Shown: piece after piece, positions 1-64,000 of the stretch
Layout of the letters: the number at the start of each line of letters is the position of its first letter
Numbering within the stretch: position 1 is the stretch's first letter
Assembly (NCBI GenBank): GCA_944324315.1
Contig: CALUVW010000004.1
Coordinates: 1 to 64,000 of the forward strand
DNA from: Candidatus Gastranaerophilales bacterium
Lineage (GTDB): Bacteria; Cyanobacteriota; Vampirovibrionia; Gastranaerophilales; Gastranaerophilaceae
Direction: 5' to 3'
Length of the DNA: 64,000 nucleotides
The notes under the pieces: generated by a model
What the model was told of the DNA's origin: nothing
The model's input: only the letters and a program-made list of their open reading frames with translations
The model's database searches: none
Made by a program: the position numbers and the translations under genes

Positions 1-480
1 CATATTTTCTTCAGCATTTTTATTATCCACTTTTTTATTACCTCTTATTTTTTTCATTACATTTAAAACTTTATTTGCATCAACATTGTAATTTTTCAAC
101 AAAAGTTGAATAGGGCTGTTATCCAATCTTGTCATCGCAAGCAAAATTGATTCTGCACTTATAAATTCATCCTTAAATTCCTCTGCCTGCTGACCAGCTA
201 AATCTAACAGTCTGTAGGTCTGAGTTGATAAAAATACCTGTCCTGACGGCGGAGAGGATATTGTCGGAAAAGAATTCACGACAGAAACAATTTTATTTAT
301 AAATCCCTGTTCTAAAAGCTTTAATTCCGTTAAATAATCCTTTATTGCTCCGTCATCTTTAATCATCGCAAGCATTATATGCTCAGGCTGCATTTCTGAA
401 TTTCTGTGTTCCTGCATAATAGCACCAGCAGAATTCAAAAGTTCCTGAGAATAGTTAGTAAACTTTTCAAAATTTGGCAT
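1..480 (-). CDS. clpB: ClpB disaggregase, N-terminal part (cut by window edge)
   Basis: Reading the reverse strand from ATG at 480 gives about 160 residues that run off the window start. They match the Clp_N double repeat of ClpB: an opening MPNFEKFTNYSQELL, then EMQPEHIMLAMI in the first repeat and EFISAESILLAMTRL in the second, ending in the linker with KKIRGNKKVDNKNAEEN, which corresponds to the RGGxxVxxxxxE stretch before the first AAA+ domain. ClpB is a cytosolic hexameric ATPase that resolves protein aggregates with DnaK. A Shine-Dalgarno (GAAGGAG) lies about 9 bases upstream of the ATG. The ATPase domains lie outside the window, so identity rests on the N-domain and linker alone. Confidence 0.85.
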   Translation of the reverse strand, partial: MPNFEKFTNYSQELLNSAGAIMQEHRNSEMQPEHIMLAMIKDDGAIKDYLTELKLLEQGFINKIVSVVNSFPTISSPPSGQVFLSTQTYRLLDLAGQQAEEFKDEFISAESILLAMTRLDNSPIQLLLKNYNVDANKVLNVMKKIRGNKKVDNKNAEENM

Positions 481-575
481 ACACGTTAACTCCTTCAAAA
501 AAAATATCTTATATTATCATTTTAACGTTATTTTTCAAAAAGTCATTGAAATTAATTTTTAATTAATTATTCATA

Positions 576-604
576 TTGACAAATAAAAAAAAATTGTAAA
601 TAAT
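576..604 (+). promoter_or_regulatory. Promoter of prepilin locus 1
   Basis: TTGACA at 576-581, a 17-base spacer and AATAAT at 599-604. The same -35, spacer length and -10 occur before prepilin loci 4 and 6. A strong Shine-Dalgarno (CAGGAGG) follows, just before the leader ATG at 641. Confidence 0.75.
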
Positions 605-640
605 AAAAATATAGTTTTAAAATTTCAGGAGGCAAAAATT

Positions 641-1542
641 ATGGATAGAGAAGAGCTGAGAATCGCCCCCCCCCCGAAAAGATAGGCAAGACTAACTTTT
701 TAAGCTATTTGATTGACACAATTTACAAATCGTATCATAATTGTGATATAGCACATCACTTAAAAAAATATAAAATAGGATTTACACTCGCAGAAGTTTT
801 AATTACACTCGGTATTATCGGCGTTGTTGCAGCTATGACGTTGTCTTCTCTTATTCACAAATTTCAAAATAAAACTCTTGAAACCCAGTATAAAAAGACT
901 GTATCTATTGTGTCACAGGCTATTCTTAAGGCTAAAGCAGATTACGGATTGGATAAATTCGCGGAATATTGTACATATTACCCGTACGCATCCGACAGCG
1001 GCAAGCCTTATGACCATGCAGAAGAATGTTATCAAATTCTTTTTAAAAGTTTGCTTAATGTACAGGGACAAAAAAATCCTTATACCCAAAATGAAAAATT
1101 TATTAATAGACACAATGACACAATAAGGACTTACAATAATAAACAAACTGTTACAGCAAGCGACCTTGCAGGGATAGGGTTTACTCTATTTAGCACTTAT
1201 GTGATGCCTGACGGAAGTTATATTAGCTTTAACATAGTTGAATATAATCTACATATTGGTGTTGACACAAACGGCAGTAAAAAACCGAACAAACTCGGAC
1301 ACGACATCTTTATTTTTTACTTGGATAAAAATAAAGATGCTCTATCTTATAAAACAAAACCACAAAATCTAACAGATGAAGAGCTGGAAGGTTATGAAGA
1401 TGGATTCCAAAAAGAACGTGCCGGAAATCCCTGCAATTTGACTTCCAGCCAAAAGGGCAACGGAATAGGGTGCTCATATTATGCTTTAAGAAATGAATGT
1501 CCGTATGACAGTTCAAAAAGATACTTTGAATGTTTACCGTAA
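641..1542 (+). CDS. Prepilin-like protein, locus 1, with out-of-frame poly-C leader
   Basis: The body (uninterrupted from a TTG at 709) carries a type IV prepilin signal, KIG|FTLAEVLITLGIIGVVAA, followed by a globular domain with late cysteines (GNPCNL, GIGCSYY, NECPYD). Such proteins are cut after the G by a prepilin peptidase and assembled as pilins or type II secretion pseudopilins. The TTG has no ribosome site. A strong Shine-Dalgarno (CAGGAGG) instead serves ATG 641, giving leader MDREELRIAPPP. With the 10 C at 666-675 this leader stops at 683-685. With 11 or 8 C it reads through without a stop into the body. The nearest relative is locus 4, same fold and C-terminus. The prepilin call is firm; the true start is inferred. 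Confidence 0.8.
666..675 (+). repeat. Poly-C tract (10) in leader of prepilin locus 1
   Basis: Ten consecutive C flanked by CG and GAAAA in otherwise AT-rich DNA. It sits 25 bases after the leader ATG. Adding one C or removing two joins leader and prepilin frames. Tracts of this kind are classical slippage-prone contingency sites. Confidence 0.9.
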
Positions 1543-1545
1543 AAT

Positions 1546-2829
1546 TTAAACATTTTTATCAACGATATTCTCAGCAGGCGCAAGCCCCGGCTCTAATTCA
1601 GAACCAGTAATAAGTTTTCTAAATGCAAATTGAGCTTTAGGCAATACATAAGCAAGAAGAAAACTGCTTAATACAACATTTGTAATAATATTTGCGGATT
1701 TTGCAGCTTTCGTTCTTTTCACAAATGATTTGAATAAATCATCGCTCAAACCTTCTGCATTCACGGCAAATACTTTAATATCGTTTCTGAATTTAGCAAG
1801 TTTTTTTATATCAACATAGGCCCTCGGATCCCTGATACCGTTATCTAACATCTTAATTTTTTTGAATTTTTTAGCAAATTTTATAAATTGAGAATCTTTA
1901 TTTGAGATATTATCTACAAATTCTAATAAGTCCTCTGCCTTATCCGATTTTGGCAGGTTATTCAAAATACTGCCGTCTTTTACCTGTTTTATAAATTCTT
2001 TATCCGCTAGCATAACCGGATCAAGCTCAACTCCGGTTATTTTATTTAAAACTTTTTCAATCCACTTTGGAGCTACAAAGTTCAGGAACATCATGCCTGC
2101 CATTTTAAAACTCAAATCATAACGTTCATTTTTATTCCTTGCTGTTACGACACGCCCTACTGCGTACCCACCGTCTGTTACCGCCATTTTATCCTGCGCT
2201 GAAAAATTAGCAGCTTTTGCAATCCAATTTCCTCTGAAACTAACATCTTTAGACTTATAAAATCTCTCTTTTCGCAAAAAAGATATATTTGATGACAATT
2301 TTTGCTGCGCTTCTTTTTCTCGTAATTTTTTAATCTTTCTCGCAGAAGATGCAAAAATAAGTTTTGGAAGTATAAATCCCATAAATAAAATAGGAATTGT
2401 AGTTGATGCTGCAAATTTATAAGCCAGAAGTTTTTCATATAATTTTTTGTTCTGCTTTGCCTTAAGCAAGTCATTTACTGCATCCGGAGCAATATCTTTA
2501 AACTTTTTGATATTATAATCAATTCCTTGAATGCCGCCATCTTCTTTGAATAATTTTAAATTTACATCAGGATTTAGCCCCTTTGATTTTATAAAAATAT
2601 CACACAGCTTACCAACAAGAGGAATACCTCCCAGCCAAACAGCGGATGTAGCATACTCATCTAAAAAACGTTCTCTTGCAGCAAGATAAGCTATCCCTTT
2701 TGACTCTTTTTTATTTTGATTGTAAGTCAGAGCTATTTTGGTCGGGACTTCAATACCACAGTCACGCACTATTAAAGGGTAAACACTGTTATTATTTCCT
2801 ATTGATGAAATTATATTTGCTATTGTCAT
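1546..2829 (-). CDS. Membrane protein with SFRGN motif, unknown function
   Basis: Unrecognised protein of 427 residues. Hydrophobic segments are visible near residues 145-160 (IPILFMGFILPKLIFA), around 245 (MAGMMFLNFVAP) and near 390 (NIITNVVLSSFLLAYVLP). The middle is lysine-rich and contains SFRGNWIAKAANF, followed by DKMAVTDGGYAVGRVVTARN, which resembles the F-x-G segment of the large protein at 51273-53279 (QDGIGMVAPRI). It therefore probably belongs to the same lineage-specific membrane-protein group. No catalytic motif was seen. The stop lies 3 bases beyond the stop of prepilin 1 (convergent). A weak purine-rich ribosome site precedes the ATG. Its 5' region holds two inverted repeats (see 2868-2982). 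Confidence 0.7.
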   Translation of the reverse strand: MTIANIISSIGNNNSVYPLIVRDCGIEVPTKIALTYNQNKKESKGIAYLAARERFLDEYATSAVWLGGIPLVGKLCDIFIKSKGLNPDVNLKLFKEDGGIQGIDYNIKKFKDIAPDAVNDLLKAKQNKKLYEKLLAYKFAASTTIPILFMGFILPKLIFASSARKIKKLREKEAQQKLSSNISFLRKERFYKSKDVSFRGNWIAKAANFSAQDKMAVTDGGYAVGRVVTARNKNERYDLSFKMAGMMFLNFVAPKWIEKVLNKITGVELDPVMLADKEFIKQVKDGSILNNLPKSDKAEDLLEFVDNISNKDSQFIKFAKKFKKIKMLDNGIRDPRAYVDIKKLAKFRNDIKVFAVNAEGLSDDLFKSFVKRTKAAKSANIITNVVLSSFLLAYVLPKAQFAFRKLITGSELEPGLAPAENIVDKNV

Positions 2830-2867
2830 TTTCTTTTCTCTATAAAATTAGTGTAAGGGCAAAAAAA

Positions 2868-2982
2868 AGTCTTTCTTGCATATTGCTGCTTGAAAGACTA
2901 CTTTATCAGAATTGAATTTATGAAGAGTTATTTTTTAACACACATCAATTCATAGTCCTTCAAAGACTATATGATGATGTGT
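2868..2982. promoter_or_regulatory. Two successive inverted repeats upstream of the 1546-2829 gene
   Basis: First, perfect 8-base arms AGTCTTTC (2868-2875) and GAAAGACT (2892-2899). Second, 18-base arms at 2940-2957 and 2965-2982, pairing at 14 of 18 positions around a 7-base loop. Both lie in the 285-base gap between the reverse gene ending at 2829 and the DUF167 gene. They could be leader-RNA hairpins or operators; neither has a clear U-tail. Nothing else was recognised in this gap. Confidence 0.45.
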
Positions 2983-3114
2983 ATGATGAAATTTTAAAGT
3001 ATAATTATATATCATTTTATTACCGTTTAAAATGATTATATACAAATAATTATAATTTTTCAATAGAATAACTGAAAATATTACCTGTTCTTAACGATTT
3101 TTTACAGTCTTATT

Positions 3115-3402
3115 TTATTTTTTTAATATTTCTTTAATACAGTCTATCTTTTCAGAAGTAAGATTTTTTATAAATACTGTTTTCTCTTTTGATGTTAAAC
3201 CCTTTATTATTTCAAAATTCGATTTTGCAACTTTAAATTGTTTTGACAAAAATTCTATTAATGCTTTATTAGCCTTCCCGTCAACCGGCTGTGCCGTAAT
3301 TTTAATTTTTAAACCTTCCGGATAAATCAAAATTTCGTTTTTAGATGAATTAGGTAAAATTTTCAGATTTAAAATTACACCGTCTTTTGTAACTTTGAAC
3401 AT
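3115..3402 (-). CDS. DUF167 (YggU-type) small protein
   Basis: A 95-residue protein of the DUF167/YggU family. The typical core is clear: GVILNLKILPNSSKNEI, then LKIKITAQPVDGKANKALIEFLSK, then SNFEIIKGLTSKEKTVFIKN. The family is widespread, small and of unsettled function. The ATG at 3402 fits the family N-terminus better than the longer open frame to 3594, which would overlap the divergent rel gene. An AAGGAT ribosome site lies upstream. It is divergently arranged with rel, with a 78-base gap holding the rel promoter. Confidence 0.8.
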   Translation of the reverse strand: MFKVTKDGVILNLKILPNSSKNEILIYPEGLKIKITAQPVDGKANKALIEFLSKQFKVAKSNFEIIKGLTSKEKTVFIKNLTSEKIDCIKEILKK

Positions 3403-3442
3403 ATTTTTTATAATCCTTATGAATGAAATTAATATATTTTGC

Positions 3443-3471
3443 TTGAAAAATTGAAATAAAATCTGTATTAT
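3443..3471 (+). promoter_or_regulatory. Promoter of rel, positioned for a leaderless transcript
   Basis: TTGAAA at 3443-3448, 17-base spacer, TATTAT at 3466-3471. The expected start point falls within 1-4 bases of the rel ATG at 3481, and there is no Shine-Dalgarno. This suggests leaderless translation. Confidence 0.55.
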
Positions 3472-3480
3472 GATTATATC

Positions 3481-5700
3481 ATGAGTGAAAAACCACTTTT
3501 TGAAGATATAAAACAAGAGCTTATTGCTCAAAATCGGGAGCCTGCAGAAATTGAAGAAATTGAAAAGGCTTATTTGTTTGCGAAACGTCTGCATGAAGGT
3601 CAGTATAGAATTTCAGAAGAACCATATATTATACATCCTGTAGAAGTTGCCAAAATACTTTTAGGATTGAAAGTTGATTCACACACACTAGAAGCAGCTT
3701 TTTTACACGATATTCTGGAAGATACCGATACAAAACCGGAAGAAATTGAAAAACTTTTCGGCAAAGACGTATTAACTCTTGTTCAAGGCGTAACTAAACT
3801 CGGGAAATTACAGTTTAAATCAAAAGAAGAACGTCAGGCAGAAAATTTCAGACGTCTTTTTATTGCAATGGCAAATGACATTCGTATTGTATTTTTAAAA
3901 CTCGCAGACAGACTGCATAATATGCGAACCTTAAATTTTATGACGCCGAGCAAACAGCAAAAAATTGCAAGAGAAACATTAGACATTTTTGCACCTCTGG
4001 CAAACCGTCTAGGGATTTATAAAATTAAAGCGGAATTAGAAGATTTGTCGCTCCGCTATCTTGAACCGGATAAATACTTCGAAATTGCAAGATTAGTATC
4101 ACAAACAAAAGCCGACAGAGAAGCTACCGTTAAAATTCTTATTGATAAAATTACAGCTGACGTAAAAAAAGCAGGAATAAATGCACAAATTACAGGCAGA
4201 GCAAAACACTATTACAGTATCTACAGCAAAATGAAACGTCTTAACATAGCATTCCATGATTTATATGATATTACTGCCGTGCGTGTAATTGTTGATACGG
4301 AAAAAGAATGTTATGAAGTTTTAGGGCTTATTCATTCACAATTTAAGCCGATACCAGGAAGATTTAAGGATTATATAGCAATGCCCAAAGGTAATATGTA
4401 TCAATCTTTGCATACATCTGTTATCGGTCCTCGTTCAAAACCTCTGGAAGTACAAATCAGAACCTGGGAAATGCATGAAGTAGCCGAATACGGTATTGCT
4501 GCACACTGGAGATACAAGGAAAAAGGATCTCAGAAAGCTAACAATCCGACAGATATGCAATTTTCCTGGATGAGAAAACTTGTTGAATATGATAAAGATA
4601 TGACATCGGCAGAAGATTATGTAAATTCCGTGAAAATTGATTTATTTTCCGATCAGGTATTTGCCTTCACTCCAAACGGAGATGTTTTTGACCTGCCGAT
4701 AAATGCAACTCCGGTAGATTTCGCTTACAGAATCCATTCGGAAGTAGGCAACAAAACAGTCGGTGCTCTGATAAATGGCAGAATTGCCCAATTAGATACG
4801 AAATTACACAATGGTGACATTGTAGAAATACTAACCTCAAAAACTCCTGCCCCGCGCCTTGACTGGTTAAATTTTGTTGTAACCAAACAGGCTTCATCAA
4901 AAATTAAACAATGGTTTAAGAAAAATAACCGTGAAGAGCATATTGAAGTAGGGAAATCAAACCTTGAACACGAGCTTACAAAATCTGTTTTTGATGAATA
5001 TATGAAATCCGGCGAATTTGATAAAGTTGCAAAACAAATGAATTATTTGTCCGCAGAAGATTTATTTGCTGCACTCGGTTACGGCGAAACAACTTTAAAC
5101 AAAATTATTAATAAACTCAAAAAGCCTGAGCCTCAAAAACAACCGGAACAAGCTTATCATGGAGGCTTGCATAAGAAAAAATCAGAAAAAGATATTATAG
5201 GACTTGAAGGTTTATTATATTCTATTGCGAAATGCTGCTCGCCAATTCCAGGTGAACCTATAGTCGGAGTTGTAACCCGCGCCAAAGGAGTTACTGTGCA
5301 CAGAATGGACTGTCCTATGCTTGAACATATTGAACCCGAAAGATTAATGTCAATAAAGTGGGCAGGTGATAATACAAGCAAAACCTATAATACAACAATC
5401 CGCGTTGAAACAGCAGAAAAACAAGGGCTTTTAAAAGATATTATTGCAGCTGTTTCTGATAACGGAACAAATATTAATTATGCGAATGTAAAATCAAAAA
5501 GCGGTAAAATCGGAATTGTTGAACTGGGAATTGAACTTGACAACATTGAAACTCTGAAAAAGGTTATTTTAAGTATACAGGCAATACCTGATGTCTATAG
5601 CGTAAAACGTACTCAGACATCATATTCTACCCCGAATATGCCGAGAAGAAATAACGGTAAGCCGCGGCATAACAAAAATCCGAAGAAAAAAGGAACCTAG
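3481..5700 (+). CDS. rel: Bifunctional (p)ppGpp synthetase/hydrolase (Rel/Spo family)
   Basis: 739 residues, the usual length of full Rel/SpoT enzymes that make and degrade the stringent-response alarmone. Domains in order: HD hydrolase with FLHDILEDT and RLHNMRTL; synthetase with YDITAVRVIVDT, GRFKDYIAMPKGNMYQSLHT and EVQIRTWEMHEVAEYGIAAHW; a TGS domain (VFAFTPNGDVFDLPINATPV, near 390-450); a Cys/His region (KCCSPIPGEPIVG); and a C-terminal ACT domain. Both catalytic halves look intact, so both activities are expected. It may act on ribosome and nutrient stress in the cytosol. The ATG has no ribosome site and lies at the predicted transcription start. Confidence 0.95.
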   Translation: MSEKPLFEDIKQELIAQNREPAEIEEIEKAYLFAKRLHEGQYRISEEPYIIHPVEVAKILLGLKVDSHTLEAAFLHDILEDTDTKPEEIEKLFGKDVLTLVQGVTKLGKLQFKSKEERQAENFRRLFIAMANDIRIVFLKLADRLHNMRTLNFMTPSKQQKIARETLDIFAPLANRLGIYKIKAELEDLSLRYLEPDKYFEIARLVSQTKADREATVKILIDKITADVKKAGINAQITGRAKHYYSIYSKMKRLNIAFHDLYDITAVRVIVDTEKECYEVLGLIHSQFKPIPGRFKDYIAMPKGNMYQSLHTSVIGPRSKPLEVQIRTWEMHEVAEYGIAAHWRYKEKGSQKANNPTDMQFSWMRKLVEYDKDMTSAEDYVNSVKIDLFSDQVFAFTPNGDVFDLPINATPVDFAYRIHSEVGNKTVGALINGRIAQLDTKLHNGDIVEILTSKTPAPRLDWLNFVVTKQASSKIKQWFKKNNREEHIEVGKSNLEHELTKSVFDEYMKSGEFDKVAKQMNYLSAEDLFAALGYGETTLNKIINKLKKPEPQKQPEQAYHGGLHKKKSEKDIIGLEGLLYSIAKCCSPIPGEPIVGVVTRAKGVTVHRMDCPMLEHIEPERLMSIKWAGDNTSKTYNTTIRVETAEKQGLLKDIIAAVSDNGTNINYANVKSKSGKIGIVELGIELDNIETLKKVILSIQAIPDVYSVKRTQTSYSTPNMPRRNNGKPRHNKNPKKKGT

Positions 5701-5785
5701 CCCTAAACTTATATAAAAAAGGATTTTCTTTGCAAAATTTAATTAATTTGCCGATATTTGCATAATCTGTTACCATTATCTTAGT

Positions 5786-7477
5786 ATGATTAAGATTTTA
5801 TTTATATCCAACAGAAAAAATGTTATAGAAAAGTACAACAGCTTTTTTAATAAAAAAAATACCTATGAATTTTTTACACTAAGTGATGATTCTATGATAC
5901 TAGATGTTATTAGCGGAGATACACCTGATATCATCATAGTAGACTCTCTTATTCCTGATATAAAAAAATTAAATAAAAAAATTAAATCAGCTTGTGAAAA
6001 TTCCATAATAATATTTTTAGTTTCTTCAAATTCTGCGGACAAAGACATAATTAAATACGCAAATGCACTTATAACTGATGACATGTCTGAAGATTTAATT
6101 ATTTCTACAATTAATATAACACTCAGAATGAAAAATTCTCTTGACATGCTATCTAATTCCAATAAAGATCTTGCCGACAGTTTATACAGACTAAATGCAC
6201 TGTACAGTACAAGTTCACAGTTTGCAGGGACTCTCGATAAAGCAAAACTTATTCAATATATGATTGAAGGTATGGATAAAGCTTTAAGTTTTTCTTTAAC
6301 CTGTACGCTATCTTTTTGTACGGAAGAAAAACCAGTTTTAATCTTAAACTCACTTTATGAACTATCTGATGAGCTTGTTACTGCTATAAAATTGAGAACT
6401 GTATTAAATTATAACTCTCTTTTTAAAGATAAAAAAGCTCCTTTAAATATTGATGCAGAAAACTTAAAAGTAATTAAACAAATAAAATATCCTGCGAGCA
6501 GATTTACATTTACACTGTTTCAATATGATAATATGTTTGCCCCGATAAGTCTTGGTGACAACTTTTTCGGCTGTGTGGAAATATTTAAAGAAACAGCATT
6601 TTCTCCTGATGATGCAACATGTTTTCAAACAATAGCCCAGCAGGTAGCACTTCCTCTAAAAAGCGCAACCCTTTATCAGGAAATAATAGAAGCTAATGCA
6701 AAACTTGCAAAACTTGAGAGATTAAAATCAGAATTTATCTCGATTGTTTCCCACGAACTAAGAACTCCGCTTACTTCAATAAAAAATTCTCTTGATATTT
6801 TAATGAGCGGACGATGCGGAGAAATAACAGAGTCAGGAGACAAATTTCTTTCTATGGCAATGCGTAACGTTCAAAGATTATCTGGCATAATAAATGACTT
6901 ATTAGATTTATCAAAAATTGAAGCCGGCAAAATGGATTTCAATTTTGCGCCAACAAATATAAATACCGTTATAGATTATGTAAAATCTGCTCTATCAGAA
7001 GTTGCGAAATCCAAGGGATTAACAATTATCACAGAAGAGGCAGAAAATATACCGGATATAAAAGCAGACTCTCAAAGACTTGAACAGGTTCTAACAAACC
7101 TTGTTTCAAACGCTATTAAATTTACACCTGAAAATAAAACTATCACAATCTCGTCAAAACTGGTTAATTCAAAAGATATTCATATAAACGACTATTTTAA
7201 AGATTCAGTAAAACTCGTTGACGGCGATTATGTGCTTGTATGTGTGAAAGATGAAGGAATTGGGATTGCAGAAAAGGATTTGGTTCACGCATTTGACAAG
7301 TTTGCCCAGATCGAAAATTCTCTATCAAGAAAAGCCGGTGGAACAGGTCTGGGGCTACCAATTGCCAAACAATTATTAGAAGCTCACCATGGCGCCATAT
7401 GGTGCGATAGTGAGCTTAATAAAGGTTCTGAGTTCTACTTTGCAATTCCAACTGCTAAAATTGAACAGTTAGTATAA
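5786..7477 (+). CDS. Sensor histidine kinase with receiver-like and GAF-like N-terminus
   Basis: 563 residues. The first ~120 look like a degenerate receiver (ILFISNRKN, PDIIIVDSLIPDI). Residues ~150-300 look GAF-like, a small-molecule or redox sensor fold. Then come HisKA with ISIVSHELRTPLTS (phosphoacceptor His near residue 323) and HATPase_c with VSNAIKFTPE, KDEGIGIAEKDL and GGTGLGLPIAKQLLEAHHG. There is no membrane segment, so it is probably cytosolic. A CheY-like regulator lies 1 kb downstream across one reverse-strand gene and is a possible partner. The start lacks a Shine-Dalgarno; CATTAT at 5774-5779 could place transcription close to the ATG. Confidence 0.9.
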   Translation: MIKILFISNRKNVIEKYNSFFNKKNTYEFFTLSDDSMILDVISGDTPDIIIVDSLIPDIKKLNKKIKSACENSIIIFLVSSNSADKDIIKYANALITDDMSEDLIISTINITLRMKNSLDMLSNSNKDLADSLYRLNALYSTSSQFAGTLDKAKLIQYMIEGMDKALSFSLTCTLSFCTEEKPVLILNSLYELSDELVTAIKLRTVLNYNSLFKDKKAPLNIDAENLKVIKQIKYPASRFTFTLFQYDNMFAPISLGDNFFGCVEIFKETAFSPDDATCFQTIAQQVALPLKSATLYQEIIEANAKLAKLERLKSEFISIVSHELRTPLTSIKNSLDILMSGRCGEITESGDKFLSMAMRNVQRLSGIINDLLDLSKIEAGKMDFNFAPTNINTVIDYVKSALSEVAKSKGLTIITEEAENIPDIKADSQRLEQVLTNLVSNAIKFTPENKTITISSKLVNSKDIHINDYFKDSVKLVDGDYVLVCVKDEGIGIAEKDLVHAFDKFAQIENSLSRKAGGTGLGLPIAKQLLEAHHGAIWCDSELNKGSEFYFAIPTAKIEQLV

Positions 7478-8278
7478 ATTTGTATTGTTATTTACAAAAT
7501 CAACTATATCTAACGTTTTCCCTTCTTTTGCAAACATTTTTGCAACATTCGGAAGTACGTTTATGTTTTCTTCAACCTGTTTTACAGGAGTGTTGCTTTT
7601 GACAAAATCATCCAGATATAAGATATTTTCTCCAGGAATTTCATCTGCAGCTTTTGCAAGTTTTGGTATCATTGCAATTTTTTCGGGATTTGACTTCGGA
7701 TTTATCAAAAGTTTAATAAAGTTCATGAAATTTTTTTCTTTTACAAAATCCATAAGATATCCGCCCTTTAGTGTCTGCTGTGCAATATCTTTTACGAGAG
7801 GTTTTGTTGCTGCTAAATGTTTTGAAGCTTCAGGAGCTTCCATTATTTTTGCAAAATCCGCAAGAAAATATTTTGAAGCGGTAGCATCTGTTTGATTAAT
7901 AACTTCCTGAGTAAATTCCAAAGCGTTAGGATTATTTTTTGAAGTTTTCGGCAGCTGCTCCATTAAATATCCAAATAATGTTTTTCCATCTTTAAAACGA
8001 AGTTTTTGAATATTTATAGATTGAGGCATCATCTCTACATTGTTTGCCAATTCACATATATCTGAAACCAGACCTAAATGTTTTGGGTTCATTGATTTTA
8101 ATTCATTTTTAAACTGCGCAACTTCAGGGTTACGTTTTGCAAAATATTCAATATTTTCTAATAATTGCTCGGTTGTTCTTGTATCTGCCGGCTTTGTATA
8201 TGCGCCCATTCTCTCAAAACCTTGATTAAATCTTAATGTCGGCTTCAGCTTTGATGTAATAGCATTAAATAATGACAT
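7469..8278 (-). CDS. Helical protein of unknown function
   Basis: 269 residues, not recognised. It opens MSLFNAITSKLKPTL, has no signal peptide or membrane segment, and looks largely alpha-helical, with repeated helix pairs that could form an armadillo- or HEAT-like solenoid (inference from pattern only). The ATG at 8278 is preferred over the longer frame to 8317 because AAAGGA lies 7 bases upstream of it. The 3' end overlaps the convergent kinase by 9 bases. Its N-terminus resembles other lineage-type proteins here in being Asn/Lys-rich and signal-less. Confidence 0.65.
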   Translation of the reverse strand: MSLFNAITSKLKPTLRFNQGFERMGAYTKPADTRTTEQLLENIEYFAKRNPEVAQFKNELKSMNPKHLGLVSDICELANNVEMMPQSINIQKLRFKDGKTLFGYLMEQLPKTSKNNPNALEFTQEVINQTDATASKYFLADFAKIMEAPEASKHLAATKPLVKDIAQQTLKGGYLMDFVKEKNFMNFIKLLINPKSNPEKIAMIPKLAKAADEIPGENILYLDDFVKSNTPVKQVEENINVLPNVAKMFAKEGKTLDIVDFVNNNTNLY

Positions 8279-8434
8279 ATATATATTCCTTTCAATTGTC
8301 CTACACGCAATAAACATAAATCATCTAAAACATTATTATTGCTAAATATATTAAATAACTTTTACATAATTTAACAATATAGAAGAAGATTTTTGATATG
8401 TTATAATATTTTTAGATAAACTTAGGGGAACTGT

Positions 8435-8797
8435 ATGAAAAAGATTTTAATTGTTGATGATGAACAGGATATAGTAGAAAGTTTAAAGTTTGTTCTTGAA
8501 GCCGCAGATTTTAGCTGTTATTGCGCATATAACGGAGAGGATGGGTTAAGGCTCGCCAAAGAAATAATGCCTGATTTAATTATACTTGATGTTATGATGC
8601 CGAAAATTAACGGGTACAAAATCAGCCGCTTGTTAAAATATGATGCAAAATATAAAAATATTCCTATTTTAATGGTTACTGCACGCTCGCAGGAAGAAGA
8701 TAAACTTATAGGAGAAGAAACAGGCGCGGATGAATATATTACAAAACCGTTTGAACTTGATGATGTAGTTAAAAAGGTAGAACAGTATTTAAAATAA
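8435..8797 (+). CDS. CheY-like single-domain response regulator
   Basis: 120 residues, one receiver domain and no output domain. The acidic pocket is VDDEQD (residues 7-12), the phosphoacceptor Asp52 lies in LIILDVMMP, the switch region is VTARS and the conserved lysine is in ITKPFEL. A good Shine-Dalgarno (TAGGGGAA) precedes it. Only 2 bases separate its stop from the next gene, a type II/IV secretion ATPase homologue, so the two are co-transcribed and the regulator may control the ATPase. The sensor kinase at 5786 is a plausible phosphodonor. Confidence 0.92.
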   Translation: MKKILIVDDEQDIVESLKFVLEAADFSCYCAYNGEDGLRLAKEIMPDLIILDVMMPKINGYKISRLLKYDAKYKNIPILMVTARSQEEDKLIGEETGADEYITKPFELDDVVKKVEQYLK

Positions 8798-8799
8798 TT

Positions 8800-10182
8800 A
8801 TGGAAACATCAGTTACAAATAAAACTTTAGAGAAATTAAAATATGATATGGTCAGAGTAGGACTCGTGCCTTATGAAACAATCGAACAGGCAGAAGAAAT
8901 AGCAAATGCCCAGAATATTAATATAGGTCAGGCTCTGATAAATTCTGGTGTGATTACGGAAGATGCTATTTTGAAATTTTTGGAAGCCAAATTACATATT
9001 CCTTATGTTAATCTTGATGATTATACACTTGATCCCAAGTGCCTTAAATATATAGGAATTTCGGATGCCAAAAGATATCGCATAATCCCGCTTTTCAAAA
9101 TTGAAGAGACGTTAACTGTTGCGATGGCAGATCCTCTTGATTTGTTTGCAATAGATAAAATCATTGAAACAGCGGAATGCTCGATTGAACCGGTAATTTC
9201 ATCAGAAAACAGTATTAGAAAAAAAATTGAAGAATACTATAAGCCGGACTCATCTGTAGGAGAAATTTCCATAGATGAAGGAACTGATTTTGACTGGCGT
9301 GATGAACTTCACAGTGAAGATTTATCTGATACTCACATTCAAAAAATAATTACTGCAATATTAAAGCAGGCAATTCTTGAAGAAGTTCATGAAATTACTT
9401 TTCAGCATGAGGATAACGGTTTAGGTGTTAATTTTAAAAAGAACGGAGAAATTCAGAATAAAGGCAATATTCCGTCAGGGTTAACATCTTCATTTATTGC
9501 AAAACTAAAAACGCTGTCACAGCTTGATGTATCAGTTTCAGAAGTACCGCAGCTCGGTAAATTAAATTTTAAAGTTGATGATATGAATGTAATTGCAAGC
9601 ATATCAACTTTCCCGACGATTATGGGAGAAAGAATTTTCTTAAAAATTTATAAACCGCCCAAACCTTTAAATAAAATTATTAAATCTGAAAACAGCTTAA
9701 ATGTAATAAAATCAGCTCTTAATAATCCGGGAATTATTATTGTATGCGGATCTCCTCTAAGCGGGAAAACACATATAATATATTCTCTTTTACTTGAAGC
9801 TGCATCATCAAATAAAAATATAATGACACTGGAAAGTATTGCCAAATACAATTTAAAAAATGTCCACCAGTGTGAATTAAATGAAAATGTAGGCTTTAAT
9901 ATGGACAAAGCGGAAAGGTTTATTGAATTTCAATCTCCTGATATTATCTATCTTGAAGGGATAAAATCAAAAGAATCTTTTGACTATTTTGCCAGTCTTG
10001 TTTTTGAGAATAAAACAATTATTATGGAATTTCTTGCAAATAATATGGAAGATTTACGCTACAAATTATCTTTTTCTGACTTTGAGACCTTAAAATCACT
10101 TATTAGCTGTATGATATTTATACATTCCAAAGACAGCATTGAAGTGTTCTGTAAAGAAACAGTTCAGAAATATCTTGTATAG
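8800..10182 (+). CDS. Degenerate GspE/PilB-type secretion ATPase with MshEN domain
   Basis: 460 residues, shorter than the usual ~560. Residues ~15-145 match the MshEN/T2SSE_N domain (IGQALINSGVITEDAILKFL, AKRYRIIPLFKIEETLTVAMADP), which in relatives binds cyclic di-GMP. The ATPase half begins near residue 175. Its Walker A is GSPLSGKT, within the GxxxxGKT consensus. Downstream, the expected Walker B/Asp-box GEIRDxET is replaced by LEGIKSKES, and the LSTLHTN His box by IMEFLANN. The four-Cys zinc motif of PilB/GspE is absent. It may be a regulatory or inactive ATPase paralogue of the pilus machinery that would assemble the prepilins of this window. Confidence 0.8.
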   Translation: METSVTNKTLEKLKYDMVRVGLVPYETIEQAEEIANAQNINIGQALINSGVITEDAILKFLEAKLHIPYVNLDDYTLDPKCLKYIGISDAKRYRIIPLFKIEETLTVAMADPLDLFAIDKIIETAECSIEPVISSENSIRKKIEEYYKPDSSVGEISIDEGTDFDWRDELHSEDLSDTHIQKIITAILKQAILEEVHEITFQHEDNGLGVNFKKNGEIQNKGNIPSGLTSSFIAKLKTLSQLDVSVSEVPQLGKLNFKVDDMNVIASISTFPTIMGERIFLKIYKPPKPLNKIIKSENSLNVIKSALNNPGIIIVCGSPLSGKTHIIYSLLLEAASSNKNIMTLESIAKYNLKNVHQCELNENVGFNMDKAERFIEFQSPDIIYLEGIKSKESFDYFASLVFENKTIIMEFLANNMEDLRYKLSFSDFETLKSLISCMIFIHSKDSIEVFCKETVQKYLV

Positions 10183-11432
10183 CTATTCCATCAGATATTT
10201 AGCAGAACAGCAAGCTCCTGCGATAACTTCTCCGGTCTGACCTGGAGCTGAGCCAATATATGTAGCATTTTGTGCACCTTTGTCAGGGGAGCACTCGCAG
10301 ACGTCTCCATTTGATGCTGTATCGTAAGTTCCTTCTGCACCCATTGGCTGCAAATAATGCTTTCCTGTCTTAATATTCGAAGTTACATGAATGACAAACA
10401 CATCACGGCCAAACTCATTTGGTCCTTTTTGAAAATTATTTACATCTACTACTATCCAAGGACCGCCATGACTTCCACCTAAATATATTACTGCTCCATC
10501 ATTTAGTAGAAGGGCAAGTCTGCTAAAGTTATATGCACTGATTCCATAAGGAGAATAACTGACGGGATTCGATTCTATTCGCACTCCTAATGCCTTATAA
10601 CGGGAATAAATATTCGCTACACCGCTCCACCTGTATTTAGCATTTTTTTCATACCAACTACTATTATAGTAATCACATATCTTTTCAGATGGAACATCTG
10701 GAGTTTTTATGCCGCAACAATCTATTATCTTTAACTTTGATTGGAATGATGAAATAAATTCATTTGTATAACTCTGCCCGTTACAATCGCCGTACTTAGT
10801 GTCGTTACAAATGGTTATCCCGTCTGCAGCTACTTCATTAAAAACATTGTTGATTACCGAATATTCTTTTTTCCACTTCGCTATATTTTGTTTGTTCTGG
10901 ATATTTTGGATGACAATTGATAACGTTAAGACTGCTACTACACCGATTACACCAAGAGTAATTAGAACTTCTGCGAAAGTAAAAGCGGCTCGTGTTTTAA
11001 GTAAAGAGTGAAAGTGGGAAGCGTCTATTTCTTCCTTATCCTCTGTGTGGGAGAAGGTGGTACGAAGTACCGGATCAGGGGTGCACCCGACACATTTAAC
11101 TACTTCTCCTATGGGAGAGGGTTGGGGTGGGTATTGATTTATACCTATCCTCTTGTCCTTCCATAATAAGGGAAGGAAGATGTTGCGTATTACCATCTCA
11201 CTTAATCCCTCTCCCAAGAGAGGGAAATATTTTTTTACGTTAAGGACTTTGCATCTTATAACGAGATACTGAAACAAGTTCAGGATGACGTTTCTTAAAC
11301 TGACTTTGCCTCTCTGCCTCTTTGCGTCTGTGCCTCCGGCGGAGCCTACAGTGCCCCCCCCCCGAGTACTATATTTATAGTAGTTTCTATATTATTAACT
11401 GTTTTTTTTAATAAATCTTTTAATTTTTTCAT
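10183..11432 (-). CDS. Prepilin-like protein, locus 2, with out-of-frame poly-G leader
   Basis: The body (uninterrupted from a TTG at 11277) has a prepilin signal, RAA|FTFAEVLITLGVIGVVAV, and a Cys-rich C-terminus (VCECSPDKG, GACCSAKY) shared with locus 5. The leader starts at ATG 11432 after GGAGTGAGAGT and encodes MKKLKDLLKKTVNN followed by a glycine run. With the 10 G at 11354-11363 it stops shortly after the tract. With 11 or 8 G it runs on without stop through about 110 codons to the signal. That stretch includes in-frame copies of two interspersed repeats (11101-11182 and 11214-11328), which makes the pre-signal region far longer than a normal leader of 6-25 residues. Function: pilus or pseudopilus subunit, inferred. 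Confidence 0.75.
11101..11182. repeat. Interspersed repeat type B, copy 1
   Basis: A C-rich element containing GGGTTGGGGTGGGTA and CCTTCCAT...GGGAAGGAAG arms. It resembles, in reverse orientation, the element at 53510-53611 in prepilin locus 6. In both loci it lies between the homopolymer tract and the prepilin signal and is translated in the body frame. Confidence 0.55.
11214..11328 (-). repeat. Interspersed repeat type A, in-frame copy in prepilin locus 2
   Basis: 115 bases that align without gaps, at roughly nine in ten positions by eye, with 15634-15748 in prepilin locus 3. Both copies are read in the same frame, giving DAKRQRG.VSLRNV.LNLFQ and IRCKVLN.KKYFP. The core GTCATCCTGAACTTGTTTCAG also appears as intergenic elements at 31960, 43579 and 43970. 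Confidence 0.75.
11354..11363 (-). repeat. Poly-G tract (10, coding strand) in leader of prepilin locus 2
   Basis: Ten C on the + strand, read as G by the gene. Flanked on the + strand by GTG and GAG. One extra base joins the MKKLKDLL leader to the prepilin frame. Confidence 0.9.
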
Positions 11433-11479
11433 ACTCTCACTCCTTTATTATTAAATTTATTAATTAATATAACATTATA

Positions 11480-12223
11480 TTATATTATATAAAATACAAG
11501 ATTAACTAAAAAATCTGCAACAAGCATATAAACGGTAGACAAAATTGCAGCCTGAGTTGTAGATGTTCCAACCTCTTTTGCACCGCCTTTTGTACTATAA
11601 CCTTGAGTTGCACAAACCAACGCTATTAATCCGCCAAATATCGCAGCTTTTAAAAGGCTTATATAAATATCTTTTGTAGAAATCCATAACCATGCAGAAG
11701 TCATATATCTTGCCGGATGCAAGTCAATTGCCGCATTTGATACAAGCATACCTCCAGCTATACCTATAAATTCTGCAATTAATACAACCATAGGAACAGT
11801 GACTATTCCTGCGATTATTCGCGGAGTAAAATAGTAGCCTACCGGATCAACCTTTAAGGTTTTCATAGCATCAACCTGAGAAGTTACCTGCATATTAGCA
11901 ATTTCGGCAGAGATGGCAGTGCCCGCTCTAGCCCCGATTGCAAGCGCAACAAACCCGGGAGCAATTTCTCTAATCATCACAACAGCAATAGTTCCGCCGA
12001 TATATGCCTCAGCTCCGCTCATCAAAAATTGCTTTGACACCTGAATAGTAATTACGGCAGCTGCAATAAACGCAATAATTAAAGATATCGGAAGAGAGTC
12101 GTAGCTTATTGCGGCAGCTTGAGAGATCACAGCCAATAATCTAACCTGAAACAAGTATTTTATACTCCGTATTAAATTTTGTACGCATAAACCAAAAAAT
12201 TCTATCAACAGAACTAACCTCAA
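11480..12223 (-). CDS. mlaE: MlaE-family ABC transporter permease
   Basis: 247 residues, typical of MlaE/YrbE permeases that move phospholipids between membranes with an MlaD-type partner and an MlaF-type ATPase. Family motifs: REIAPGFVALAIGARAGTAISAEIANM in the second quarter and AMKTLKVDP. About five hydrophobic segments span the protein. The start is a TTG at 12223, as no ATG fits the expected length; the start is therefore uncertain. It follows ilvE after a hairpin terminator. Neither mlaD nor mlaF lies in this window, so its partners must be encoded elsewhere. Confidence 0.88.
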   Translation of the reverse strand: MRLVLLIEFFGLCVQNLIRSIKYLFQVRLLAVISQAAAISYDSLPISLIIAFIAAAVITIQVSKQFLMSGAEAYIGGTIAVVMIREIAPGFVALAIGARAGTAISAEIANMQVTSQVDAMKTLKVDPVGYYFTPRIIAGIVTVPMVVLIAEFIGIAGGMLVSNAAIDLHPARYMTSAWLWISTKDIYISLLKAAIFGGLIALVCATQGYSTKGGAKEVGTSTTQAAILSTVYMLVADFLVNLVFYII

Positions 12224-12235
12224 TCGAATTTGTCA

Positions 12236-12273
12236 ATTGAAAAACTGCCCTCTCCTCAAAAAGGTGAGGGCAG
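12236..12273 (-). terminator. Terminator after ilvE
   Basis: On the reverse strand, CTGCCCTCACC, a loop, GAGGAGAGGGCAG, then a run of T. It separates ilvE from the mlaE homologue. Confidence 0.7.
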
Positions 12274-12279
12274 CAAATA

Positions 12280-13194
12280 TTAATAAACCGGCATACACCA
12301 TTTTTTGTATTTTGGTACCTTGCCTTTAACAACATCAAAGTAGAGTTTTTGAAGATCTTTAGTTATAGATCCAACCTTACCATCTCCAAGTTTTCTGTTG
12401 TCTATTTCAACAATCGGACTAACCTGCGCACCTGTTCCACAATAAAATGCTTCATCAGATATATAAAGTTCTGTTCTGTCGATTGCACGTTCTTCAGTTT
12501 CAATGCCGAGTACATCTCTTGCAAGTTCCATAATAGTATTTCTTGTTACACCGACTAAAATATTATCGGTTTTCATAGTAGTTACAAGTTTACCGTTTTG
12601 AACAAGAAACATATTCATTGCTGAACCTTCCGTCACCTGACCGGCTTCATCAAGGACAACAGCGTCATCAAATCCCATATTATGAGCATCTGTTTTAATC
12701 AAAGCAGCATTAGCATAAGAGCCTGCGACTTTTGCACGCGGGGGGATAGCATTATCACTGTTTCTTCTCCAGCTTGAAACACAAACCCTTAACCCCTTTG
12801 ATGTATCAATGTAATCACCCATTTTATTAGTAATCAATGCGTAAGAATCTTTATTATCATACAAGCCCGGTCCTACTTTTTGAGCTGATTTGTACAAAGT
12901 CGGACGCATATAGCAATCTTCTTTGTAATTGTTTTTAGCCAAAAGTTTTTTAGTAATTTCACAATGCTCTTCAACAGTATAGGGACTTTCCATGCACATT
13001 ATTTTTGCACTTCTTAAAAGTCTTTCATAATGTTCTGGAACTCTGAAAGCGTAAAGCTGTTTTTCTTCTTCATTCCAGTATGCTCTAATACCTTCAAATA
13101 CAGCTGTTCCATAAAGAAAAGCATGTGTGCGGATAGGAATCATAGCTTTTGAAGCTTCAACATATTCTCCATCCATAAAATAAAACTCTGTCAT
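12280..13194 (-). CDS. ilvE: Branched-chain amino acid aminotransferase
   Basis: 304 residues of the class IV PLP aminotransferase family, which transfers the amino group between glutamate and the keto acids of Leu, Ile and Val. Motifs: an N-terminal FLYGTAVFEGIRAYW, the segment GSYANAALIKTDAHNMGFDDAVVLDEAGQVTEGSAMN cut here by residue rule into its key parts SYANAALIKTDAH (with the Schiff-base Lys) and GFDDAVVLDE, and the C-terminal FYCGTGAQVSPI. A strong AAGGAGG ribosome site precedes ATG 13194. It stands alone with its own terminator; no other ilv gene is adjacent. Confidence 0.93.
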   Translation of the reverse strand: MTEFYFMDGEYVEASKAMIPIRTHAFLYGTAVFEGIRAYWNEEEKQLYAFRVPEHYERLLRSAKIMCMESPYTVEEHCEITKKLLAKNNYKEDCYMRPTLYKSAQKVGPGLYDNKDSYALITNKMGDYIDTSKGLRVCVSSWRRNSDNAIPPRAKVAGSYANAALIKTDAHNMGFDDAVVLDEAGQVTEGSAMNMFLVQNGKLVTTMKTDNILVGVTRNTIMELARDVLGIETEERAIDRTELYISDEAFYCGTGAQVSPIVEIDNRKLGDGKVGSITKDLQKLYFDVVKGKVPKYKKWCMPVY

Positions 13195-13265
13195 AATTCC
13201 TCCTTAGTTTTATACAAACTAATATACCACGAAAGAAAATAAACAGAATTAAATTTTATAAAAAT

Positions 13266-13970
13266 TTACTTATTTACAGCAAAACGTTTTTTGTTTGTTA
13301 AAGATGTATCATCCAAATTTGCCGTTTCAATAAATTTTTTCGCGTCGTTCACAGGGATTGCAAAACCTATTCCTATATTAGAAATATTATTATCTGGATT
13401 GTAGATAGATTGAGAAATACCGATAACTTCTCCCTGTGAATTTAAAAGCGGTCCGCCTGAGCATCCGGGATTTATTGCTGCATCTGTTTGAATCCTGCCT
13501 TTTGAATAATCTATTCTTGATACGATTCCTGAAGTCAGAGTCCCTGCAAACCCGAAAGGATTACCGATTGCAAGCACTTTTTGCCCTACTTTAACATCTG
13601 AAGAATCCCCGAATGAAATTGTTTTCAAACGCCCTTTCGGTGATATTTTTAAAAGTGCCAGATCTTTATTTTTTCCCATTTTTGCAAGTACAGAAGCTTT
13701 ATAAATTTTACCGTCAGATGTAGTTACATCAATTTCTTTTGCTCCTTCTATTACATGCGAACCTGTCAAAATTATTCCGTCAGATCTTATAACGCAGCCC
13801 GTTCCGGCAGAAAAGCCGTCATCCAAATTTGCATCAATTGCAACTATAGCAGGATTAATCTTTTCATAAACATTTATATTAACCAGTTCATCAGGTGCAA
13901 AATTTTGCGCACAAGCAGGTATGAATGTTAAGCAGCAAAAGTAAATATATAATATTATTTTTTTTAACAT
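13266..13970 (-). CDS. Exported trypsin-like serine protease (HtrA-type, no PDZ)
   Basis: 234 residues. The signal peptide LKKIILYIYFCCLTFIPACAQ could also be a lipoprotein type if the Cys at 20 is used. The protease domain has the full triad: His72 (LTGSHVIEG), Asp103 (NKDLALLKI) and Ser171 (NPGCSGGPLLN). The family (DegP/DegS/HhoA) degrades misfolded exported proteins, but PDZ domains are missing here, so oligomer control and substrate selection must differ. The Cys before the catalytic Ser is somewhat unusual; GNSGGP is the more common form. GGGGAG precedes the ATG. Acts outside the inner membrane, by inference. Confidence 0.88.
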   Translation of the reverse strand: MLKKIILYIYFCCLTFIPACAQNFAPDELVNINVYEKINPAIVAIDANLDDGFSAGTGCVIRSDGIILTGSHVIEGAKEIDVTTSDGKIYKASVLAKMGKNKDLALLKISPKGRLKTISFGDSSDVKVGQKVLAIGNPFGFAGTLTSGIVSRIDYSKGRIQTDAAINPGCSGGPLLNSQGEVIGISQSIYNPDNNISNIGIGFAIPVNDAKKFIETANLDDTSLTNKKRFAVNK

Positions 13971-14119
13971 ATTACTCCCCTTTTTATTACTATTATCATT
14001 TATTTCTGATTTTATTCATCACACTTAAAAAATTTTTTAAGGTTAGTTATTGTAATTATTACAATTTTAATGTATAATTCAGAAAAAAATTTAATTCTAA
14101 TAAGAAAGGACTTTAGACT

Positions 14120-14875
14120 ATGAGAATTGATTTATTCAAACAACACTTAATTGAAAAAAGAGCAGTTAAAATTATTGCAGGTATTGATAATTTTGACATC
14201 GAAAACATTAAAAAAGTTGTTACAGCTGCCCAAACAGCAAATGCTTCTGCAGTAGACATCTGTGCAAAACCTGAAATTATTTCAGAAATCAGAGAAATGA
14301 CAGATATGCCGATATTTGTATCATCCATTGTTCCTTCTGAACTTGTAAAAGCTGTTGAACTCGGAGCCGATGCTATTGAACTCGGTAATTTTGATGTTCT
14401 TTATAAAAAAGGAATTTCATTCTCAGCAGAACAGGTTTTGTCACTTGTTAAAGAAACATTAACTTTATTAGGTGATACAAAGACATTTTTCTGTGTAACA
14501 ATTCCCGGAGAATTAGCTATAGCAGACCAAATCGAATTAGCAAGAAAATTGGAAACAATGGGTATTGATTTAATTCAAACAGAAGGTCACTTCTCATCTT
14601 CTCATATTTCAGAAGGTGCAAGAGGTTTGATGGAAAGAGCCGAATTGACTATTTCTAATACAATTGAACTTTCAAGAAACATTGATCTTCCGATTATGAC
14701 AGCAACTGCAATCAATCCTACAACAGCACCGTTTGCATTTGCAGCAGGCGCTTCTGCAATCGGCTGCGGTTCATGCATCAACAAACTTGATTCTGAACTT
14801 TCTATGACTGCTACAGCAGCTAACCTTGTTGAAATAGCTTCAAGAAATGCTTTAAAAGTTGTTGAATTAGTATAG
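14120..14875 (+). CDS. ycf23: Ycf23/DUF561 family protein
   Basis: 251 residues matching Ycf23 (DUF561), a TIM-barrel-like family best known from Cyanobacteria and plastids, of unknown function. Recognisable parts: an N-terminal KRAVKIIAGIDNFD, AVDICAKPEII, MPIFVSSIVPSELVKAVELGADAIELGNFD in the first half, and PIMTATAINPTTAPFAFAAGASAIGCGS near the end. It supports a cyanobacterial-phylum origin for a genome that shows no photosynthesis genes here. AAAGGA precedes the ATG, and a strong terminator follows (14890-14919). It stands alone. Confidence 0.85.
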   Translation: MRIDLFKQHLIEKRAVKIIAGIDNFDIENIKKVVTAAQTANASAVDICAKPEIISEIREMTDMPIFVSSIVPSELVKAVELGADAIELGNFDVLYKKGISFSAEQVLSLVKETLTLLGDTKTFFCVTIPGELAIADQIELARKLETMGIDLIQTEGHFSSSHISEGARGLMERAELTISNTIELSRNIDLPIMTATAINPTTAPFAFAAGASAIGCGSCINKLDSELSMTATAANLVEIASRNALKVVELV

Positions 14876-14889
14876 ATTAATAATTAAAC

Positions 14890-14919
14890 AAAAAAGCTCC
14901 CTTAATAGGGAGCTTTTTT
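14890..14919. terminator. Bidirectional terminator between ycf23 and prepilin locus 3
   Basis: AAAAAAGCTCCC, loop TTAATA, GGGAGCTTTTTT: perfect 12-base arms with A and T flanks on both sides. It overlaps the last codon of the convergent prepilin. Confidence 0.9.
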
Positions 14920-15927
14920 AATAGCTTATTTTTCGCGGATAATCTTTAGGAATTTTCCAGCCGTTATTCTGAATTATAGCAGTACAATATGCCCCGCTAT
15001 CAGTGTCTGCACAACCTTGATATAATTCCTCCTCAGTCCCTCGCCAGTTATAACGCCATGGTTCAAAACCTTTATTAATATGATATTTCCATAAATATTT
15101 ATAATCATCAGCCACAACCGGCACAAATTCAAACGCAAAGCCGCAAACACCTCTTATATGCCACAGGTCTGACCGCTCAAGACATTTTAAAGGATTTTGC
15201 GGAAAAAACACCCAATCTCTTATATTATTAGGGTTTATCTGAGCTAAAGCCGAACCATCGGAAAAGTAAACGATAAAAGTATTTCCTGATAATGTATCAT
15301 ACCTCACAACATTCATAAATTTCCCAATATATTTATCAAACCAAGGCTGAGCTGCCGAAGCATCAGCTATAGGAGTTCCAAAAGAATCCATTCCGGTATT
15401 CGGAATATCTGTATACCAGTATTCTCTAGGACCATATTGAGCCTCAGACATTAATATTGCCTGATTAATTGCGGAATAAAACTTTTTAAGGCGAGTTTCA
15501 ACAACAGTATTTTTATGTTTTTGAATTAAAACAGGCATTGTCATAGCAGCAACCACACCGATTATGCCAAGTGTGATAAGAACTTCTGCTAAAGTAAAAG
15601 CTGCTTTTTTTACCCGTTCATTAAATTCCTGTTCCAGGGTAGGGAAATATTTTTTTATGTTAAGGACTTTGCATCTTATAGCGAGATGCTGAAACAAGTT
15701 AAGCATGACGTTTCTTAAACTGGCTTCGCTTCTCTGCCTCTTTGCATCTTCGCATCTAATTATGAGATCCCGAAACAAGTTCGGGATTACACTAATCGCT
15801 TGACTTCTTGACCTCCGGACTTCCTGACATCTATTTAGCCCTGAATTGCCCCCCCCCCGAGACTTTCAGACATTGTGACTTCTATACAAGATTGTACTTG
15901 CAACTCTTCTAATCTTAATCTTTCCAT
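14918..15927 (-). CDS. Prepilin-like protein, locus 3, with out-of-frame poly-G leader
   Basis: The body (uninterrupted from a TTG at 15778) has the signal KKAA|FTLAEVLITLGIIGVVAA and a C-terminus (CTAIIQNNGWKIPKDYP) shared with locus 6. The leader starts at ATG 15927 after AAAGGAG and encodes MERLRLEELQ and so on to a glycine run. With the 10 G at 15849-15858 it stops at a TAA soon after. With 11 or 8 G the frame is open through about 110 codons to the signal, including an in-frame type A repeat (15634-15748) and a second short relative near 15764-15790. A clear promoter lies upstream (15958-15986). Role: pilus or pseudopilus subunit, inferred from the signal. Confidence 0.75.
15634..15748 (-). 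repeat. Interspersed repeat type A, in-frame copy in prepilin locus 3
   Basis: Gap-free relative of 11214-11328. The translated product keeps RCKVLNIKKYFP and SLRNVMLNLFQ, so the reading frame of the repeat is the same in both host genes. Confidence 0.75.
15849..15858 (-). repeat. Poly-G tract (10, coding strand) in leader of prepilin locus 3
   Basis: Ten C on the + strand, flanked by ATTG and GAGAC. Adding one base joins the MERLRLEELQ leader to the prepilin frame. Confidence 0.9.
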
Positions 15928-15957
15928 AAATCAAACTCCTTTCTTATTATATTTTTT

Positions 15958-15986
15958 ATTATAACAAATCTTTATTAAATTTTCAA
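15958..15986 (-). promoter_or_regulatory. Promoter of prepilin locus 3
   Basis: Reverse strand: TTGAAA (986-981), 17-base spacer, TATAAT (963-958), then AAAGGAG and ATG 15927. It supports translation starting at the leader, not at the TTG 149 bases further on. Confidence 0.75.
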
Positions 15987-15989
15987 TAT

Positions 15990-16014
15990 AAAAAAAGCTC
16001 CCTATTAAGGGAGC
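15990..16014 (-). terminator. Terminator of the NarL-type regulator gene
   Basis: Reverse strand: GCTCCC, TTAATA, GGGAGC, then seven T. The hairpin is the same 18-base sequence as the terminator at 14896-14913. Confidence 0.85.
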
Positions 16015-16037
16015 CTCCTTGTCTTTCATAATAAAAT

Positions 16038-16727
16038 TTATACCATTCCTTCTTTTACAGCTTTTACAGCAGCTTGAACACGGTCATTAACACACATTTT
16101 TTGCAAAATTGAACAAACATGAGCTTTTGCTGTATGAACACTTACTATAAGTTCTTTTGCTATTTCTGTATTACTTTTCCCTGATACAAGATGTTTGAGC
16201 ACTTCATACTCCCTTTCGGTTAAGGGTACACGCCCGTCCATTCCGGATTTATTTGGTAGAAATCCAACATTGTCAATCTTTGGCAGAGAATTTAATGTCA
16301 TTTGAGCAACCATAGGATCTATCCAGCAAACACCTATTGAAACATCTCTTACGACATCTGCAAGTTTTTGCGGATCAATATCTTTAAGACAATAAGCACT
16401 CGCGCCGGAAGTTAAAGCTGCTATAACTTCTTCACATCTGTCATGAGATGTTAAAGCGATTATTTTTGAATCAAAATTCATCTCTTTACACTTAACCATT
16501 GCTTCAATGCCATTCATGCCAGGCAGTCCTAAATCCATTAGAATAACATCAGGTTTATGCCTTTCAATAAGTTTTAATCCCTCAACAGCATCTTCAGCTT
16601 CGGCAACAACGTTTATATCATCATTTGCGTTTAAGGCGCATCTGAGACCTACACGAGTCAACTTAAAGTCTTCAATAATAATCACACTAATAACTTTTGC
16701 TTTTGTTTCTACTGCATTTTCTGCCAT
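16038..16727 (-). CDS. NarL/FixJ-type response regulator
   Basis: 229 residues: receiver domain (IIEDFKLTRVGL, phosphoacceptor Asp in VILMDLGLPGMNG, LTSHDR, lysine in YCLKDID) and a C-terminal LuxR-type helix-turn-helix (LTEREYEVLKHLVSGKSNTEIAKELIVSVHTAKAHV, key parts LTEREYEVLKHL and HTAKAHVCSIL). It acts as a DNA-binding transcription factor. A close paralogue lies at 59808-60467, with nearly the same C-terminal tail (DRVQAAVKAVKEGMV against DRTQAAVKALKEGLV). No kinase is adjacent. GAAGGGT precedes the ATG and a terminator follows. Confidence 0.92.
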   Translation of the reverse strand: MAENAVETKAKVISVIIIEDFKLTRVGLRCALNANDDINVVAEAEDAVEGLKLIERHKPDVILMDLGLPGMNGIEAMVKCKEMNFDSKIIALTSHDRCEEVIAALTSGASAYCLKDIDPQKLADVVRDVSIGVCWIDPMVAQMTLNSLPKIDNVGFLPNKSGMDGRVPLTEREYEVLKHLVSGKSNTEIAKELIVSVHTAKAHVCSILQKMCVNDRVQAAVKAVKEGMV

Positions 16728-16924
16728 GTTCTTTACCCTTCTTTCTAGCCATAAATTGCTTTTATTGGTAACATCAAGTTAATTAAATTATATCAATAAG
16801 GATTAATCCATTACCCGATTGGACAATTTATTGTAAAAATTACAATTTATTTTAAAATTCTGATTTTGAGTATTATTTTTTTAGCATGTTATAATATTGT
16901 TATTAATTAGAACAATAAGGAAGT

Positions 16925-19219
16925 ATGAGTATGCTTGATTTACTTTTTAAAAAGAAACCACAAGAAAAAAAAGACCAAAAACTAAACGAAGTTTATAACT
17001 CTTTAAAAGCTAAATATTCTTTTGATAATATTTCACAGAAAAGAAAAGATGAACTTAAAGCTTTGATAAAGAAATACGGCTATCTTCCTTATCCTTACAT
17101 AAAAGCATTAGAAGAACTTTCCACTGAAGAAATACTTTTCGGGCTTGAAATAAAATGGTCAGATAACGGTATTTTTAAAGCAGGTAAATTTAATTTTGAA
17201 AATAATCAGATTAGTGTTCTTGAAAGAAACCATATAAAAAATTCTTCCTGGATACAAAAAGAAGGGCATGACATCAAACTGATTAATCTTGCCGGTCTTG
17301 GTGACGGGAATAAAACAAAAGATACCGGAAAATTTATTGACTGGCTTCGTCAACTTCTGATACTGCCCACCGGAAATTTAAAAAATAATATATTTAATAC
17401 TACAATATATCTTATACCGTTTCACCCCAGAGAATTTGGCTGCGCTTATCTGCCAAAAAGTTCCGAAATAAGTGAAAATTTGTTTGATGAAAATATCGAA
17501 AAAATAACAGGATTAAATGCCAAAGAACAGGTTCAGACATTTATTATGATGGCACAACTGGCAGGGCATCCCGTAATATATGATATACTGCCGCAAACAG
17601 GCAGATTTTCAAAAGCTGTTCTTGCAAATCCCGAAATCGCCAGATGGTTTGATATCAATATTTTAAATAAAGAATTAAACGACAATATCGACAGAATTGC
17701 AAAAAACATGCCGCAATCTTTTGAAGAAGAAGATATTGAACTTGTAAAAAATATTTATAAAGATTCTCAAAGCGGTTCTTCCGGAGATTTAAGCTCACAT
17801 TTTAAAAATATATATGATACATTTGACAGTCTTATGACAGAGGCAAAAAAAGAACTGTCAAATGTTATGATGAAAAAAGAAAATCAAGAAAAAATACACA
17901 AACGAGCAAGAGATATAATAGCAAAAGTTCACGGGTTTAAAAACAATAGAAAACTCTCAGAAAATGATATAACCCGACAAATAGATGCAATACAGGAACT
18001 TATTAAAGAAGGATTGTGGCCTGCGCCAGGAGGAGCATGGTGTTCAGCCGGAGTACCGGTTTATGATAAGATGAGCGAATGCGGAGGCTATCCTACATTC
18101 AAACATTATGATTATAAAGGGGAAGATGTTACAAATTTTGCGAATCTCGATTGTCAGACACCATACTATTTCTGCTACCTTGAAAACGGAAGTTTTAATA
18201 CTCCTGTAATTAATTATTTTATTGATTACATGGTTAATCTGCAACGAGAATACAACTTTGACGGTTTTAGAGTCGATCATATTGATCATATAGTAGACAA
18301 AGTATCGGAAACAAACGGCAGACCGATAAGTTACAGAGCCCCAAGAGCAGTACTCAATAAACTCAACAAAACTTTAAAGAATAAGATCCCGTATTTCGGA
18401 ACACTTGCAGAGTATATGCTATGGGATGATTACCTGAAAGAATATCATAAAGGTATGAGCTTTGATCTATTATGGGGGAATGACATTGTTTCTCAATGCG
18501 AAAAAACTCCTGAAAAAATTACTGAAGATAACCAGCATCTTGCAAATTATAATACTAATTTCAAAAAGGTAGAGAAGTTATCAATACTAAAAACATACAA
18601 CAATCAGGACGGCGAATTCAGATGTATTGATCAATATCCGGGGCAGCTCAGCAAAAACGGAGCACTTTATAAATGGTTTAAATATAAATTTTTACCCGGA
18701 GGCAAATTTGCACAAAGACCTATGCTGTATGTTGACGGAGATGAAAGTTTCACACAAAGAGGGATTGAAAGCGTTATCGGAGAAGAAATTTCAATGCCGC
18801 GAGAAAAACATTTTGATTTTTATAAAAAATTTAACGCAATTGATATGTTTGTAAAAAATAATCCTATAATTACAGAAGGAGAAGCCCAGATAATTATACA
18901 GGATGATGACGGTTTTTGTGCCTGGATTATATCAAAAATTCCTGAAAAAACAGCATTTCTTGTTGTTTCAAACTATAAATATACTACCGAACGTGTAACT
19001 ATGTTTGATGAAAATAATAAAAGTTATTCGGAAATAATGCACAGCAAGCCGGTATTTGATAAAACGATCAATCTTCCTTCAGACTATGTAATTCAAAAAG
19101 AATTTTATATTGATGGAGACGAATTTATATCTGACACATTTGATTCTTCACTATCTTCGCTGCATTTTGACAAACTTGATCCAAGTGAATTTAGAGTGTA
19201 CGAATTAAAACGGGCTTGA
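16925..19219 (+). CDS. GH13-like alpha-glucan-active enzyme
   Basis: 764 residues. A TIM-barrel of the alpha-amylase clan is indicated by FDGFRVDHIDHIVD (nucleophile-type Asp near 451) and FGTLAEYMLWDD (acid/base Glu near 496), the two most conserved GH13 regions. The first ~300 residues are unusual, with VIYDILPQTGRF in place of the usual DxxxNH region I. A small C-terminal beta domain follows (MLYVDGDESFTQRG onwards). It likely rearranges or degrades storage glucan, or transfers glycosyl units, in the cytosol, as no signal peptide is seen. The exact substrate cannot be told. AAGGAAGT precedes the ATG; it lies just before prepilin locus 4. Confidence 0.8.
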   Translation: MSMLDLLFKKKPQEKKDQKLNEVYNSLKAKYSFDNISQKRKDELKALIKKYGYLPYPYIKALEELSTEEILFGLEIKWSDNGIFKAGKFNFENNQISVLERNHIKNSSWIQKEGHDIKLINLAGLGDGNKTKDTGKFIDWLRQLLILPTGNLKNNIFNTTIYLIPFHPREFGCAYLPKSSEISENLFDENIEKITGLNAKEQVQTFIMMAQLAGHPVIYDILPQTGRFSKAVLANPEIARWFDINILNKELNDNIDRIAKNMPQSFEEEDIELVKNIYKDSQSGSSGDLSSHFKNIYDTFDSLMTEAKKELSNVMMKKENQEKIHKRARDIIAKVHGFKNNRKLSENDITRQIDAIQELIKEGLWPAPGGAWCSAGVPVYDKMSECGGYPTFKHYDYKGEDVTNFANLDCQTPYYFCYLENGSFNTPVINYFIDYMVNLQREYNFDGFRVDHIDHIVDKVSETNGRPISYRAPRAVLNKLNKTLKNKIPYFGTLAEYMLWDDYLKEYHKGMSFDLLWGNDIVSQCEKTPEKITEDNQHLANYNTNFKKVEKLSILKTYNNQDGEFRCIDQYPGQLSKNGALYKWFKYKFLPGGKFAQRPMLYVDGDESFTQRGIESVIGEEISMPREKHFDFYKKFNAIDMFVKNNPIITEGEAQIIIQDDDGFCAWIISKIPEKTAFLVVSNYKYTTERVTMFDENNKSYSEIMHSKPVFDKTINLPSDYVIQKEFYIDGDEFISDTFDSSLSSLHFDKLDPSEFRVYELKRA

Positions 19220-19244
19220 CAAAATCAAAAAAATCGTAAATAAT
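19216..19244 (+). promoter_or_regulatory. Promoter of prepilin locus 4
   Basis: TTGACA at 19216-19221, 17-base spacer, AATAAT at 19239-19244. It starts directly behind the stop of the GH13-like gene and closely matches the promoter of locus 6. Confidence 0.78.
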
Positions 19245-19276
19245 AAATACAGTCAAGGAATGAGAGGAGTTTGAAA

Positions 19277-20183
19277 ATGAATAGAGAAAATGCTTTCAGG
19301 ATTACCTCCCCCCCCCGAAAACACTGATTATACAAGTGTTTTAAGCAAATCTAAATATCACTCAAATAGGAATAATAAATTTATTAACCCTTATAATAAA
19401 AGCAAATCCGCATTTACATTAGCTGAAGTTTTAATCACTCTCGGTATTATCGGCGTTGTTGCATCTTTGACTATGCCAGCTCTTATTCATAAATATCAAA
19501 AAAAAGCGCTTGAAGCTCAATACAAAAAATCCGTTTCTATTGTCTCACAAGTTATAATGAAAGCCAAAGCGGATTTTGGAATTGATAAATTTGGTGAATA
19601 CTGCACATACTACCCGCACGATCCTAGTTCTGGAATGCCCTATGATCATGCAGAAGAATGTTATCAAATTTTATTTAAAAGTTTATTTAATATTGATGGC
19701 CAAAAAACTCCCTATACCAAAAACGGACGGCTTGTACGCAGGGTTAATGATAATATCAAAACTTATAATAATAAACAAACATCCACACCAAATTCTCTTG
19801 GAGGTATAGGTTATACTATATTTGAAACATACGTAATGCCAGATGGAAGCTACATTAATTTTGATATTGTTGAATACTCACTTTATATAGGTATAGACAC
19901 AAATGGTGCTAAAAAACCCAATAAGTTAGGACATGATATCTTTATTTTTAAAGTAGATAAAAATAAAGATATTCTGGCTGCTGGAACTAACAAACCTCAA
20001 AATCTCTCAGACGAAGAAATTGAACAGGGAGATTATGAATCTGAACTCCTAGAAGCACGCGCCGGAAATCCGTGTAACTTAACCTCTAACCAAAAAGGAA
20101 ACGGCATTGGATGTGCATACTATAGTATAAGAAATCAATGTCCTTATGATTCAACTAAAACTTATTTTGAATGTCTGCCGTAA
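19277..20183 (+). CDS. Prepilin-like protein, locus 4, poly-C leader with two start frames
   Basis: The body carries the signal KSA|FTLAEVLITLGIIGVVAS and the same C-terminal cysteine pattern as locus 1 (GNPCNLTS, GIGCAYY, QCPYDS). After GAGAGGAG, ATG 19277 begins leader MNRENAFRITSPP, which stops soon after the present 9-C tract (19308-19316). It would be in frame at 8 or 11. A second ATG at 19290 (MLSGLPPPP) is in frame with the body at 9, so this locus may be expressed weakly now. Its 5' cassette is near-identical to that of locus 6, although the bodies belong to different subfamilies. The 3' end overlaps the convergent ligase gene by 22 bases. Confidence 0.82.
19308..19316 (+). repeat. 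Poly-C tract (9) in leader of prepilin locus 4
   Basis: Nine C preceded by ACCT and followed by GAAAAC. At 9 the downstream ATG 19290 is in frame; at 8 or 11 the upstream ATG 19277 is in frame; at 10 neither is. Confidence 0.9.
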
Positions 20184-21490
20184 GTAATTAAACATGTTCT
20201 TGCAACAGCAACCATAGTCCAGAATATAAATTGAATTTGCGGTCTGAAAAATACAGTGTCAACCATACCGTGAACACAAACTGCGCATATTGAAATTATT
20301 GCACTTGCAACTATAATCACAGATTTTACATCATCGGATTTTAAAATAAATTTAACCGAGTTTTTTATCAACGTAATCAAAAATCCGACAAAAGCAATCA
20401 GAGCAAAAATCCCGCTTTCAACTGCCGTTTCTAAGAATATATTATATGCGCTTAATGCATCAAAACCTGTTTTCATATAAAGACCATATATTTCACGGAA
20501 ATTTTTATTTCCGACACCTATACCAAGAAGCCAGTTATCTTTAAACATTTGCCATGAAGATTGATAAACATTAAATCTGAAAGAATTTGAGGAATCGTGC
20601 CTCATTGCAAAAATTGATAAAACCCTTGCTCTTAATGATGAAACAAAAATCAATACAAAAGTTGCAAAAGCAATCACACCTCCTGCAACAGATAAATATA
20701 TTTGTTTATAATTTTTCCACAGATATTTTGAAGAAACTGCAAACATACCGAGTATAATAAACATCATTCCCATATAAGAACCGCGGCATCCTGTTAAAAA
20801 TAATGTCATAGTAGAAAACAAAGCCAGTACTAACCATATAAACGCAGTTCTAAAACTTTTTCCTGCAGCAGAATATGCAGCAAGTCCGTATAAAGCTGGA
20901 ATACTTGCAACAAAATAACCGCCTAAAAGATTAGGATTATATGGTTTTAAAGTTCCGTAAACTCTAGTCATTATATCTTCAGGATTTAAAGACGAAACAT
21001 CCTGCCAGGTAGAAATTTCCTCAACATGCGAAAAATTCTGCATAAAGCCCGCTAAAGCTTCAAAACCGGCGCAAATACCTATTACACCTAATATATATGG
21101 AATTTTTGATTTATTATTTTTTAAATATTGCGCAAGCGACAAATAAAATCCCAGATAGGTAACAGTCTTAAAAAATCCTTTTAAACTGAGTGCAAATAAT
21201 GTAGAACCGGCAAGGCTTATTATTACAATCATAAAGTAAGCCAGCAGCCATAATTCAAAAGTCTTACAATCCAGATTTTCATCAGGCTTTGTTAATATTT
21301 TTATAAAGGTTAAAAATATAGTTATAAGAGCTATAAATCCTATAAAGTCTGATGACATTACGGTGGATGATAAAAATACCGCAATTACTGATAAAAATAT
21401 GAACTTATCAATATTTTGTAAAAAAAGACTGTTCTTATATAAATATTCTGTTTTGCTTTGAGTGAATCGTAATATATTATTAAACATCAT
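20162..21490 (-). CDS. O-antigen ligase / Wzy-family polytopic membrane protein
   Basis: 442 residues with about ten hydrophobic segments and the Wzy_C/O-antigen ligase signature region (FLTGCRGSYMGMMFI, then GIGVGNKNFREIYG in the large periplasmic loop). Members join or polymerise surface glycans in the inner membrane. It is last in a reverse-strand cluster. Its start overlaps the stop of the DUF4330 gene by 11 bases, indicating coupled translation. Which glycan it handles cannot be told from sequence. Confidence 0.82.
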   Translation of the reverse strand: MMFNNILRFTQSKTEYLYKNSLFLQNIDKFIFLSVIAVFLSSTVMSSDFIGFIALITIFLTFIKILTKPDENLDCKTFELWLLAYFMIVIISLAGSTLFALSLKGFFKTVTYLGFYLSLAQYLKNNKSKIPYILGVIGICAGFEALAGFMQNFSHVEEISTWQDVSSLNPEDIMTRVYGTLKPYNPNLLGGYFVASIPALYGLAAYSAAGKSFRTAFIWLVLALFSTMTLFLTGCRGSYMGMMFIILGMFAVSSKYLWKNYKQIYLSVAGGVIAFATFVLIFVSSLRARVLSIFAMRHDSSNSFRFNVYQSSWQMFKDNWLLGIGVGNKNFREIYGLYMKTGFDALSAYNIFLETAVESGIFALIAFVGFLITLIKNSVKFILKSDDVKSVIIVASAIISICAVCVHGMVDTVFFRPQIQFIFWTMVAVARTCLITYGRHSK

Positions 21491-22043
21491 TGTTTGTATT
21501 TATAGAATTATGAAAAGTATCATCGTCAGTTTGGGGCATAACTTTTAAATCAGATACAGTACCGTTAAATTTATAATTTTGCCCTTCAAGAGTTATAGGC
21601 AATCCCATTTTTATTTTATTCCCTCCGACAACGGCTCCGTCTTTGGTAATCTTTGCAGTATCGGTAAGCGTTACCAAAATATCATACATATATGATTGTG
21701 AAACATCTTCTACAACCATAACTTTTTTACTGTTTAATATCGGGAGAACCGTTTTCTTTCTTTCAGCTTTTACATCTAATATATCCAGATTTGAATAAGG
21801 AACATTTCTTATACTGATGAAAGTCTTTTCATTTGATTTTAAAGGGATTTCTCCTCCTGTAAGCGTTACCCCTCTGATATATACCTGAAAAGAAATTTTA
21901 GACGTAGCTTCTATTTGTTTTGAGGCCGTTTGTCGCACGTTTTTATAAGTTAAGAAACCTACAGCAAGCGCAATAATAACACCTGTAATAATTATTATAT
22001 CAACAGGTTTGATATTTTTTACGATATTTAAAAGTTTTTCCAT
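21480..22043 (-). CDS. DUF4330 membrane-anchored protein
   Basis: 187 residues. One N-terminal membrane anchor (PVDIIIITGVIIALAVGFLTY, cut at about residue 33) precedes a soluble, beta-rich domain presumably outside the membrane. The opening and layout fit DUF4330, a family I associate with Cyanobacteria; its function is unknown. GGAGAA precedes the ATG. Its position between a sugar kinase-like gene and a ligase suggests a role in building or exporting a surface polysaccharide (inference from context). Confidence 0.7.
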   Translation of the reverse strand: MEKLLNIVKNIKPVDIIIITGVIIALAVGFLTYKNVRQTASKQIEATSKISFQVYIRGVTLTGGEIPLKSNEKTFISIRNVPYSNLDILDVKAERKKTVLPILNSKKVMVVEDVSQSYMYDILVTLTDTAKITKDGAVVGGNKIKMGLPITLEGQNYKFNGTVSDLKVMPQTDDDTFHNSINTNNDV

Positions 22044-22074
22044 GAATTTTCTCCATTATTATCTGATTAAGCTG

Positions 22075-23079
22075 TTATAGATTTTCAACAGCATTTAAAA
22101 TTTCATCAACAGTTGTAGTAGCACATCCAAATTGTCTGACAACAATACTTGCTGCAATATTACCGATAATTGCGGCATAAGAAGGATCTGCACCAGCAGC
22201 AAGCGCAAGAGTATAAACAGCCGTAACAGTGTCCCCTGCACCTGTTACATCAAAAACTTCCGATTTATTGAATACAGGAATTTTTGTGTAATTTCCGTTT
22301 GGTCTTGTAACAAACATACCGTCAGCACCGCAGGTAATTAAAATTGATTTTGCATTTGTCTGTTCAAGAAGTTTGTCACCTGCACGTTTCAAATCCTCTT
22401 CATTTTCTATTACAAAACCGACCGATTTTTGCGTATCCGGTAAATTAGGAGTCATTGACGTAACATTTTTGTATATTTCAAGATCTTTTTGAGCATCAAC
22501 AACTATAATTTTGTTATGTTGATTAGCGAGTCTTATTGTTTCCTGAATTATTCTTGGAGTCAAAGTCCCGATATGATAGTTAGAAAGTATTATTGCATCA
22601 TATTCAGGAACAGCTCTTTCTATCTGTTTTAAAACTTCTTCTTCTATCTCATGACTCAAAAATTCATTTGTCTGGCGATCAATCCTTACAATTTGCTGCG
22701 TTATTGAAGTTGTAATTGAACCTGAAATTCGTGTTTTTGTAGTTGTTTTTCTTTTCGGATCAACAACAAGAAGTCCGCAGTTGACATTAGCTTTTTCAAA
22801 AGTTTGCCTGAGTTGTCCTGCCTGAAAATCATCTCCGCAAACACCAATTACGCTTACTTTTCCGTTATTTAAGGTTGAAACATTATGAGCAGCATTTGAT
22901 GCAGCACCTAAAATAAGTTTTGTTTCCGAATGCAAAAGAATTAATACCGGAGCTTCTCTGGAAATTCTTTCGGCATTTCCGTAAATCATTTCATCAATTG
23001 CCAGGTCACCTATTACCAGAACTTTCGGCTCACTAAGTTTTTTGATATAAGAAACTAACTGCTCTTTATTAATGTACAT
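22075..23079 (-). CDS. PfkB-family sugar kinase, heptose-7-phosphate kinase-like
   Basis: 334 residues of the ribokinase/PfkB fold. The features of the RfaE1/HldE kinase branch are present: ISREAPVLIL, LGAASNAAHNVSTLN, GVCGDDFQAGQ, TTTKTRISG, QQIVRID, and the catalytic anion-hole motif DVTGAGDTVTA with its Asp. That branch phosphorylates D-glycero-beta-D-manno-heptose 7-phosphate for lipopolysaccharide or S-layer glycan precursors. The nucleotidyltransferase half of HldE is absent. The neighbouring ligase-like gene fits an envelope-glycan job. AAGGAAG precedes the ATG. Confidence 0.82.
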   Translation of the reverse strand: MYINKEQLVSYIKKLSEPKVLVIGDLAIDEMIYGNAERISREAPVLILLHSETKLILGAASNAAHNVSTLNNGKVSVIGVCGDDFQAGQLRQTFEKANVNCGLLVVDPKRKTTTKTRISGSITTSITQQIVRIDRQTNEFLSHEIEEEVLKQIERAVPEYDAIILSNYHIGTLTPRIIQETIRLANQHNKIIVVDAQKDLEIYKNVTSMTPNLPDTQKSVGFVIENEEDLKRAGDKLLEQTNAKSILITCGADGMFVTRPNGNYTKIPVFNKSEVFDVTGAGDTVTAVYTLALAAGADPSYAAIIGNIAASIVVRQFGCATTTVDEILNAVENL

Positions 23080-23133
23080 AAAAAACTTCCTTTATCAATA
23101 AAAGTATGTTAACACAAACATATTTTTTATCAA

Positions 23134-23868
23134 TTATATATGCCTCGCCGAAGGTTTTAAAATCATTTGAGCAAGTTTATCCGCACCATCAAAATCTCTT
23201 GCTTTCATAATATTAGCAGCAGTTTCTCTATCATAATCAACAAATCGGTGTTCAATTGAAAATCCTCCGTCCTGAAAATCTGCAACAACATAACATGCTT
23301 TTGGTTCTTCTGTCATAGGACGCCCGACGCTTCCAACATTTACAACCGTTTGTTTTTTATTTGTCTGGTAACCTGCTGGAACATGAGTATGCCCGCAAAA
23401 TATTATATCTGCATCGACACCTTCAAGCATTTCTTCAATCTTGTTCAACGCCATACCTGGAAATATATCTTCATTGTTGCGTCTGGGAGACCCATGGACA
23501 AGTAGAATTTTTACACCCGCAATTTCAAGTTCTTTCTGCGCAGGAAGATTTTTCAAAAAATCTTTTCTTTCATCTTCAATATAAAATACATCATCAGCAA
23601 GTGCCGCTGCCATAACAGGGGCATTTTCTTTTACATTTTTCATAATTTCGGGTGAAAATTCCGCAATCATTTTATCAGTATTCCCCTGAATGACTATCCA
23701 ATCAGATTGCTCTTTTATATAATCAATTACCATTCTGGGTTGAGGCCCGGCCATAGCAAGATCTCCGAGACAAAATACTTTTTCGCAGCCAAAATTTTTT
23801 AAATCTTCAATAACACTCTGTAAAGCTTGAAAATTTCCGTGAATATCTGATAGTACTGCAACCCTCAT
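23134..23868 (-). CDS. YfcE/MJ0936-type metallophosphoesterase
   Basis: 244 residues of the calcineurin-like phosphoesterase fold. The metal-binding blocks are all seen: LSDIHGNFQAL (DxH), CLGDLAMAGP (GD), IQGNTDKM (GN-D, in place of GNHD), LVHGSP and FCGHTHVP (GHxH), then NVGSVGRP. Relatives hydrolyse phosphodiesters in the cytosol. It leads the reverse-strand cluster of four genes. AAGGAGAG precedes ATG 23868; the divergent ispG gene begins 42 bases away. Confidence 0.88.
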   Translation of the reverse strand: MRVAVLSDIHGNFQALQSVIEDLKNFGCEKVFCLGDLAMAGPQPRMVIDYIKEQSDWIVIQGNTDKMIAEFSPEIMKNVKENAPVMAAALADDVFYIEDERKDFLKNLPAQKELEIAGVKILLVHGSPRRNNEDIFPGMALNKIEEMLEGVDADIIFCGHTHVPAGYQTNKKQTVVNVGSVGRPMTEEPKACYVVADFQDGGFSIEHRFVDYDRETAANIMKARDFDGADKLAQMILKPSARHI

Positions 23869-23894
23869 TTTTACTCTCCTTACATAAATATTTG

Positions 23895-23903
23895 TGATAT
23901 TAT
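23895..23903 (+). promoter_or_regulatory. Extended -10 of ispG, positioned for a leaderless transcript
   Basis: TGATATTAT, an extended -10 (TGn followed by TATTAT at 23898-23903). The expected start point coincides with the ATG at 23910. No Shine-Dalgarno is present. Confidence 0.55.
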
Positions 23904-23909
23904 TATATT

Positions 23910-24965
23910 ATGATAAACAGAAGAAAATCAAAAGAAATTTCAATAGGAAATGTAAAAATAGGTAATAATACACCGATAAGCGTTCAATCAATGTGCAATA
24001 CAGACACAAGAAATATCAAATCAACGCTTAAACAAATTAATGAAATGGCAGAATGCGGATGTGAACTTGTAAGACTTGCTGTTTTAAATAAAGATGCGGC
24101 CGATGCAATAAAAGATATTACAAAAAAATCTCCGGTACCTTTAATTGCCGATATACATTTTGACTACAGACTCGCAATTCAATGCATAAATAACGGTATT
24201 AATGCCCTTAGATTAAATCCTGGTAATATCGGCAAAAGAGAAAATGTTGAAAAAGTTGTTAAACTTGCCAAACAGCAAAATATTCCTATAAGAATAGGTG
24301 TAAATGCTGGCTCTCTGGAAAAAGATTTACAAGAAAAAGATATCCCGTTATCTGAAAAAATGGTACTCAGTGCACTCGGACATATAAAAATTCTTGAAGA
24401 TCTTAATTTTGACTTGATTAAAGTATCATTAAAATCATCTGATGTTCTTACAACAATTGAAGCATACCGTTCAATCGCAGAAAAAATTCCGTACCCGTTA
24501 CATCTTGGAGTAACTGAAGCAGGAACGCTAAAAAGCGGATTAATAAAATCTGCAGTAGGTCTTGGTACACTTCTTGCAGAAGGGATAGGAGATACAATAA
24601 GGGTGTCACTTACAGAAAATCCCATAGAAGAAGTTACGACAGGCTTTGAGATTTTAAAAAGTTTAGGCTTACGTCAAAAAGGAGTGAATTTTATTTCATG
24701 CCCCACATGCGGGAGAACACAAATTGATTTAATCAGCCTTGCCAAAAAAGTGGAAGATAAATTCAAAAATCTTGATAAACCTATAACTATTGCAACCATG
24801 GGCTGCGCCGTAAATGGCCCCGGAGAAGCTAAACACGCCGATTTCGGTATCGCAGGCGGCATAAATGAAGGTTATGTATTCAAAAAAGGAGAAATTGTTG
24901 CAAGAGTTCCGGAAGATCAACTTCTTGAAAAGTTGGAAGAAATTATAATAAAATCATCTAAATAG
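23910..24965 (+). CDS. ispG: 4-hydroxy-3-methylbut-2-en-1-yl diphosphate synthase
   Basis: 351 residues, the usual size of bacterial IspG/GcpE, which converts methylerythritol cyclodiphosphate to HMBPP in the MEP isoprenoid pathway. The N-terminal TIM barrel opens with a typical RRKSKEISIGN and PISVQSMCNTDT. The C-terminal iron-sulfur part has SCPTCGRTQ and ATMGCAVNGPGEAKHAD, giving the three cluster Cys ligands, plus the Glu seen in the family. The gene is monocistronic or leads a small unit. The start is at the predicted transcription start, without a ribosome site. Confidence 0.95.
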   Translation: MINRRKSKEISIGNVKIGNNTPISVQSMCNTDTRNIKSTLKQINEMAECGCELVRLAVLNKDAADAIKDITKKSPVPLIADIHFDYRLAIQCINNGINALRLNPGNIGKRENVEKVVKLAKQQNIPIRIGVNAGSLEKDLQEKDIPLSEKMVLSALGHIKILEDLNFDLIKVSLKSSDVLTTIEAYRSIAEKIPYPLHLGVTEAGTLKSGLIKSAVGLGTLLAEGIGDTIRVSLTENPIEEVTTGFEILKSLGLRQKGVNFISCPTCGRTQIDLISLAKKVEDKFKNLDKPITIATMGCAVNGPGEAKHADFGIAGGINEGYVFKKGEIVARVPEDQLLEKLEEIIIKSSK

Positions 24966-25057
24966 GTTATGGAGATATTTTTGTTAAGAAATTATAATAT
25001 TTTTGTAACTGCTGTGATAAGTATTATAATATAGAAAGATTACTAACAGAGGTGGAA

Positions 25058-25378
25058 ATGAAGAAGAAATTTGTAATTTTAGGACTTATAAGTTTATTTA
25101 TGCTACCGGCCTATGCCGAATTAACAGTAAAGGATACTGTAAGTCCGGAATACCTGAAAAATCATGGATATTCCGATGCAATTATTAATGCTACACAAAA
25201 ATCTATAGCCCAAAGCAACGGCGAAGCACTTACAGAACCTGTAGAAAAAGAATATTACAACCAGCCTTTTGTAAAATTCGTAAGGAAATTCTTTATGTAT
25301 CTTGACCCGGCATACGATGATCACTCATTTATGAATGATCATAATATTCATACATCCCCGCACTATGAAGATTTGTAG
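25058..25378 (+). CDS. Small exported protein, unknown function
   Basis: 106 residues. MKKKFVILGLISLFMLPAYA is a clear signal peptide with an A-x-A-like cleavage site; the mature part is about 85 residues, acidic, with no Cys. No family was recognised. ATG 25058 is chosen because GAGGTGG lies 6 bases ahead; a GTG two codons earlier would overlap that site. It overlaps the next gene by 14 bases and probably forms an operon with it and the glycosidase-like gene. Confidence 0.72.
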   Translation: MKKKFVILGLISLFMLPAYAELTVKDTVSPEYLKNHGYSDAIINATQKSIAQSNGEALTEPVEKEYYNQPFVKFVRKFFMYLDPAYDDHSFMNDHNIHTSPHYEDL

Positions 25379-26015
25379 AAATATAATAATTCCGCTTCTG
25401 CTTTTAAGTCTGATATTATTTTTTACAAATAGTGCACAAGCCGATGAAAACGGATATTCAAACTTTGATGATGCCGGTTATTCCGGCATAAGTTATAGTG
25501 CTTTATTGAAAGATGCAGACAATGATTTTTTAACATTTTTAAAAAGTCCTGATGCAATAAAAAAAGAACAGTACTTAAATAGTGCAATGAATAAGTATTA
25601 TGTCTTAACCAAAATTGATAACTCAAAAATTCCGCCTTGTGTACAGCTGGGTAGAATACATGATGAAAAAAACAATTATGATCTTGCTGTAGAATATTTT
25701 CATAAAGCTTTAAATATTAATGCATCTCACCCGTATGCAAACTTTTATCTTGGAGAATTTTATTTCAAACGCAAAGAATATATAAAAGCTGTAAAATATT
25801 ATAACAGAGCTTATATTAACGGTTTAAACAGACACTATGACCTTAATTATAAACTTGCTGTAATTCATGAAAAATTTGCAGATCTAGCGAATGCTAAAAA
25901 ATATTACGAAATATCATATTCAATTAAACCCGAACAGTTTTTGAAAGAAAAAATACTGTTAATAAATGAGCTAAATTATGATAAATCGGAATATTATCAT
26001 AATATCGTGGAGTAA
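25365..26015 (+). CDS. Exported TPR-repeat protein
   Basis: 216 residues from ATG 25365. The signal peptide is MKICRNIIIPLLLLSLILFF with an AQA cleavage site. The mature part holds tandem tetratricopeptide repeats, best seen as YDLAVEYFHKALNINASHPYANFYLGE and YIKAVKYYNRAYING (key positions AVEYFHKALNI and AVKYYNRAYI). TPRs bind partner proteins; here presumably in the periplasm or at the cell surface. The start overlaps the preceding small gene, so translation is likely coupled. A longer frame from 25335 would place residues before the signal peptide and is disfavoured. Confidence 0.78.
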   Translation: MKICRNIIIPLLLLSLILFFTNSAQADENGYSNFDDAGYSGISYSALLKDADNDFLTFLKSPDAIKKEQYLNSAMNKYYVLTKIDNSKIPPCVQLGRIHDEKNNYDLAVEYFHKALNINASHPYANFYLGEFYFKRKEYIKAVKYYNRAYINGLNRHYDLNYKLAVIHEKFADLANAKKYYEISYSIKPEQFLKEKILLINELNYDKSEYYHNIVE

Positions 26016-26019
26016 GAGT

Positions 26020-27966
26020 ATGATAAATATAAAAAAAATCTTTATAGTTTTAATGCTGTGTTTTTTAACATCAATTTCCTCTAATGCAGAGGAAATAACA
26101 CCAACATTGGTGGCTAGAAAAAATATACAGCCAGAAACTATACAAAATAACGAAAATCTGGATAATTCATCAGATGAAATAATTATCCCTGAAGAAAATA
26201 CACAACCGGTATTCCAACAATATAAACCGGCAAAAGATGAAGTTGTATTCAGTTACACAAAAAATTTGATTAACGCAATTGATCCGACTGCATATACCAA
26301 CAGGGGCGGCAGCTACCTTCCAGGAGCAAGAGGCATTAACCAACTTGTTATATACACTCCTGACTACGGCCCCAGAACAAATACAAATGAATTTGGAGCA
26401 GAAGCAATCGTTGAAGGCAATACTGTAACAGAGCTTTCCGGAGCCGATTCTCTTATTCCTCCAAACGGAATTGTAATAAGCGGTCATGGCAGAGCAAAAA
26501 ATTGGATAAATTCAAGCATTAAAGTCGGTACTAAAATATATATAGATAAAGCAACTAATCTTATTTATACATATACCACTTCCGAAAGCTATATTTTTGA
26601 ATCTGAAAAGAAAATACATGAAGCCGAACAAATGCTTGAATACTATAGAAGCTTAAGCCCTGATTACAATTGGAAATTCCCAAACAGTTATATAGATGAC
26701 GCCAAAAATTACTTAAAAAAAGCAAGAAAAAATCCTGATGATGTTCAAAAATACTCGAAACTTGCGATTGAAGCCTCAAACGATGCAATAAAAAGTGTTG
26801 TCCCATATAAAAACGGAGAACTTAAAGGTATATGGCTCAGACCTACAGAAACATCCGAACAACAAATTGAAGCAACTCTTAACAGACTTAAAAATACAGG
26901 AATTGACAACATATTTCTTGAAACATATTTTCACGGAAAAACTATATTCCCTAGCAAAACAATGGAAGCTTACGGATTTACAACTCAATATGAAAAATTC
27001 GCAGGCATAGATCCGCTAGAAATTTGGATAAGAGAAGCGCATAAACGAAATATAAAAGTTCATATATGGTTTGAAACATTTTATGTAGGTCCGCTGAATC
27101 CGAAAGATAACCCAAACAGCATACTCGGCATGAATCCGTCCTGGGGAAACAAAATCAGAAAGGATGCAGATTCTGTTAATCCTTCTAAATCCACATCTGA
27201 ACATAACGGTTATTTTTTAGATCCGGCAAATCCTTATGTACAGGACTTTATTGTCAAATTAATTGACGAAATTATCACAAGATATAAACCTGACGGCATT
27301 AATCTTGACTATATAAGATATCCGAATTGTGTTTCCTTAAATGAAGATTCAAACTGGGGATACACTGATTATGCCAGAGAAGATTTTAGAATGATTTACG
27401 GAGTTGATCCAGTTAATATTTTAAAAACCGATCCACTTTGGTTGGAATGGAACAATTACAGACGCGAACAAATTACAAATATGGTAAAAACAGTCGGAGA
27501 ACTCGGCAGACGTAAAAATACATATATCAGTGCAGTTATTTTCCCTGACAGAAAAGCCGCTCTTGAACATAAACAGCAGGATTGGAAAACATGGTCAACC
27601 AGAGGCTACATAAAAGGTTTCACACCGCTGTTTTTAACTTGTGACGCCAAAACTGCAAATAAAATGATGATGGATGTTATAAATGCAGCATCCGGAAACA
27701 CTGATTTTTATGCAGGTCTGTTTGTTACATTTATGGGCGGAACAGATGAAGATTTAATAAGACTGATTCATGAAGCCCGTAAGGTCAATGCCAAAGGAGT
27801 TATTCTCTTTGATTACGCACACTTAAATAACAAATATATAAATACATTATCAAGGAGTGTTTTTGCATCACAATCTCCTTTCAAAAATAATTTCAGAATA
27901 GGTCAGCCACAGCCGCAGCTGCAAACACAAGAAAGAAAGGGCTGGTGGATTTTCGGGAAAGATTAA
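26020..27966 (+). CDS. Exported glycosyl hydrolase-like protein (GHL10 / YngK type)
   Basis: 648 residues from ATG 26020, with GGAG 7 bases upstream. The signal peptide is MINIKKIFIVLMLCFLTSIS. After an N-terminal region (~25-250) with a beta-rich, phosphodiester-glycosidase-like or SPOR-like look of unclear identity, the C-terminal ~400 residues match the glycosyl hydrolase-like 10 barrel: GELKGIWLRPTETSE, NIFLETYFHGKTIFPS, IWIREAHKRNIKVHIWFETF, DGINLDYIRYPN and KGVILFDYAHLNN. Relatives act on cell-wall or host glycans, with mostly unproven substrates. Third gene of the exported-protein operon; the terminator follows at 27967. Confidence 0.82.
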   Translation: MINIKKIFIVLMLCFLTSISSNAEEITPTLVARKNIQPETIQNNENLDNSSDEIIIPEENTQPVFQQYKPAKDEVVFSYTKNLINAIDPTAYTNRGGSYLPGARGINQLVIYTPDYGPRTNTNEFGAEAIVEGNTVTELSGADSLIPPNGIVISGHGRAKNWINSSIKVGTKIYIDKATNLIYTYTTSESYIFESEKKIHEAEQMLEYYRSLSPDYNWKFPNSYIDDAKNYLKKARKNPDDVQKYSKLAIEASNDAIKSVVPYKNGELKGIWLRPTETSEQQIEATLNRLKNTGIDNIFLETYFHGKTIFPSKTMEAYGFTTQYEKFAGIDPLEIWIREAHKRNIKVHIWFETFYVGPLNPKDNPNSILGMNPSWGNKIRKDADSVNPSKSTSEHNGYFLDPANPYVQDFIVKLIDEIITRYKPDGINLDYIRYPNCVSLNEDSNWGYTDYAREDFRMIYGVDPVNILKTDPLWLEWNNYRREQITNMVKTVGELGRRKNTYISAVIFPDRKAALEHKQQDWKTWSTRGYIKGFTPLFLTCDAKTANKMMMDVINAASGNTDFYAGLFVTFMGGTDEDLIRLIHEARKVNAKGVILFDYAHLNNKYINTLSRSVFASQSPFKNNFRIGQPQPQLQTQERKGWWIFGKD

Positions 27967-27996
27967 AAAGCTCCGTCTTATAAAACAGAGCTTTAA
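27967..27996 (+). terminator. Terminator after the glycosidase-like gene
   Basis: AAAAGCTC, 15-base loop, GAGCTTTAATT. The arms are 7 bases; the tail is moderate. Confidence 0.5.
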
Positions 27997-28032
27997 TTAA
28001 TCAGTTTTTAATGACTCATAAGATATCCTGAA

Positions 28033-28545
28033 CTATATTCCCATTCCAGATGGATTATAATAAGGTGATAATATGTCATCTTTATTAAGCGGATCTAACG
28101 GATCATAAATATCCTGACCAAACATACCCTTCTGTTTATAATACGGAGACAAAATATCATCAGCGTTTCTTGGATCTAAAGCATCGTAAATATCCTGACC
28201 ATATATACCCTTATCCGCTTCCGGGACATCTGTATATAATCCACCAGCAGTTTCTGTTTTTTTTGCGGTATTTTTAGCTGTCGAAGCTGCATTATCAACA
28301 CTTCCGTGCAAAAATTTTTGCACTTTTTCACCTAAGTGTCCGTTTCTGCCAGCAATTGCCAAAGCTGCAATCCCTGCCAAAGCTGTTGCTCCTATCATCC
28401 ACTTTGCTGCATTTGATTTTTGCTTGTCCTGTTCAGGTAAAATTCCACCATTATCTGGTGATTTAACAGAACTTTTTGTCGGACTATTTACATTCACAGG
28501 ATTAATAGAACTACTGCTTGTAAAATTAATTCTTTCAACACTCAT
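28033..28545 (-). CDS. Lineage-type membrane protein with C-terminal acidic repeats
   Basis: 170 residues, not recognised. The N-terminus (MSVERINFTSSSSINPVN) is signal-less and Asn/Ser-rich like other F-x-G/S proteins here. One membrane segment (MIGATALAGIAALAIAG) lies near residues 50-68. The C-terminus repeats a unit of about 27 residues twice, GQDIYD(A/P)LDP.N.DDILSPYY, with a YGQDIYD-like lead. The promoter region contains the 80-bp repeat also found before the 35334-37589 gene. Shine-Dalgarno GAAAGGAAA precedes the ATG. Confidence 0.65.
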   Translation of the reverse strand: MSVERINFTSSSSINPVNVNSPTKSSVKSPDNGGILPEQDKQKSNAAKWMIGATALAGIAALAIAGRNGHLGEKVQKFLHGSVDNAASTAKNTAKKTETAGGLYTDVPEADKGIYGQDIYDALDPRNADDILSPYYKQKGMFGQDIYDPLDPLNKDDILSPYYNPSGMGI

Positions 28546-28621
28546 ATTGTTTCCTTTCGACTTGACTACCTGTATTTATAAAAACACAAAGTCTCGAGAA
28601 TTTGACAATACGCCCATCTAT

Positions 28622-28701
28622 CCTATCCTATCCTATCCTATGAGCATTATAGCAAGGGTTTTAGCCATTTTAAAATTCATATTTACATTTTGTTACATTT
28701 T
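28622..28701 (-). repeat. 80-bp promoter-containing repeat, copy 1
   Basis: Identical over 80 bases to 37665-37744. On the reverse strand it holds TTGCTATAATGC, a perfect extended -10 (TGCTATAAT), followed by four tandem AGGAT pentamers. It lies upstream of the reverse gene at 28545 and partly overlaps the upstream region of comEC. Confidence 0.9.
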
Positions 28702-28718
28702 AATTTTTCAGTTTATTC

Positions 28719-28724
28719 TATAAT
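28719..28724 (+). promoter_or_regulatory. -10 of comEC, positioned for a leaderless transcript
   Basis: A perfect TATAAT 7 bases before ATG 28732, so transcription should begin at or next to the start codon. No Shine-Dalgarno is visible. Confidence 0.5.
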
Positions 28725-28731
28725 TAAATTG

Positions 28732-31107
28732 ATGGTTAGAGGAACTTTAAACGAAATTTTTCAAAATAAAAATGCAGTAATGTTTATTACTGCATTAATA
28801 TTTATGACCGGAATACTTTCATATTTTAACGACAATGCAATTTTCTGGGGCGGAGTAATATCAGTGCTTGCAATTATTGCAGTTATCAAAAACTATTTTC
28901 CTCTTAAATATATATTTTTCTGGATAATCATATTTTATCTCGGTTTTTTCAATGCAAGTCTCAGAATAAAAAATACAGACGGACTTGTTTCTTTTGCGCC
29001 TCAAAATACAAAAATTACAGGTCAAATTATATCAATACCAAACGGAGATAAACATAAAACAAAATTTTTCTTTCAAACATACAAAATTAACAATACAGAA
29101 GTGAACGGAAAAACATTTGTAACTTTTTCCGGAGAAAATGCAAAAAATATAAAAATCGGGAATTATTACGAACTGACAGGCAGGCTTCGCACACCTTTCA
29201 AAGCCGGTAATCCGTCACAGTTTGATTACGGGAAATATCTCCGAAATTTTGACGCTTTCACTGTATTTTATGCAAATAATGCCAGATTAATTAATAAAAA
29301 ATTGGAATCCAAATGGCTGTTTCAACAAAAGCTGAATAATTTAAGGAATAAAATCATCAATGTTCATTCAAATTATCTGAAATCCCCTAATCTTGAAATA
29401 CTCGGCGGTATAGTATTCGGCGACGATGCAATTGCACCGCCTGATTATATAAAAGCATCATTTGTAAATTCAGGATTACTGCATATACTTGCGGCTTCAG
29501 GAATGAATGTTGCTTTTATATACGGATTTTGGGTATTTTTTATGCGCCGATTAAGGCTGCCGTTTAAATTTACTGTAATTTCAGGAATGGGAGTTGTCAT
29601 TATCTATACACTTATGACAGGGCTTGGAGCATCTGTTATCAGAGCTGCTCTTATGCTTTTATTTATACTCATAGGCAAACTTATTGACAGAGATGCAAAC
29701 AGCGTTGCCCTGCTGGCTTTTGTTGCTATGCTTATGTTGATTTATAACCCTGCATTTATAAATGACGTAGGATTTCAGCTTTCGTTCATTGTGACATTCG
29801 GTTTATTAACAACCGCAAATATTATTTTTGATAAATACCAAAACTCCGGCATTCCAAACTGGCTTACAGGTGCACTTTTAATTCCTGTAGTTGCTCAAAT
29901 CTGGGTTGCTCCGGTACAAATGTTTTATTTTAATACGATAAGCACGTATTCAATTATCGCAAATATTTTAAGTATGCCATTTTTAAGTATTGTAAGTTTC
30001 GGCGGTTTTTTAAGTTCAATTATTGCAATGCTGACGCCGTTTACAGATAAAATTTGTTTTATAATAGATTTTATTCTTAATTATGTGCTGAATATAATTG
30101 TTTTTATCTCAAATATTTGCGGAAAACTACCGCATTCAATTATTACAACAACACACCCTAATGTTATACAAATTTTTATGTATTACGGGATTATTTTATT
30201 AATTACCTTAGCCTTTAAAAGAGGATTTAATAAAAAAATAATCTCTATATGTATTGCAATAATAGTATTGTTAATGCTGAGTACAATAAATATTCCGAAT
30301 AACAAATTGGAAATTACGGTTTTTGATGTCCAAAATGCTGATTGTTTTCTTATAAAAACTCCTGAAAATAAATACTTTATTATTGACACCGGCAGAGCCG
30401 GATACAAAGGGAGCAAAGCTCAGGCAAACTCAATCATTATAAAATATCTCAAAGATAAAGGGATTAAAAATATCGAAAGTCTTATAATAACCCATTTTGA
30501 TAATGATCACTCTGGCGGAGCTGTAGATATTATGAAAAATCTCAAGGTTAAAAAGGTTTATATAAATTCTTTTGATGATAAGTCAATGACATCAATTAAT
30601 ATTTATAAAACATTGAAAGAGCTTGAAATCCCTGTTCAAATCCCACATAACAATAAATCAATTTATTCTGAAAATAATCTTAATATACAAAACTATATAG
30701 CAAGTTCTAAAGAGGATAACGAAAAATCACTAATGACACTCTTAACCTACAAAAACTTTGACATGCTTTTTACAGGAGATGCAGGAACAGATGCTTTTAA
30801 TAAACTGAAAAAAGATATTCCTCATAATATCGAAATACTTAAAGTAGGGCACCACGGCGGTTCAAATGTTGTAAACTATGAAATGTTAAACCATTTAAAA
30901 CCAACAATTTCTATTATTTCAACCGGTCCAAATGCATTCGGACATCCCAATAAAGGGACTCTTGATATTCTAAGAAAAACAGATATTTACAGAACCGACA
31001 GAAATAATTCAATAAAAATCACATCAGACGGAAATAATTATTTAGTGTATACATTTGATACATACAGAAAAAAATATATCAAGTCAAAAGAATTCACAGC
31101 TAATTAA
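28732..31107 (+). CDS. comEC: ComEC/Rec2 DNA-uptake channel protein
   Basis: 791 residues from ATG 28732. An N-terminal DUF4131 region with membrane segments comes first (FITALIFMTGILSYF). The Competence domain follows (near 230-480) with GIVFGDDA, SGLLHILAASGMNVAFIYGF, GLGASVIRAALMLL and NDVGFQLSFIVTFGL. A C-terminal metallo-beta-lactamase domain has TVFDVQNADCFLI, LIITHFDNDHSGGA (HxxxDH), LFTGDAG and KVGHHGG. ComEC carries single-stranded DNA across the inner membrane in natural transformation. Type IV pili are needed for this in many bacteria, which links it to the pilin loci of this window by function, though not by position. Confidence 0.92.
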   Translation: MVRGTLNEIFQNKNAVMFITALIFMTGILSYFNDNAIFWGGVISVLAIIAVIKNYFPLKYIFFWIIIFYLGFFNASLRIKNTDGLVSFAPQNTKITGQIISIPNGDKHKTKFFFQTYKINNTEVNGKTFVTFSGENAKNIKIGNYYELTGRLRTPFKAGNPSQFDYGKYLRNFDAFTVFYANNARLINKKLESKWLFQQKLNNLRNKIINVHSNYLKSPNLEILGGIVFGDDAIAPPDYIKASFVNSGLLHILAASGMNVAFIYGFWVFFMRRLRLPFKFTVISGMGVVIIYTLMTGLGASVIRAALMLLFILIGKLIDRDANSVALLAFVAMLMLIYNPAFINDVGFQLSFIVTFGLLTTANIIFDKYQNSGIPNWLTGALLIPVVAQIWVAPVQMFYFNTISTYSIIANILSMPFLSIVSFGGFLSSIIAMLTPFTDKICFIIDFILNYVLNIIVFISNICGKLPHSIITTTHPNVIQIFMYYGIILLITLAFKRGFNKKIISICIAIIVLLMLSTINIPNNKLEITVFDVQNADCFLIKTPENKYFIIDTGRAGYKGSKAQANSIIIKYLKDKGIKNIESLIITHFDNDHSGGAVDIMKNLKVKKVYINSFDDKSMTSINIYKTLKELEIPVQIPHNNKSIYSENNLNIQNYIASSKEDNEKSLMTLLTYKNFDMLFTGDAGTDAFNKLKKDIPHNIEILKVGHHGGSNVVNYEMLNHLKPTISIISTGPNAFGHPNKGTLDILRKTDIYRTDRNNSIKITSDGNNYLVYTFDTYRKKYIKSKEFTAN

Positions 31108-31116
31108 GCTAATTAA

Positions 31117-31875
31117 TTATACAAAAGTTTTTCTATCTTCAAGAGCTGTTTCTATTTCATCAATAATTAAATTAGCTGCTCCAATTCTGTCATCTGCTGT
31201 AGTAATAGGACGTCCTACAACCATAAAATCAACACCTGATAAAATTGCATCACGCGGGGTATCAACTCTTACCTGATCGTTTACGGAAGACCAGGTAGGA
31301 CGGGTTGCGGGACATAAAATTATAAAATCATCACCTATTTCTTTTCTAATTCTTCTTGCCTCTTCGGCACTTGCCACAACTCCATCCAAACCGGACTCCT
31401 TTGCAACTTTTGCAAGCTGCAAAACAAAATCTTCGATATTTCTATCAACACACAATTCTGTTGTCAATGTTTTTTGTCCGAAACTCGAAAGCAAAGTTAC
31501 GCCCAGAATTGTCGGAGGTTCAACACCCATAGATTTTGCAGCTGCTCTTGATGCTCTGACAACAGCTGATGTCATCTTGGATCCTCCTTGAATATGGACA
31601 TTGAAAAAATTAACATTGTTTTTTACTAGACTGATACATGCTTTTTGAACAGTATGCGGAATATCATGAAACTTACAATCATAATAACATTTTGCTCCAT
31701 GTTCTTCCAGCAGCCTGAATGCCTCAAAGCCGTAATTAACAATTAAAGGCAAACCGATTTTAAAATAACCGACATAGTCTTTTAATTCTCTTACAAGATC
31801 CTCTGCCTCTTTGAGATTGTCAACATCTAATGCTAAAATAATTCTGTCTTTAGCTTTCAAAGGTTTATCTATCAT
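31117..31875 (-). CDS. pyrF: Orotidine 5'-phosphate decarboxylase
   Basis: 252 residues from ATG 31875, the type I PyrF length. It makes UMP in the last step of pyrimidine synthesis. Motifs: RIILALDVDNLKEA at the N-terminus, YYDCKFHDIPHTV (the D-K-x-x-D-I-P-x-T catalytic tetrad), and the phosphate-binding end GVDFMVVGRPITTADD. The longer frame to 31953 has no ribosome site and adds residues foreign to the family. A TGATAATAT box lies 10 bases before the ATG, suggesting a very short or absent leader. Confidence 0.93.
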   Translation of the reverse strand: MIDKPLKAKDRIILALDVDNLKEAEDLVRELKDYVGYFKIGLPLIVNYGFEAFRLLEEHGAKCYYDCKFHDIPHTVQKACISLVKNNVNFFNVHIQGGSKMTSAVVRASRAAAKSMGVEPPTILGVTLLSSFGQKTLTTELCVDRNIEDFVLQLAKVAKESGLDGVVASAEEARRIRKEIGDDFIILCPATRPTWSSVNDQVRVDTPRDAILSGVDFMVVGRPITTADDRIGAANLIIDEIETALEDRKTFV

Positions 31876-31959
31876 AGTTACTAAAATATTATCACTGCAA
31901 AAAAATAAAATCAACCCTCGACAGGAGAGACTTCGCAGTTTACAAGCAAACAATATCTA

Positions 31960-32101
31960 AATTGTCACCCCTGAAATAAATTCAGAGCAGGCTCTGAACT
32001 CGTTTGACTGCTTTTGCCGAAATCTCTGACTTCGTGCAAAATGTCCCAATGCGGGCAGGGTCTAACTGCTATAAGATGCTGAAACTAGTTCTGCATGACG
32101 T
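31960..32101. repeat. Type A repeat-related intergenic element
   Basis: Bounded by GTCACCCCTGAAATAAATTC and, inverted at the other end, CTGAAACTAGTTCTGCATGAC. The right-hand end (reverse strand AACGTCATGCAGAACTAGTT) matches the core of the type A repeats of prepilin loci 2 and 3. It fills most of the 228-base gap between pyrF and the 32104 gene. No gene was seen in it. Confidence 0.6.
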
Positions 32102-32103
32102 TT

Positions 32104-32541
32104 TTACCCGTAATTAGTATTTTTGCCAAGTCTTTTTAAAAATCTTTTACACTGTAAAATTTTATCATAACCAAGCATTATTCCTAGCATAAAATCCTGT
32201 TCCGGTGAAAGTTTATTTAAGTGCCTGTCAAATGTTGATACGACTTTTATACAATTTTCATTTCCGAAAAAGACATTTATAGACCTTTCCGAAACATCCT
32301 GAATTAAGTATGGAATATTTTCTTTTTCAAGCCTGTATTTTATATAGTCTTTATTTGACGCTTTCTCTGTAGTCAAAATCAGGTTTCTTAATCCTTTTTT
32401 GTATTCATAAATATGATGCATAAAAACTTTTAAATCACTTATTGCATCTTTTGAAGGCGGTTTTATTCCTGCCTGAAAATTAACCGGACGTGAATTTTGC
32501 TTATAACTGTAAGAATTTAAACTAAGCGGCTGAACTCTCAT
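32104..32541 (-). CDS. Lineage-type protein with N-terminal VNFQAG motif
   Basis: 145 residues, not recognised. It begins MRVQPLSLNSYSYKQNSRPV and then NFQAGIKPPSKDA, which fits the signal-less N-terminal F-x-G pattern seen elsewhere in this window. The rest is soluble, mixed alpha/beta and lysine-rich, with no membrane segment and no catalytic motif I can name. Its start lies next to a perfect inverted repeat (32545-32570) and a TTGACA box on the reverse strand, so it may be controlled by a repressor. Confidence 0.62.
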   Translation of the reverse strand: MRVQPLSLNSYSYKQNSRPVNFQAGIKPPSKDAISDLKVFMHHIYEYKKGLRNLILTTEKASNKDYIKYRLEKENIPYLIQDVSERSINVFFGNENCIKVVSTFDRHLNKLSPEQDFMLGIMLGYDKILQCKRFLKRLGKNTNYG

Positions 32542-32544
32542 ATT

Positions 32545-32570
32545 ATTAAGTTAGCCTAAACTAACTTAAT
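32545..32570. promoter_or_regulatory. Perfect 10-base inverted repeat, operator-like
   Basis: ATTAAGTTAG (32545-32554), loop CCTAAA, CTAACTTAAT (32561-32570). It sits between a reverse-strand TTGACA (32576-32571) and the ATG at 32541, and overlaps the last codons of rmuC. There is no T-run, so an operator is likelier than a terminator. Confidence 0.45.
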
Positions 32571-33645
32571 TGTCAACAGCTATTTCATCAGGCAGTTCCG
32601 GCAATTCTTTCGTGTAAACGCATCCCAATTTCTCTAGTTTTGAAATCTGGTTTATTATATTTCCGGTACCGTTCAATTTTTTTAATGAAGTATTCAAATT
32701 GTCTTTGATTTTTAACAGGTCACTTAATAGTGCTGCAAATTTATCATGAACACTTGTACACAAACGTGCCATTTCAAGAACATTCTTATTCTGCCTGTCA
32801 ACAACATGAAATGCATTAATAATTTTTAATGCAGCAAGCAGAGTCGAGGGCGACACCGGCATAACTTTGTTTTTCCAGGCAAAATCCCACAATGCACAGT
32901 CATCACAAAACATCATCGAATAACAGCTCTCAATCGGAATAAACATCAAAACATAGTCAGGAGAAGCTGTTTCCTGCGAATAATCCCTTTTAGAAAGCCC
33001 TGTAATATGAGCTTTTGTCGAATCAATAAACTGCTTCAAATGAATTTGCTTCTCTGCATCATCCTGCGCATTTACAAAGCCATCCCAAGAAGCAAACGAA
33101 GTTTTACTGTCGATATAAATACATCTACCTTCAGGCAGAAATACTGTTGCATCCGGTCTGCCTTCAGCTGTTCCTGCTTGAATTTTATACTCTTCATCTT
33201 TTCTCAATCCGGAAGCTTCAAGCACACGTTCCAATACAATTTCACCCCATCTGCCTGATGCTCTGTTGTCTGATTTCATAACATTTACAAGAGAGTTTGC
33301 ATCATGTGAGATTTTGTTGCCTGTTTCAAGAAAACTTTTTATATTCATATCGAATTTTGTAAAATGCTCTGTTTCTGCCTTGAAATTTGCCTCTGTTCTT
33401 TTTTCAAAATCTTCAATACTCTCTTTAAAACGTTTGAAAAATTCATCTAGCTTTTCCCTATTTTGATTTGACAATTCAGACGAACTCTCTTTAAATATCT
33501 TATTTGCAGTATTTTCAAAATATAATTTCATCTGCTCTAACAACATATCCTGAGATGTTTTATTATTCTTATTTATAACCTTAAATGGAATAAATACGCA
33601 TAAAGCACCAAATAAAAAACCAACTAAAAATACTAATATTTCCAT
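32566..33645 (-). CDS. rmuC: DNA recombination protein RmuC
   Basis: 359 residues. One N-terminal membrane anchor (ILVFLVGFLFGALCVFIPF) is followed by a coiled coil (~35-120) and the RmuC nuclease-like domain: RASGRWGEIVLERVLEASGL, GRPDATVFLPEGRCIYIDSKTSF (key part IYIDSKTS) and DYVLMFIPIES, then MPVSPSTLLAALKII. The family limits DNA inversions and rearrangements. This could matter in a genome with many repeats and slippery tracts, but that link is speculation. A purine-rich site with GGAGAGG precedes the ATG. Confidence 0.92.
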   Translation of the reverse strand: MEILVFLVGFLFGALCVFIPFKVINKNNKTSQDMLLEQMKLYFENTANKIFKESSSELSNQNREKLDEFFKRFKESIEDFEKRTEANFKAETEHFTKFDMNIKSFLETGNKISHDANSLVNVMKSDNRASGRWGEIVLERVLEASGLRKDEEYKIQAGTAEGRPDATVFLPEGRCIYIDSKTSFASWDGFVNAQDDAEKQIHLKQFIDSTKAHITGLSKRDYSQETASPDYVLMFIPIESCYSMMFCDDCALWDFAWKNKVMPVSPSTLLAALKIINAFHVVDRQNKNVLEMARLCTSVHDKFAALLSDLLKIKDNLNTSLKKLNGTGNIINQISKLEKLGCVYTKELPELPDEIAVDN

Positions 33646-33904
33646 ATCCTTAACCTCTCCTTATGTAAATTATACCACAAGCAGATTACTTCAAAAATAT
33701 TAGATAAATTTAAAATCAACCATGCGGCCAAAAAACGAAAAGCATGATTTAGAGCATGGTTGAGGGATATTATCAATCCAAAGATGTAGGACAAATTCTC
33801 AAACCTAAATAGCATCAATATCAATCGGGGCATGGATGAAAACAACCATATAAAAGTTGTAGTATTTATAGTGTAGAGGGAAACTAAAAAACAGGGAGAT
33901 AAAA

Positions 33905-34603
33905 ATGAGAGAGTTTAAAAGAAGATCAAGAGTATTATTAATTGATGACAACGCAGATCATCTAAGAGGAGTAAAAGAACTTATTACACTTGAAAGCAGC
34001 TATGAAGTTGTTGCAACAACTACAAGTGCAAATATAGGAATTAACCTTGCAAAAAAATATCGCCCTGATATTATTTTAATGGATATAAATATGCCTGAAA
34101 AAGATGGTTTACAGGCTATTCAAGATATTGAAAAACTAGATATGGGAATAAAAATTATCGCATTGAGCGGCTATGATGATGCAGACTTAATCTTCCGTGC
34201 AATGAAAATAGGTGCAAAAGGATACGTATTGAAAACAATGGCTTCAGCTCAATTAATATATGCGATGGACGAAGTTGCTTCCGGAAAGATTTACCTTCCA
34301 ACAGCTCTTACTTCAAGATTTTTTGAATATTTTCAACGTTCCTTCAAAGAAGAAACAACCGCAAACAATCAGGAAAATCTCCTTACATACTTAACAGCCC
34401 GTGAAGAAGAAGTTCTTGATTTACTTACTCAGGGTAATAACTACAAGGGTATTGCAGGAAAATTATTTATATCGGAAACTACTGTTAAAACACATGTAAA
34501 TAATATTTTCCAGAAACTTCAGGTAAATGACAGAACTCAAGCTGTTTTATATGCTTTGAACAACGGATTTGCAAACAGAAGACACGTTAAAATGGCTGTT
34601 TAA
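33905..34603 (+). CDS. NarL/FixJ-type response regulator
   Basis: 232 residues. The receiver has LLIDDNADHLRG, phosphoacceptor Asp in IILMDINMPEKDG, ALSGYDD and the lysine in YVLKTMA. The LuxR-type helix-turn-helix near the C-terminus has LTAREEEVLDLLTQG and ISETTVKTHVNNIFQKL. It is a DNA-binding regulator. A small histidine kinase gene follows 81 bases downstream on the same strand, so the two may form a two-component pair. GGGAG precedes the ATG. The 259-base gap upstream holds no gene that I can see. Confidence 0.92.
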   Translation: MREFKRRSRVLLIDDNADHLRGVKELITLESSYEVVATTTSANIGINLAKKYRPDIILMDINMPEKDGLQAIQDIEKLDMGIKIIALSGYDDADLIFRAMKIGAKGYVLKTMASAQLIYAMDEVASGKIYLPTALTSRFFEYFQRSFKEETTANNQENLLTYLTAREEEVLDLLTQGNNYKGIAGKLFISETTVKTHVNNIFQKLQVNDRTQAVLYALNNGFANRRHVKMAV

Positions 34604-34684
34604 CAATCGCTTTAAGCACAAAATTACGATGCTAAAAGATTCAGCCTCAATGGTTGAATCTTTTGGCTTTAAAGAGGAGATTAT

Positions 34685-35344
34685 ATGAGCAATACAGATT
34701 TAGCCTTTGAACAATCACGATGCATTGTACATGAATTGAGAAACCATCTCTCAATATGCGATCTTTATACCCAAATTATTAGGAGAAATCTTGAGCAGGA
34801 TGGAGTTGAAAATCAATCAATTGACAATGCTTTAAATTGCATTACAAAATCACTCAAAATAATGAATAATTCTCTTCTTGATTTAAAGTCATTGAACAAT
34901 TATGCACCTAAAATATGTGATTTGAGAGATATATTATCTGAGGGTATCAAACTTGCAAAAGTATATATTTATGACAAAGACATAAATATTGAATATGATT
35001 TGAGACAAACAGCTTCAATCTATATTGACGAAAATAAATTTTTAGCCTGTATTGTTAATATTATAAAAAATGCGATAGAAGCAATAGATAAAAAGGGTGA
35101 AATACATATCTCCATAGAAGTAGACAAAGATATTGCTCATGTCAAAATTGCAAATAACGGAGAACCGATTTCAAAAGAAAAACAATCAGCCATATTTCAA
35201 AAGGGGTATACAACAAAACCGACAGGCAGCGGGTTGGGGCTTCATATCTGTGCTGATAATCTAAAAGCTCAAAATGCAATACTCAAATTAAATAAATCAA
35301 CACCTGAAATAACTGAATTTGAAATTATTCTGCCTATTGTTTAA
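34685..35344 (+). CDS. Small sensor-less histidine kinase
   Basis: 219 residues: a dimerisation and phosphoacceptor helix pair (SRCIVHELRNHLSICDLY, His near residue 16) directly followed by a HATPase domain with NIIKNAIEAIDKKGEI, IANNGEPISKE and GSGLGLHICADNLK. There is no sensor or membrane domain, so input must come from a partner protein or through the adjacent NarL-type regulator. AGAGGAG precedes the ATG. The end overlaps the convergent 751-residue gene by 11 bases. Confidence 0.87.
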   Translation: MSNTDLAFEQSRCIVHELRNHLSICDLYTQIIRRNLEQDGVENQSIDNALNCITKSLKIMNNSLLDLKSLNNYAPKICDLRDILSEGIKLAKVYIYDKDINIEYDLRQTASIYIDENKFLACIVNIIKNAIEAIDKKGEIHISIEVDKDIAHVKIANNGEPISKEKQSAIFQKGYTTKPTGSGLGLHICADNLKAQNAILKLNKSTPEITEFEIILPIV

Positions 35345-37589
35345 AATTTTTTAGAAGGTTAGTTTTCTCAGACTGTGATTTAAGTGTTGTATCTTGAGTT
35401 TTAGAAGCTAGAGATGTTGTTTCCGAAGCAAAAACTCTCGGGTCATCAATCTTATCCATAGCTTTCATAATACCTATTTTACCTGCTTTTTTCTGAATAT
35501 TTGTAAGCCAAGCATTAAAGGCATAAGGAACAGCAAATATAACACCTAAAATTGGTATCCCAGCGATAAGACCTGTATTAATTACTGTTCTATAATTCTT
35601 ATAGTTGAAGTTCATCCCGAGTTCTTCCTGAATTTCTTTTGGAATTTCCACATCAAATTTACTTGCTTTTGATTTTGCCCATAATTTTGTACATTGAGAA
35701 ATCATATTTCTTGTCCATTTTGCAATTGCTGTCTTTTTAAAATGTGATTCAAATAATTCAGAGAATACTGATGAAATATCCTTTTTCTTCTCTGCGGCAA
35801 CTGCATTTGTCAAACCTTGTCTGCCTATTTTCCCAAATTCTGCAAGTAAGGGGTCAACGGCTTCTTTTAATTCTTTATTTCTCGGATTATCTAAAAATGT
35901 TTTTAAGTTACCTGTTACAATTGATTTCTGGAACTTTTGAACAGTTACTTTATCTGATTTTCTGACAACATCGTATATTTTATTTACAGCAGTTTTAATA
36001 GGTGATTTGGCATCAAATGTTAAATTTGTAAGCCAGTTTCCGAGTTTGGTTATAGGAAATTTCCCTTTAAATACAGAAGCTGCTAAAAAGCCAAGCCCCA
36101 GCATAGAACCTAATGACCAAATAGTAGAACCGACTTGTTTTGCAATCTCAGTACCGGCCTCAACATCTTCCGAATATCTTTGAGACATTTCATCTATTTC
36201 ATCAAATGCTCTAAATACATTCTTCTGTAAAGCTTTCGCATCAGCTTTTTGGGCATCCGTAATTTCTATTTCTTTTAATGCCTTTTGGATTTTTTCATTT
36301 TCTTTCCAGGTCTTTTTTTTGTATTTTTCGTATTCAGATTTATCTTTGAAATACGAGGAAATAAAAGAGAAACTTCCTCCAAGTTTTTCAAAAAAGCTAT
36401 GCTTTTGTTTATCTGCTTTAACATTTTCTGCACGTTTCATATTCTCATCTGAATATGACATTAATCTTGCAGGATTTTTCATTAAATCTTGACGTGCCTT
36501 ATAACGTCCGACTCTTGATGCATTTTTTTCTTCAAAAGTCCCGGTCATTTGAATAAATAACGGAGTTAAAATCGGAATAGAAGTTGATACAATAGTACGC
36601 AACTTTTTGTCAGCTTTTGCAAATTTAAGTATTTTATTAATACCAAATCCAAGAGGAGCTGCAATTAACCAGGAAAGAACTCCTAATGTATCAAACGCAT
36701 TTTCAACATTCTCGGAGTATTCTTCCGCTTTTATGTTAATTTCTTTTACCGCATCGACAATTAATTCTTTATCTTCCTGGGCCTTTTTAAGCTGCTCCGG
36801 AGAAAGATTAACCGATTTAAGTTTTTCTATTTCTTTTGGATCTTTTTCAGAAAGCCATTTTTTATACGCTTTTTTATCTGTTTGAATGTCCTTTAGCTCT
36901 TTAAGCATTTTTGAAATGCTGTTACGTTCTTTTTCATCCGGAATTTTTTCTGCTATTTCTTTTGCTTTTTCAAGCTGTTCAGGAGTATAAATTACAAAAT
37001 TTTTCAGATTTTTCAATTCATCCTGTTTAGCCTGATATCTGCCGATTCTTGAAGCCTCTTTCTGTTTAGAATTGCCCCATAAAATCAAAGCAGATGTCAT
37101 AAAAAGCATTAAACCAAGCATAGCAAAGGGACCGTTTTTTTGAACATTTTTTCTTATTTTTAGAACTCTTGCATCCAATTTATCACGTTCTGTAATTTTC
37201 AAATTTTTTGCATTTTCATCTGCAAGATTTTTAATTTCTTCGTTTAGCTTATTAATTTTTTTATTTATACCGGCTGTAAGTTTTTTATCAGCAAAACTAA
37301 TCAATGGAATCTGGGCAAAGGTTAATCCCAAAATAGGTATCATAGAAATCATACCTGTAAGCTGTTCCATATCCTGACAGTTATCTTCAGAACGAGCATC
37401 CATAATTTCAGTAGCTCTTATAACTGTTTCTGCCCTTTTTTGAGTCAATTCAACTTTATCTTCGGGAATTTCAAGATTAGCGACAAGATATTCCTTTTTT
37501 GCTCTTTCATCGGCTTGTTTTTGTTCCCAATCATCATATTTCCCGTAATTTTTTCTTACTTCATTTATTGAATTTAAGAATTGACTCAT
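35334..37589 (-). CDS. Large multi-pass coiled-coil membrane protein, unknown function
   Basis: 751 residues, not recognised. Several hydrophobic stretches (IPILGLTFAQIPLISF, PFAMLGLMLFMTSALILW, VLSWLIAAPLGFGI, ISTSIPILTPLFIQMTG, STIWSLGSMLGLGFLAAS, IAGIPILGVIFAVPYAFNAW) alternate with lysine- and glutamate-rich coiled-coil regions. An internal repeat is visible: KEASRIGRYQAKQDELKN near residue 180 and KNASRVGRYKARQDLMKN near 365, suggesting duplication of a unit of about 190 residues. It is preceded by the 80-bp promoter-containing repeat. AGGGGAA precedes the ATG. Confidence 0.7.
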   Translation of the reverse strand: MSQFLNSINEVRKNYGKYDDWEQKQADERAKKEYLVANLEIPEDKVELTQKRAETVIRATEIMDARSEDNCQDMEQLTGMISMIPILGLTFAQIPLISFADKKLTAGINKKINKLNEEIKNLADENAKNLKITERDKLDARVLKIRKNVQKNGPFAMLGLMLFMTSALILWGNSKQKEASRIGRYQAKQDELKNLKNFVIYTPEQLEKAKEIAEKIPDEKERNSISKMLKELKDIQTDKKAYKKWLSEKDPKEIEKLKSVNLSPEQLKKAQEDKELIVDAVKEINIKAEEYSENVENAFDTLGVLSWLIAAPLGFGINKILKFAKADKKLRTIVSTSIPILTPLFIQMTGTFEEKNASRVGRYKARQDLMKNPARLMSYSDENMKRAENVKADKQKHSFFEKLGGSFSFISSYFKDKSEYEKYKKKTWKENEKIQKALKEIEITDAQKADAKALQKNVFRAFDEIDEMSQRYSEDVEAGTEIAKQVGSTIWSLGSMLGLGFLAASVFKGKFPITKLGNWLTNLTFDAKSPIKTAVNKIYDVVRKSDKVTVQKFQKSIVTGNLKTFLDNPRNKELKEAVDPLLAEFGKIGRQGLTNAVAAEKKKDISSVFSELFESHFKKTAIAKWTRNMISQCTKLWAKSKASKFDVEIPKEIQEELGMNFNYKNYRTVINTGLIAGIPILGVIFAVPYAFNAWLTNIQKKAGKIGIMKAMDKIDDPRVFASETTSLASKTQDTTLKSQSEKTNLLKNFKQ

Positions 37590-37664
37590 AAAATTTCCCC
37601 TATATTTACCCTATATAGATATAAAAAATAAAAGAGAAAAATTTTTGCTAATTCAGCATCGCAT

Positions 37665-37744
37665 CCTATCCTATCCTATCCTATGAGCATTATAGCAAGG
37701 GTTTTAGCCATTTTAAAATTCATATTTACATTTTGTTACATTTT
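37665..37744 (-). repeat. 80-bp promoter-containing repeat, copy 2
   Basis: Identical to 28622-28701, including four CCTAT pentamers and the reverse-strand TGCTATAAT extended -10. It lies between the mgtC stop and the start of the 35334-37589 gene, in the same orientation to its downstream gene as copy 1. Confidence 0.9.
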
Positions 37745-38463
37745 TATTCATTAAACTCTTGTATTGAAATAGATTCAATACCTTCCAATTTCTGATAAGT
37801 TTTATACAAATCCTGTATAGGATGGCGACCGACAAAATCAAGAATTACAACAATTTTAGTAAGATTATCATCTTGCTTATTTAATTTTTTTGAAATTTCT
37901 CTTAAATGTTTACTGTTTTCAATTATATAGTCATAAATTTCATTTGAATACTCATTAATACACGAAATACTCATTTTCAAACGTCTTGTATTTTTTGAAC
38001 TTGAGACAAGAATATTTTTTTCAAATAATCTTACAGATACAAGCACTATTATTGAAAAAATCGTTGATAAAATTGCAAGGGTGTACATTCCAGCACCACA
38101 TGCCATACCAACAGCTGCTGATACCCATAAAGTTGCAGCAGTAGTGAGTCCAAAAACGGTTGCACCGTGTCTGAACACTGTACCTGCACCAATAAAACCG
38201 ATACCTGTAACAACTTGAGCAGCAACACGTGCTGTATCTCGTGTGCCGAGTTCATCTCCTGTAACAGAAACTTCTGGAAAACCGTATATAGAAATCACAG
38301 TAAATATACAGGCTCCTAAACATACAAGAATATTTGTTCTTAAACCTGCATATTTATTTGTAATCTCTCTTTCAAGTCCGATTGCAAAACCTAAAAGCAG
38401 AGCAGACAAAACTCTTATCACTATTGTTAAATCAAAAGCTATTCCTGTATTTAATAAATCCAT
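37744..38463 (-). CDS. mgtC: MgtC/SapB family inner-membrane protein
   Basis: 239 residues. The MgtC N-terminal domain, about 145 residues with four to five membrane segments, shows LRVLSALLLGFAIGLERE, KYAGLRTNILVCLGACIFT, ARVAAQVVTGIGFIGAGTV and TTAATLWVSAAVGMACGAG (key parts GLERE, GLRTNILVCLG, GIGFIGAG). A soluble C-terminal domain follows, ACT-like. Relatives are linked to growth at low magnesium and to control of F-type ATP synthase in intracellular bacteria. It lies downstream of the Opp-type genes on the same strand with a 42-base gap. AAAGGAG precedes the ATG. Its stop lies at the edge of the 80-bp repeat. Confidence 0.88.
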   Translation of the reverse strand: MDLLNTGIAFDLTIVIRVLSALLLGFAIGLEREITNKYAGLRTNILVCLGACIFTVISIYGFPEVSVTGDELGTRDTARVAAQVVTGIGFIGAGTVFRHGATVFGLTTAATLWVSAAVGMACGAGMYTLAILSTIFSIIVLVSVRLFEKNILVSSSKNTRRLKMSISCINEYSNEIYDYIIENSKHLREISKKLNKQDDNLTKIVVILDFVGRHPIQDLYKTYQKLEGIESISIQEFNE

Positions 38464-38505
38464 TTATTCTCCTTTAAAAGCTTGCCCGCTTAATATATTA
38501 ACTGA

Positions 38506-39573
38506 CTATCTTGTTTTGCTTTTCGGATCAAGAATATCTCTTATTGTATCACCAATCAAATTAAAAGCCAACACCGCAATAAAAATTAAAAATCCGGGAG
38601 TTAAAAGCCAAGGGCGATAGATTATATTTGTATATTCCTGAGCTTCTTTTAGCATATTTCCCCAGCTGGCGTCAGGCTGCTGAATACCTAAACCTAAAAA
38701 GCTTAAACCGGATTCAGACAAAATATAAGAAGGGACAGATAACGTCATTGCAACGATTACAAAACTTGTTGTCTGAGGGAGTATATGTTTTATAATAATT
38801 CTTAAGCGCGATGCGCCGATTGATTTTGCAGCCTGAACGTATTCCTGATTTTTTATTGATAAAACCATGCCTCTCACAACTCTTGCAAAACCTGCCCAGC
38901 CGATTAGTGCTAAGATAACCACAATAAGCATAAATCTCTGCACACTCGTCATGCCAGACGGCAGAATTGAAGCCAGAATTATCAAAAGATAAAAACTCGG
39001 TATAGACATAACAGCTTCTGCAAATCTCATCATAATCATATCAACTTTTCCGCCAAAATATCCTGCAATGCCGCCGTATAAAAGTCCTATCGGGAAAAGA
39101 ACAAACAATGCAAGAAATCCTATTGTCATTGAAATTCTCCCGCCAAACAGTATCCGAGAAAACACATCACGTCCGTTAATATCAGTTCCCAAAAGAAATA
39201 ACCTTCCCTCGCTGTCTGTAGTTATAAGATGTCTTTTCATAGGGATTAAACCTAAAAATTTATACGGTTGGCCTTTTGCAAAAAATTTAATGTAATGTTT
39301 TTGACTGCGGTCGAGGGTATAAACAATTTTGAGTTCAACAGGGTCAAATTCCCGCTTGTAATTATAGGTATAAGGTTTAGACAGTTTTCCATTTTCGTCA
39401 ATGGTAAAAATTTTGGATGGCGGGACATAGGCCATTGACCTGTCTGAAAAATCTTTTGTATAAGGTGCCAGAAAATCCGCGAAAAACAGCGCAAAATAAA
39501 TTATTCCGAGCAGAAAAAGGGCAATTCTTGCAAACTTATCTTTCCAGAGCTGTTTGAATAAATCTTTAATCAT
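38506..39573 (-). CDS. Peptide-type ABC transporter permease (OppC/DppC)
   Basis: 355 residues. The N-terminal anchor (FARIALFLLGIIYFALFFADF) is followed by a periplasmic insert longer than in most OppC proteins (~40-125), then GTDINGRDVFSRILFGGRISM and five membrane segments. The EAA loop YVQAAKSIGASRLRIIIKHILPQ contacts the ATPase. With the binding protein and OppB it forms an inner-membrane importer of oligopeptides or similar solutes. Its ATG overlaps the OppB stop (ATGA), so the two are translationally coupled. No oppD/oppF ATPase gene lies nearby. Confidence 0.9.
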   Translation of the reverse strand: MIKDLFKQLWKDKFARIALFLLGIIYFALFFADFLAPYTKDFSDRSMAYVPPSKIFTIDENGKLSKPYTYNYKREFDPVELKIVYTLDRSQKHYIKFFAKGQPYKFLGLIPMKRHLITTDSEGRLFLLGTDINGRDVFSRILFGGRISMTIGFLALFVLFPIGLLYGGIAGYFGGKVDMIMMRFAEAVMSIPSFYLLIILASILPSGMTSVQRFMLIVVILALIGWAGFARVVRGMVLSIKNQEYVQAAKSIGASRLRIIIKHILPQTTSFVIVAMTLSVPSYILSESGLSFLGLGIQQPDASWGNMLKEAQEYTNIIYRPWLLTPGFLIFIAVLAFNLIGDTIRDILDPKSKTR

Positions 39574-40547
39574 GCCTGACTCCCTTCTCTGATACGAGGA
39601 TCAGTAATAATCAAAAGAATATCCGCAATCAAATTTCCTAAAATGAGCATAACAGCCCCCATCATCAAAGACGCCATAACAAGGTTTATATCCGAGCGCA
39701 AAACAGCTTCCAGTATCAGCCTGCCAAGCCCCGGATACTGAAAAACATATTCTGTCAATGCAGCCCCGCTCAACAGTCCTGCAAATTCAAAGCCTAAAAG
39801 GGTTATAAGAGGATTTACCGCATTACGCAGAGCATGTTTAAATATGACTTTACCCTCACTTAGACCTTTTGCGCGCGCAAATTTTACATAGTCGCTATCA
39901 AGAACATCTAACAAATTGCCCCTCATCTGTCTTTGTAATCCTGCAAGCGACAAAGTAAATAAAACAGTTACAGGCAAAAACAAATGGTGAGTAATATCCA
40001 AAACTTTCCGTCCAAAACTCATGTCCAAAAAGTTTGAACTTGTAAGCCCGCCAACAGGGAACCATCCCGTTTTAACCGCAAAAATCAACAGCAAAACAGC
40101 AAAGAAAAACGAAGGAATTGCCATTCCGATACTTGTCAAAACAGTTAAAATTCTGTCAAAAGGGGTTTTCCAGTTAATTGCAGCAAGTACCCCTAGAGGA
40201 ATACCCGCAATCCAAGCAAGAAATATTACAACTGTTGTTAAAAGCAAGGTATTAGGAATACGTTCCTTCAACTTTGTACTGACTTTTTCTCCGTTTGATG
40301 TTACACCCAAATCACCTTTAATAAAAGATTTTGCCCATTTGCCGTACTGAACAATAATCGGTTTATCAAGCCCGAGCCTTTCCGTTTCCCTTTGTAAAGT
40401 TTCTTTTGAAACAGAAGGGTTTAAGCGAAGTTCTGCAAGAGGATCCACTGGCGACAGGCGTATTATAAAAAAGCTTATCAGCGAAACTATGATAAGTAAC
40501 GGTATTGTTTGAAGTATTCTTTTTAGTATGTAGATTAGTATTTGCAT
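39570..40547 (-). CDS. Peptide-type ABC transporter permease (OppB/DppB)
   Basis: 325 residues with the OppB layout: an N-terminal membrane helix and motif (ILKRILQTIPLLIIVSLISF, IRLSPVDPL), a periplasmic stretch with LGLDKPIIVQYGKW, then five segments and the EAA loop VKFARAKGLSEGKVIFKHALRN. It pairs with the next gene as the transmembrane core. AAAGGA precedes ATG 40547. It is separated from the binding-protein gene by 65 bases that carry a long hairpin (40562-40626), which probably lowers permease expression relative to the binding protein. Confidence 0.92.
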   Translation of the reverse strand: MQILIYILKRILQTIPLLIIVSLISFFIIRLSPVDPLAELRLNPSVSKETLQRETERLGLDKPIIVQYGKWAKSFIKGDLGVTSNGEKVSTKLKERIPNTLLLTTVVIFLAWIAGIPLGVLAAINWKTPFDRILTVLTSIGMAIPSFFFAVLLLIFAVKTGWFPVGGLTSSNFLDMSFGRKVLDITHHLFLPVTVLFTLSLAGLQRQMRGNLLDVLDSDYVKFARAKGLSEGKVIFKHALRNAVNPLITLLGFEFAGLLSGAALTEYVFQYPGLGRLILEAVLRSDINLVMASLMMGAVMLILGNLIADILLIITDPRIREGSQA

Positions 40548-40561
40548 TGTTGTCCTTTTGT

Positions 40562-40626
40562 TAAGTGAAATGTGAAGAGTGAAGGGATATAATCATTTCA
40601 CTTTTTCACTCATCACTCTTCACTTA
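40562..40626 (-). promoter_or_regulatory. Long intercistronic hairpin between binding protein and OppB
   Basis: Arms 40562-40583 and 40605-40626 pair at 19 of 22 positions around a 21-base loop. The right arm overlaps the last codons of the binding-protein gene. There is no T-run. It is typical of processing or stabilising hairpins that favour the upstream message. Confidence 0.6.
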
Positions 40627-42451
40627 CATAAATTTCCTCAATATTGTGTGTAACCCCGCCCAAACTTGTCGGGTATACGTTTTTAAACTTGTCACGGAGC
40701 GCCGAAATTATTATCGGAGAATAAATATATATTAACGGTTTTTCGTCATATACAATCTCTTGATACTCATCATAATATTTTTTTCTGTCCTCAAATTTTG
40801 TCTGGAGCGCCCCTTGAGTATAAAGATAATCAATACGTTTTTCAAACGGATAACGTTTGCTATTTAAGTCTTTTTCCAACCTTTGGTTAAAAATATGCAG
40901 TGTTCCGTCAGAAAGCCAGACATTTTTCCCTCCGTTTGGTTCAAGAGGAGAACCTGTAAAGCCCATTATGACCATATCCCAGTCAAGTGTTGACATAAGT
41001 TTATTTACAAGTGAATTAAATTCAATAGGCTTAAAATTAATCTTCATCCCTAAATCTTCCAAATCCTGTTTAACCATAACACCGATTGCTTCACGCTCTG
41101 TGTTTCCTGCATTTGTATAAAGGTCAAACTCAACATGATTTCCGAATTTGTCAATCAAATGTCCTGCTTTATCCCAAGAAAAGCCTGATTTTTTCAAGAG
41201 TTCCTTTGACTTATTTAAATCTCTTTTGTGTCCTTTTATGTCCTTGTTGAGGAAAATTGAATTAAGAGTTTCCGGAGTAAATAAAGGCTCTGCTAGTCCG
41301 TTTGCTATATTAAATATCATGTTTTCTCTGTCTATTGCATAGTCAACTGCCTGACGGAAGTTTTTATCCTGAAACCAGACCTGTTTTTTAGGCAGAACGT
41401 AATATTTTCCGTTATCATCTTTTCGGTTGTTCATATTCATTGCAATATACATTGTTCCGGTATTAGGGCCTAAATTATAGACCGTAAAATCTCCGTGTTT
41501 TTCCATTTCTTTAAAACGAGCGACATTTGCCCCCTGAAGGCTTATTTCATCTAACTCGCCGCCTTCAAATTTCAAAACCTGATTATTAATATCTCCAACA
41601 ATTAAGTATATTATTTTATCAAGATATGGAAGCTTTTGATCATTTTTATTTATAACGTAATAATTAGGATTACGTTCAAATACAACCCTTTGAGCCGGAA
41701 CATATTCTTTTAGCCTGAAAGCACCGGATGTTACAAATTCCTTCGGCGGCGTATTAGTTGATAAAAATCCGTCAAAATAAGCTTTTCCGCGTTTTACCGC
41801 AGGTTCAAAAATATGTTTAGGCGCAATAGGCGATGAAAGCATTCTGATAAACGGAGCAAAAGGCTGAGGGGTCGTAAATTTTACCGTGTAATCATCAATC
41901 TTTTGAACAGTCGGAAGCTTTCCGTCAATGACAATAGAATCTCTGATTGAAGTGTTTCCAAACCCGTCAAATATTATATTCTGCCATGTGAATACAACAT
42001 CATCTGCGGTTATCGGTTTACCGTCAGACCATTTAATACCCTTTCTAAGATGAATTAAATACTCACAACCGTTCACCGCAAAATCTTTAGCAAGTTTAGG
42101 AATTGTATCTCCCGTAACAGGGTCAGTCGTAACAAGACCGTCATACATAATCTCAGACATTTGAGAAGAGATATTGTCTTTGGAATTAAACGGATTAAAA
42201 GTCTTAGGCCCTTCTCCGATTGTAGAAGATACAAAAGTTCCGCCAAACTTCCCAACAGGCGCCTGCGACTGAAGATAATCAACGCCGTTTATTGTTACAT
42301 TTTTCTTTTTATACGGGTAATAATCAAGGATATATGATGTTTCAGAATTTTGAACCTTCTGTTTTTGCAAAGGGATATCCGCCCTTAAGCAGGCCTTGAG
42401 AACAAGCGCAGTAAAAATCAAAACCAAGATAACATATATAACCCGTTTCAT
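40613..42451 (-). CDS. Extracellular solute-binding lipoprotein, family 5
   Basis: 612 residues. The N-terminus VIYVILVLIFTALVLKAC has a plausible lipobox (LKAC). The SBP_bac_5 fold follows: TFNPFNSKDNISSQMSEIMYDGLV, LAKDFAVNGCEYLIHLRKGIKWSDGKPITADDVVFTW (key part GIKWSDGKPITADDVVF) and RQAVDYAIDRENMI. It captures peptides or a related ligand outside the inner membrane and delivers them to the OppB/OppC permease. It is longer than a typical ~540-residue member. No Shine-Dalgarno is seen before the ATG; a TGTTATTCT box 7 bases ahead allows a leaderless transcript. Upstream lies prepilin locus 5 on the same strand. Confidence 0.9.
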   Translation of the reverse strand: MKRVIYVILVLIFTALVLKACLRADIPLQKQKVQNSETSYILDYYPYKKKNVTINGVDYLQSQAPVGKFGGTFVSSTIGEGPKTFNPFNSKDNISSQMSEIMYDGLVTTDPVTGDTIPKLAKDFAVNGCEYLIHLRKGIKWSDGKPITADDVVFTWQNIIFDGFGNTSIRDSIVIDGKLPTVQKIDDYTVKFTTPQPFAPFIRMLSSPIAPKHIFEPAVKRGKAYFDGFLSTNTPPKEFVTSGAFRLKEYVPAQRVVFERNPNYYVINKNDQKLPYLDKIIYLIVGDINNQVLKFEGGELDEISLQGANVARFKEMEKHGDFTVYNLGPNTGTMYIAMNMNNRKDDNGKYYVLPKKQVWFQDKNFRQAVDYAIDRENMIFNIANGLAEPLFTPETLNSIFLNKDIKGHKRDLNKSKELLKKSGFSWDKAGHLIDKFGNHVEFDLYTNAGNTEREAIGVMVKQDLEDLGMKINFKPIEFNSLVNKLMSTLDWDMVIMGFTGSPLEPNGGKNVWLSDGTLHIFNQRLEKDLNSKRYPFEKRIDYLYTQGALQTKFEDRKKYYDEYQEIVYDEKPLIYIYSPIIISALRDKFKNVYPTSLGGVTHNIEEIYVSEE

Positions 42452-42504
42452 AGTTTTAGAATAACATAAATATAATATTTGTTTATAGCCTGAGCAGGGA
42501 AAAA

Positions 42505-43400
42505 TTAATATGAATATAATTTTACAGAACTGCAGCAGGAACCGGAAAGAAGATAACCGTTAAGCAAATCAGAAGATCCCAAAAATCCTTGTCCTGACTC
42601 AATGCCCGAATCAGGAGAACATTCACAATTATCGCCATTAGTATTTTTATTAAATGTTCCTTCTGCCCCTATAGGTTTAATCCAATCATCAGTAACCATA
42701 GCAGCAAAAAAATCTTTACCGAGTACATTGGGTCCTTTAGCAAAAGAATTAACATCAACAGCTATCATACCTGTAGCCCAGCCGCCGAAATAAATAGTCG
42801 TACCATCAGGTAATAAAATTGCCTTATGCATAAAATCCCAGCCTGTTCCTAAAGTCCCTCTATTAGGGCATGAGACAGGAGAAGTCTGTTTTCTTGTTCC
42901 TGCCGGAGAAGAAGTTTTTAAAGAATCATACATACTATAAGGAGTAGATCCGCCACATAAGCCGTTCCATGGCTGATAATAACTTGTACAATATTCACTT
43001 TCACCGTATTGCGGAAAACCGCAGCTTTCTATAACCTTGAAATGTGCCACAAACTTTGAAACAAATTCCGGCGACAAAGTTGCATACTCACTATTTTGTA
43101 AAAATTCTTTAGGTTTTGGACATTTTGTCGGAATATCAAAATCTCCTTCTTTAGTCTTTACGCATATATTACCGCCCATTTCATTCTTTACAAGATTGTA
43201 TACACCGGCAATTTCACTGTATTTCTTTTTCCACATGGAAGCAAACTGTTTATCCTGATAATTTTTTATGAATACAGGTAAAGTTATTGCAGCAACCACA
43301 CCAATAATTCCCAGTGTGATTAAGACCTCCGCAAGCGTAAACCCTCTTAAGAAGCTGCAGAACGCCCCCCCCCCGAAATTTTAATAATATCTCTTTTCAT
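42505..43400 (-). CDS. Prepilin-like protein, locus 5, with out-of-frame poly-G leader
   Basis: The prepilin signal is FLRG|FTLAEVLITLGIIGVVAA, followed by a body with the C-terminal ECSPDSG and GSCCSSV pattern shared with locus 2. No ATG, GTG or TTG lies between the tract and the signal in the body frame; the first possible start (GTG 43299) is inside the signal helix. ATG 43400, with AAGGAG ahead and a clear promoter, gives MKRDIIKIS, a glycine run, then AFCSFLRG, a normal ~20-residue prepilin leader, only if the 10-G tract (43365-43374) is 11 or 8 long. This is the simplest member and the best evidence that the leaders belong to the prepilins. Confidence 0.82.
43365..43374 (-). repeat. Poly-G tract (10, coding strand) in leader of prepilin locus 5
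   Basis: Ten C on the + strand between AACG and GAAAT. The leader stops at a TAA just beyond it. One extra base restores a 20-residue leader ending at the prepilin cleavage site. Confidence 0.92.
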
Positions 43401-43437
43401 ACTTCCACTCCTTATAATATTTTAAACCGGTATTCTA

Positions 43438-43466
43438 AGTATAAAGTATTTTCATTAAAATTTCAA
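43438..43466 (-). promoter_or_regulatory. Promoter of prepilin locus 5
   Basis: Reverse strand: TTGAAA (466-461), 17-base spacer, TATACT (443-438), then AAGGAG and ATG 43400. Confidence 0.72.
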
Positions 43467-43578
43467 GTGAAATTAAAACAAAATCTGAATGTCTGGGGAA
43501 GCTGCACGCTTCAAAAATTAATTTTTCCTTAAGAAAATTAATTTTTTTATAAATTCATTATATAAATATAATATGAAA

Positions 43579-43650
43579 GTCATCCTGAATTTATTTCAGG
43601 ATCTACAAAAGCTTCTGAAACACGGAGGTCAATCCGTCGTTCAGAATGAC
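43579..43650. repeat. MITE-like inverted element upstream of groES
   Basis: Begins GTCATCCTGAATTTATTTCAG and ends TTCAGAATGAC, so the two ends are inverted repeats. It lies in the groES leader between a TATAAT at 43567-43572 and the ribosome site. It is related to the element at 43970-44030 and to the type A core. Confidence 0.65.
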
Positions 43651-43676
43651 AGACAAGGAGAAAAGGAGAAAATATT

Positions 43677-43961
43677 ATGTTAAAACCATTAGGCGACAGA
43701 ATTGTAATCAAAGTTATTGAAGATACCGAACAAACTTCAGGCGGAATTTTTATTCCTGACAGTGCTAAAGAAAAACCTCAAAAAGGCGAAGTTGTTGCAG
43801 TTGGCGCAGGAAAAATTAACGACAAAGGCGAAAGAGAACCTATGGACGTTAAAACAGGCGATACAATTCTTTATGCAAAATATGCAGGTACAGACATTAA
43901 AATGGACGGAGTTGAATATAAAATTCTTTCTGTAAAAGATGCATTGGCAATTATTGAATAA
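43677..43961 (+). CDS. groES: Co-chaperonin GroES
   Basis: 94 residues, the family's usual length. [14 protein letters not shown] opens it, the mobile loop follows ([19 protein letters not shown], key residues GGI), and it ends with KDALAIIE. Seven copies cap the GroEL barrel and drive folding cycles in the cytosol. Shine-Dalgarno AAAGGAGAAAAT precedes the ATG. I looked for a CIRCE operator and found none. It is co-directional with groEL, separated by 91 bases that contain a MITE-like element. Confidence 0.96.
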
Positions 43962-43969
43962 ACAAATTG

Positions 43970-45690
<1,721 letters not shown>

Positions 45691-45714
45691 GCCGGAATTT
45701 ATTTAAGATAAAAA

Positions 45715-45747
45715 ACAGACCTGATATAATATCAGGTCTGTTTTTTA
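45715..45747 (+). terminator. Terminator of the groES-groEL operon
   Basis: ACAGACCTGATA, 3-base loop, TATCAGGTCTGT, then six T. The arms are perfect 12-mers. Confidence 0.92.
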
Positions 45748-45765
45748 TTGCGTTACATCTTATTA

Positions 45766-46686
45766 TTAATCAAATAAAACACTTGATAAGTAACGCTCAC
45801 CCGTATCAGGCAAAATCACAACAATTAATTTGCCTTCATTATCTCTCATTTTGGAAAATTCCAAAGCTGCAAACATAGCAGCACCGGAAGATATTCCACA
45901 TAAAATTCCTTCATCTGTTGCTAATTTTCTGGCAGTTTCAACAGCATCAATATCACCTACTGGATAAATAACATCAACAACACTTCTATCAAAATTTCTC
46001 GGGACAAAATTTGCTCCAATACCCTGAATAGCATGAGAACCAGCAGGTTTTCCGATAAGAACTTGAGAGCGGAAAGGCTCTACAGCAACAATCTGAATAT
46101 CTGATTTCTTTTCTTTTAACCTTTTTCCGATACCAGAAATTGTTCCTCCGGTTCCAACACCTGCTATAACTATATCAACCTTTCCATCAGTATCATGCCA
46201 AATTTCTTCCGCTGTAGTTTTTTCATGAATTTGCGGATTAGCAGGATTATTAAACTGCATAGGAACAAATGAGTCTGGAATTTCTTCCCGTAATTCCATA
46301 GCTTTATCAACAGCCCCCTGCATTCCTTTATCACCGTCTGTTAAGATAATTTCTGCGCCGTAAGCCTGCAGCAATTTTCGTCTTTCAATACTCATTGTCT
46401 CGGGCATTGTCAAAATCATTTTATAACCCTTCACAGCACAGACCATAGCAAGCCCGATACCTGTATTTCCACTGGTTGGTTCAATAACTACCGCTCCGGG
46501 AGTCAACAGTCCCTGACGTTCGGCTTCTTCTATCATATTAAGAGCAGGACGATCTTTAATGGAACCTGCAGGGTTAAAACTTTCAACTTTTGCAACAACA
46601 GTTGAAAAACCTTCTTTATTCAATTTATTTATTTTTACAAGCGGAGTATTTCCGATTAAATCCAGAATATTTTCAGCAATCTTCAT
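45766..46686 (-). CDS. cysK: Cysteine synthase A (O-acetylserine sulfhydrylase)
   Basis: 306 residues from ATG 46686 (AAGGAAATGA ahead). It makes cysteine from O-acetylserine and sulfide with PLP. Motifs: LIGNTPLVKINKL, NPAGSIKDRPALNMIE (the PLP Lys in SIKDR), EPTSGNTGIGLAMV, the PLP-phosphate loop VGTGGTISGIGKRLKE and GISSGAAMFAAL. Length and motifs fit CysK rather than cystathionine beta-synthase. The longer frame to 46734 overlaps the terminator of the upstream operon and is disfavoured. Confidence 0.95.
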   Translation of the reverse strand: MKIAENILDLIGNTPLVKINKLNKEGFSTVVAKVESFNPAGSIKDRPALNMIEEAERQGLLTPGAVVIEPTSGNTGIGLAMVCAVKGYKMILTMPETMSIERRKLLQAYGAEIILTDGDKGMQGAVDKAMELREEIPDSFVPMQFNNPANPQIHEKTTAEEIWHDTDGKVDIVIAGVGTGGTISGIGKRLKEKKSDIQIVAVEPFRSQVLIGKPAGSHAIQGIGANFVPRNFDRSVVDVIYPVGDIDAVETARKLATDEGILCGISSGAAMFAALEFSKMRDNEGKLIVVILPDTGERYLSSVLFD

Positions 46687-46712
46687 TTCATTTCCTTTTT
46701 TTATAAATATAT

Positions 46713-46741
46713 AAAAGGGTTGACTAAAAATCAACCCTTTT
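46713..46741 (-). terminator. Terminator of the sigma/Spy-like operon
   Basis: AAAAGGGTTGA, 7-base loop, TCAACCCTTTT: perfect 11-base arms placed between the Spy-like gene and cysK. Confidence 0.85.
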
Positions 46742-46773
46742 AATTTATTATATATGGAGATTATGCAAATGAA

Positions 46774-47397
46774 TTATTCGGCAGTATTATCAGTTGCAGG
46801 AGCAGGAGCTACCGGACAAGGACCTATAGGTCTCGGACCTTCAGGACCAAATCCTGGACGCGGTCCGAAATCGTGGTGTCCGCCTTTTTTGTGTCTTTTT
46901 TCAAAATTCTTGCGGCCTTCTTCTTTCATTTTTTTCAATTCTTTTTGTTGTTTTTTAGTCAGAATTGATTCAAATTCTTTCATATTTTGCATACGAAGTT
47001 CATGTGCCTGACGTTTCAAAGCTCTGATCTCTTTATGAATTTGAGCTAATTTTTCCTGCTGCATTTCAACTGCAATTCTTGAACGTTTTACAGCTTCTGC
47101 CTCTTGATGTTTTTCTTTAATTTTTTCCATAATAGGCTTCATCTGTTCAATACCTTTTTGACGAATTTCTTTTGCCTGAGCTTTTTGTTCATCAGTTAAT
47201 TTTAAACGGTTTTCAAAAGCTTCCTGACGCTTTTTAAATTCAGGATTTACAGGAGGTTTCTTGACATCTGTCTGCTGGGTCTGAACTGTTTTTTGCTGTT
47301 CAGGAACAGCTGTAGTTGTTGTATCAGCCGCAAATACTGCAGTTGATGCAAATACCATTAAACTTGCAATTAATAAAGTTTTTTTCATCATAATCAT
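46774..47397 (-). CDS. Spy/CpxP-like periplasmic protein
   Basis: Up to 207 residues. The signal peptide is MKKTLLIASLMVFASTAVFA. The mature part is highly helical and charged, with an LTDEQKAQAKEIRQKG segment like the LTxxQ motif of Spy/CpxP chaperones and a second copy-like stretch ESILTKKQQKELKKMKEE. The tail is rich in Gly, Pro and His (KKGGHHDFGPRPGFG), which might bind metal. Three ATGs lie at the 5' end (47397, 47391, 47388); the AAAGGA spacing favours 47391. It is the last gene of an operon with an ECF sigma factor and its anti-sigma, so envelope stress is the likely trigger. Confidence 0.82.
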   Translation of the reverse strand: MIMMKKTLLIASLMVFASTAVFAADTTTTAVPEQQKTVQTQQTDVKKPPVNPEFKKRQEAFENRLKLTDEQKAQAKEIRQKGIEQMKPIMEKIKEKHQEAEAVKRSRIAVEMQQEKLAQIHKEIRALKRQAHELRMQNMKEFESILTKKQQKELKKMKEEGRKNFEKRHKKGGHHDFGPRPGFGPEGPRPIGPCPVAPAPATDNTAE

Positions 47398-47410
47398 AAT
47401 CCTTTCTTTT

Positions 47411-47908
47411 TTATAATAAATCTTCCAATACTGCTGCCAATTCTTTTTTGGCGTTATATAATCGCGATTTTATTGTACCTATGGGACATTTCAGTTTATG
47501 TGAGGCATCTTCATACGAGTAACCGTATATTTCACATAACATTACTACTTCCTTAAATTTTGGTTTTAAATTATTTATTGCTTTGATTATAGTTTTTTGT
47601 CTGTCATTACTTATAACTTTCAGTTCCGGAGTCAATTTGGAATCTTTTAATGTGTTTAAAAATTCGTCATCTGACACCGAGTAGTCCTGAGCCTTTTTTT
47701 GTGCAGATTTCAGGTAATCTTTTGATACATTTTTCGCAATAGTATTTATCCAGCTCTTAAACGAACCTTGCTCTTTGTATTTATCAGCGTTTTTCCAAAC
47801 CTTTACATACACTTCTTGTTCAAGATCTTCATTTGTTTCTTTTGTAATAAGTCTTATTATACTTCTTACATTATTTTGGTTGCTTTTTATAAGCTCTTTA
47901 AAATCCAT
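47411..47908 (-). CDS. ECF-type RNA polymerase sigma factor
   Basis: 165 residues with sigma region 2 (IRLITKETNEDLEQEVYVKVWKNADKY, key part DLEQEVYVKVWK; then GSFKSWINTIAKNVSKDYL) and region 4 (LKPKFKEVVMLCEIYGYSYEDASHKLKCPIGTIKSRLYNAKKEL, key part CPIGTIKSRLYNAKK). ECF factors redirect RNA polymerase to stress promoters. The gene starts 3 bases after the anti-sigma stop, so translation is coupled, and precedes the Spy-like gene by 13 bases. Self-activation of the operon is usual for this class but no target box was identified here. Confidence 0.9.
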   Translation of the reverse strand: MDFKELIKSNQNNVRSIIRLITKETNEDLEQEVYVKVWKNADKYKEQGSFKSWINTIAKNVSKDYLKSAQKKAQDYSVSDDEFLNTLKDSKLTPELKVISNDRQKTIIKAINNLKPKFKEVVMLCEIYGYSYEDASHKLKCPIGTIKSRLYNAKKELAAVLEDLL

Positions 47909-47911
47909 TAC

Positions 47912-48256
47912 CTATTCCACCATCAAAAATCCGTATGAATCCACAGGAAAACCGTAATCTTCCGCACTCAGAGTAGTTCCGTATTTAATTGTATCCGAAA
48001 TATCCGTATTAAAATTAATCAAACCTAAAGTTGCACTGCTTAACAATATAACAGATACGGCACAGGCAGCTTTCAGCTTAAGAACATTTTTTCTTTTTTC
48101 TCTGTAATACGGTCTTACTTCTTTCAACAAATCAGATACTTTGTCCATAATTTCCTGTTCTTTTTTACAATCTTCGCAATTTTGAACATGCTCTCTGAGA
48201 GTTTCATCATTTCCGAAAGTAAATAAAGCTTCGTATTTAGTACATTTTTCTTTCAT
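47912..48256 (-). CDS. Zinc-type membrane anti-sigma factor
   Basis: 114 residues. The N-terminal cytosolic part carries a zinc anti-sigma (ZAS) pattern, HVQNCEDCKKE (H-x3-C-x2-C), preceded by a Cys in EKCTKYE. One membrane segment follows (KAACAVSVILLSSATLGLI, near 64-84), with a short tail outside. Such proteins hold an ECF sigma factor until a signal releases it. Being the first gene of the operon, ahead of its sigma, is the less common order. AGAGGA precedes the ATG. Confidence 0.83.
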   Translation of the reverse strand: MKEKCTKYEALFTFGNDETLREHVQNCEDCKKEQEIMDKVSDLLKEVRPYYREKRKNVLKLKAACAVSVILLSSATLGLINFNTDISDTIKYGTTLSAEDYGFPVDSYGFLMVE

Positions 48257-48422
48257 TTTTTGTCCTCTGCTAGGATTTTTTATTTAACCTCTATACTTAT
48301 ATAACGATACAAAAAATAAAAAGTTCATTTGCAATTTTAATTTTCTCATAATATTATAACAAATGTTACAAACACTAGCAAAAATTTTTTTGTTCAGACG
48401 TTATATAGTCGGAATTACTATT

Positions 48423-48977
48423 ATGGCCGGAAATAATTTTCAATTTATAAAAAAAATATGTAAATCTCTGGGTGAGAACAATAAACCTACCTATGTCGTA
48501 ATGTCAATTGCAGCAGTCAAGGGCATTTGTCGTCCGACATTCACAATGATGGACAAAACCGAAAACCCGGAAACTAAAAAATATACCGCATTAAGAGAAG
48601 GCCTGACAGAAGTCATAGCAATCCCTGCATATTGGACATGCGGAGAATTGTCAGGTAAAATCGCTCAAAAAGTTTTTAAAGGAACTGGACTTGAAAAACG
48701 TGCGGCTACAAATCTTATGTTTATGGGAGTTTGTGCTGCTGCCTTATTTGTAATTCCGGGACTTTGTTCAATTGTTATTAAACCTATTATGGATGCATTA
48801 GGATTAAAAAATCCGGAGGAAAATAAAAAAAGTGTAAAAAAAACGGATATCACTATCCCGTCTCAAATGAAAACACCAGAAATTTCAACACAACCTCTAA
48901 CTCACATTAATACTTATCCGACAATGAAAGCATTCACAACCAGACCGCAGACAGGTCTAAAGGTAGGCGGCCTATGA
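48423..48977 (+). CDS. Lineage-type small membrane protein, paralogue 1
   Basis: 184 residues from ATG 48423. The pattern KGICRPTFTMMDKTENPETKKYTALREG near the N-terminus recurs in the next gene as IGRPGFILIDNDIDADTKQYAAAKEF (shared key residues: RP-F---D------TK-Y-A--E). Membrane segments follow, NLMFMGVCAAALFVIPGLCS and IVIKPIMDALGL. The C-terminus is polar and threonine-rich. No family was recognised. A longer frame from 48363 exists, but neither start has a convincing ribosome site. Its stop overlaps the start of the next gene (ATGA). Confidence 0.65.
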   Translation: MAGNNFQFIKKICKSLGENNKPTYVVMSIAAVKGICRPTFTMMDKTENPETKKYTALREGLTEVIAIPAYWTCGELSGKIAQKVFKGTGLEKRAATNLMFMGVCAAALFVIPGLCSIVIKPIMDALGLKNPEENKKSVKKTDITIPSQMKTPEISTQPLTHINTYPTMKAFTTRPQTGLKVGGL

Positions 48978-49639
48978 TAGGAGCAATAAAAAATATCGTA
49001 ACAAGTTCTCAGCTTGCGAATGTGGCACAAAATACGGCTCAATCCGTTACTGTTGAAACAACTTTAAAAGCAATCGGCAGACCCGGATTTATACTTATTG
49101 ACAATGATATTGACGCTGATACAAAACAATATGCCGCAGCAAAAGAGTTTTTATATCAGGCTACATGTCTTGCTGTTTATATGGCCTTGATAGTTCCTGT
49201 GTTCAAAAAAGGCGGATTCAAATTAGCAAAAAATATTATATTTAAAAATACACAGGGTTTTGAACATTTTAAAAATGTAAAAGAATATACGCATTACAGA
49301 AAACTTGCAGAAAACCCAAACATTGAAAACAGACAGGCAAGCCTTGCTAAAATTATCCCGGGGAAAGATGTTAAAGTAAAAGACCAATATGATGGAGTTT
49401 TGCTTAATGAATTGACAAAAGAAAAACCAGACTTATTTACAAATGTAAAAGGTGCGGTTGAATTAAGCAATCTTATAGGTTCGGTACTTGGACTTGCAAT
49501 ACTTGCCCCTCAGGTAAGCCATGCTTTTATCCACCCTGCATTAAAATTGTTAGGCTTAGAAGATAAAAATAAAAAGACAGACAACAAACAAGCTGATAAA
49601 AATTCAAATACTACCCCGAATTTTAATGTTAAAGCTTAA
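48974..49639 (+). CDS. Lineage-type small membrane protein, paralogue 2
   Basis: 221 residues. It is a paralogue of the preceding gene, with the same order of parts: GRPGFILIDNDIDADTKQY, a membrane segment (ATCLAVYMALIVPVF), a charged middle, then SNLIGSVLGLAILAPQVSHAFIHPALKLLGLED (key parts SVLGLAILAP, HPALKLLGL), ending in a Lys/Asn-rich tail. Translational coupling (ATGA) suggests the two products act together, perhaps as a complex. The function is unknown. The terminator follows at 49663. Confidence 0.68.
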   Translation: MIGAIKNIVTSSQLANVAQNTAQSVTVETTLKAIGRPGFILIDNDIDADTKQYAAAKEFLYQATCLAVYMALIVPVFKKGGFKLAKNIIFKNTQGFEHFKNVKEYTHYRKLAENPNIENRQASLAKIIPGKDVKVKDQYDGVLLNELTKEKPDLFTNVKGAVELSNLIGSVLGLAILAPQVSHAFIHPALKLLGLEDKNKKTDNKQADKNSNTTPNFNVKA

Positions 49640-49662
49640 ATGTAATAACCACGGGATATTAG

Positions 49663-49699
49663 ATAAATCCGGATGCTCATTAAAAGTATCCGGATTTAT
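49663..49699. terminator. Hairpin between convergent genes (paralogue 2 and trmFO)
   Basis: ATAAATCCGGAT (49663-49674) and ATCCGGATTTAT (49688-49699), perfect 12-base arms. The right arm overlaps the last codons of trmFO. The T-tails are short. Confidence 0.65.
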
Positions 49700-51003
49700 A
49701 ACAACGTTAAAGTCTTTAGATAATCTATTGACCGCCTTGAAATCATTTCTGATTTCAGCTTTTTATTCTTTCGTTCTTTTTTAGGAAGCTCAATCTGAGA
49801 AACAATCCCCCAATTTGAATTTATTGGCTGGAATTTTTCATGCTTTTCATCACTTATATAATGTGTTAAAGCTCCGAGCATAGTTATTTGCGGTAATATC
49901 ATTAAGGCTTCATTATTCAACAAACGAGCCATATTTATACCTGCAAGCATGCCTATTGCGATGGATTCCGTATACCCTTCCGTACCTGTAAGCTGCCCCG
50001 CAAAAAATAAATTTTGTCGTTTTCTTGTTTGCAGCGAAGGATTAAGAATCTTCGGAGAATTGATAAATGTATTACGATGCATAACTCCGTATCTTACAAT
50101 ATTTACATTTTCAAGCCCTGGAATTGATTGAAGAAGTTCCTTCTGGCTTCCCCATTTAAGATTTGTTTGAAATCCTACCAAATTGTAAAGTGTTTTGGCT
50201 GAATTATCCTGTCTTAATTGAACAACAGCATAGTTTTCAATTCCCGTTCTTTTATCCACAAGACCAACAGGTTTCATTGGACCGAACCTTAAAGTATCCA
50301 CACCGCGGGAAGCCAAAACTTCTATCGGCAGGCAACTTTCAAAAAATTTCGCATTTTTTTCAAATTCTTTCAGTTCTATTTTCGGAGCATTTATCAAAAT
50401 ATTATAAAATTTATCATATTCTTCTTTGTTCATCGGGCAATTAATGTATGAAGCTTCTCCTTTATCATACCTGCTTGCCCAGAAAGCTTTATCAAAATTA
50501 ATACTGTCTTTTTCCACAATCGGAGCTATAGCATCAAAAAAGTGCAAATGCTCGCTTTGAGTAAACTCTCTAATTGAATTTGCAAGACTTTCCGATGTTA
50601 AGGGTCCTGACGCCATAATTACATTACCGTCAGGAATTTCGGTTATTTCCTCCTTTATGATTTTAATATTTTTATCTGCCTCAATTCTTGACGTAACCGT
50701 AGATGAAAATAATTCTCTGTCAACAGCCAACGCATTACCAGCCGGAACAGCACACTCACGGGCAATCTTTATAAGCTCTCCGCCTAAAATTTCCATCTCT
50801 TTTTTTAATAACCCCGAAGCATTTGAACAATCTGAAGCCCCTAAACTGTTTGAACATACAAATTCTGCAAACTTATCAGTTTTATGAGCCCCTGTCATCT
50901 TAACAGGTCTCATTTCAAATAAATTAACCTTTATCCCGCGTTTTGATAACTGTAAAGCAGCTTCACTGCCTGCTAAGCCGGCACCTATAACGTTAACTTC
51001 CAT
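49696..51003 (-). CDS. trmFO: Folate/FAD-dependent tRNA (uracil-54-C5)-methyltransferase
   Basis: 435 residues, the usual length of TrmFO (Gid), which makes ribothymidine at tRNA position 54 using methylenetetrahydrofolate and FADH2. The FAD-binding start is VIGAGLAGSEAALQLSKRGI. Family blocks are FEMRPVKMTGAHKTDKFAEFVCSNSLGA (key part VCSNSLGA), LPIEVLASRGVDTLRFGPMKPVGL (key part DTLRFGPMKPVGL), and FFAGQLTGTEGYTESIA. The start lacks a ribosome site; TAGAAT just upstream could allow a very short leader. Confidence 0.94.
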   Translation of the reverse strand: MEVNVIGAGLAGSEAALQLSKRGIKVNLFEMRPVKMTGAHKTDKFAEFVCSNSLGASDCSNASGLLKKEMEILGGELIKIARECAVPAGNALAVDRELFSSTVTSRIEADKNIKIIKEEITEIPDGNVIMASGPLTSESLANSIREFTQSEHLHFFDAIAPIVEKDSINFDKAFWASRYDKGEASYINCPMNKEEYDKFYNILINAPKIELKEFEKNAKFFESCLPIEVLASRGVDTLRFGPMKPVGLVDKRTGIENYAVVQLRQDNSAKTLYNLVGFQTNLKWGSQKELLQSIPGLENVNIVRYGVMHRNTFINSPKILNPSLQTRKRQNLFFAGQLTGTEGYTESIAIGMLAGINMARLLNNEALMILPQITMLGALTHYISDEKHEKFQPINSNWGIVSQIELPKKERKNKKLKSEMISRRSIDYLKTLTLL

Positions 51004-51272
51004 AAAAAAATTCTATCTTGAGCAAAAATTAATGTCAATTTTAGAAAATACTATTGATTTTTTATTTTTAATTATGAATTATTGCAACTTTGTAAATTAA
51101 TTATTATATTTGTAGTAAAAAACTTGCATATTTTATTTTATTAAGTATAATAATTACACTAAATACATTTATGCCTTTCTTAACGTTTCTTAAGATTTCG
51201 GCCGAAAAAAGCAATAAGTGTAATTGATATGTTTTAAAACATGTGTGTAGTAATGAAAAATAAAGTAGGGAT

Positions 51273-53279
51273 ATGTCAGTAAAAGCTATTAATTCCGCAA
51301 CCTCCGTTGCTCAACAGAAACAAACAAATCACAACAAACAGGAACCAAAACAACAATCCTTTACAGGTTCTTTTAATCCGGTTATTTTACTTATGGACGG
51401 CATCGAAAAGGGAGGTTTTGCAGCAACATTTATTGCTCAAGACGGTATAGGTATGGTTGCCCCCAGAATTTATGAAGGCCTTAACCGTAACAGAAAAGAG
51501 GACGAAAACGGTAAAAAAACAGGACCTCTAAACTGGGAATTTGCCAGACGTGAAGGTATACGAGAAATCCTTAGCGGTCCGAGCGCGTTTTTAATTCCTT
51601 TAGGAATTATGGCTTTTATAAAAAGATTTTCAGGTACGGCAAACAATGTCCATGTTGACCATATTGAAGCTTTAGGACAAAATTTTGCGGATTTTGTAGG
51701 TAAAAATACCAAATTACTTGCAACGCCGGATGAACTAAAAAAACATTACTATGCTCAGGTTCTTGAACAAGCTCTTGCAAAATCAACAGAAAGCAGCTTT
51801 AGTGGAACTGAATTGAAACAAACCGCAATAAAATTTGCGAATAACCTTGTTGACGCTGAAACAAAATCAAAAAGTAAAATAAAACAAGAAAGAAAACTCG
51901 CCAAAGCTCTTTACAATGAAGTTATTGACGGGTATATGGATATTCGAAAATTGCATGCAGATCCTTCATGTAATGAACTTGATATGCTTTTAGATGTCAA
52001 TGGAAAACAAGAACCGTTAAGTACTGATATTAAACGTTTAACTCAAAGCTTAAAAGATTATACAAAAGATGTTCTTGATAAACTTGAAAAATATGCTAAG
52101 AAAAATTCTTTAAAATTAAGCGAAGATAACAGCGAAACATTTGTAAAATTCATTGAAAACTTCAACAAACATAGAGCCGGAACAAGAGTTATTTCCAATT
52201 TCGGTATGTGGGGTGCTGTTGTAGGATTTTACGCGCTTATTCCGAAATTATACAATATCGGGCTTAAACATGATCCAGGCCTGAAAGGTCTTGTCGAAGA
52301 ACCCGCTGAAAATACCAATAATACAACAAATTCAAAGCCAACAGAAGAAAAAGATAAAAAAGATAAAAACATTGCTTTCAAAGGTAATTTTGTATCAGCC
52401 ATAGGTGAAACAGCTGCAAAAAATGATAATTTCATTAGTAAAATAATGAAAAAATTTGAATTTAACGGTGCCTCTATGTCTGTACCTGCTATGTTAACTC
52501 TTTTATTCGGTTTCTGTCTGCCGCCTCGTTATATAAACGCAAAAAGCGATAAAGAACGCAAAGAAATTTTAGTAAGAGATATTTTAAGCTTTAGTGCGAT
52601 ACTTTTTGCAGCAAAAGCATTATCAAGAGCTTTCTCTGATGTATTTGCTAAAATTTCCGGTTTAGCTTTAAATGTAAAACCGAAAGATCATGATAATGGA
52701 TTTTTACATAAACTGAAAAATTACTTTACACCTGCAGAAGGTATAAATGTATTAAGCAGCGGTCAGATTGTTTCAAAATACAGTAACATCGACAAATATA
52801 ACGGCGGTATTGAAGGTTTCTTCAAATTCCTTGAAGAAAATGGCGGAAATGTTAAAAAAGTTCTAAAAATGGACGAAACTGTAAGAAAAAATACCGATAG
52901 AATATTGAAACAATTCAAAAATAAAACATTAGAAGATGCAAGTACTTCAACAAAAGATATTATTGATGCATTTAACGAAGCAAAAGGCTCTACATATTTA
53001 GAAAAAATCCTTACTAAATTCTCTTCAGCCGATAATATCTTTGTCAGAAGAGCAAAAACATTTAACAGTGCATTTAGCTTTGCGTCAATCATTGTTCTTG
53101 TACCTGCGTTTATGATGTGGCTTGCAAGATATTGTGAAAACATGACTCAAAAAGCTGTAGAAAAAGAAAAACTTGAAAAAGCGGCAAAAGCTCCACAACA
53201 GCCTCAGCCACAATCTCAGCAGATGAAACCTGTTATGTTATCAAATAAACCATCTATGGCAGGATTTTTAAATAAATAA
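51273..53279 (+). CDS. Large lineage-type membrane protein with two F-x-G units
   Basis: 668 residues, not recognised. After a signal-less Gln/Asn/Lys-rich N-terminus comes QQSFTGSFNPVILLMDGIEKG and then AQDGIGMVAPRIYEGLNR. A membrane segment (FLIPLGIMAFI), a long charged helical region and another segment (FGMWGAVVGFYALIPKLYNIG) complete the first half. Near residue 370 a second unit begins, NIAFKGNFVSAIGE, again followed by membrane segments (MLTLLFGFCLPPRYIN, IIVLVPAFMMWLARYC). It looks like a two-unit duplication. The C-terminal tail is Gln/Pro-rich. The short AGGGAT ribosome site is weak. The 269-base gap upstream holds only likely promoter sequence. Confidence 0.7.
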   Translation: MSVKAINSATSVAQQKQTNHNKQEPKQQSFTGSFNPVILLMDGIEKGGFAATFIAQDGIGMVAPRIYEGLNRNRKEDENGKKTGPLNWEFARREGIREILSGPSAFLIPLGIMAFIKRFSGTANNVHVDHIEALGQNFADFVGKNTKLLATPDELKKHYYAQVLEQALAKSTESSFSGTELKQTAIKFANNLVDAETKSKSKIKQERKLAKALYNEVIDGYMDIRKLHADPSCNELDMLLDVNGKQEPLSTDIKRLTQSLKDYTKDVLDKLEKYAKKNSLKLSEDNSETFVKFIENFNKHRAGTRVISNFGMWGAVVGFYALIPKLYNIGLKHDPGLKGLVEEPAENTNNTTNSKPTEEKDKKDKNIAFKGNFVSAIGETAAKNDNFISKIMKKFEFNGASMSVPAMLTLLFGFCLPPRYINAKSDKERKEILVRDILSFSAILFAAKALSRAFSDVFAKISGLALNVKPKDHDNGFLHKLKNYFTPAEGINVLSSGQIVSKYSNIDKYNGGIEGFFKFLEENGGNVKKVLKMDETVRKNTDRILKQFKNKTLEDASTSTKDIIDAFNEAKGSTYLEKILTKFSSADNIFVRRAKTFNSAFSFASIIVLVPAFMMWLARYCENMTQKAVEKEKLEKAAKAPQQPQPQSQQMKPVMLSNKPSMAGFLNK

Positions 53280-53353
53280 TTTCATAATCAACTCTTTTAA
53301 TTTCTTAACTAAGCACTTAAGTCATTCCGGCTTAAGTGTTTTATTATAATAGC

Positions 53354-53382
53354 TTGACAAAATCTAAAAAATAGTAAATAAT
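53354..53382 (+). promoter_or_regulatory. Promoter of prepilin locus 6
   Basis: TTGACA at 53354-53359, 17-base spacer, AATAAT at 53377-53382. The promoter, ribosome site and leader align over about 87 bases with locus 4, with around ten differences by eye. Confidence 0.78.
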
Positions 53383-53413
53383 GAATTTAGTTAAGAAGAA
53401 AAGGAGTTTGAAA

Positions 53414-54396
53414 ATGAATAGAGAAGATGCTTTCAGGATTGCCCCCCCCCCGAAAAGTCAAACGTAATTACATTTTTCAGAGATTTTAGAAATTATTTTT
53501 GTTTTAATATCATCCTTCCCTTGTCAGGGAAGGATAAGAGGATGGGTGACGATTTAAAATTATCCAAATTAACACCCACCCCTATCCCCTCCCTGATTAG
53601 GGAGGGAAGTACGCATGCTGCCACCTGTAACAGAAAACGTAAAGCTGCATTGACTATCTCCGAAGGAGCTACGCACGTTGCCCACTCTCACAATATTAGT
53701 CGAGCAGCTTTTACTCTGGCAGAAGTGTTAATCACCCTTGGTATAATAGGTGTGGTTGCGGCAATGACTATGCCAACAATTATTTCTAATCATAATAAAG
53801 CTGTAGTAGTAACTAAACTAAAATCAGCCCAGAGTATCATTACCCAAATGCTTACTATGGCAATAGTTGACCACGGTGATCCAAATACATGGGATTTTAA
53901 TAACGCTTTAGGCGCAGAGATAAGTGAAACTGAAAGTTTGATTAAATCTCTTACAGAAAAATATTTTCTGCCCTATTTGAATGATACCAAACATAGCGGT
54001 TATATGAGTTTGAAAGAAGCCGGTTATGAACCATATAAAACAGCAGACGGACAATATAATTATTCAAATCTAGGTGACGAAAGTAAAAAACAGTATGTGA
54101 TTGAACTTGCAAACGGAATAACTATTTTTGTTTATATGAACAGCAGTACAATGTCAGGGAAATTAACATCCGTTCTGTTATACATAGACGTGAACGGAAA
54201 GAAAAAACCGAATGTTTTCGGACGTGACACCTTTGTTGCGAATATAGATTCCACTACCGGACAATTTAAGTGGCTCTATAGTAGTCTTACACATGAACAA
54301 ATAATTAAAGAATGTAGTGGTAACGGTCTTTCCTGTGGAGCTCTAATCCAACATGACGGCTGGCAAATTACCGATAAATATCCGATTAGAATTTAA
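53414..54396 (+). CDS. Prepilin-like protein, locus 6, poly-C leader with two start frames
   Basis: The body (uninterrupted from 53521) has the signal SRAA|FTLAEVLITLGIIGVVAA and the C-terminus of the locus 3 subfamily (CGALIQHDGWQITDKYP). ATG 53414, after AAAAGGAG, starts leader MNREDAFRIAPPP. A second ATG at 53427 starts MLSGLPPPP. With the 10-C tract (53442-53451) both stop before the body. With 11 or 8 the first, and with 9 or 12 the second, reads into it. The stretch to the signal is open for about 85 codons and contains a type B repeat (53510-53611). The gene ends at a perfect bidirectional terminator. Role: pilus or pseudopilus subunit, inferred. Confidence 0.8.
53442..53451 (+). repeat. 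Poly-C tract (10) in leader of prepilin locus 6
   Basis: Ten C between ATTG and GAAAAG. At 10 both nearby ATGs are out of frame with the prepilin, so as written the locus should be off. Confidence 0.92.
53510..53611. repeat. Interspersed repeat type B, copy 2
   Basis: CATCCTTCCC...GGGAAGGATAAGAGGATGGGTG and CACCCACCCCTATCCCCTCC...GGGAGGGAAG. It resembles the element at 11101-11182 and is translated in the prepilin 6 frame. Confidence 0.55.
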
Positions 54397-54400
54397 AAAT

Positions 54401-54438
54401 AAACAAAAGCTGAAAATTTTACTTTTCAGCTTTTGTTT
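54401..54438. terminator. Bidirectional terminator after prepilin locus 6
   Basis: AAACAAAAGCTGAAAA and TTTTCAGCTTTTGTTT, perfect 16-base arms around a 6-base loop. It serves the + strand prepilin and the - strand DUF1858 gene. Confidence 0.92.
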
Positions 54439-54472
54439 ACTAAATTCTTAATAATTAATTAAACAATTCAAA

Positions 54473-54676
54473 TTAATCTTTAATCAAAGCATTGATATCG
54501 GCAACCATTGCATCAGGATCAAAACCGTGAACTTTCGCGCCTGCTTCCAGATTTTCAAAATGAGCTGCAGCACAGCCTATACAACCCAAACCATATTTTT
54601 GAAATACTTCAATACTTTCAGGACATTGTTGAACAATATCCATAATGTTCATATCTTTTGTAATTTTTCCTGCCAT
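54473..54676 (-). CDS. DUF1858 domain protein
   Basis: 67 residues from ATG 54676, with AAGGAG 8 bases upstream. It matches DUF1858: ITKDMNIMDIVQQCPESIEVFQKYGLGCIGCAAAHFENLEAGAKVHG, with key parts QKYGLGCIGCAAA and the Cys pair C-x-x-C. The family is often fused or linked to hybrid-cluster and metal-handling proteins; the two Cys suggest metal or cluster binding or redox use. A longer frame to 54715 is disfavoured on ribosome-site grounds. Stands alone. Confidence 0.85.
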   Translation of the reverse strand: MAGKITKDMNIMDIVQQCPESIEVFQKYGLGCIGCAAAHFENLEAGAKVHGFDPDAMVADINALIKD

Positions 54677-54754
54677 AATACTTTCTCCTTTTATTGACTT
54701 AATTTTAACTGTCATTAAAAATATTATACAATAAAAACAGAAGGAAGTATAAGT

Positions 54755-54913
54755 ATGGAATTTTTAAAAAATTTATTTAAAGATGATGAAAAGGTAATCG
54801 GCTTATGCAGTTTTAAGAAAAAAAGAGTAAAAGTATATTCTTTTACTCCTGCTGTAAATCAAATAAATTTAATTTACAATACTAATACTAAAAATAACTT
54901 TTTGTTATCCTAA
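54755..54913 (+). CDS. Small protein of 52 residues, unknown
   Basis: A short open frame, MEFLKNLFKDDEKVIGLCSF then KKKRVKVYSFTPAVN, ending TKNNFLLS. AGAAGGAAG lies 7-8 bases ahead of ATG 54755, a good ribosome site. The product is basic and has no signal peptide or membrane segment. It overlaps the convergent small gene by 9 bases. Judged real on ribosome site and codon pattern; no homologue is known to me. Confidence 0.5.
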   Translation: MEFLKNLFKDDEKVIGLCSFKKKRVKVYSFTPAVNQINLIYNTNTKNNFLLS

Positions 54914-55102
54914 ACAGTACAATCTTGTCCCCTTAGTAGGGTCACCAAGTGCGTTTTCATAAACAATGCCATCAGGTCTGTTTGGATTAGCATTACCGAA
55001 ATTAAACGCATTTTTTACAAAATTATTACCGGAATTAGATATACCGCGTACATTTTGTGTTACGTTAAGACCATTAATTCCTAAAAGTTTTTGTATTGAC
55101 AT
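54905..55102 (-). CDS. Small lineage-type protein of 65 residues
   Basis: MSIQKLLGINGLNVTQNVRG then an Asn/Gly-rich stretch (NAFNFGNANPNRPDGIVYEN) and a short end GTRLYCLG. It has no signal peptide, no membrane segment and no known family. The Asn-rich, signal-less start resembles the N-termini of other lineage-type proteins in this window. A modest ribosome site (AGGGAAAATTATGGGGATAA region) precedes the ATG. A similar small gene follows upstream at 55189. Confidence 0.55.
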   Translation of the reverse strand: MSIQKLLGINGLNVTQNVRGISNSGNNFVKNAFNFGNANPNRPDGIVYENALGDPTKGTRLYCLG

Positions 55103-55188
55103 TATTTTATCCCCATAATTTTCCCTTACATATATAAAAAAACTTTAGGGATAAAAATTGCTTGATTTTTGTTAAATATTACAAAATA

Positions 55189-55392
55189 TTAAGCGAGAAA
55201 ATCCAGATGCTTTGCCTGAGTCTCACTTCCTATTACCCGCGGATGATTCAAATTATAATTTTCATTGGTCTGATGAGCAAACAAACCGGTATTAAAACGA
55301 TTAACATTATTATTTTGACGGTTGTTTTCAAAAAGATTAACCGCATTTACTCTAAAAGGATTATTGGCTTGTATTGCTTGAATTTTGTTCAT
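55189..55392 (-). CDS. Small Asn-rich protein of 67 residues
   Basis: MNKIQAIQANNPFRVNAVNL, then FENNRQNNNVNRFNTGLFAH, ending ETQAKHLDFLA. It is very rich in Asn, has no Cys, no signal peptide and no membrane segment. It opens like the F-x-G group (short basic start, then Asn/Gln-rich), but the product ends soon after. TAAGGTTAAAT precedes the ATG. No function can be given. Confidence 0.55.
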   Translation of the reverse strand: MNKIQAIQANNPFRVNAVNLFENNRQNNNVNRFNTGLFAHQTNENYNLNHPRVIGSETQAKHLDFLA

Positions 55393-55472
55393 AATATTTA
55401 ACCTTATTTATTATAAAAACAAAAAAATTTTTTATTTTCAGATTTACAAAAAAATGTTACAAATTTAACAAA

Positions 55473-55988
55473 TTACTGATCACTTTCATGATGTTCATTA
55501 TCTTTCATAAGTTTCGCGAAATCTGAAGGTTTAATACTCTGTACAAACTTTTTAAATTCCTGTGCTTCTTCTTCGTCCTTTGCAGAATCGGTAGATACAG
55601 AACCGTTAGAAATGACATTTGCCGTAACAAAAATCGGTGCATCAACTCTTATTGCAACAGCAATAGCATCCGAAGGCCGTGAATCAATTTCGAGAGTATT
55701 ACCATTTTCATTTGTTAAAAATAAGGTAGCATAATAAGTATCTTTTTCAACGTCATTAATTTCAATTTTATCAAGATGATAGCCTGTTTTCTCAATAATA
55801 TTAATAATTAAATCATGAGTCATCGGTCTTGTAACATTCAAGTTTTCAATTTTTCTAATAATTGCGCTCGCTTCAGCTGAACCAATCCAGATAGGCAGAG
55901 CTTTTCTGTTTTCTTTATCATGTAAAACAACAATAGGAGAACCTGTTCTTGTATCAAGGGCAATACCCATAACTTTCATTTCAATCAT
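55473..55988 (-). CDS. DUF151 bifunctional nuclease-domain protein
   Basis: 171 residues of the DUF151/BFN family. Core motifs: MKVMGIALDTRTGSPIVVLHD, KALPIWIGSAEASAI, then RPMTHDLI and the C-terminal SRPSDAIAVAIRVDAPIFV. Some plant and bacterial relatives have nuclease activity; the cellular role is not settled. It is soluble and cytosolic. The last ~35 residues are acidic and variable. GAAAGGT precedes the ATG 9-10 bases ahead. Confidence 0.88.
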   Translation of the reverse strand: MIEMKVMGIALDTRTGSPIVVLHDKENRKALPIWIGSAEASAIIRKIENLNVTRPMTHDLIINIIEKTGYHLDKIEINDVEKDTYYATLFLTNENGNTLEIDSRPSDAIAVAIRVDAPIFVTANVISNGSVSTDSAKDEEEAQEFKKFVQSIKPSDFAKLMKDNEHHESDQ

Positions 55989-56106
55989 TATAAAAACCTT
56001 TCGTTAATTTACATTTTATCTTACAATCAATACATGGTCAAGTAAAATACTAATAAAAAATATTTACGAAAAAATATATTTATGATATTATAAAAATATG
56101 CACATG

Positions 56107-56127
56107 TCGTGAAAAATATTTTCACGA
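56107..56127. repeat. Short inverted repeat upstream of tRNA-Ser
   Basis: TCGTGAAAA (56107-56115) and TTTTCACGA (56119-56127), perfect 9-base arms around 3 bases. It lies 16 bases before the tRNA, within its likely promoter; possible operator. Confidence 0.4.
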
Positions 56128-56143
56128 ACAATTAAATAGAATT

Positions 56144-56233
56144 GGAGTAGTGGCCGAGTGGCTGAAGGCGGCACCCTGCTAAGGTGTTATGTGGGTATAA
56201 CCTGCATCCAGGGTTCAAATCCCTGCTGCTCCG
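56144..56233 (+). tRNA. tRNA-Ser (anticodon GCU)
   Basis: A 90-base class II tRNA with a long variable arm. The acceptor arms GGAGTAG (56144-56150) and CTGCTCC (56226-56232) pair 7 of 7 with one G-U. The D-loop has GGCCGAGTGGCTGAAGG. The anticodon stem is GCACC/GGTGT with loop CTGCTAA, anticodon GCT at 56178-56180. The variable arm follows (TATGTGGGTATAACCTGCAT) and the T-arm loop is GGTTCAAATCC. No CCA is encoded; the discriminator is G. It reads AGU and AGC. Confidence 0.96.
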
Positions 56234-56235
56234 TA

Positions 56236-56274
56236 TTAAAGTCCGATAACCGTTTGGTTATCGGACTTTAATTT
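56236..56274 (+). terminator. Terminator of tRNA-Ser
   Basis: TAAAGTCCGATAACC, loop GTTT, GGTTATCGGACTTTA, then ATTTT. Perfect 15-base arms. Confidence 0.92.
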
Positions 56275-56299
56275 TGTAAATATTAATTAAACGAATTTT

Positions 56300-57100
56300 T
56301 TACTTAAATTCCAATTTCCGTGTTACTTTATTATATTTCCAGCCGTCGGTTAACTCATAAACTGCATATTTTGCATCTTTACCTTTAAAATCAAGCCAGC
56401 CCAAGTTATCGGTTGCACTGCTCATACCCTGTCCGTTACCATTTGTAATTACAATATGCCCTGCATCATCTTTATTTGTAAAAACAACTATTCGACCGGC
56501 AGGTAATTTTTCCAGATCTTCTTTTTTAACATTAATTTTTTTAAATTTATCAGTATGTTTTTCAAAATATTGTATTGAATCTTTTGCTTCCCCACGGGGC
56601 ATTTCATCATAATCCCTTATTACACCTGCAGACAAAAAAGTTTTCTTTACTCCTGTATAACAGGCTCCTACATTGCTTATTTCATCAGCAACTTTTTGCG
56701 CATATTTTGCAAGACAAATTTCCGGTTGTGTTGCATCAGATGGATTTATGCCTCTGTTAAATTCTACTTTAAATTTCAAATCAAGATCTTTTAACATAAA
56801 ATATTTACCCTTGCTTAAGGGATCATACAATACAGATTTAGGAATAGGTTCTATGTCTCCTATCTCTACGCGACCTTCTTTCAAAATTCTGGAAATGTCA
56901 GTATGCGTATTATTATTAACACGTAAATTATAAAGTTTTTCCATCTTTTGAGGATTACTCATATCTAAATCAGTTCTTGTTGATTCATTTTTACAAGTAT
57001 AAATACTGTTATTATTTACTGGTAAATGCAATTTCTTCTGAATACCAGCCTGAGATTTTTTTCTATCGTTATTTCCATTTATATCAGAAATTGATACCAT
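56300..57100 (-). CDS. Putative cysteine-peptidase-like protein (CHAP/NlpC-like)
   Basis: 266 residues from ATG 57100, with GAGGTAT 6 bases ahead. The N-terminal third is Asn-rich, without a signal peptide. The C-terminal half has an order of residues like CHAP or NlpC/P60 folds: Cys in SNVGACYTGVKKTF, then PAGRIVVFTNKDDAGHIVITNGNGQGMSS (key parts RIVVFTN and GHIVITNG with the His), then WLDFKGKDAKYAVYELT. In such folds the Cys-His pair cuts peptidoglycan peptides or other amides. This is pattern-based and not certain. The absent signal peptide is odd for a wall enzyme and points to an effector or intracellular role. Confidence 0.6.
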   Translation of the reverse strand: MVSISDINGNNDRKKSQAGIQKKLHLPVNNNSIYTCKNESTRTDLDMSNPQKMEKLYNLRVNNNTHTDISRILKEGRVEIGDIEPIPKSVLYDPLSKGKYFMLKDLDLKFKVEFNRGINPSDATQPEICLAKYAQKVADEISNVGACYTGVKKTFLSAGVIRDYDEMPRGEAKDSIQYFEKHTDKFKKINVKKEDLEKLPAGRIVVFTNKDDAGHIVITNGNGQGMSSATDNLGWLDFKGKDAKYAVYELTDGWKYNKVTRKLEFK

Positions 57101-57267
57101 AATATACCTCATATATATAAAAAATATATACTTATAAAAATTGCCTTTTATTTATTTTTTATTAATTCTTGTAAAGTTTTTAAATAAATATATTCTACTT
57201 TCTTCGCATAATTTTTTCCGGAAAATCGTTAATAATATATTTGTCACACTAAAGAAAGGAAAGAATT

Positions 57268-57501
57268 ATGACACACGAAAAAGATAAAGAAACTATGAAA
57301 GAAAAAATTCATGATGCTGCAGATAAGGTTAAAGAAAAGGCTCATAATATGAAAGAAGATATTAAAGAAGGAGCCGAAAAAACAAAAGCAAAAGCTCATG
57401 AAATTAAAGAAAATATTAAAGAAAAAGCACATGACGTCAAAGAAAAAGTTGCAGAAAAAGCAGACGAAATCAAAGAAAAACATAAGAAAAATGAAGCTTA
57501 A
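57268..57501 (+). CDS. Amphipathic-helix (LEA-/apolipoprotein-like) protein
   Basis: 77 residues made of repeated 11-residue units such as KVKEKAHNMKE, KIKENIKEKAHD-like and KVAEKADEIKE, almost only Lys, Glu, Ala, Asp, Ile and Val. This pattern forms a long amphipathic helix typical of late-embryogenesis-abundant-like and YtxH-like stress proteins that coat membranes or protect proteins in drying or osmotic stress. It has its own ribosome site (GAAAGGAAAG) and terminator, consistent with a separate stress-controlled gene. No catalytic role is expected. Confidence 0.75.
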   Translation: MTHEKDKETMKEKIHDAADKVKEKAHNMKEDIKEGAEKTKAKAHEIKENIKEKAHDVKEKVAEKADEIKEKHKKNEA

Positions 57502-57528
57502 AAAAGAGGCTCTATAGAGCCTCTTTTT
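57501..57528. terminator. Bidirectional terminator, LEA-like gene and ankyrin gene
   Basis: AAAAAGAGGCTC, loop TATA, GAGCCTCTTTTT, perfect 12-base arms between convergent genes. Confidence 0.92.
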
Positions 57529-58105
57529 ACTCCATTGTTTTATAACGTTTTAAAACAGTGTCTTTTATATAACTGTCATCAGATTTCAAAGCTTTTATAA
57601 GCACCTCATCATCAGGTTTTGCTCCTGCGTTAATCAGCAGTTCAACTATTTTAGGTTCTTTTTTTTGAACCGCATAAGTCAAAGGTTTTGTATATCCTAC
57701 AGTTTTATTAACATCTGCTCCGTATGCAATTAAAGTTTCAACAATTTTGGTATCTTTTTCTCTTATTGCCATAATCAACGGAGATAAACCTGCTATTTCT
57801 TTATTTGGGTCAACTTTATTATCAAGCAATAATTTTACTATATCATTCTGATTACTTGCTATAGCCATATAAATTGCGGGTGTTTTCATAAAAGTAGAAT
57901 CTGGACTCATACCTGATTTTAAGAATAAATCAACAAGCTGAACATTACCGTTGCTAATTGCTTTAAAGAAATTATAGGTATTATATTTAATATCTTGAGC
58001 CTGAATTTTTGCGATATAAGCCTGATGTAAATCGGTTTCAGCATCCGCATAAACGGCTGTTTGAAATGCTGCAATCATGAATAAAACAGCTATTATCTTT
58101 TTCAT
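57527..58105 (-). CDS. Exported ankyrin-repeat protein
   Basis: 192 residues. The signal peptide is MKKIIAVLFMIAAFQTAVYA. Then come four to five ankyrin repeats: NGNVQLVDLFLKSGMSPDS, MAIASNQNDIVKLLLDNKVDPN, SPLIMAIREKDTKIVETLIAYGADVN, PLTYAVQKKEPKIVELLINAGAKPD (key parts IVKLLLDNKVDPN, IVETLIAYGADVN). The repeats bind other proteins. It is exported, so the partner is outside the cytosol. AAGGAGG precedes the ATG. It stands upstream of the LEA-like gene in convergent arrangement. Confidence 0.85.
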   Translation of the reverse strand: MKKIIAVLFMIAAFQTAVYADAETDLHQAYIAKIQAQDIKYNTYNFFKAISNGNVQLVDLFLKSGMSPDSTFMKTPAIYMAIASNQNDIVKLLLDNKVDPNKEIAGLSPLIMAIREKDTKIVETLIAYGADVNKTVGYTKPLTYAVQKKEPKIVELLINAGAKPDDEVLIKALKSDDSYIKDTVLKRYKTME

Positions 58106-58148
58106 TTGCTATCCTCCTTATTTAATATTTTTATAATAACATTTTTTA

Positions 58149-59729
58149 TCATTTTTGTACACTGCTTATAGCTTCTTGTGTAGAAAAAGCTATATCTCTG
58201 AAGCTTATCAATTTTCTCAAACCAAGTTTGAGAGTAGACGCAGCAACATCTCTGTTATTAAATACAATAATAACTTTTACGTTTTGTCCTTTTAGCGTAA
58301 GAACAAGATCTTCAAGGGCAAAAACTGCGGAAATATCCATACTTTTAATGTTTGAACAGTCAATTATTACCGTTTTGTTATCCAACACATCATCAATTCT
58401 TGAGGCTATTTGCGAAGCTGAACCGAAAAAAAGCGTTCCGTCAATATGCATAATCATTGTATGATTTTTTAAATCTTCGTCTATATAATTTTCTTTTGCC
58501 AAATCTGATAAACCGACTACCTTAATATCAGTTTGTCTAGCGACATTCGCAGCAAATAGAATTGAAGATAAGACAATTCCAACCCCGACTGCTAAAATTA
58601 AATCATCAAATATAGTAATTAAAAAGACCAGAAGCATAACAAGAAGATCATTTCTTGGAGCTGCTTTTATTAATCTGATAAATTTATAATCAATTATACC
58701 TGCACCGACTTTTATCAAAATTCCTGCAAGCACAGCCAGAGGAATTTTTGCGGCAACTGGAGCAAAAAAGACTATTACAAAAATCAAAAATACAGAATGT
58801 ATTATACCTGAAAGCCTTGTTCGACCTCCGCTTTTAATATTCACGGCAGTTCTCATCATAGCTCCGCATGAAACAACACCGCCAAACAAAGAAGCCACAA
58901 TATTACCAATTCCCTGTCCTATTAACTCCCTGTTTGATTGATGCTTAGTTTTAGTTAAAGAATCCGCAACAAGAGCTGTTAATAATGAATCAATAGATCC
59001 TACAACCGCAAGAGTCAATGCAATAGGAATTACAGTTTCAATCTCAGACAGTTTAAATAACGGAAAAATAAATTGAGGGAAAGTTCTTGGAATTTCACCT
59101 ATTGTTTTAACATCAAAATTAAATACAACAGCAATTAGAGTGCCTAATATAAGAGCCGTTAGAGGGGGTGGAACTATTTGGGCGAATTTTTTGGGCGTAA
59201 AAAATACTATAACCAAAGTAATTATCCCTAACAAAACACTATGAAAATCAGAGGCAGGTAAAAATTTTAATGCATTAATAAGCCCCTCAACCGGAGTCCC
59301 AGCAAAATCTATTCCTAAAAATGAATTAATCTGTAACAATATAATTATGGCACCTATCCCGCTCATAAAACCTGAAATTACAGGATAAGGGATAAAATTT
59401 ACAAGTTTTCCGACCTTAAAGATACCGAGAATTATTTGAAAAATTCCGGATAACAAAATTGCTGCAAAAATTAAATTTGGATTATCGGAATGTAGGGCAA
59501 CAACAGATGCAATAACAACCGTTAACGGACCTGTAGGTCCGGAAATTTGAGTAGGAGTTCCACCGAATATTGATGCCAGCATACCGACAATTATAGAACC
59601 GTATATTCCGGCAGTAGCTCCTAAACCGCTGGAAACACCTAAAGCAATTGCAAGCGGCAAAGCAATAACGCCAGCAGTAATACCACCCAGTAAATCTCCT
59701 TTAAAATTCGATAATATCCCTGTTTTCAT
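58149..59729 (-). CDS. SulP-family anion transporter with STAS domain
   Basis: 526 residues from ATG 59729 (531 if ATG 59744 is used). The SulP membrane domain has the N-terminal signature FKGDLLGGITAGVIALPLAIALGV and PTQISGPTGPLTVVI, with 10-12 segments. A C-terminal STAS domain follows from about residue 425 (MIMHIDGTLFFGSASQI, VIIDCSNIKSMDISAVFALEDL, with the Asp/Ser regulatory loop DIS). SulP proteins move sulfate, bicarbonate or dicarboxylates across the inner membrane; the substrate cannot be told. GGGG lies 9 bases before ATG 59729. Confidence 0.9.
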   Translation of the reverse strand: MKTGILSNFKGDLLGGITAGVIALPLAIALGVSSGLGATAGIYGSIIVGMLASIFGGTPTQISGPTGPLTVVIASVVALHSDNPNLIFAAILLSGIFQIILGIFKVGKLVNFIPYPVISGFMSGIGAIIILLQINSFLGIDFAGTPVEGLINALKFLPASDFHSVLLGIITLVIVFFTPKKFAQIVPPPLTALILGTLIAVVFNFDVKTIGEIPRTFPQFIFPLFKLSEIETVIPIALTLAVVGSIDSLLTALVADSLTKTKHQSNRELIGQGIGNIVASLFGGVVSCGAMMRTAVNIKSGGRTRLSGIIHSVFLIFVIVFFAPVAAKIPLAVLAGILIKVGAGIIDYKFIRLIKAAPRNDLLVMLLVFLITIFDDLILAVGVGIVLSSILFAANVARQTDIKVVGLSDLAKENYIDEDLKNHTMIMHIDGTLFFGSASQIASRIDDVLDNKTVIIDCSNIKSMDISAVFALEDLVLTLKGQNVKVIIVFNNRDVAASTLKLGLRKLISFRDIAFSTQEAISSVQK

Positions 59730-59807
59730 AATGTAAATCCCCATATAATGTCTCTAATATTTATATACCAGAATATTTTAATTTTTACAATAGCCCGGAT
59801 ACAAGAT

Positions 59808-60467
59808 TTACACCAGACCTTCTTTCAGAGCTTTTACGGCAGCCTGAGTTCTATCATCAACAACAAGTTTTTGAATAATATTACATACATGAGCTTTTGC
59901 AGTATGTTCAGAGATTGTCAATTCCTGCGCAATTTCATTATTAGAAAGTCCGTCTACAACAAGCTTTAACACTTCATATTCTCTTTGTGTAAGATTTGCA
60001 TGCTGTTCTTTAAACATTGCCCTTGACATTTGCCTCGGGGGAATAACTCCGCAATTTTTCTCGCGTAAAATAGGAACTACTTGAGGATCCAGCCACATTG
60101 CCCCTTCTTTAACTGTTTTTATAATCATTTTTAATGATTCCGTATTTATATCTTTCATCACATAAGCACAGGCTCCTGCATGCAACGAATCTATAATTTC
60201 CTGTTCACTCAAATGAGAAGTTAAAATTACAACTTTTGCTCTGTTATCAATCTCGAGTATTCTTTTAGTTGCCTCAATACCTGAAATATCAGGCAAACCA
60301 ATATCCATTAAAACAACATCCGGATGAGATATTTTAAAAATTTCAACAGCTTCTTTACCTTTTTGAGCTTCGTTTGCTACTATAATGTCGCTCTGGCCTT
60401 CGAATAAAGATTTTAATCCTACACGAATAAGTTTTTGATCTTCTACAAGTAATATATTTATTGTCAT
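59808..60467 (-). CDS. NarL/FixJ-type response regulator
   Basis: 219 residues. The receiver has LLVEDQKLIRVGLKSLF, Asp in VVLMDIGLPDISG, ILTSHLSEQE and the lysine in YVMKDIN; the LuxR-type helix-turn-helix has LTQREYEVLKLVVDGLSNNEIAQELTISEHTAKAHV (key parts LTQREYEVLKLV and EHTAKAHVCNIIQKL). It is the close paralogue of the regulator at 16038-16727, with the same overall layout and C-terminal tail. No adjacent kinase. GGGAGAAAA precedes the ATG. Confidence 0.92.
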   Translation of the reverse strand: MTINILLVEDQKLIRVGLKSLFEGQSDIIVANEAQKGKEAVEIFKISHPDVVLMDIGLPDISGIEATKRILEIDNRAKVVILTSHLSEQEIIDSLHAGACAYVMKDINTESLKMIIKTVKEGAMWLDPQVVPILREKNCGVIPPRQMSRAMFKEQHANLTQREYEVLKLVVDGLSNNEIAQELTISEHTAKAHVCNIIQKLVVDDRTQAAVKALKEGLV

Positions 60468-60671
60468 AATTATTTTCTCCCTATATTACTTATAAAATTA
60501 TTAAAACTCTAATTAATCCCTTTTATATGCAAATACTGCGGTAATATTATCCGCTATTGATTTGTAAATAAAATTTATATTATTATATTTATAATAAAAA
60601 TGAACAAAATTTTATAAGTCTCGTTATATAAATGTTAGAGTTCACTGCAGTAAAATTAAAAAGGAGAGATT

Positions 60672-60983
60672 ATGACAGAAGAAACAAAAAATGAAATTGT
60701 ACAAAGATCTAAATGGTCAATCAGTCCAGAATTTGGGAATTTTTTACTGACTATTTTAGCATCATTTCTGGGTTGCCTTGTTGCACTATGTTTGTATAGT
60801 GCTGCCGTAAGACCTTTAATGAAACCTTGCCCGCTGCCTCCGCCGCCGCCAAGATTTGAGGTTCCTATGCATCACAGAGGGGAATTTAGGCCTTACAAAC
60901 ATCACAAACACCATAAAATTGCTCCGGACAAACGAAAATTTGATAAACCGGTAAAAGAAACTCCGAAAACCGATAAAAAATAA
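60672..60983 (+). CDS. Small membrane protein with Pro/His-rich tail
   Basis: 103 residues. One membrane segment (NFLLTILASFLGCLVALCLY, near 26-46) follows a short polar N-terminus. The rest is rich in Pro, His and Lys (CPLPPPPPRFEVPMHHRGEF, then HKHHKIAPDKRKF). The His cluster could bind metal ions; the Pro run would extend through the envelope. No family was recognised. AAAGGAG precedes the ATG. The terminator follows at 60995. Confidence 0.7.
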   Translation: MTEETKNEIVQRSKWSISPEFGNFLLTILASFLGCLVALCLYSAAVRPLMKPCPLPPPPPRFEVPMHHRGEFRPYKHHKHHKIAPDKRKFDKPVKETPKTDKK

Positions 60984-60994
60984 ATAAACCACCA

Positions 60995-61028
60995 TTGAAT
61001 AGCCCTTTTAAAAGGGCTATTCAATTTT
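60995..61028. terminator. Terminator after the Pro/His-rich membrane protein gene
   Basis: TTGAATAGCCCTTTT and AAAAGGGCTATTCAA, a perfect 15-base palindrome, followed by TTTTC. Confidence 0.85.
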
Positions 61029-61141
61029 CAATGATTCTTACTACCTTATGTTAACTTAATCAAATCTTAATATTTTTTTATAGCAAAATAAATTCTTTTG
61101 GATTATTATATTAATGGTATATATACATAGGGTGTATCGAG

Positions 61142-62758
61142 ATGAGATATTCAAAATATTCTACGGTAATAATAGGAAGCGGCATTGCAGGATTGTATGC
61201 GGCTTTGAAAATAGAACAGCAGGTTAAACTTCCTGACGGTCTGCTTCTAATAACAAAATCCAAACTCGGAGAAAGCAACTCAAGGTACGCTCAGGGAGGT
61301 ATAGTCGGCGTTATGAAAGAAAACAGAGCTGACTCCACCGCTTCTCATATCTCGGACACAATAAAAGCAGGCGCCGGTCTGAGCGACTTTAATGCCGTTA
61401 AATATATATCGGAACACTCTGATGAAGTCATAAAAGATTTACTTAAATTTGGTGTTGAATTCGACCGTGACGAAAATAATAATTTATGCTTTACCAGAGA
61501 AGCTGCCCACAGTGTAAGAAGAATTTTACATTCCGGCGGTGATGCTACCGGTAAAATGATTGAACAGGCGCTTTGTAAAAAAGTAAAAGAAAATGAAAAT
61601 ATTGATATTTACGAAGAAACAGATGCCGTTGAACTAATTGTAAGTTCTAATGAATGTAAAGGTGTTCTGGTTTATAATGATGAGAAAATGGAATATGAAA
61701 CCATATATTCTCCTGCGATTATTCTTGCAACAGGCGGTATCGGACAGCTATACAAATATACAACAAACCCTGCCGGAGCCACCGGAGACGGTATTGCGAT
61801 TGCTTATAATGCCGGAGCTGTTATGCAGGATATGGAATTTGTTCAATTTCATCCGACTGCTCTTGCGATTGACTGCGGAGAAAACCGCTTTTTAATTTCC
61901 GAAGCTGTTAGAGGAGAAGGCGCAAAACTATGTGATGCTGACGGTGTTGAGTTTATGTCTAAATATGATGAAAGAAAAGAACTTGCACCGCGAGATATTG
62001 TTACACGGGCAATTTTTAATGAAATGAAAGAACATAACAGTGATAACGTTTATCTTAATGCTTCTTGCATAAATTCAACAATGCTTAAAAAGAGATTCCC
62101 GAATATATATGCCAAATGCCTTGAAAACGGAATAGATATTTCTCATGATTTTATTCCTGTTGCACCGGCTGCACATTATTATATGGGAGGTGTAAAAACA
62201 AATCTGCAGGGAGAAACATCAATTAAAGGATTATACGCAATTGGAGAAACAGCATCAACAGGTTTGCATGGCGGTAATCGTCTGGCCAGCAACTCTTTGC
62301 TTGAATGTGTTGTATGCGCTTATTCCGTTGCAAAATATTTAAAATCTCTGGAACTTAAAACTCCGAAACAAATTGACGAAAAAATCATGTCTATTTTAGA
62401 CAGATATTCAAATGAAGACCTTATTCTTGATGAGTTAAACATTCCGGAATTAAAAAAACAATTGCAGGATATAATGTGGAATGATGTCGGGATATTAAGA
62501 GATGAACATTCTTTGATGACTGCTATAACAGAACTGAAAAAACTTAAAAATAATTTCCCGCGGACATATAAATGTTTAAACAGAGAAGAATATGAATTTC
62601 GAAACATGCTGATTACAAGTATGTTGATTACAAATAGTGCACTCACGAGAAAAGAATCACGCGGTGCCCATTGTAGAACAGATTATCCGGAGACACTTGA
62701 TAATTGCGTTCACAGTATTACCGATAAAACACATGGAGTATTTGATTTTGTTAAGTAA
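61142..62758 (+). CDS. nadB: L-aspartate oxidase
   Basis: 538 residues, the usual NadB length. It oxidises aspartate to iminoaspartate, the first step of de novo NAD synthesis. The FAD-binding start is STVIIGSGIAGLYAALKI. Family blocks: SNSRYAQGGIVGVM, EAAHSVRRILHSGGDATG, GGIGQLYKYTTNPAGATGDGIA (key part TTNPAGATGDGI), MQDMEFVQFHPTAL, PVAPAAHYYMGGV and LHGGNRLASNSLLECVV. nadC overlaps its end. nadA is not in the neighbourhood seen here. The ribosome site is weak. Confidence 0.96.
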   Translation: MRYSKYSTVIIGSGIAGLYAALKIEQQVKLPDGLLLITKSKLGESNSRYAQGGIVGVMKENRADSTASHISDTIKAGAGLSDFNAVKYISEHSDEVIKDLLKFGVEFDRDENNNLCFTREAAHSVRRILHSGGDATGKMIEQALCKKVKENENIDIYEETDAVELIVSSNECKGVLVYNDEKMEYETIYSPAIILATGGIGQLYKYTTNPAGATGDGIAIAYNAGAVMQDMEFVQFHPTALAIDCGENRFLISEAVRGEGAKLCDADGVEFMSKYDERKELAPRDIVTRAIFNEMKEHNSDNVYLNASCINSTMLKKRFPNIYAKCLENGIDISHDFIPVAPAAHYYMGGVKTNLQGETSIKGLYAIGETASTGLHGGNRLASNSLLECVVCAYSVAKYLKSLELKTPKQIDEKIMSILDRYSNEDLILDELNIPELKKQLQDIMWNDVGILRDEHSLMTAITELKKLKNNFPRTYKCLNREEYEFRNMLITSMLITNSALTRKESRGAHCRTDYPETLDNCVHSITDKTHGVFDFVK

Positions 62759-63578
62759 ATTTTATATACAAGACCATATAAAAATGGCATTAATGGAAGA
62801 TATAGGTTACGGAGATATTACAACAGAAAATCTTGCAGGTGAAGATGATTTCTTAAGAGGGGAATTAAATACCCGCAGCGAAGGCATTTTATGCGGATGT
62901 GAAGTTTTTAAAACCGTTTTTGAAACTTTATCAGACAAAATAAATATTCATTTTTATTTTAAAGACGGCGATAAAATAAAAAAAGGAGACAAAATTGCAG
63001 ATATTGAAGGTCCGGCCAAATACCTTCTTATGGGAGAACGTGTTGCATTAAATTATATTCAAAGAATGTCAGGTATAGCAACAGAAACAAAAAAATATCA
63101 GGATGCTATATCTCCCTATATGGCAAAAATTGTTGATACACGTAAGACAACCCCAAATTTCAGGGCTTTTGAAAAATATTCGGTTAAAATCGGCGGCGGA
63201 GCATTACACCGCTTTAATCTCTCCGACTGCGCCATGATAAAAGATAATCACATAAAACTTGCCGGTTCCATTACAAATGCTGTAAATAAATTAAGAAACA
63301 ATATTTCGCATGCGCATAAAATTGAAGTTGAATGTGATAATTTAGAACAGGTTAAAGAAGCTGTTAGTGTTAATGCTGATATTATAATGCTTGATAACAT
63401 GCCGGTAAGTACTATGAAACAGGCTGTTGAAATAATTGCCGGCCGTGCCGTTATTGAAGCCAGCGGAAATGTTACACTTAATACCGTTAATGAAATTGCA
63501 TCAACAGGAGTTGATATTATATCATCCAGTGCAATTGTCGCAAAAGCGCCAACTCTTGATCTGGCACTTGATATGTAG
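62733..63578 (+). CDS. nadC: Nicotinate-nucleotide diphosphorylase (carboxylating)
   Basis: 281 residues from ATG 62733, close to the family's usual ~280. It converts quinolinate and PRPP to nicotinate mononucleotide. Motifs: ALMEDIGYGDITTENL, SEGILCGCEVF, ERVALNYIQRMSGIATET, VDTRKTTPNFRAFEKYSVKIGGGALHRFNLSDCAMIKDNHIKL (key parts DTRKTTPNFR, GGALHRFNL, IKDNHI), and EVECDNLEQ, then IMLDNM. The start overlaps nadB by 26 bases, so translation is coupled. The longer frame from 62637 lies wholly inside nadB and is rejected. Confidence 0.95.
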   Translation: MEYLILLSKFYIQDHIKMALMEDIGYGDITTENLAGEDDFLRGELNTRSEGILCGCEVFKTVFETLSDKINIHFYFKDGDKIKKGDKIADIEGPAKYLLMGERVALNYIQRMSGIATETKKYQDAISPYMAKIVDTRKTTPNFRAFEKYSVKIGGGALHRFNLSDCAMIKDNHIKLAGSITNAVNKLRNNISHAHKIEVECDNLEQVKEAVSVNADIIMLDNMPVSTMKQAVEIIAGRAVIEASGNVTLNTVNEIASTGVDIISSSAIVAKAPTLDLALDM

Positions 63579-63677
63579 TTTTTAGTTTAATTGTAAACTT
63601 TCGTAAAATACATGGCAAAAAAAATTTTCCTTTGTTTTAAAATAAATGTAGAAGACATTTAATTATTTGGTGAAAAA

Positions 63678-64000
63678 ATGAAAATTAACTCAACACAACG
63701 TGATATGACCCTTAAAGAGGGTAAATTCAGGCTCCGTTCGGGCTCTCAACATTACAGAGAGAAGAATAATGCAGGAGTGTATGAAAATAACAGAGGATAT
63801 AGTACAGATTATTGCGGCAGTTTTACGGGAAAGAGTGAAGCTGCCGCAACTGTTATGAAAAAAGGCGGAATTTTAACAAGCACCTGGTTTAATAAACTTT
63901 TAACCTGTTCTAAAAAACATAATGTATCAACTAGTGCCCTTGTTGCTTTAGTACTTGCAGGCGTTTTGAGACCGGCAATGATTATGACTCTTCCGGGTGA
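63678..64000 (+). CDS. Lineage-type F-x-G protein, cut by window edge
   Basis: 107 codons are visible from ATG 63678 and the frame runs off the window. It begins MKINSTQRDMTLKEGKFRLR, reaches YCGSFTGKSEAAATVMKKGG with the F-T-G motif near residue 54, then a likely membrane-start segment VSTSALVALVLAGVLRPAMI with an R-P pair as in the two paralogues at 48.4-49.6 kb. No signal peptide. It belongs to the same group as the genes at 51273 and 1546, by motif only. The ribosome site is weak. Confidence 0.6.
   Translation, partial: MKINSTQRDMTLKEGKFRLRSGSQHYREKNNAGVYENNRGYSTDYCGSFTGKSEAAATVMKKGGILTSTWFNKLLTCSKKHNVSTSALVALVLAGVLRPAMIMTLPG

Follow-up and report, generated by a model that had tools for sequence, protein, structure and literature searches.

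Does the pair of start codons ahead of the cytosine tract at one prepilin gene form a switch with three states, or is the reading frame of this gene set in another way? The gene, referred to here as locus 4, lies in a 64,000-nucleotide stretch of DNA (the window) from a gut Gastranaerophilales genome. An earlier note, made from the sequence of the window, had drawn attention to an ATG at 19277 and a second ATG at 19290, placed in different frames before a run of nine C, and had proposed that strong, weak and absent expression follow from the length of the run. The positions of both codons and their placement ahead of the tract are exact.

Layout and reading frames of locus 4

The features of the locus, in order along the gene, are as follows.

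19216–19244, + strand: sigma70-type promoter, TTGACA-N17-AATAAT, by sequence; TTGACA and TAAATAAT are unchanged in 14 paralogous leaders
19265–19269, + strand: Shine-Dalgarno sequence AGGAG serving the first ATG (anti-SD energy -8.6)
19277–19279, + strand: first ATG (ATG1; MNRENAFRI...), the main start; the prepilin is out of frame with it at nine C
19290–19292, + strand: second ATG (ATG2; MLSGLPPPP...), formed where AAT meets GCT in the ATG1 frame; matches the prepilin frame at nine C, has a weak ribosome site, and is not conserved
19308–19316, + strand: tract of nine C (C9), with ACCT directly before it
19317–19412, + strand: prepilin leader of 32 codons, from the tract to the mature N terminus, with no stop in the prepilin frame
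19413–20183, + strand: prepilin-like body, FTLAEVLITLGIIGVVASL..., with an N_methyl domain

The assignment as a prepilin rests on a class III signal (GFTLxE-like) with a hydrophobic N terminus, for which Pfam N_methyl and TIGR02532 both scored over cut-off. With the F of FTLAEV at 19413, the distance to ATG1 leaves a remainder of 1 on division by three and the distance to ATG2 leaves 0, and ATG2 is therefore the only in-frame start of the two at nine C. Upstream of the tract at this locus, no ATG, GTG or TTG other than ATG2 was found in the prepilin frame. Lengths of 8 or 11 C would join the prepilin to ATG1, lengths of 9 or 12 C to ATG2, and 10 C to neither, which agrees with the frame states originally claimed for 8 to 11 C. 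The run is far beyond chance, with 17 windows of eight C observed against 0.15 expected, and it is very likely a slippage site that governs the prepilin frame. Locus 4 is unusual among its close paralogues, seven of which have G followed by C10 in place of ACCT and C9.

Ten-base tracts and their frame offset

Five further tracts were found in the window.

666–675, + strand: C10 tract preceding a prepilin; its ATG1 is one base short
11354–11363, - strand: tract, G10 on the gene strand, preceding a 389-codon open frame; start one base short
15849–15858, - strand: tract, G10 on the gene strand, preceding a prepilin; start one base short
43365–43374, - strand: tract, G10 on the gene strand, 7 codons ahead of a prepilin; start one base short
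53442–53451, + strand: C10 tract of locus 6; ATG1 at 53414 is one base short and ATG2 at 53427 two short, so neither is in frame

The long prepilin leaders (at least 55 codons; those at 11354–11363 and 15849–15858 and ~45 others in the genome) were observed to match dispersed repeats in large part, and copies of these repeats lie in other parts of the genome as well. Such matches were found for 45 of 46 long leaders, with a median of 35 matches outside, and the repeats are read through in frame from the tract to the mature protein.

A census of all contigs of the genome from which the window was taken (1.88 Mb, 34% G+C) identified 119 runs of at least eight C or G. Ten bases was by far the most frequent length, with 97 runs, against 3 of length 8, 9 each of lengths 9 and 11, and a single run of 12. 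Read on the C strand, 93 of the 97 ten-base runs are flanked by G at either end, and AGC is frequent ~10–12 bases upstream, whether the gene strand carries C or G. Among 114 prepilin-type N-termini, 81 have a run of at least eight in the leader. Two tracts (L011 and L012, contig C2, 94036–109924) are found again 11,033 bases further on in that contig with flanks and lengths unchanged, and this points to a tandem duplication of ~11 kb.

At all 62 scorable ten-base loci of this genome, the prepilin frame is one base off the ATG with the ribosome site, always in the same direction. Between them these loci show 51 geometries, as defined by the base on the gene strand, the distance of the ATG and the length of the leader, and all three phases of the run against the ATG are represented; related copies among them are not independent, and an exact probability is not claimed. 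At each of the 62, translation in the default frame would reach a stop no more than 8 codons past the run (median 3, compared to 11.6 expected); in the third frame the median is 8 codons. The search that defined the 62 required an open prepilin frame, and openness there is no test in itself; a first scan in which an open frame was preferred, not required, found it in 71 of 72 cases. The bodies were intact, and over 13 pairs of tract-bearing prepilins the median dN/dS was 0.22, so that purifying selection on the bodies points to genes in use. Domains of a prepilin peptidase (PF06750) and a pilus/secretion ATPase (PF00437) scored over cut-off in the genome.

The same element, ten C between two G, was also found in non-prepilin genes, among them genes that encode glycosyltransferase-like proteins or a protein of unknown function with 917 codons (L088:4943, L118:8298 and other loci of this genome). 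Here the long frames join in frame at ten bases in 8 of 11 genes. Since these frames mostly join at 10, ten is the usual length in the DNA, with the prepilins set one base off from it. For one non-prepilin gene, the orthologs in this genome and in G020 are in frame at G10, and the one in G014 has an altered tract and is out of frame. For the C39 gene, a test for an inserted unit found the tract shared by the orthologs in G020 and G014 and missing in less similar relatives, with flanking sequence too diverged to delimit such a unit.

Ten-base runs were present in 29 of 33 genomes of the genus, at 3 to 169 each, and were rare outside it. Four genomes of the genus (G013, G023, G027 and G029) have no ten-base run, while most relatives have dozens. 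The named relatives within the genus are Gastranaerophilales/Melainabacteria assemblies from metagenomes, and one was deposited under the name Fusobacterium sp. CAG:439. Summed over 31 genomes of the genus, tracts of 9, 10 and 11 bases numbered 144, 1472 and 138. The one-base offset was seen at 30 of 30 ten-base loci in the other genomes. Loci of other lengths there comprised two 11-base tracts in frame, two 9-base tracts two bases short and one 11-base tract with an altered flank; these are the exceptions to be expected under the one-base rule. Repeat length and frame thus differ between alleles or lineages, with 9, 10 and 11 bases at the same class of locus.

Slippage, recoding and the second start codon

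On this sequence evidence, locus 4 probably belongs to a set of ~80 prepilin genes with slipped-strand phase variation in a gut Gastranaerophilales bacterium, OFF at ten bases and ON at eleven. In each such locus an ATG with a strong ribosome site would be followed by a short leader, then by a run of C10 or G10 and a type IV prepilin one base out of frame, with a putative promoter of its own at locus 4 and its paralogues. At ten bases, translation from the ATG would end within 8 codons of the run; the gain of one base (11) or the loss of two (8) would join the frames and turn the gene ON. As the run is part of the leader, and the leader is expected to be cut off by the prepilin peptidase, the mature protein would be unchanged. 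Locus 4 itself, with an interrupted tract at C9, would be OFF from ATG1, and only the weak ATG2 could yield a leaky product. The geometry, the uniform one-base offset, the prompt default stop, the purifying selection on the bodies and the occurrence of lengths 9, 10 and 11 across loci and genomes are established by sequence comparison. A repeat of the hypermutable type lies in the coding region beyond chance, and its repeat number toggles the frame of an intact gene. We infer that replication slippage is the source of the length changes, that ON cells are rare, and that the products are displayed at the surface.

Several observations count against slipped-strand phase variation. Only ~8% of tracts are eleven bases long, and nearly all of these genes would therefore be OFF in every consensus genome. 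The mode at ten is sharper than a freely slipping tract might give, tract counts vary widely among genomes and are zero in some, and the prompt stop in the default frame would fit a recoding site as well. A prompt stop of this type is seen at known recoding sites. Programmed recoding, in which the DNA stays at ten bases while polymerase slippage adds a base in some transcripts or ribosomes shift by -1, would give all prepilins at a low constant level, and the uniform offset and near-uniform length speak for it. We nevertheless consider it unlikely. C and G in the mRNA work equally well, lengths of 9 and 11 each make up ~8% of tracts, and in the non-prepilin genes with a ten-base run the long frames mostly join at ten (8 of 11). 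A programmed -1 frameshift combines a fixed phase of the slippery run with a downstream stimulator; here all three phases of the run were seen, and no RNA structure was detected downstream (mean fold z 0.02).

An alternative of similarly low probability takes the element, which occurs in either gene orientation and in several gene classes together with an upstream AGCTnnGAATCG-like box, as a dedicated DNA device. The box would be recognised and the run held at, or reset to, exactly ten bases, which would place dozens of prepilins one step from ON and let single cells each show a few of a large repertoire; or the run would be a recoding site that drives all of them.

The three-state switch, in which ATG2 is selected so that 9 or 12 C give weak, 8 or 11 C strong and 10 C no expression, fares considerably worse and is in our judgement very unlikely. 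Its arithmetic holds at locus 4 and in the other open copies of the leader family, and ATG2 is the sole in-frame start at the present length. The contrast in ribosome sites was also borne out, with an anti-SD energy of -1.7 at ATG2 compared to -8.6 at ATG1. However, 43% of random ATGs in the genome have a ribosome site as good as that of ATG2. Relatives in which the second ATG is not conserved had been named as evidence against the switch, and among 71 listed homologues of the leader in other genomes of the genus it was open in none, being absent in 61 and closed by a stop in 10; the search pattern required C6 and a GCN codon, and this sample covers leaders of that type.

In the window's own genome, 24 C-sense leaders were scored, and the second ATG was open into the run in 7, closed by a stop in 4 and absent in 13. 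An eighth leader with a second ATG sits at a contig end and falls outside the 24. All open copies, those of loci 4 and 6 included, belong to one closely related MNRE(D/N)AFRI family, and two further members have the second ATG closed by a stop (C11, 15633) or missing (C33, 8278). Beyond this near-identical family it is missing or stop-closed. The argument that the arrangement is kept because locus 6 shares it did not hold, as the locus 6 leader is a duplicate of that of locus 4 (87% identity over query positions 1–106) and lends no independent support. ATG2 is built from the final AT of an AAT or GAT codon (Asn/Asp) and the G of GCT (Ala) in the ATG1 frame; it is present because the Asn/Asp codon before the Ala codon ends in AT, and these codons suggest that it is probably a by-product of coding sequence. 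The frame arithmetic and the strong and weak sites of the earlier note thus stand, while a selected switch is not supported. That reading missed a genome-wide and genus-wide system in which C10 is the usual state, with neither start in frame. On the simplest view, the tract of this copy stands at an OFF length, and its incidental ATG2 is in frame by chance.

An orthologous locus was also sought. A prepilin beside the IctB-like gene was found in only one named relative tested (L136, identical to the G004 locus), where a different leader with two tandem runs offered no direct test of ATG2, and the comparison of leader families was used instead. Tandem runs of C9 and C10, from a short duplication, were observed in one leader beside the IctB-like gene (L191:740–775; identical region in L136 near 12034–12069).

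Also very unlikely is an assembly artefact in which real tracts of eleven bases, in frame, are reported as ten by short reads or assemblers: homopolymer calls are error-prone, G runs above all, and the reference and population lengths of a Bifidobacterium G tract disagreed (PMC9187656), but the same mode at ten occurs in genomes from different groups, with contig names that suggest different assemblers, lengths of 11 and 12 are present in the same assembly, and the non-prepilin genes are mostly in frame at ten.

If slipped-strand phase variation is correct, each genome in this little-studied group of gut bacteria carries ~80 pilin genes that need a single slippage event to be expressed, which amounts to a very large store of surface variants. 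Default-off control could also be tested cleanly here: length and offset are uniform, and the single rule (11 is ON) is legible in metagenome reads. Automated gene calling will cut such genes short or misplace their starts, as at 19290. In the part of the literature covered by a search joining Gastranaerophilales with phase variation, no paper was found; one paper joins the group with prepilin.

Comparison with known systems

The lic genes of Haemophilus influenzae, with tetranucleotide repeats (e.g., lic2A), resemble locus 4 in having more than one ATG before the repeat, in different frames, with the repeat number picking the start. There the starts were reportedly tested by Dixon and colleagues in 2007; at locus 4, starts in different frames do precede the repeat, but a usable and maintained signal was not found at the second, which has neither a proper ribosome site nor conservation.

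Phasome loci in Neisseria and Campylobacter have mixed ON/OFF states and tract lengths. Here, in contrast, a single gene family prevails, and its runs share one length and one offset and are flanked by G at either end. The likeness lies in the many genes switched by homopolymer runs, which are poly-G and poly-C in those phasomes (PMC5084427, PMC6321876).

The closest parallel in operation is Bifidobacterium breve, in which two sortase pilus loci are kept out of frame at a G tract (PMC9187656). At one of them ~30% of the population in mice carried the in-frame length, some ten times the level in culture; in-frame tracts were associated with pili and were enriched in mice (PMC9187656). Both cases concern a gut commensal in which a run splits a pilin precursor into a short, well-initiated frame and a pilin frame, with a default length that is out of frame. 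In B. breve, however, two sortase loci turn ON by losing one base (PMC9187656), whereas the ~80 type IV prepilin loci described here in one genome, with runs in C or G sense, would turn ON by gaining one. The present case would thus work alike with another class of pilus, at some forty times more loci.

Follow-up and report, generated by a model that had tools for sequence, protein, structure and literature searches.

In Neisseria, the pilE/pilS and Opa repertoires comprise many surface variants, only a few of which are displayed. At the level of decoding, sites of programmed -1 frameshifting and transcriptional slippage are characterized by a slippery run, an unshifted frame that stops early and a long frame overlapping it. 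Homopolymer phase variation (PMC6321876; PMC9187656) and frame transitions, the latter surveyed earlier by GeneTack (PMC3711429), are known parts, as the available portions of these sources describe them. In Bifidobacterium breve, the accessible text of PMC9187656 reports that the first pilus gene carries a G10 or G11 tract close to its start, that the reference sequence has it out of frame, and that slippage opens it. For the Campylobacter phasome, the available part of PMC6321876 gives a tract length of 9 in 53% and of 10 in 26% of cases, with C on the coding strand in 5%, and a proportion of ON genes near the neutral expectation in the larger set.

The locus described here, locus 6, lies in a window of 64,000 nucleotides (the whole stretch of DNA that was analysed) from a Candidatus Gastranaerophilales bacterium and is one of about 80 stand-alone pilin-like genes per genome. 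These genes have a common anatomy, a fixed tract length, a single common phase, an unshifted frame that stops early and a link to the replication strand. As in B. breve, a gut commensal carries a 5' G tract that closes a pilus gene in the reference; however, two sortase pilus loci are described there against about 80 type IV pilin-like genes here, and population length variation was measured there, whereas the present lengths come from assemblies alone. A shared phase or strand rule is present here, and none was met for B. breve in the available part of that source (PMC9187656). With Campylobacter the likeness is that the surface genes of one genome carry numerous 5' poly-G/C tracts. In contrast to the Campylobacter spread, 84% of the tracts of at least 9 nt are exactly 10 nt long here and 98% of the ten-tract pilins are OFF; against the 5% reported there, the coding strand carries C in about one quarter of the ten-tract pilins (PMC6321876, available part). 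The bank of Neisseria is resembled in its size and, as proposed below, in the display of few variants, although here no copy lacks a start of its own and a separate promoter is present for most.

A search of the open-licence PubMed Central literature, carried out largely by title, returned, among the papers listed, no description of tract-gated pilins or phase variation in Gastranaerophilales/Melainabacteria; PMC5877343, in its available part, is not on tract-gated pilins either. As far as searches of this open-licence literature show, what is new is how large the pilin bank is, how nearly its tracts agree in length, the one closed phase that its genes share, and the strand rule.

Sequences and scoring

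The genome from which the window is taken (own genome) comprises 1.88 Mb in 49 contigs. Phase was scored by picking the start by its ribosome site and the body by its prepilin motif, which gave 187 distinct tract-bearing pilin-like genes: 79 from the own genome, 46 from the same-genus genome G007, 40 from named genomes, which are assemblies from several projects, and 22 from a second genus. Nine tract-bearing pilins without a clear ribosome site, as well as duplicates recognized by identical flanks, were set aside before counting. Two genes with overlapping starts, L054 and L232, were counted as in frame, and an equally good overlapping ATG would place them in the common phase.

Anatomy of locus 6

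The features of locus 6 and of the other tract loci of the window are collected in Table 1. The promoter-like site, the AGGAG and the inverted repeat past the stop make the gene look live. An earlier note, made from the letters of the window, had placed two ATGs ahead of the C tract and had read both frames as closed at 10 C; these claims were borne out. By frame computation, the first ATG gives 17 codons and the second 20 codons at 10 C; the first opens at 8 or 11 C, with 326 or 327 codons, and the second at 9 or 12 C, with 322 or 323 codons. The second ATG is an out-of-frame ATG within the Asp-Ala codons GATGCT, and its score falls under the cut-off for a strong ribosome site. Dual start codons were also considered as a conserved feature and dropped, an open out-of-frame second ATG occurring in only 7 of 46 C-type leaders, every one from a single paralogue group.

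Table 1. Coordinates of locus 6 and of the other tract loci (positions in the window)
Feature	Position	Strand	Remark
Locus 6 promoter, sigma-70-like (TTGACA, 17 nt, AATAAT)	53354..53382	+	11/12 consensus matches
Locus 6 ribosome binding site AGGAG	53402..53406	+	ahead of first ATG; read from sequence
Locus 6 unshifted short frame as assembled	53414..53467	+	17 codons, stop 53465-53467
Locus 6 second ATG, out-of-frame, incidental	53427..53429	+	open equivalent in 7/46 C-type leaders
Locus 6 C10 tract	53442..53451	+	downstream of both ATGs
Locus 6 pilin-like body frame	53452..54396	+	open from tract; readable only at tract length 8 or 11
Locus 6 prepilin motif FTLAEVLITLGIIGVVAA	from 53710	+	within pilin-like body frame
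Inverted repeat, terminator-like	54398..54441	.	directly 3' of locus 6 stop; scored on - strand
Locus 1 C10 tract	666..675	+	ATG 641; opens at 8 or 11
Locus 2 G10 tract (coding sense)	11354..11363	-	ATG 11432; opens at 8 or 11; motif AFTFAEVLITLGVIGVVA
Locus 3 G10 tract (coding sense)	15849..15858	-	ATG 15927; opens at 8 or 11
Locus 4 C9 tract	19308..19316	+	ATG 19277 opens at 8 or 11; weak ATG 19290 open at 9
Locus 5 G10 tract (coding sense)	43365..43374	-	ATG 43400; opens at 8 or 11

Locus 6 is included, above cut-off, among the 115 PF07963 matches of the genome, and its body is also above cut-off for TIGR02532. The start of the body, FTLAEVLITLGIIGVVAA, has the prepilin N-terminal motif (G/A, then FTxxE and a hydrophobic helix), and a profile search with locus 6 retrieved pilin helices only. 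A structure model built from 40 aligned sequences (mean pLDDT 89.4) has a long N-terminal helix (residues 3-55) and a mixed sheet domain. Foldseek returned no match of this model to solved structures at E 0.001, and the best VIA match, PAK pilin (Z 4.7, 119 residues, 3.4 Å), is weak and is not evidence of function. Judging from the motif and from general knowledge, the leader would be removed by prepilin peptidase, and a Pro or Gly run in it may therefore be tolerated.

Dispersed palindromic repeats are found in frame inside the leader of locus 6 (window 53500-53700) and inside most G-type leaders, such as those of L096 and L080; with these repeats, the leader from start to prepilin motif reaches up to 182 codons. 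A different prepilin-like gene, L123 (tract at 1453; G000 C1:57352), has the motif FTLAEMMVVLLIMSIILAA and a frame of 814 codons, and its G11 tract is in frame as assembled.

Other tract loci of the window

Runs of at least eight C or G are far more frequent in the window than chance would allow (17 overlapping 8-mer matches against a shuffle mean of 0.15). Loci 4 and 6 had been taken in the earlier note for sister cassettes caught in different states. This was not supported. Locus 4 is not locus 6 minus one C: it reads ...ATTACCT before its C9, and its start-to-tract distance is 31 nt against 28 nt at locus 6. Moreover, the difference in state depends on a weak incidental ATG. Locus 4 is closed from its strong-site ATG and open only from the weak second one, and from the main ATG both loci need 8 or 11. 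The body of locus 3 (window 14918-15778) matches PF20318 (DUF6613), a family of unknown function.

A single closed phase

As assembled, 183 of the 187 tract-bearing pilin-like genes are out of frame and four are in frame; the switching of the frame by a one-base change in length was computed for locus 6 and for these 187 genes. Among the 160 tracts of length 10, 156 need 11 (or 8), two need 9 and two are in frame. The 156 are distributed over all sets: 66/67 in the own genome, 43/43 in G007, 26/29 in the named genomes and 21/21 in the second genus. Nine of the eleven tracts of length 11 need 10, one needs 9 and one is in frame; of ten tracts of length 9, seven need 11 (or 8) and three need 10; all four tracts of length 12, together with the single tract of length 13, need 11, and the single gene with a tract of length 8 is in frame. 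L054 (tract at 1493) and L232 (tract at 2163) begin with overlapping ATGTATG, one start being open at 10 and the other at 11.

The start-to-tract distance spans the three codon phases (94, 10 and 10 genes for G tracts; 13, 22 and 7 for C tracts), and each of these phases is matched downstream of the tract. Three codon phases for both C and G make copying of one ancestor alone unlikely. In 14 genes the flanks need a tract of 10, and there the tract is 11 in nine, 9 in three and 10 in two; these genes have thus mostly abandoned the usual length and retained the OFF state. When flanks were clustered by ungapped likeness, the strictest cut-off gave 25 groups, 21 of them entirely in the common phase, and looser cut-offs gave 12 and 5 groups, of which 8 and 3 were entirely in that phase. 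Kinship therefore cuts the number of independent cases, and the pattern remains.

Tract length across genome, genus and order

The own genome holds 116 C/G runs of at least 9 nt, of which nine have length 9, 97 have length 10 (84%) and ten are longer, nine of these being of length 11; length 8 occurs three times. In 93 of the 97 ten-tracts, G stands on both sides of the run on the C strand. Across 16 same-genus genomes, 741 of 900 tracts of 9 to 11 nt are exactly 10 nt long, with 80 of length 9 and 79 of length 11. The string GC10G is present in 61 of 192 genomes of the order, mainly in the genus of the window and in another genus of the family (59 in G053 and 16 in G186); in other families it was found in 1 of 20 genomes. 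Among diverged copies with both flanks alike, tract length is equal in 35 of 39 pairs, and the four unequal pairs all involve L127, which lies 62 nt from a contig end. Length is less certain within 100 nt of a contig end, where three of ten tracts of at least 11 are situated (G000 C11:10, C25:20720 and C31:13836). A toggle between 10 and 11 deduced from the raw counts of 9 and 11 alone was dropped, because 9s and 11s are equally many.

Early stops, promoters and alternative starts

In 145 of the 160 ten-tract genes the unshifted frame meets a stop at most 15 nt past the tract, and in the 139 genes compared with shuffles 124 early stops were observed and 45 expected. A promoter match of at least 10/12 at the set distance, with the -35 box about 60 nt upstream of the ATG, was found for 73% of 78 own tract-bearing pilins and for 5.6% in resampled sequence. 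An ATG with some ribosome site lies 3' of the tract in 33 of 156 genes, and an alternative upstream start open at 10 was found in 17 genes, seven of them ATG and one of these with a good site; some genes may consequently be read without any shift. Tractless pilins coexist with these genes, and 13 of the 17 examined have ordinary leaders of at most 11 codons.

Tract polarity and the replication strand

All six tracts of the window have C on the + strand, though three of the genes sit on the - strand. On contigs with at least two tracts, the majority strand of the contig holds 101 of 103 tracts whatever the direction of the genes, and on contig 1 of G007 the tract strand switches once, between 176 and 349 kb. 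GC skew is tied by the usual rule to the leading strand. Measured along the C strand, GC skew was negative for 37 of 40 G007 regions and for 78 of 109 own regions, which by that rule places G on the leading strand. G leaders are accordingly found on leading-strand genes and C leaders on lagging-strand genes. Opposite leader types occur on bodies up to 60% identical, and for 27 of 77 own bodies the best body match carries the opposite type, so that leaders seem to be matched to the strand and not to the body. This polarity points to a process at the level of DNA.

Tract-bearing genes other than these pilins

In the glycosyltransferase L109, the domain PF00535 (residues 5-131) crosses a C10 in frame, with the tract at residue 53. 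Eleven other tract genes were picked by eye from the lists of open reading frames, the spanning frames L102 and L130 being omitted since their tract is near the C end; seven of the eleven are in frame at 10, against two of the 79 own pilins (Fisher p 1.5e-6).

Glycosyltransferases with C10 or G10 are L109:1026-1718, L050:690-1535, L033:999-1904 and L100 (tract 3588), three of which are in frame at 10 and one of which needs 11. Such tract genes may represent a more ordinary phase-variable set.

Discussion

The interpretation that we favour, and to which somewhat more than even weight can be given, is that of a default-OFF bank of phase-variable pilins, in which a gene would be switched ON when its tract goes from 10 to 11. 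Each gene brings a promoter, a ribosome site and an ATG of its own, followed by a short leader that contains ten C or G in a row; read unshifted, it soon meets a stop past the run, and the prepilin body lies in the frame that one extra base opens. In single cells, slippage during replication would take individual tracts from 10 to 11 and turn their genes ON, few genes of the bank would be displayed at a time, and the common state would be held OFF by selection. As G11 slips more than G10 in the available part of PMC9187656, the open state may be short-lived. Such a DNA switch is favoured by the strand rule and by the genes whose flanks need 10, with tracts of 11 (nine) or 9 (three) and not 10 (two). 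What counts against it is a length almost too constant for a contingency locus (97/116 in the genome, 35/39 pairs) in a genome in which MutL is present. In addition, the early stop in the unshifted frame is equally a trait of recoding sites. With 9s about as many as 11s in the genus (80 and 79), simple slippage alone leaves the near-absence of ten-tracts that need 9 (2/160) unexplained.

The DNA switch is preferred over a reading in which RNA is decoded differently, which we regard as a serious though unlikely competitor. There the tract would be a fixed recoding site: the DNA stays at 10, the polymerase adds a base by slippage or ribosomes slip back by one, and all pilins are made at a low, set level. 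An early stop near a slippery run is a trait of known frameshift sites, and the slippery run, the early unshifted stop (at most 15 nt in 145/160) and the overlapping long frame are found here too; length 10 is retained in diverged copies, and one phase is held in 156 of 160 genes, the second genus included. Unlike programmed frameshift sites, these tracts are followed by no folded RNA (mean z +0.34 in 60 sampled of the 139 genes; z +1.61 at locus 6), and their phase varies with length: nine of eleven eleven-tracts need 10 and four of four twelve-tracts need 11, so that "one more base" is not a general rule. The tract also tracks the replication strand, a link that is unexpected for an RNA-level device. 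In one tentative version, which we would doubt to a similar degree, the run would be no slipping switch: G10/C10 would act as a fixed decoding device, of exactly ten bases in both genera, the placing of G on the leading strand would steady the DNA length, and about 80 pilin-like genes per genome would be made only upon a one-base gain by polymerase or ribosome.

It was also considered that the assemblies undercall the tract by one base, the true length being 11 and the pilin genes ON. There is a precedent in B. breve, where deep sequencing showed mostly G12 at a pilus tract annotated as G11 (PMC9187656, available part). For the present genes an undercall is quite improbable: in the same genome the PF00535 domain of L109 is in frame through its C10, seven of eleven other tract genes are in frame at 10, lengths of 9, 11, 12 and 13 occur in the assemblies too, and the pattern repeats in assemblies of several projects.

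Contingency loci slipping independently and caught in random states, as proposed in the earlier note, would suit surface genes with 5' homopolymer tracts and the existence of 9s and 11s. From that proposal it can be kept that a 5' homopolymer tract gates the readability of a surface-type (type IV pilin-like) gene. The independence of the slipping was not supported: about one third of the genes should be in frame and 4 of 187 are, 156 of 160 ten-tracts share the same phase, and the constancy of length in the genome and in diverged pairs speaks against it as well, which makes random states very improbable. Equally hard to credit is a family of dead copies, in which the tract arose once and shut the family, and the family then persisted by duplication, for although a few leaders are closed ahead of the motif (e.g., L043 and L070:6179), the gated frame stays open over bodies of 200 to 400 codons, the genes retain their promoters and ribosome sites, and in every codon phase the match between leader and body has been restored.

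The usual picture of phase-variable loci is one of drift between ON and OFF. By contrast, about 80 genes per genome are found here on one side of the switch, alike in phase and in length, with the tract tied to the replication strand. Existing sequencing data could therefore be used to ask whether mutation or selection sets the tract length, and likewise whether long G/C runs can act as recoding signals in bacteria. The results also suggest that common gut bacteria harbour an extensive, hidden set of pilins, whose genes would be split or missed by gene callers.
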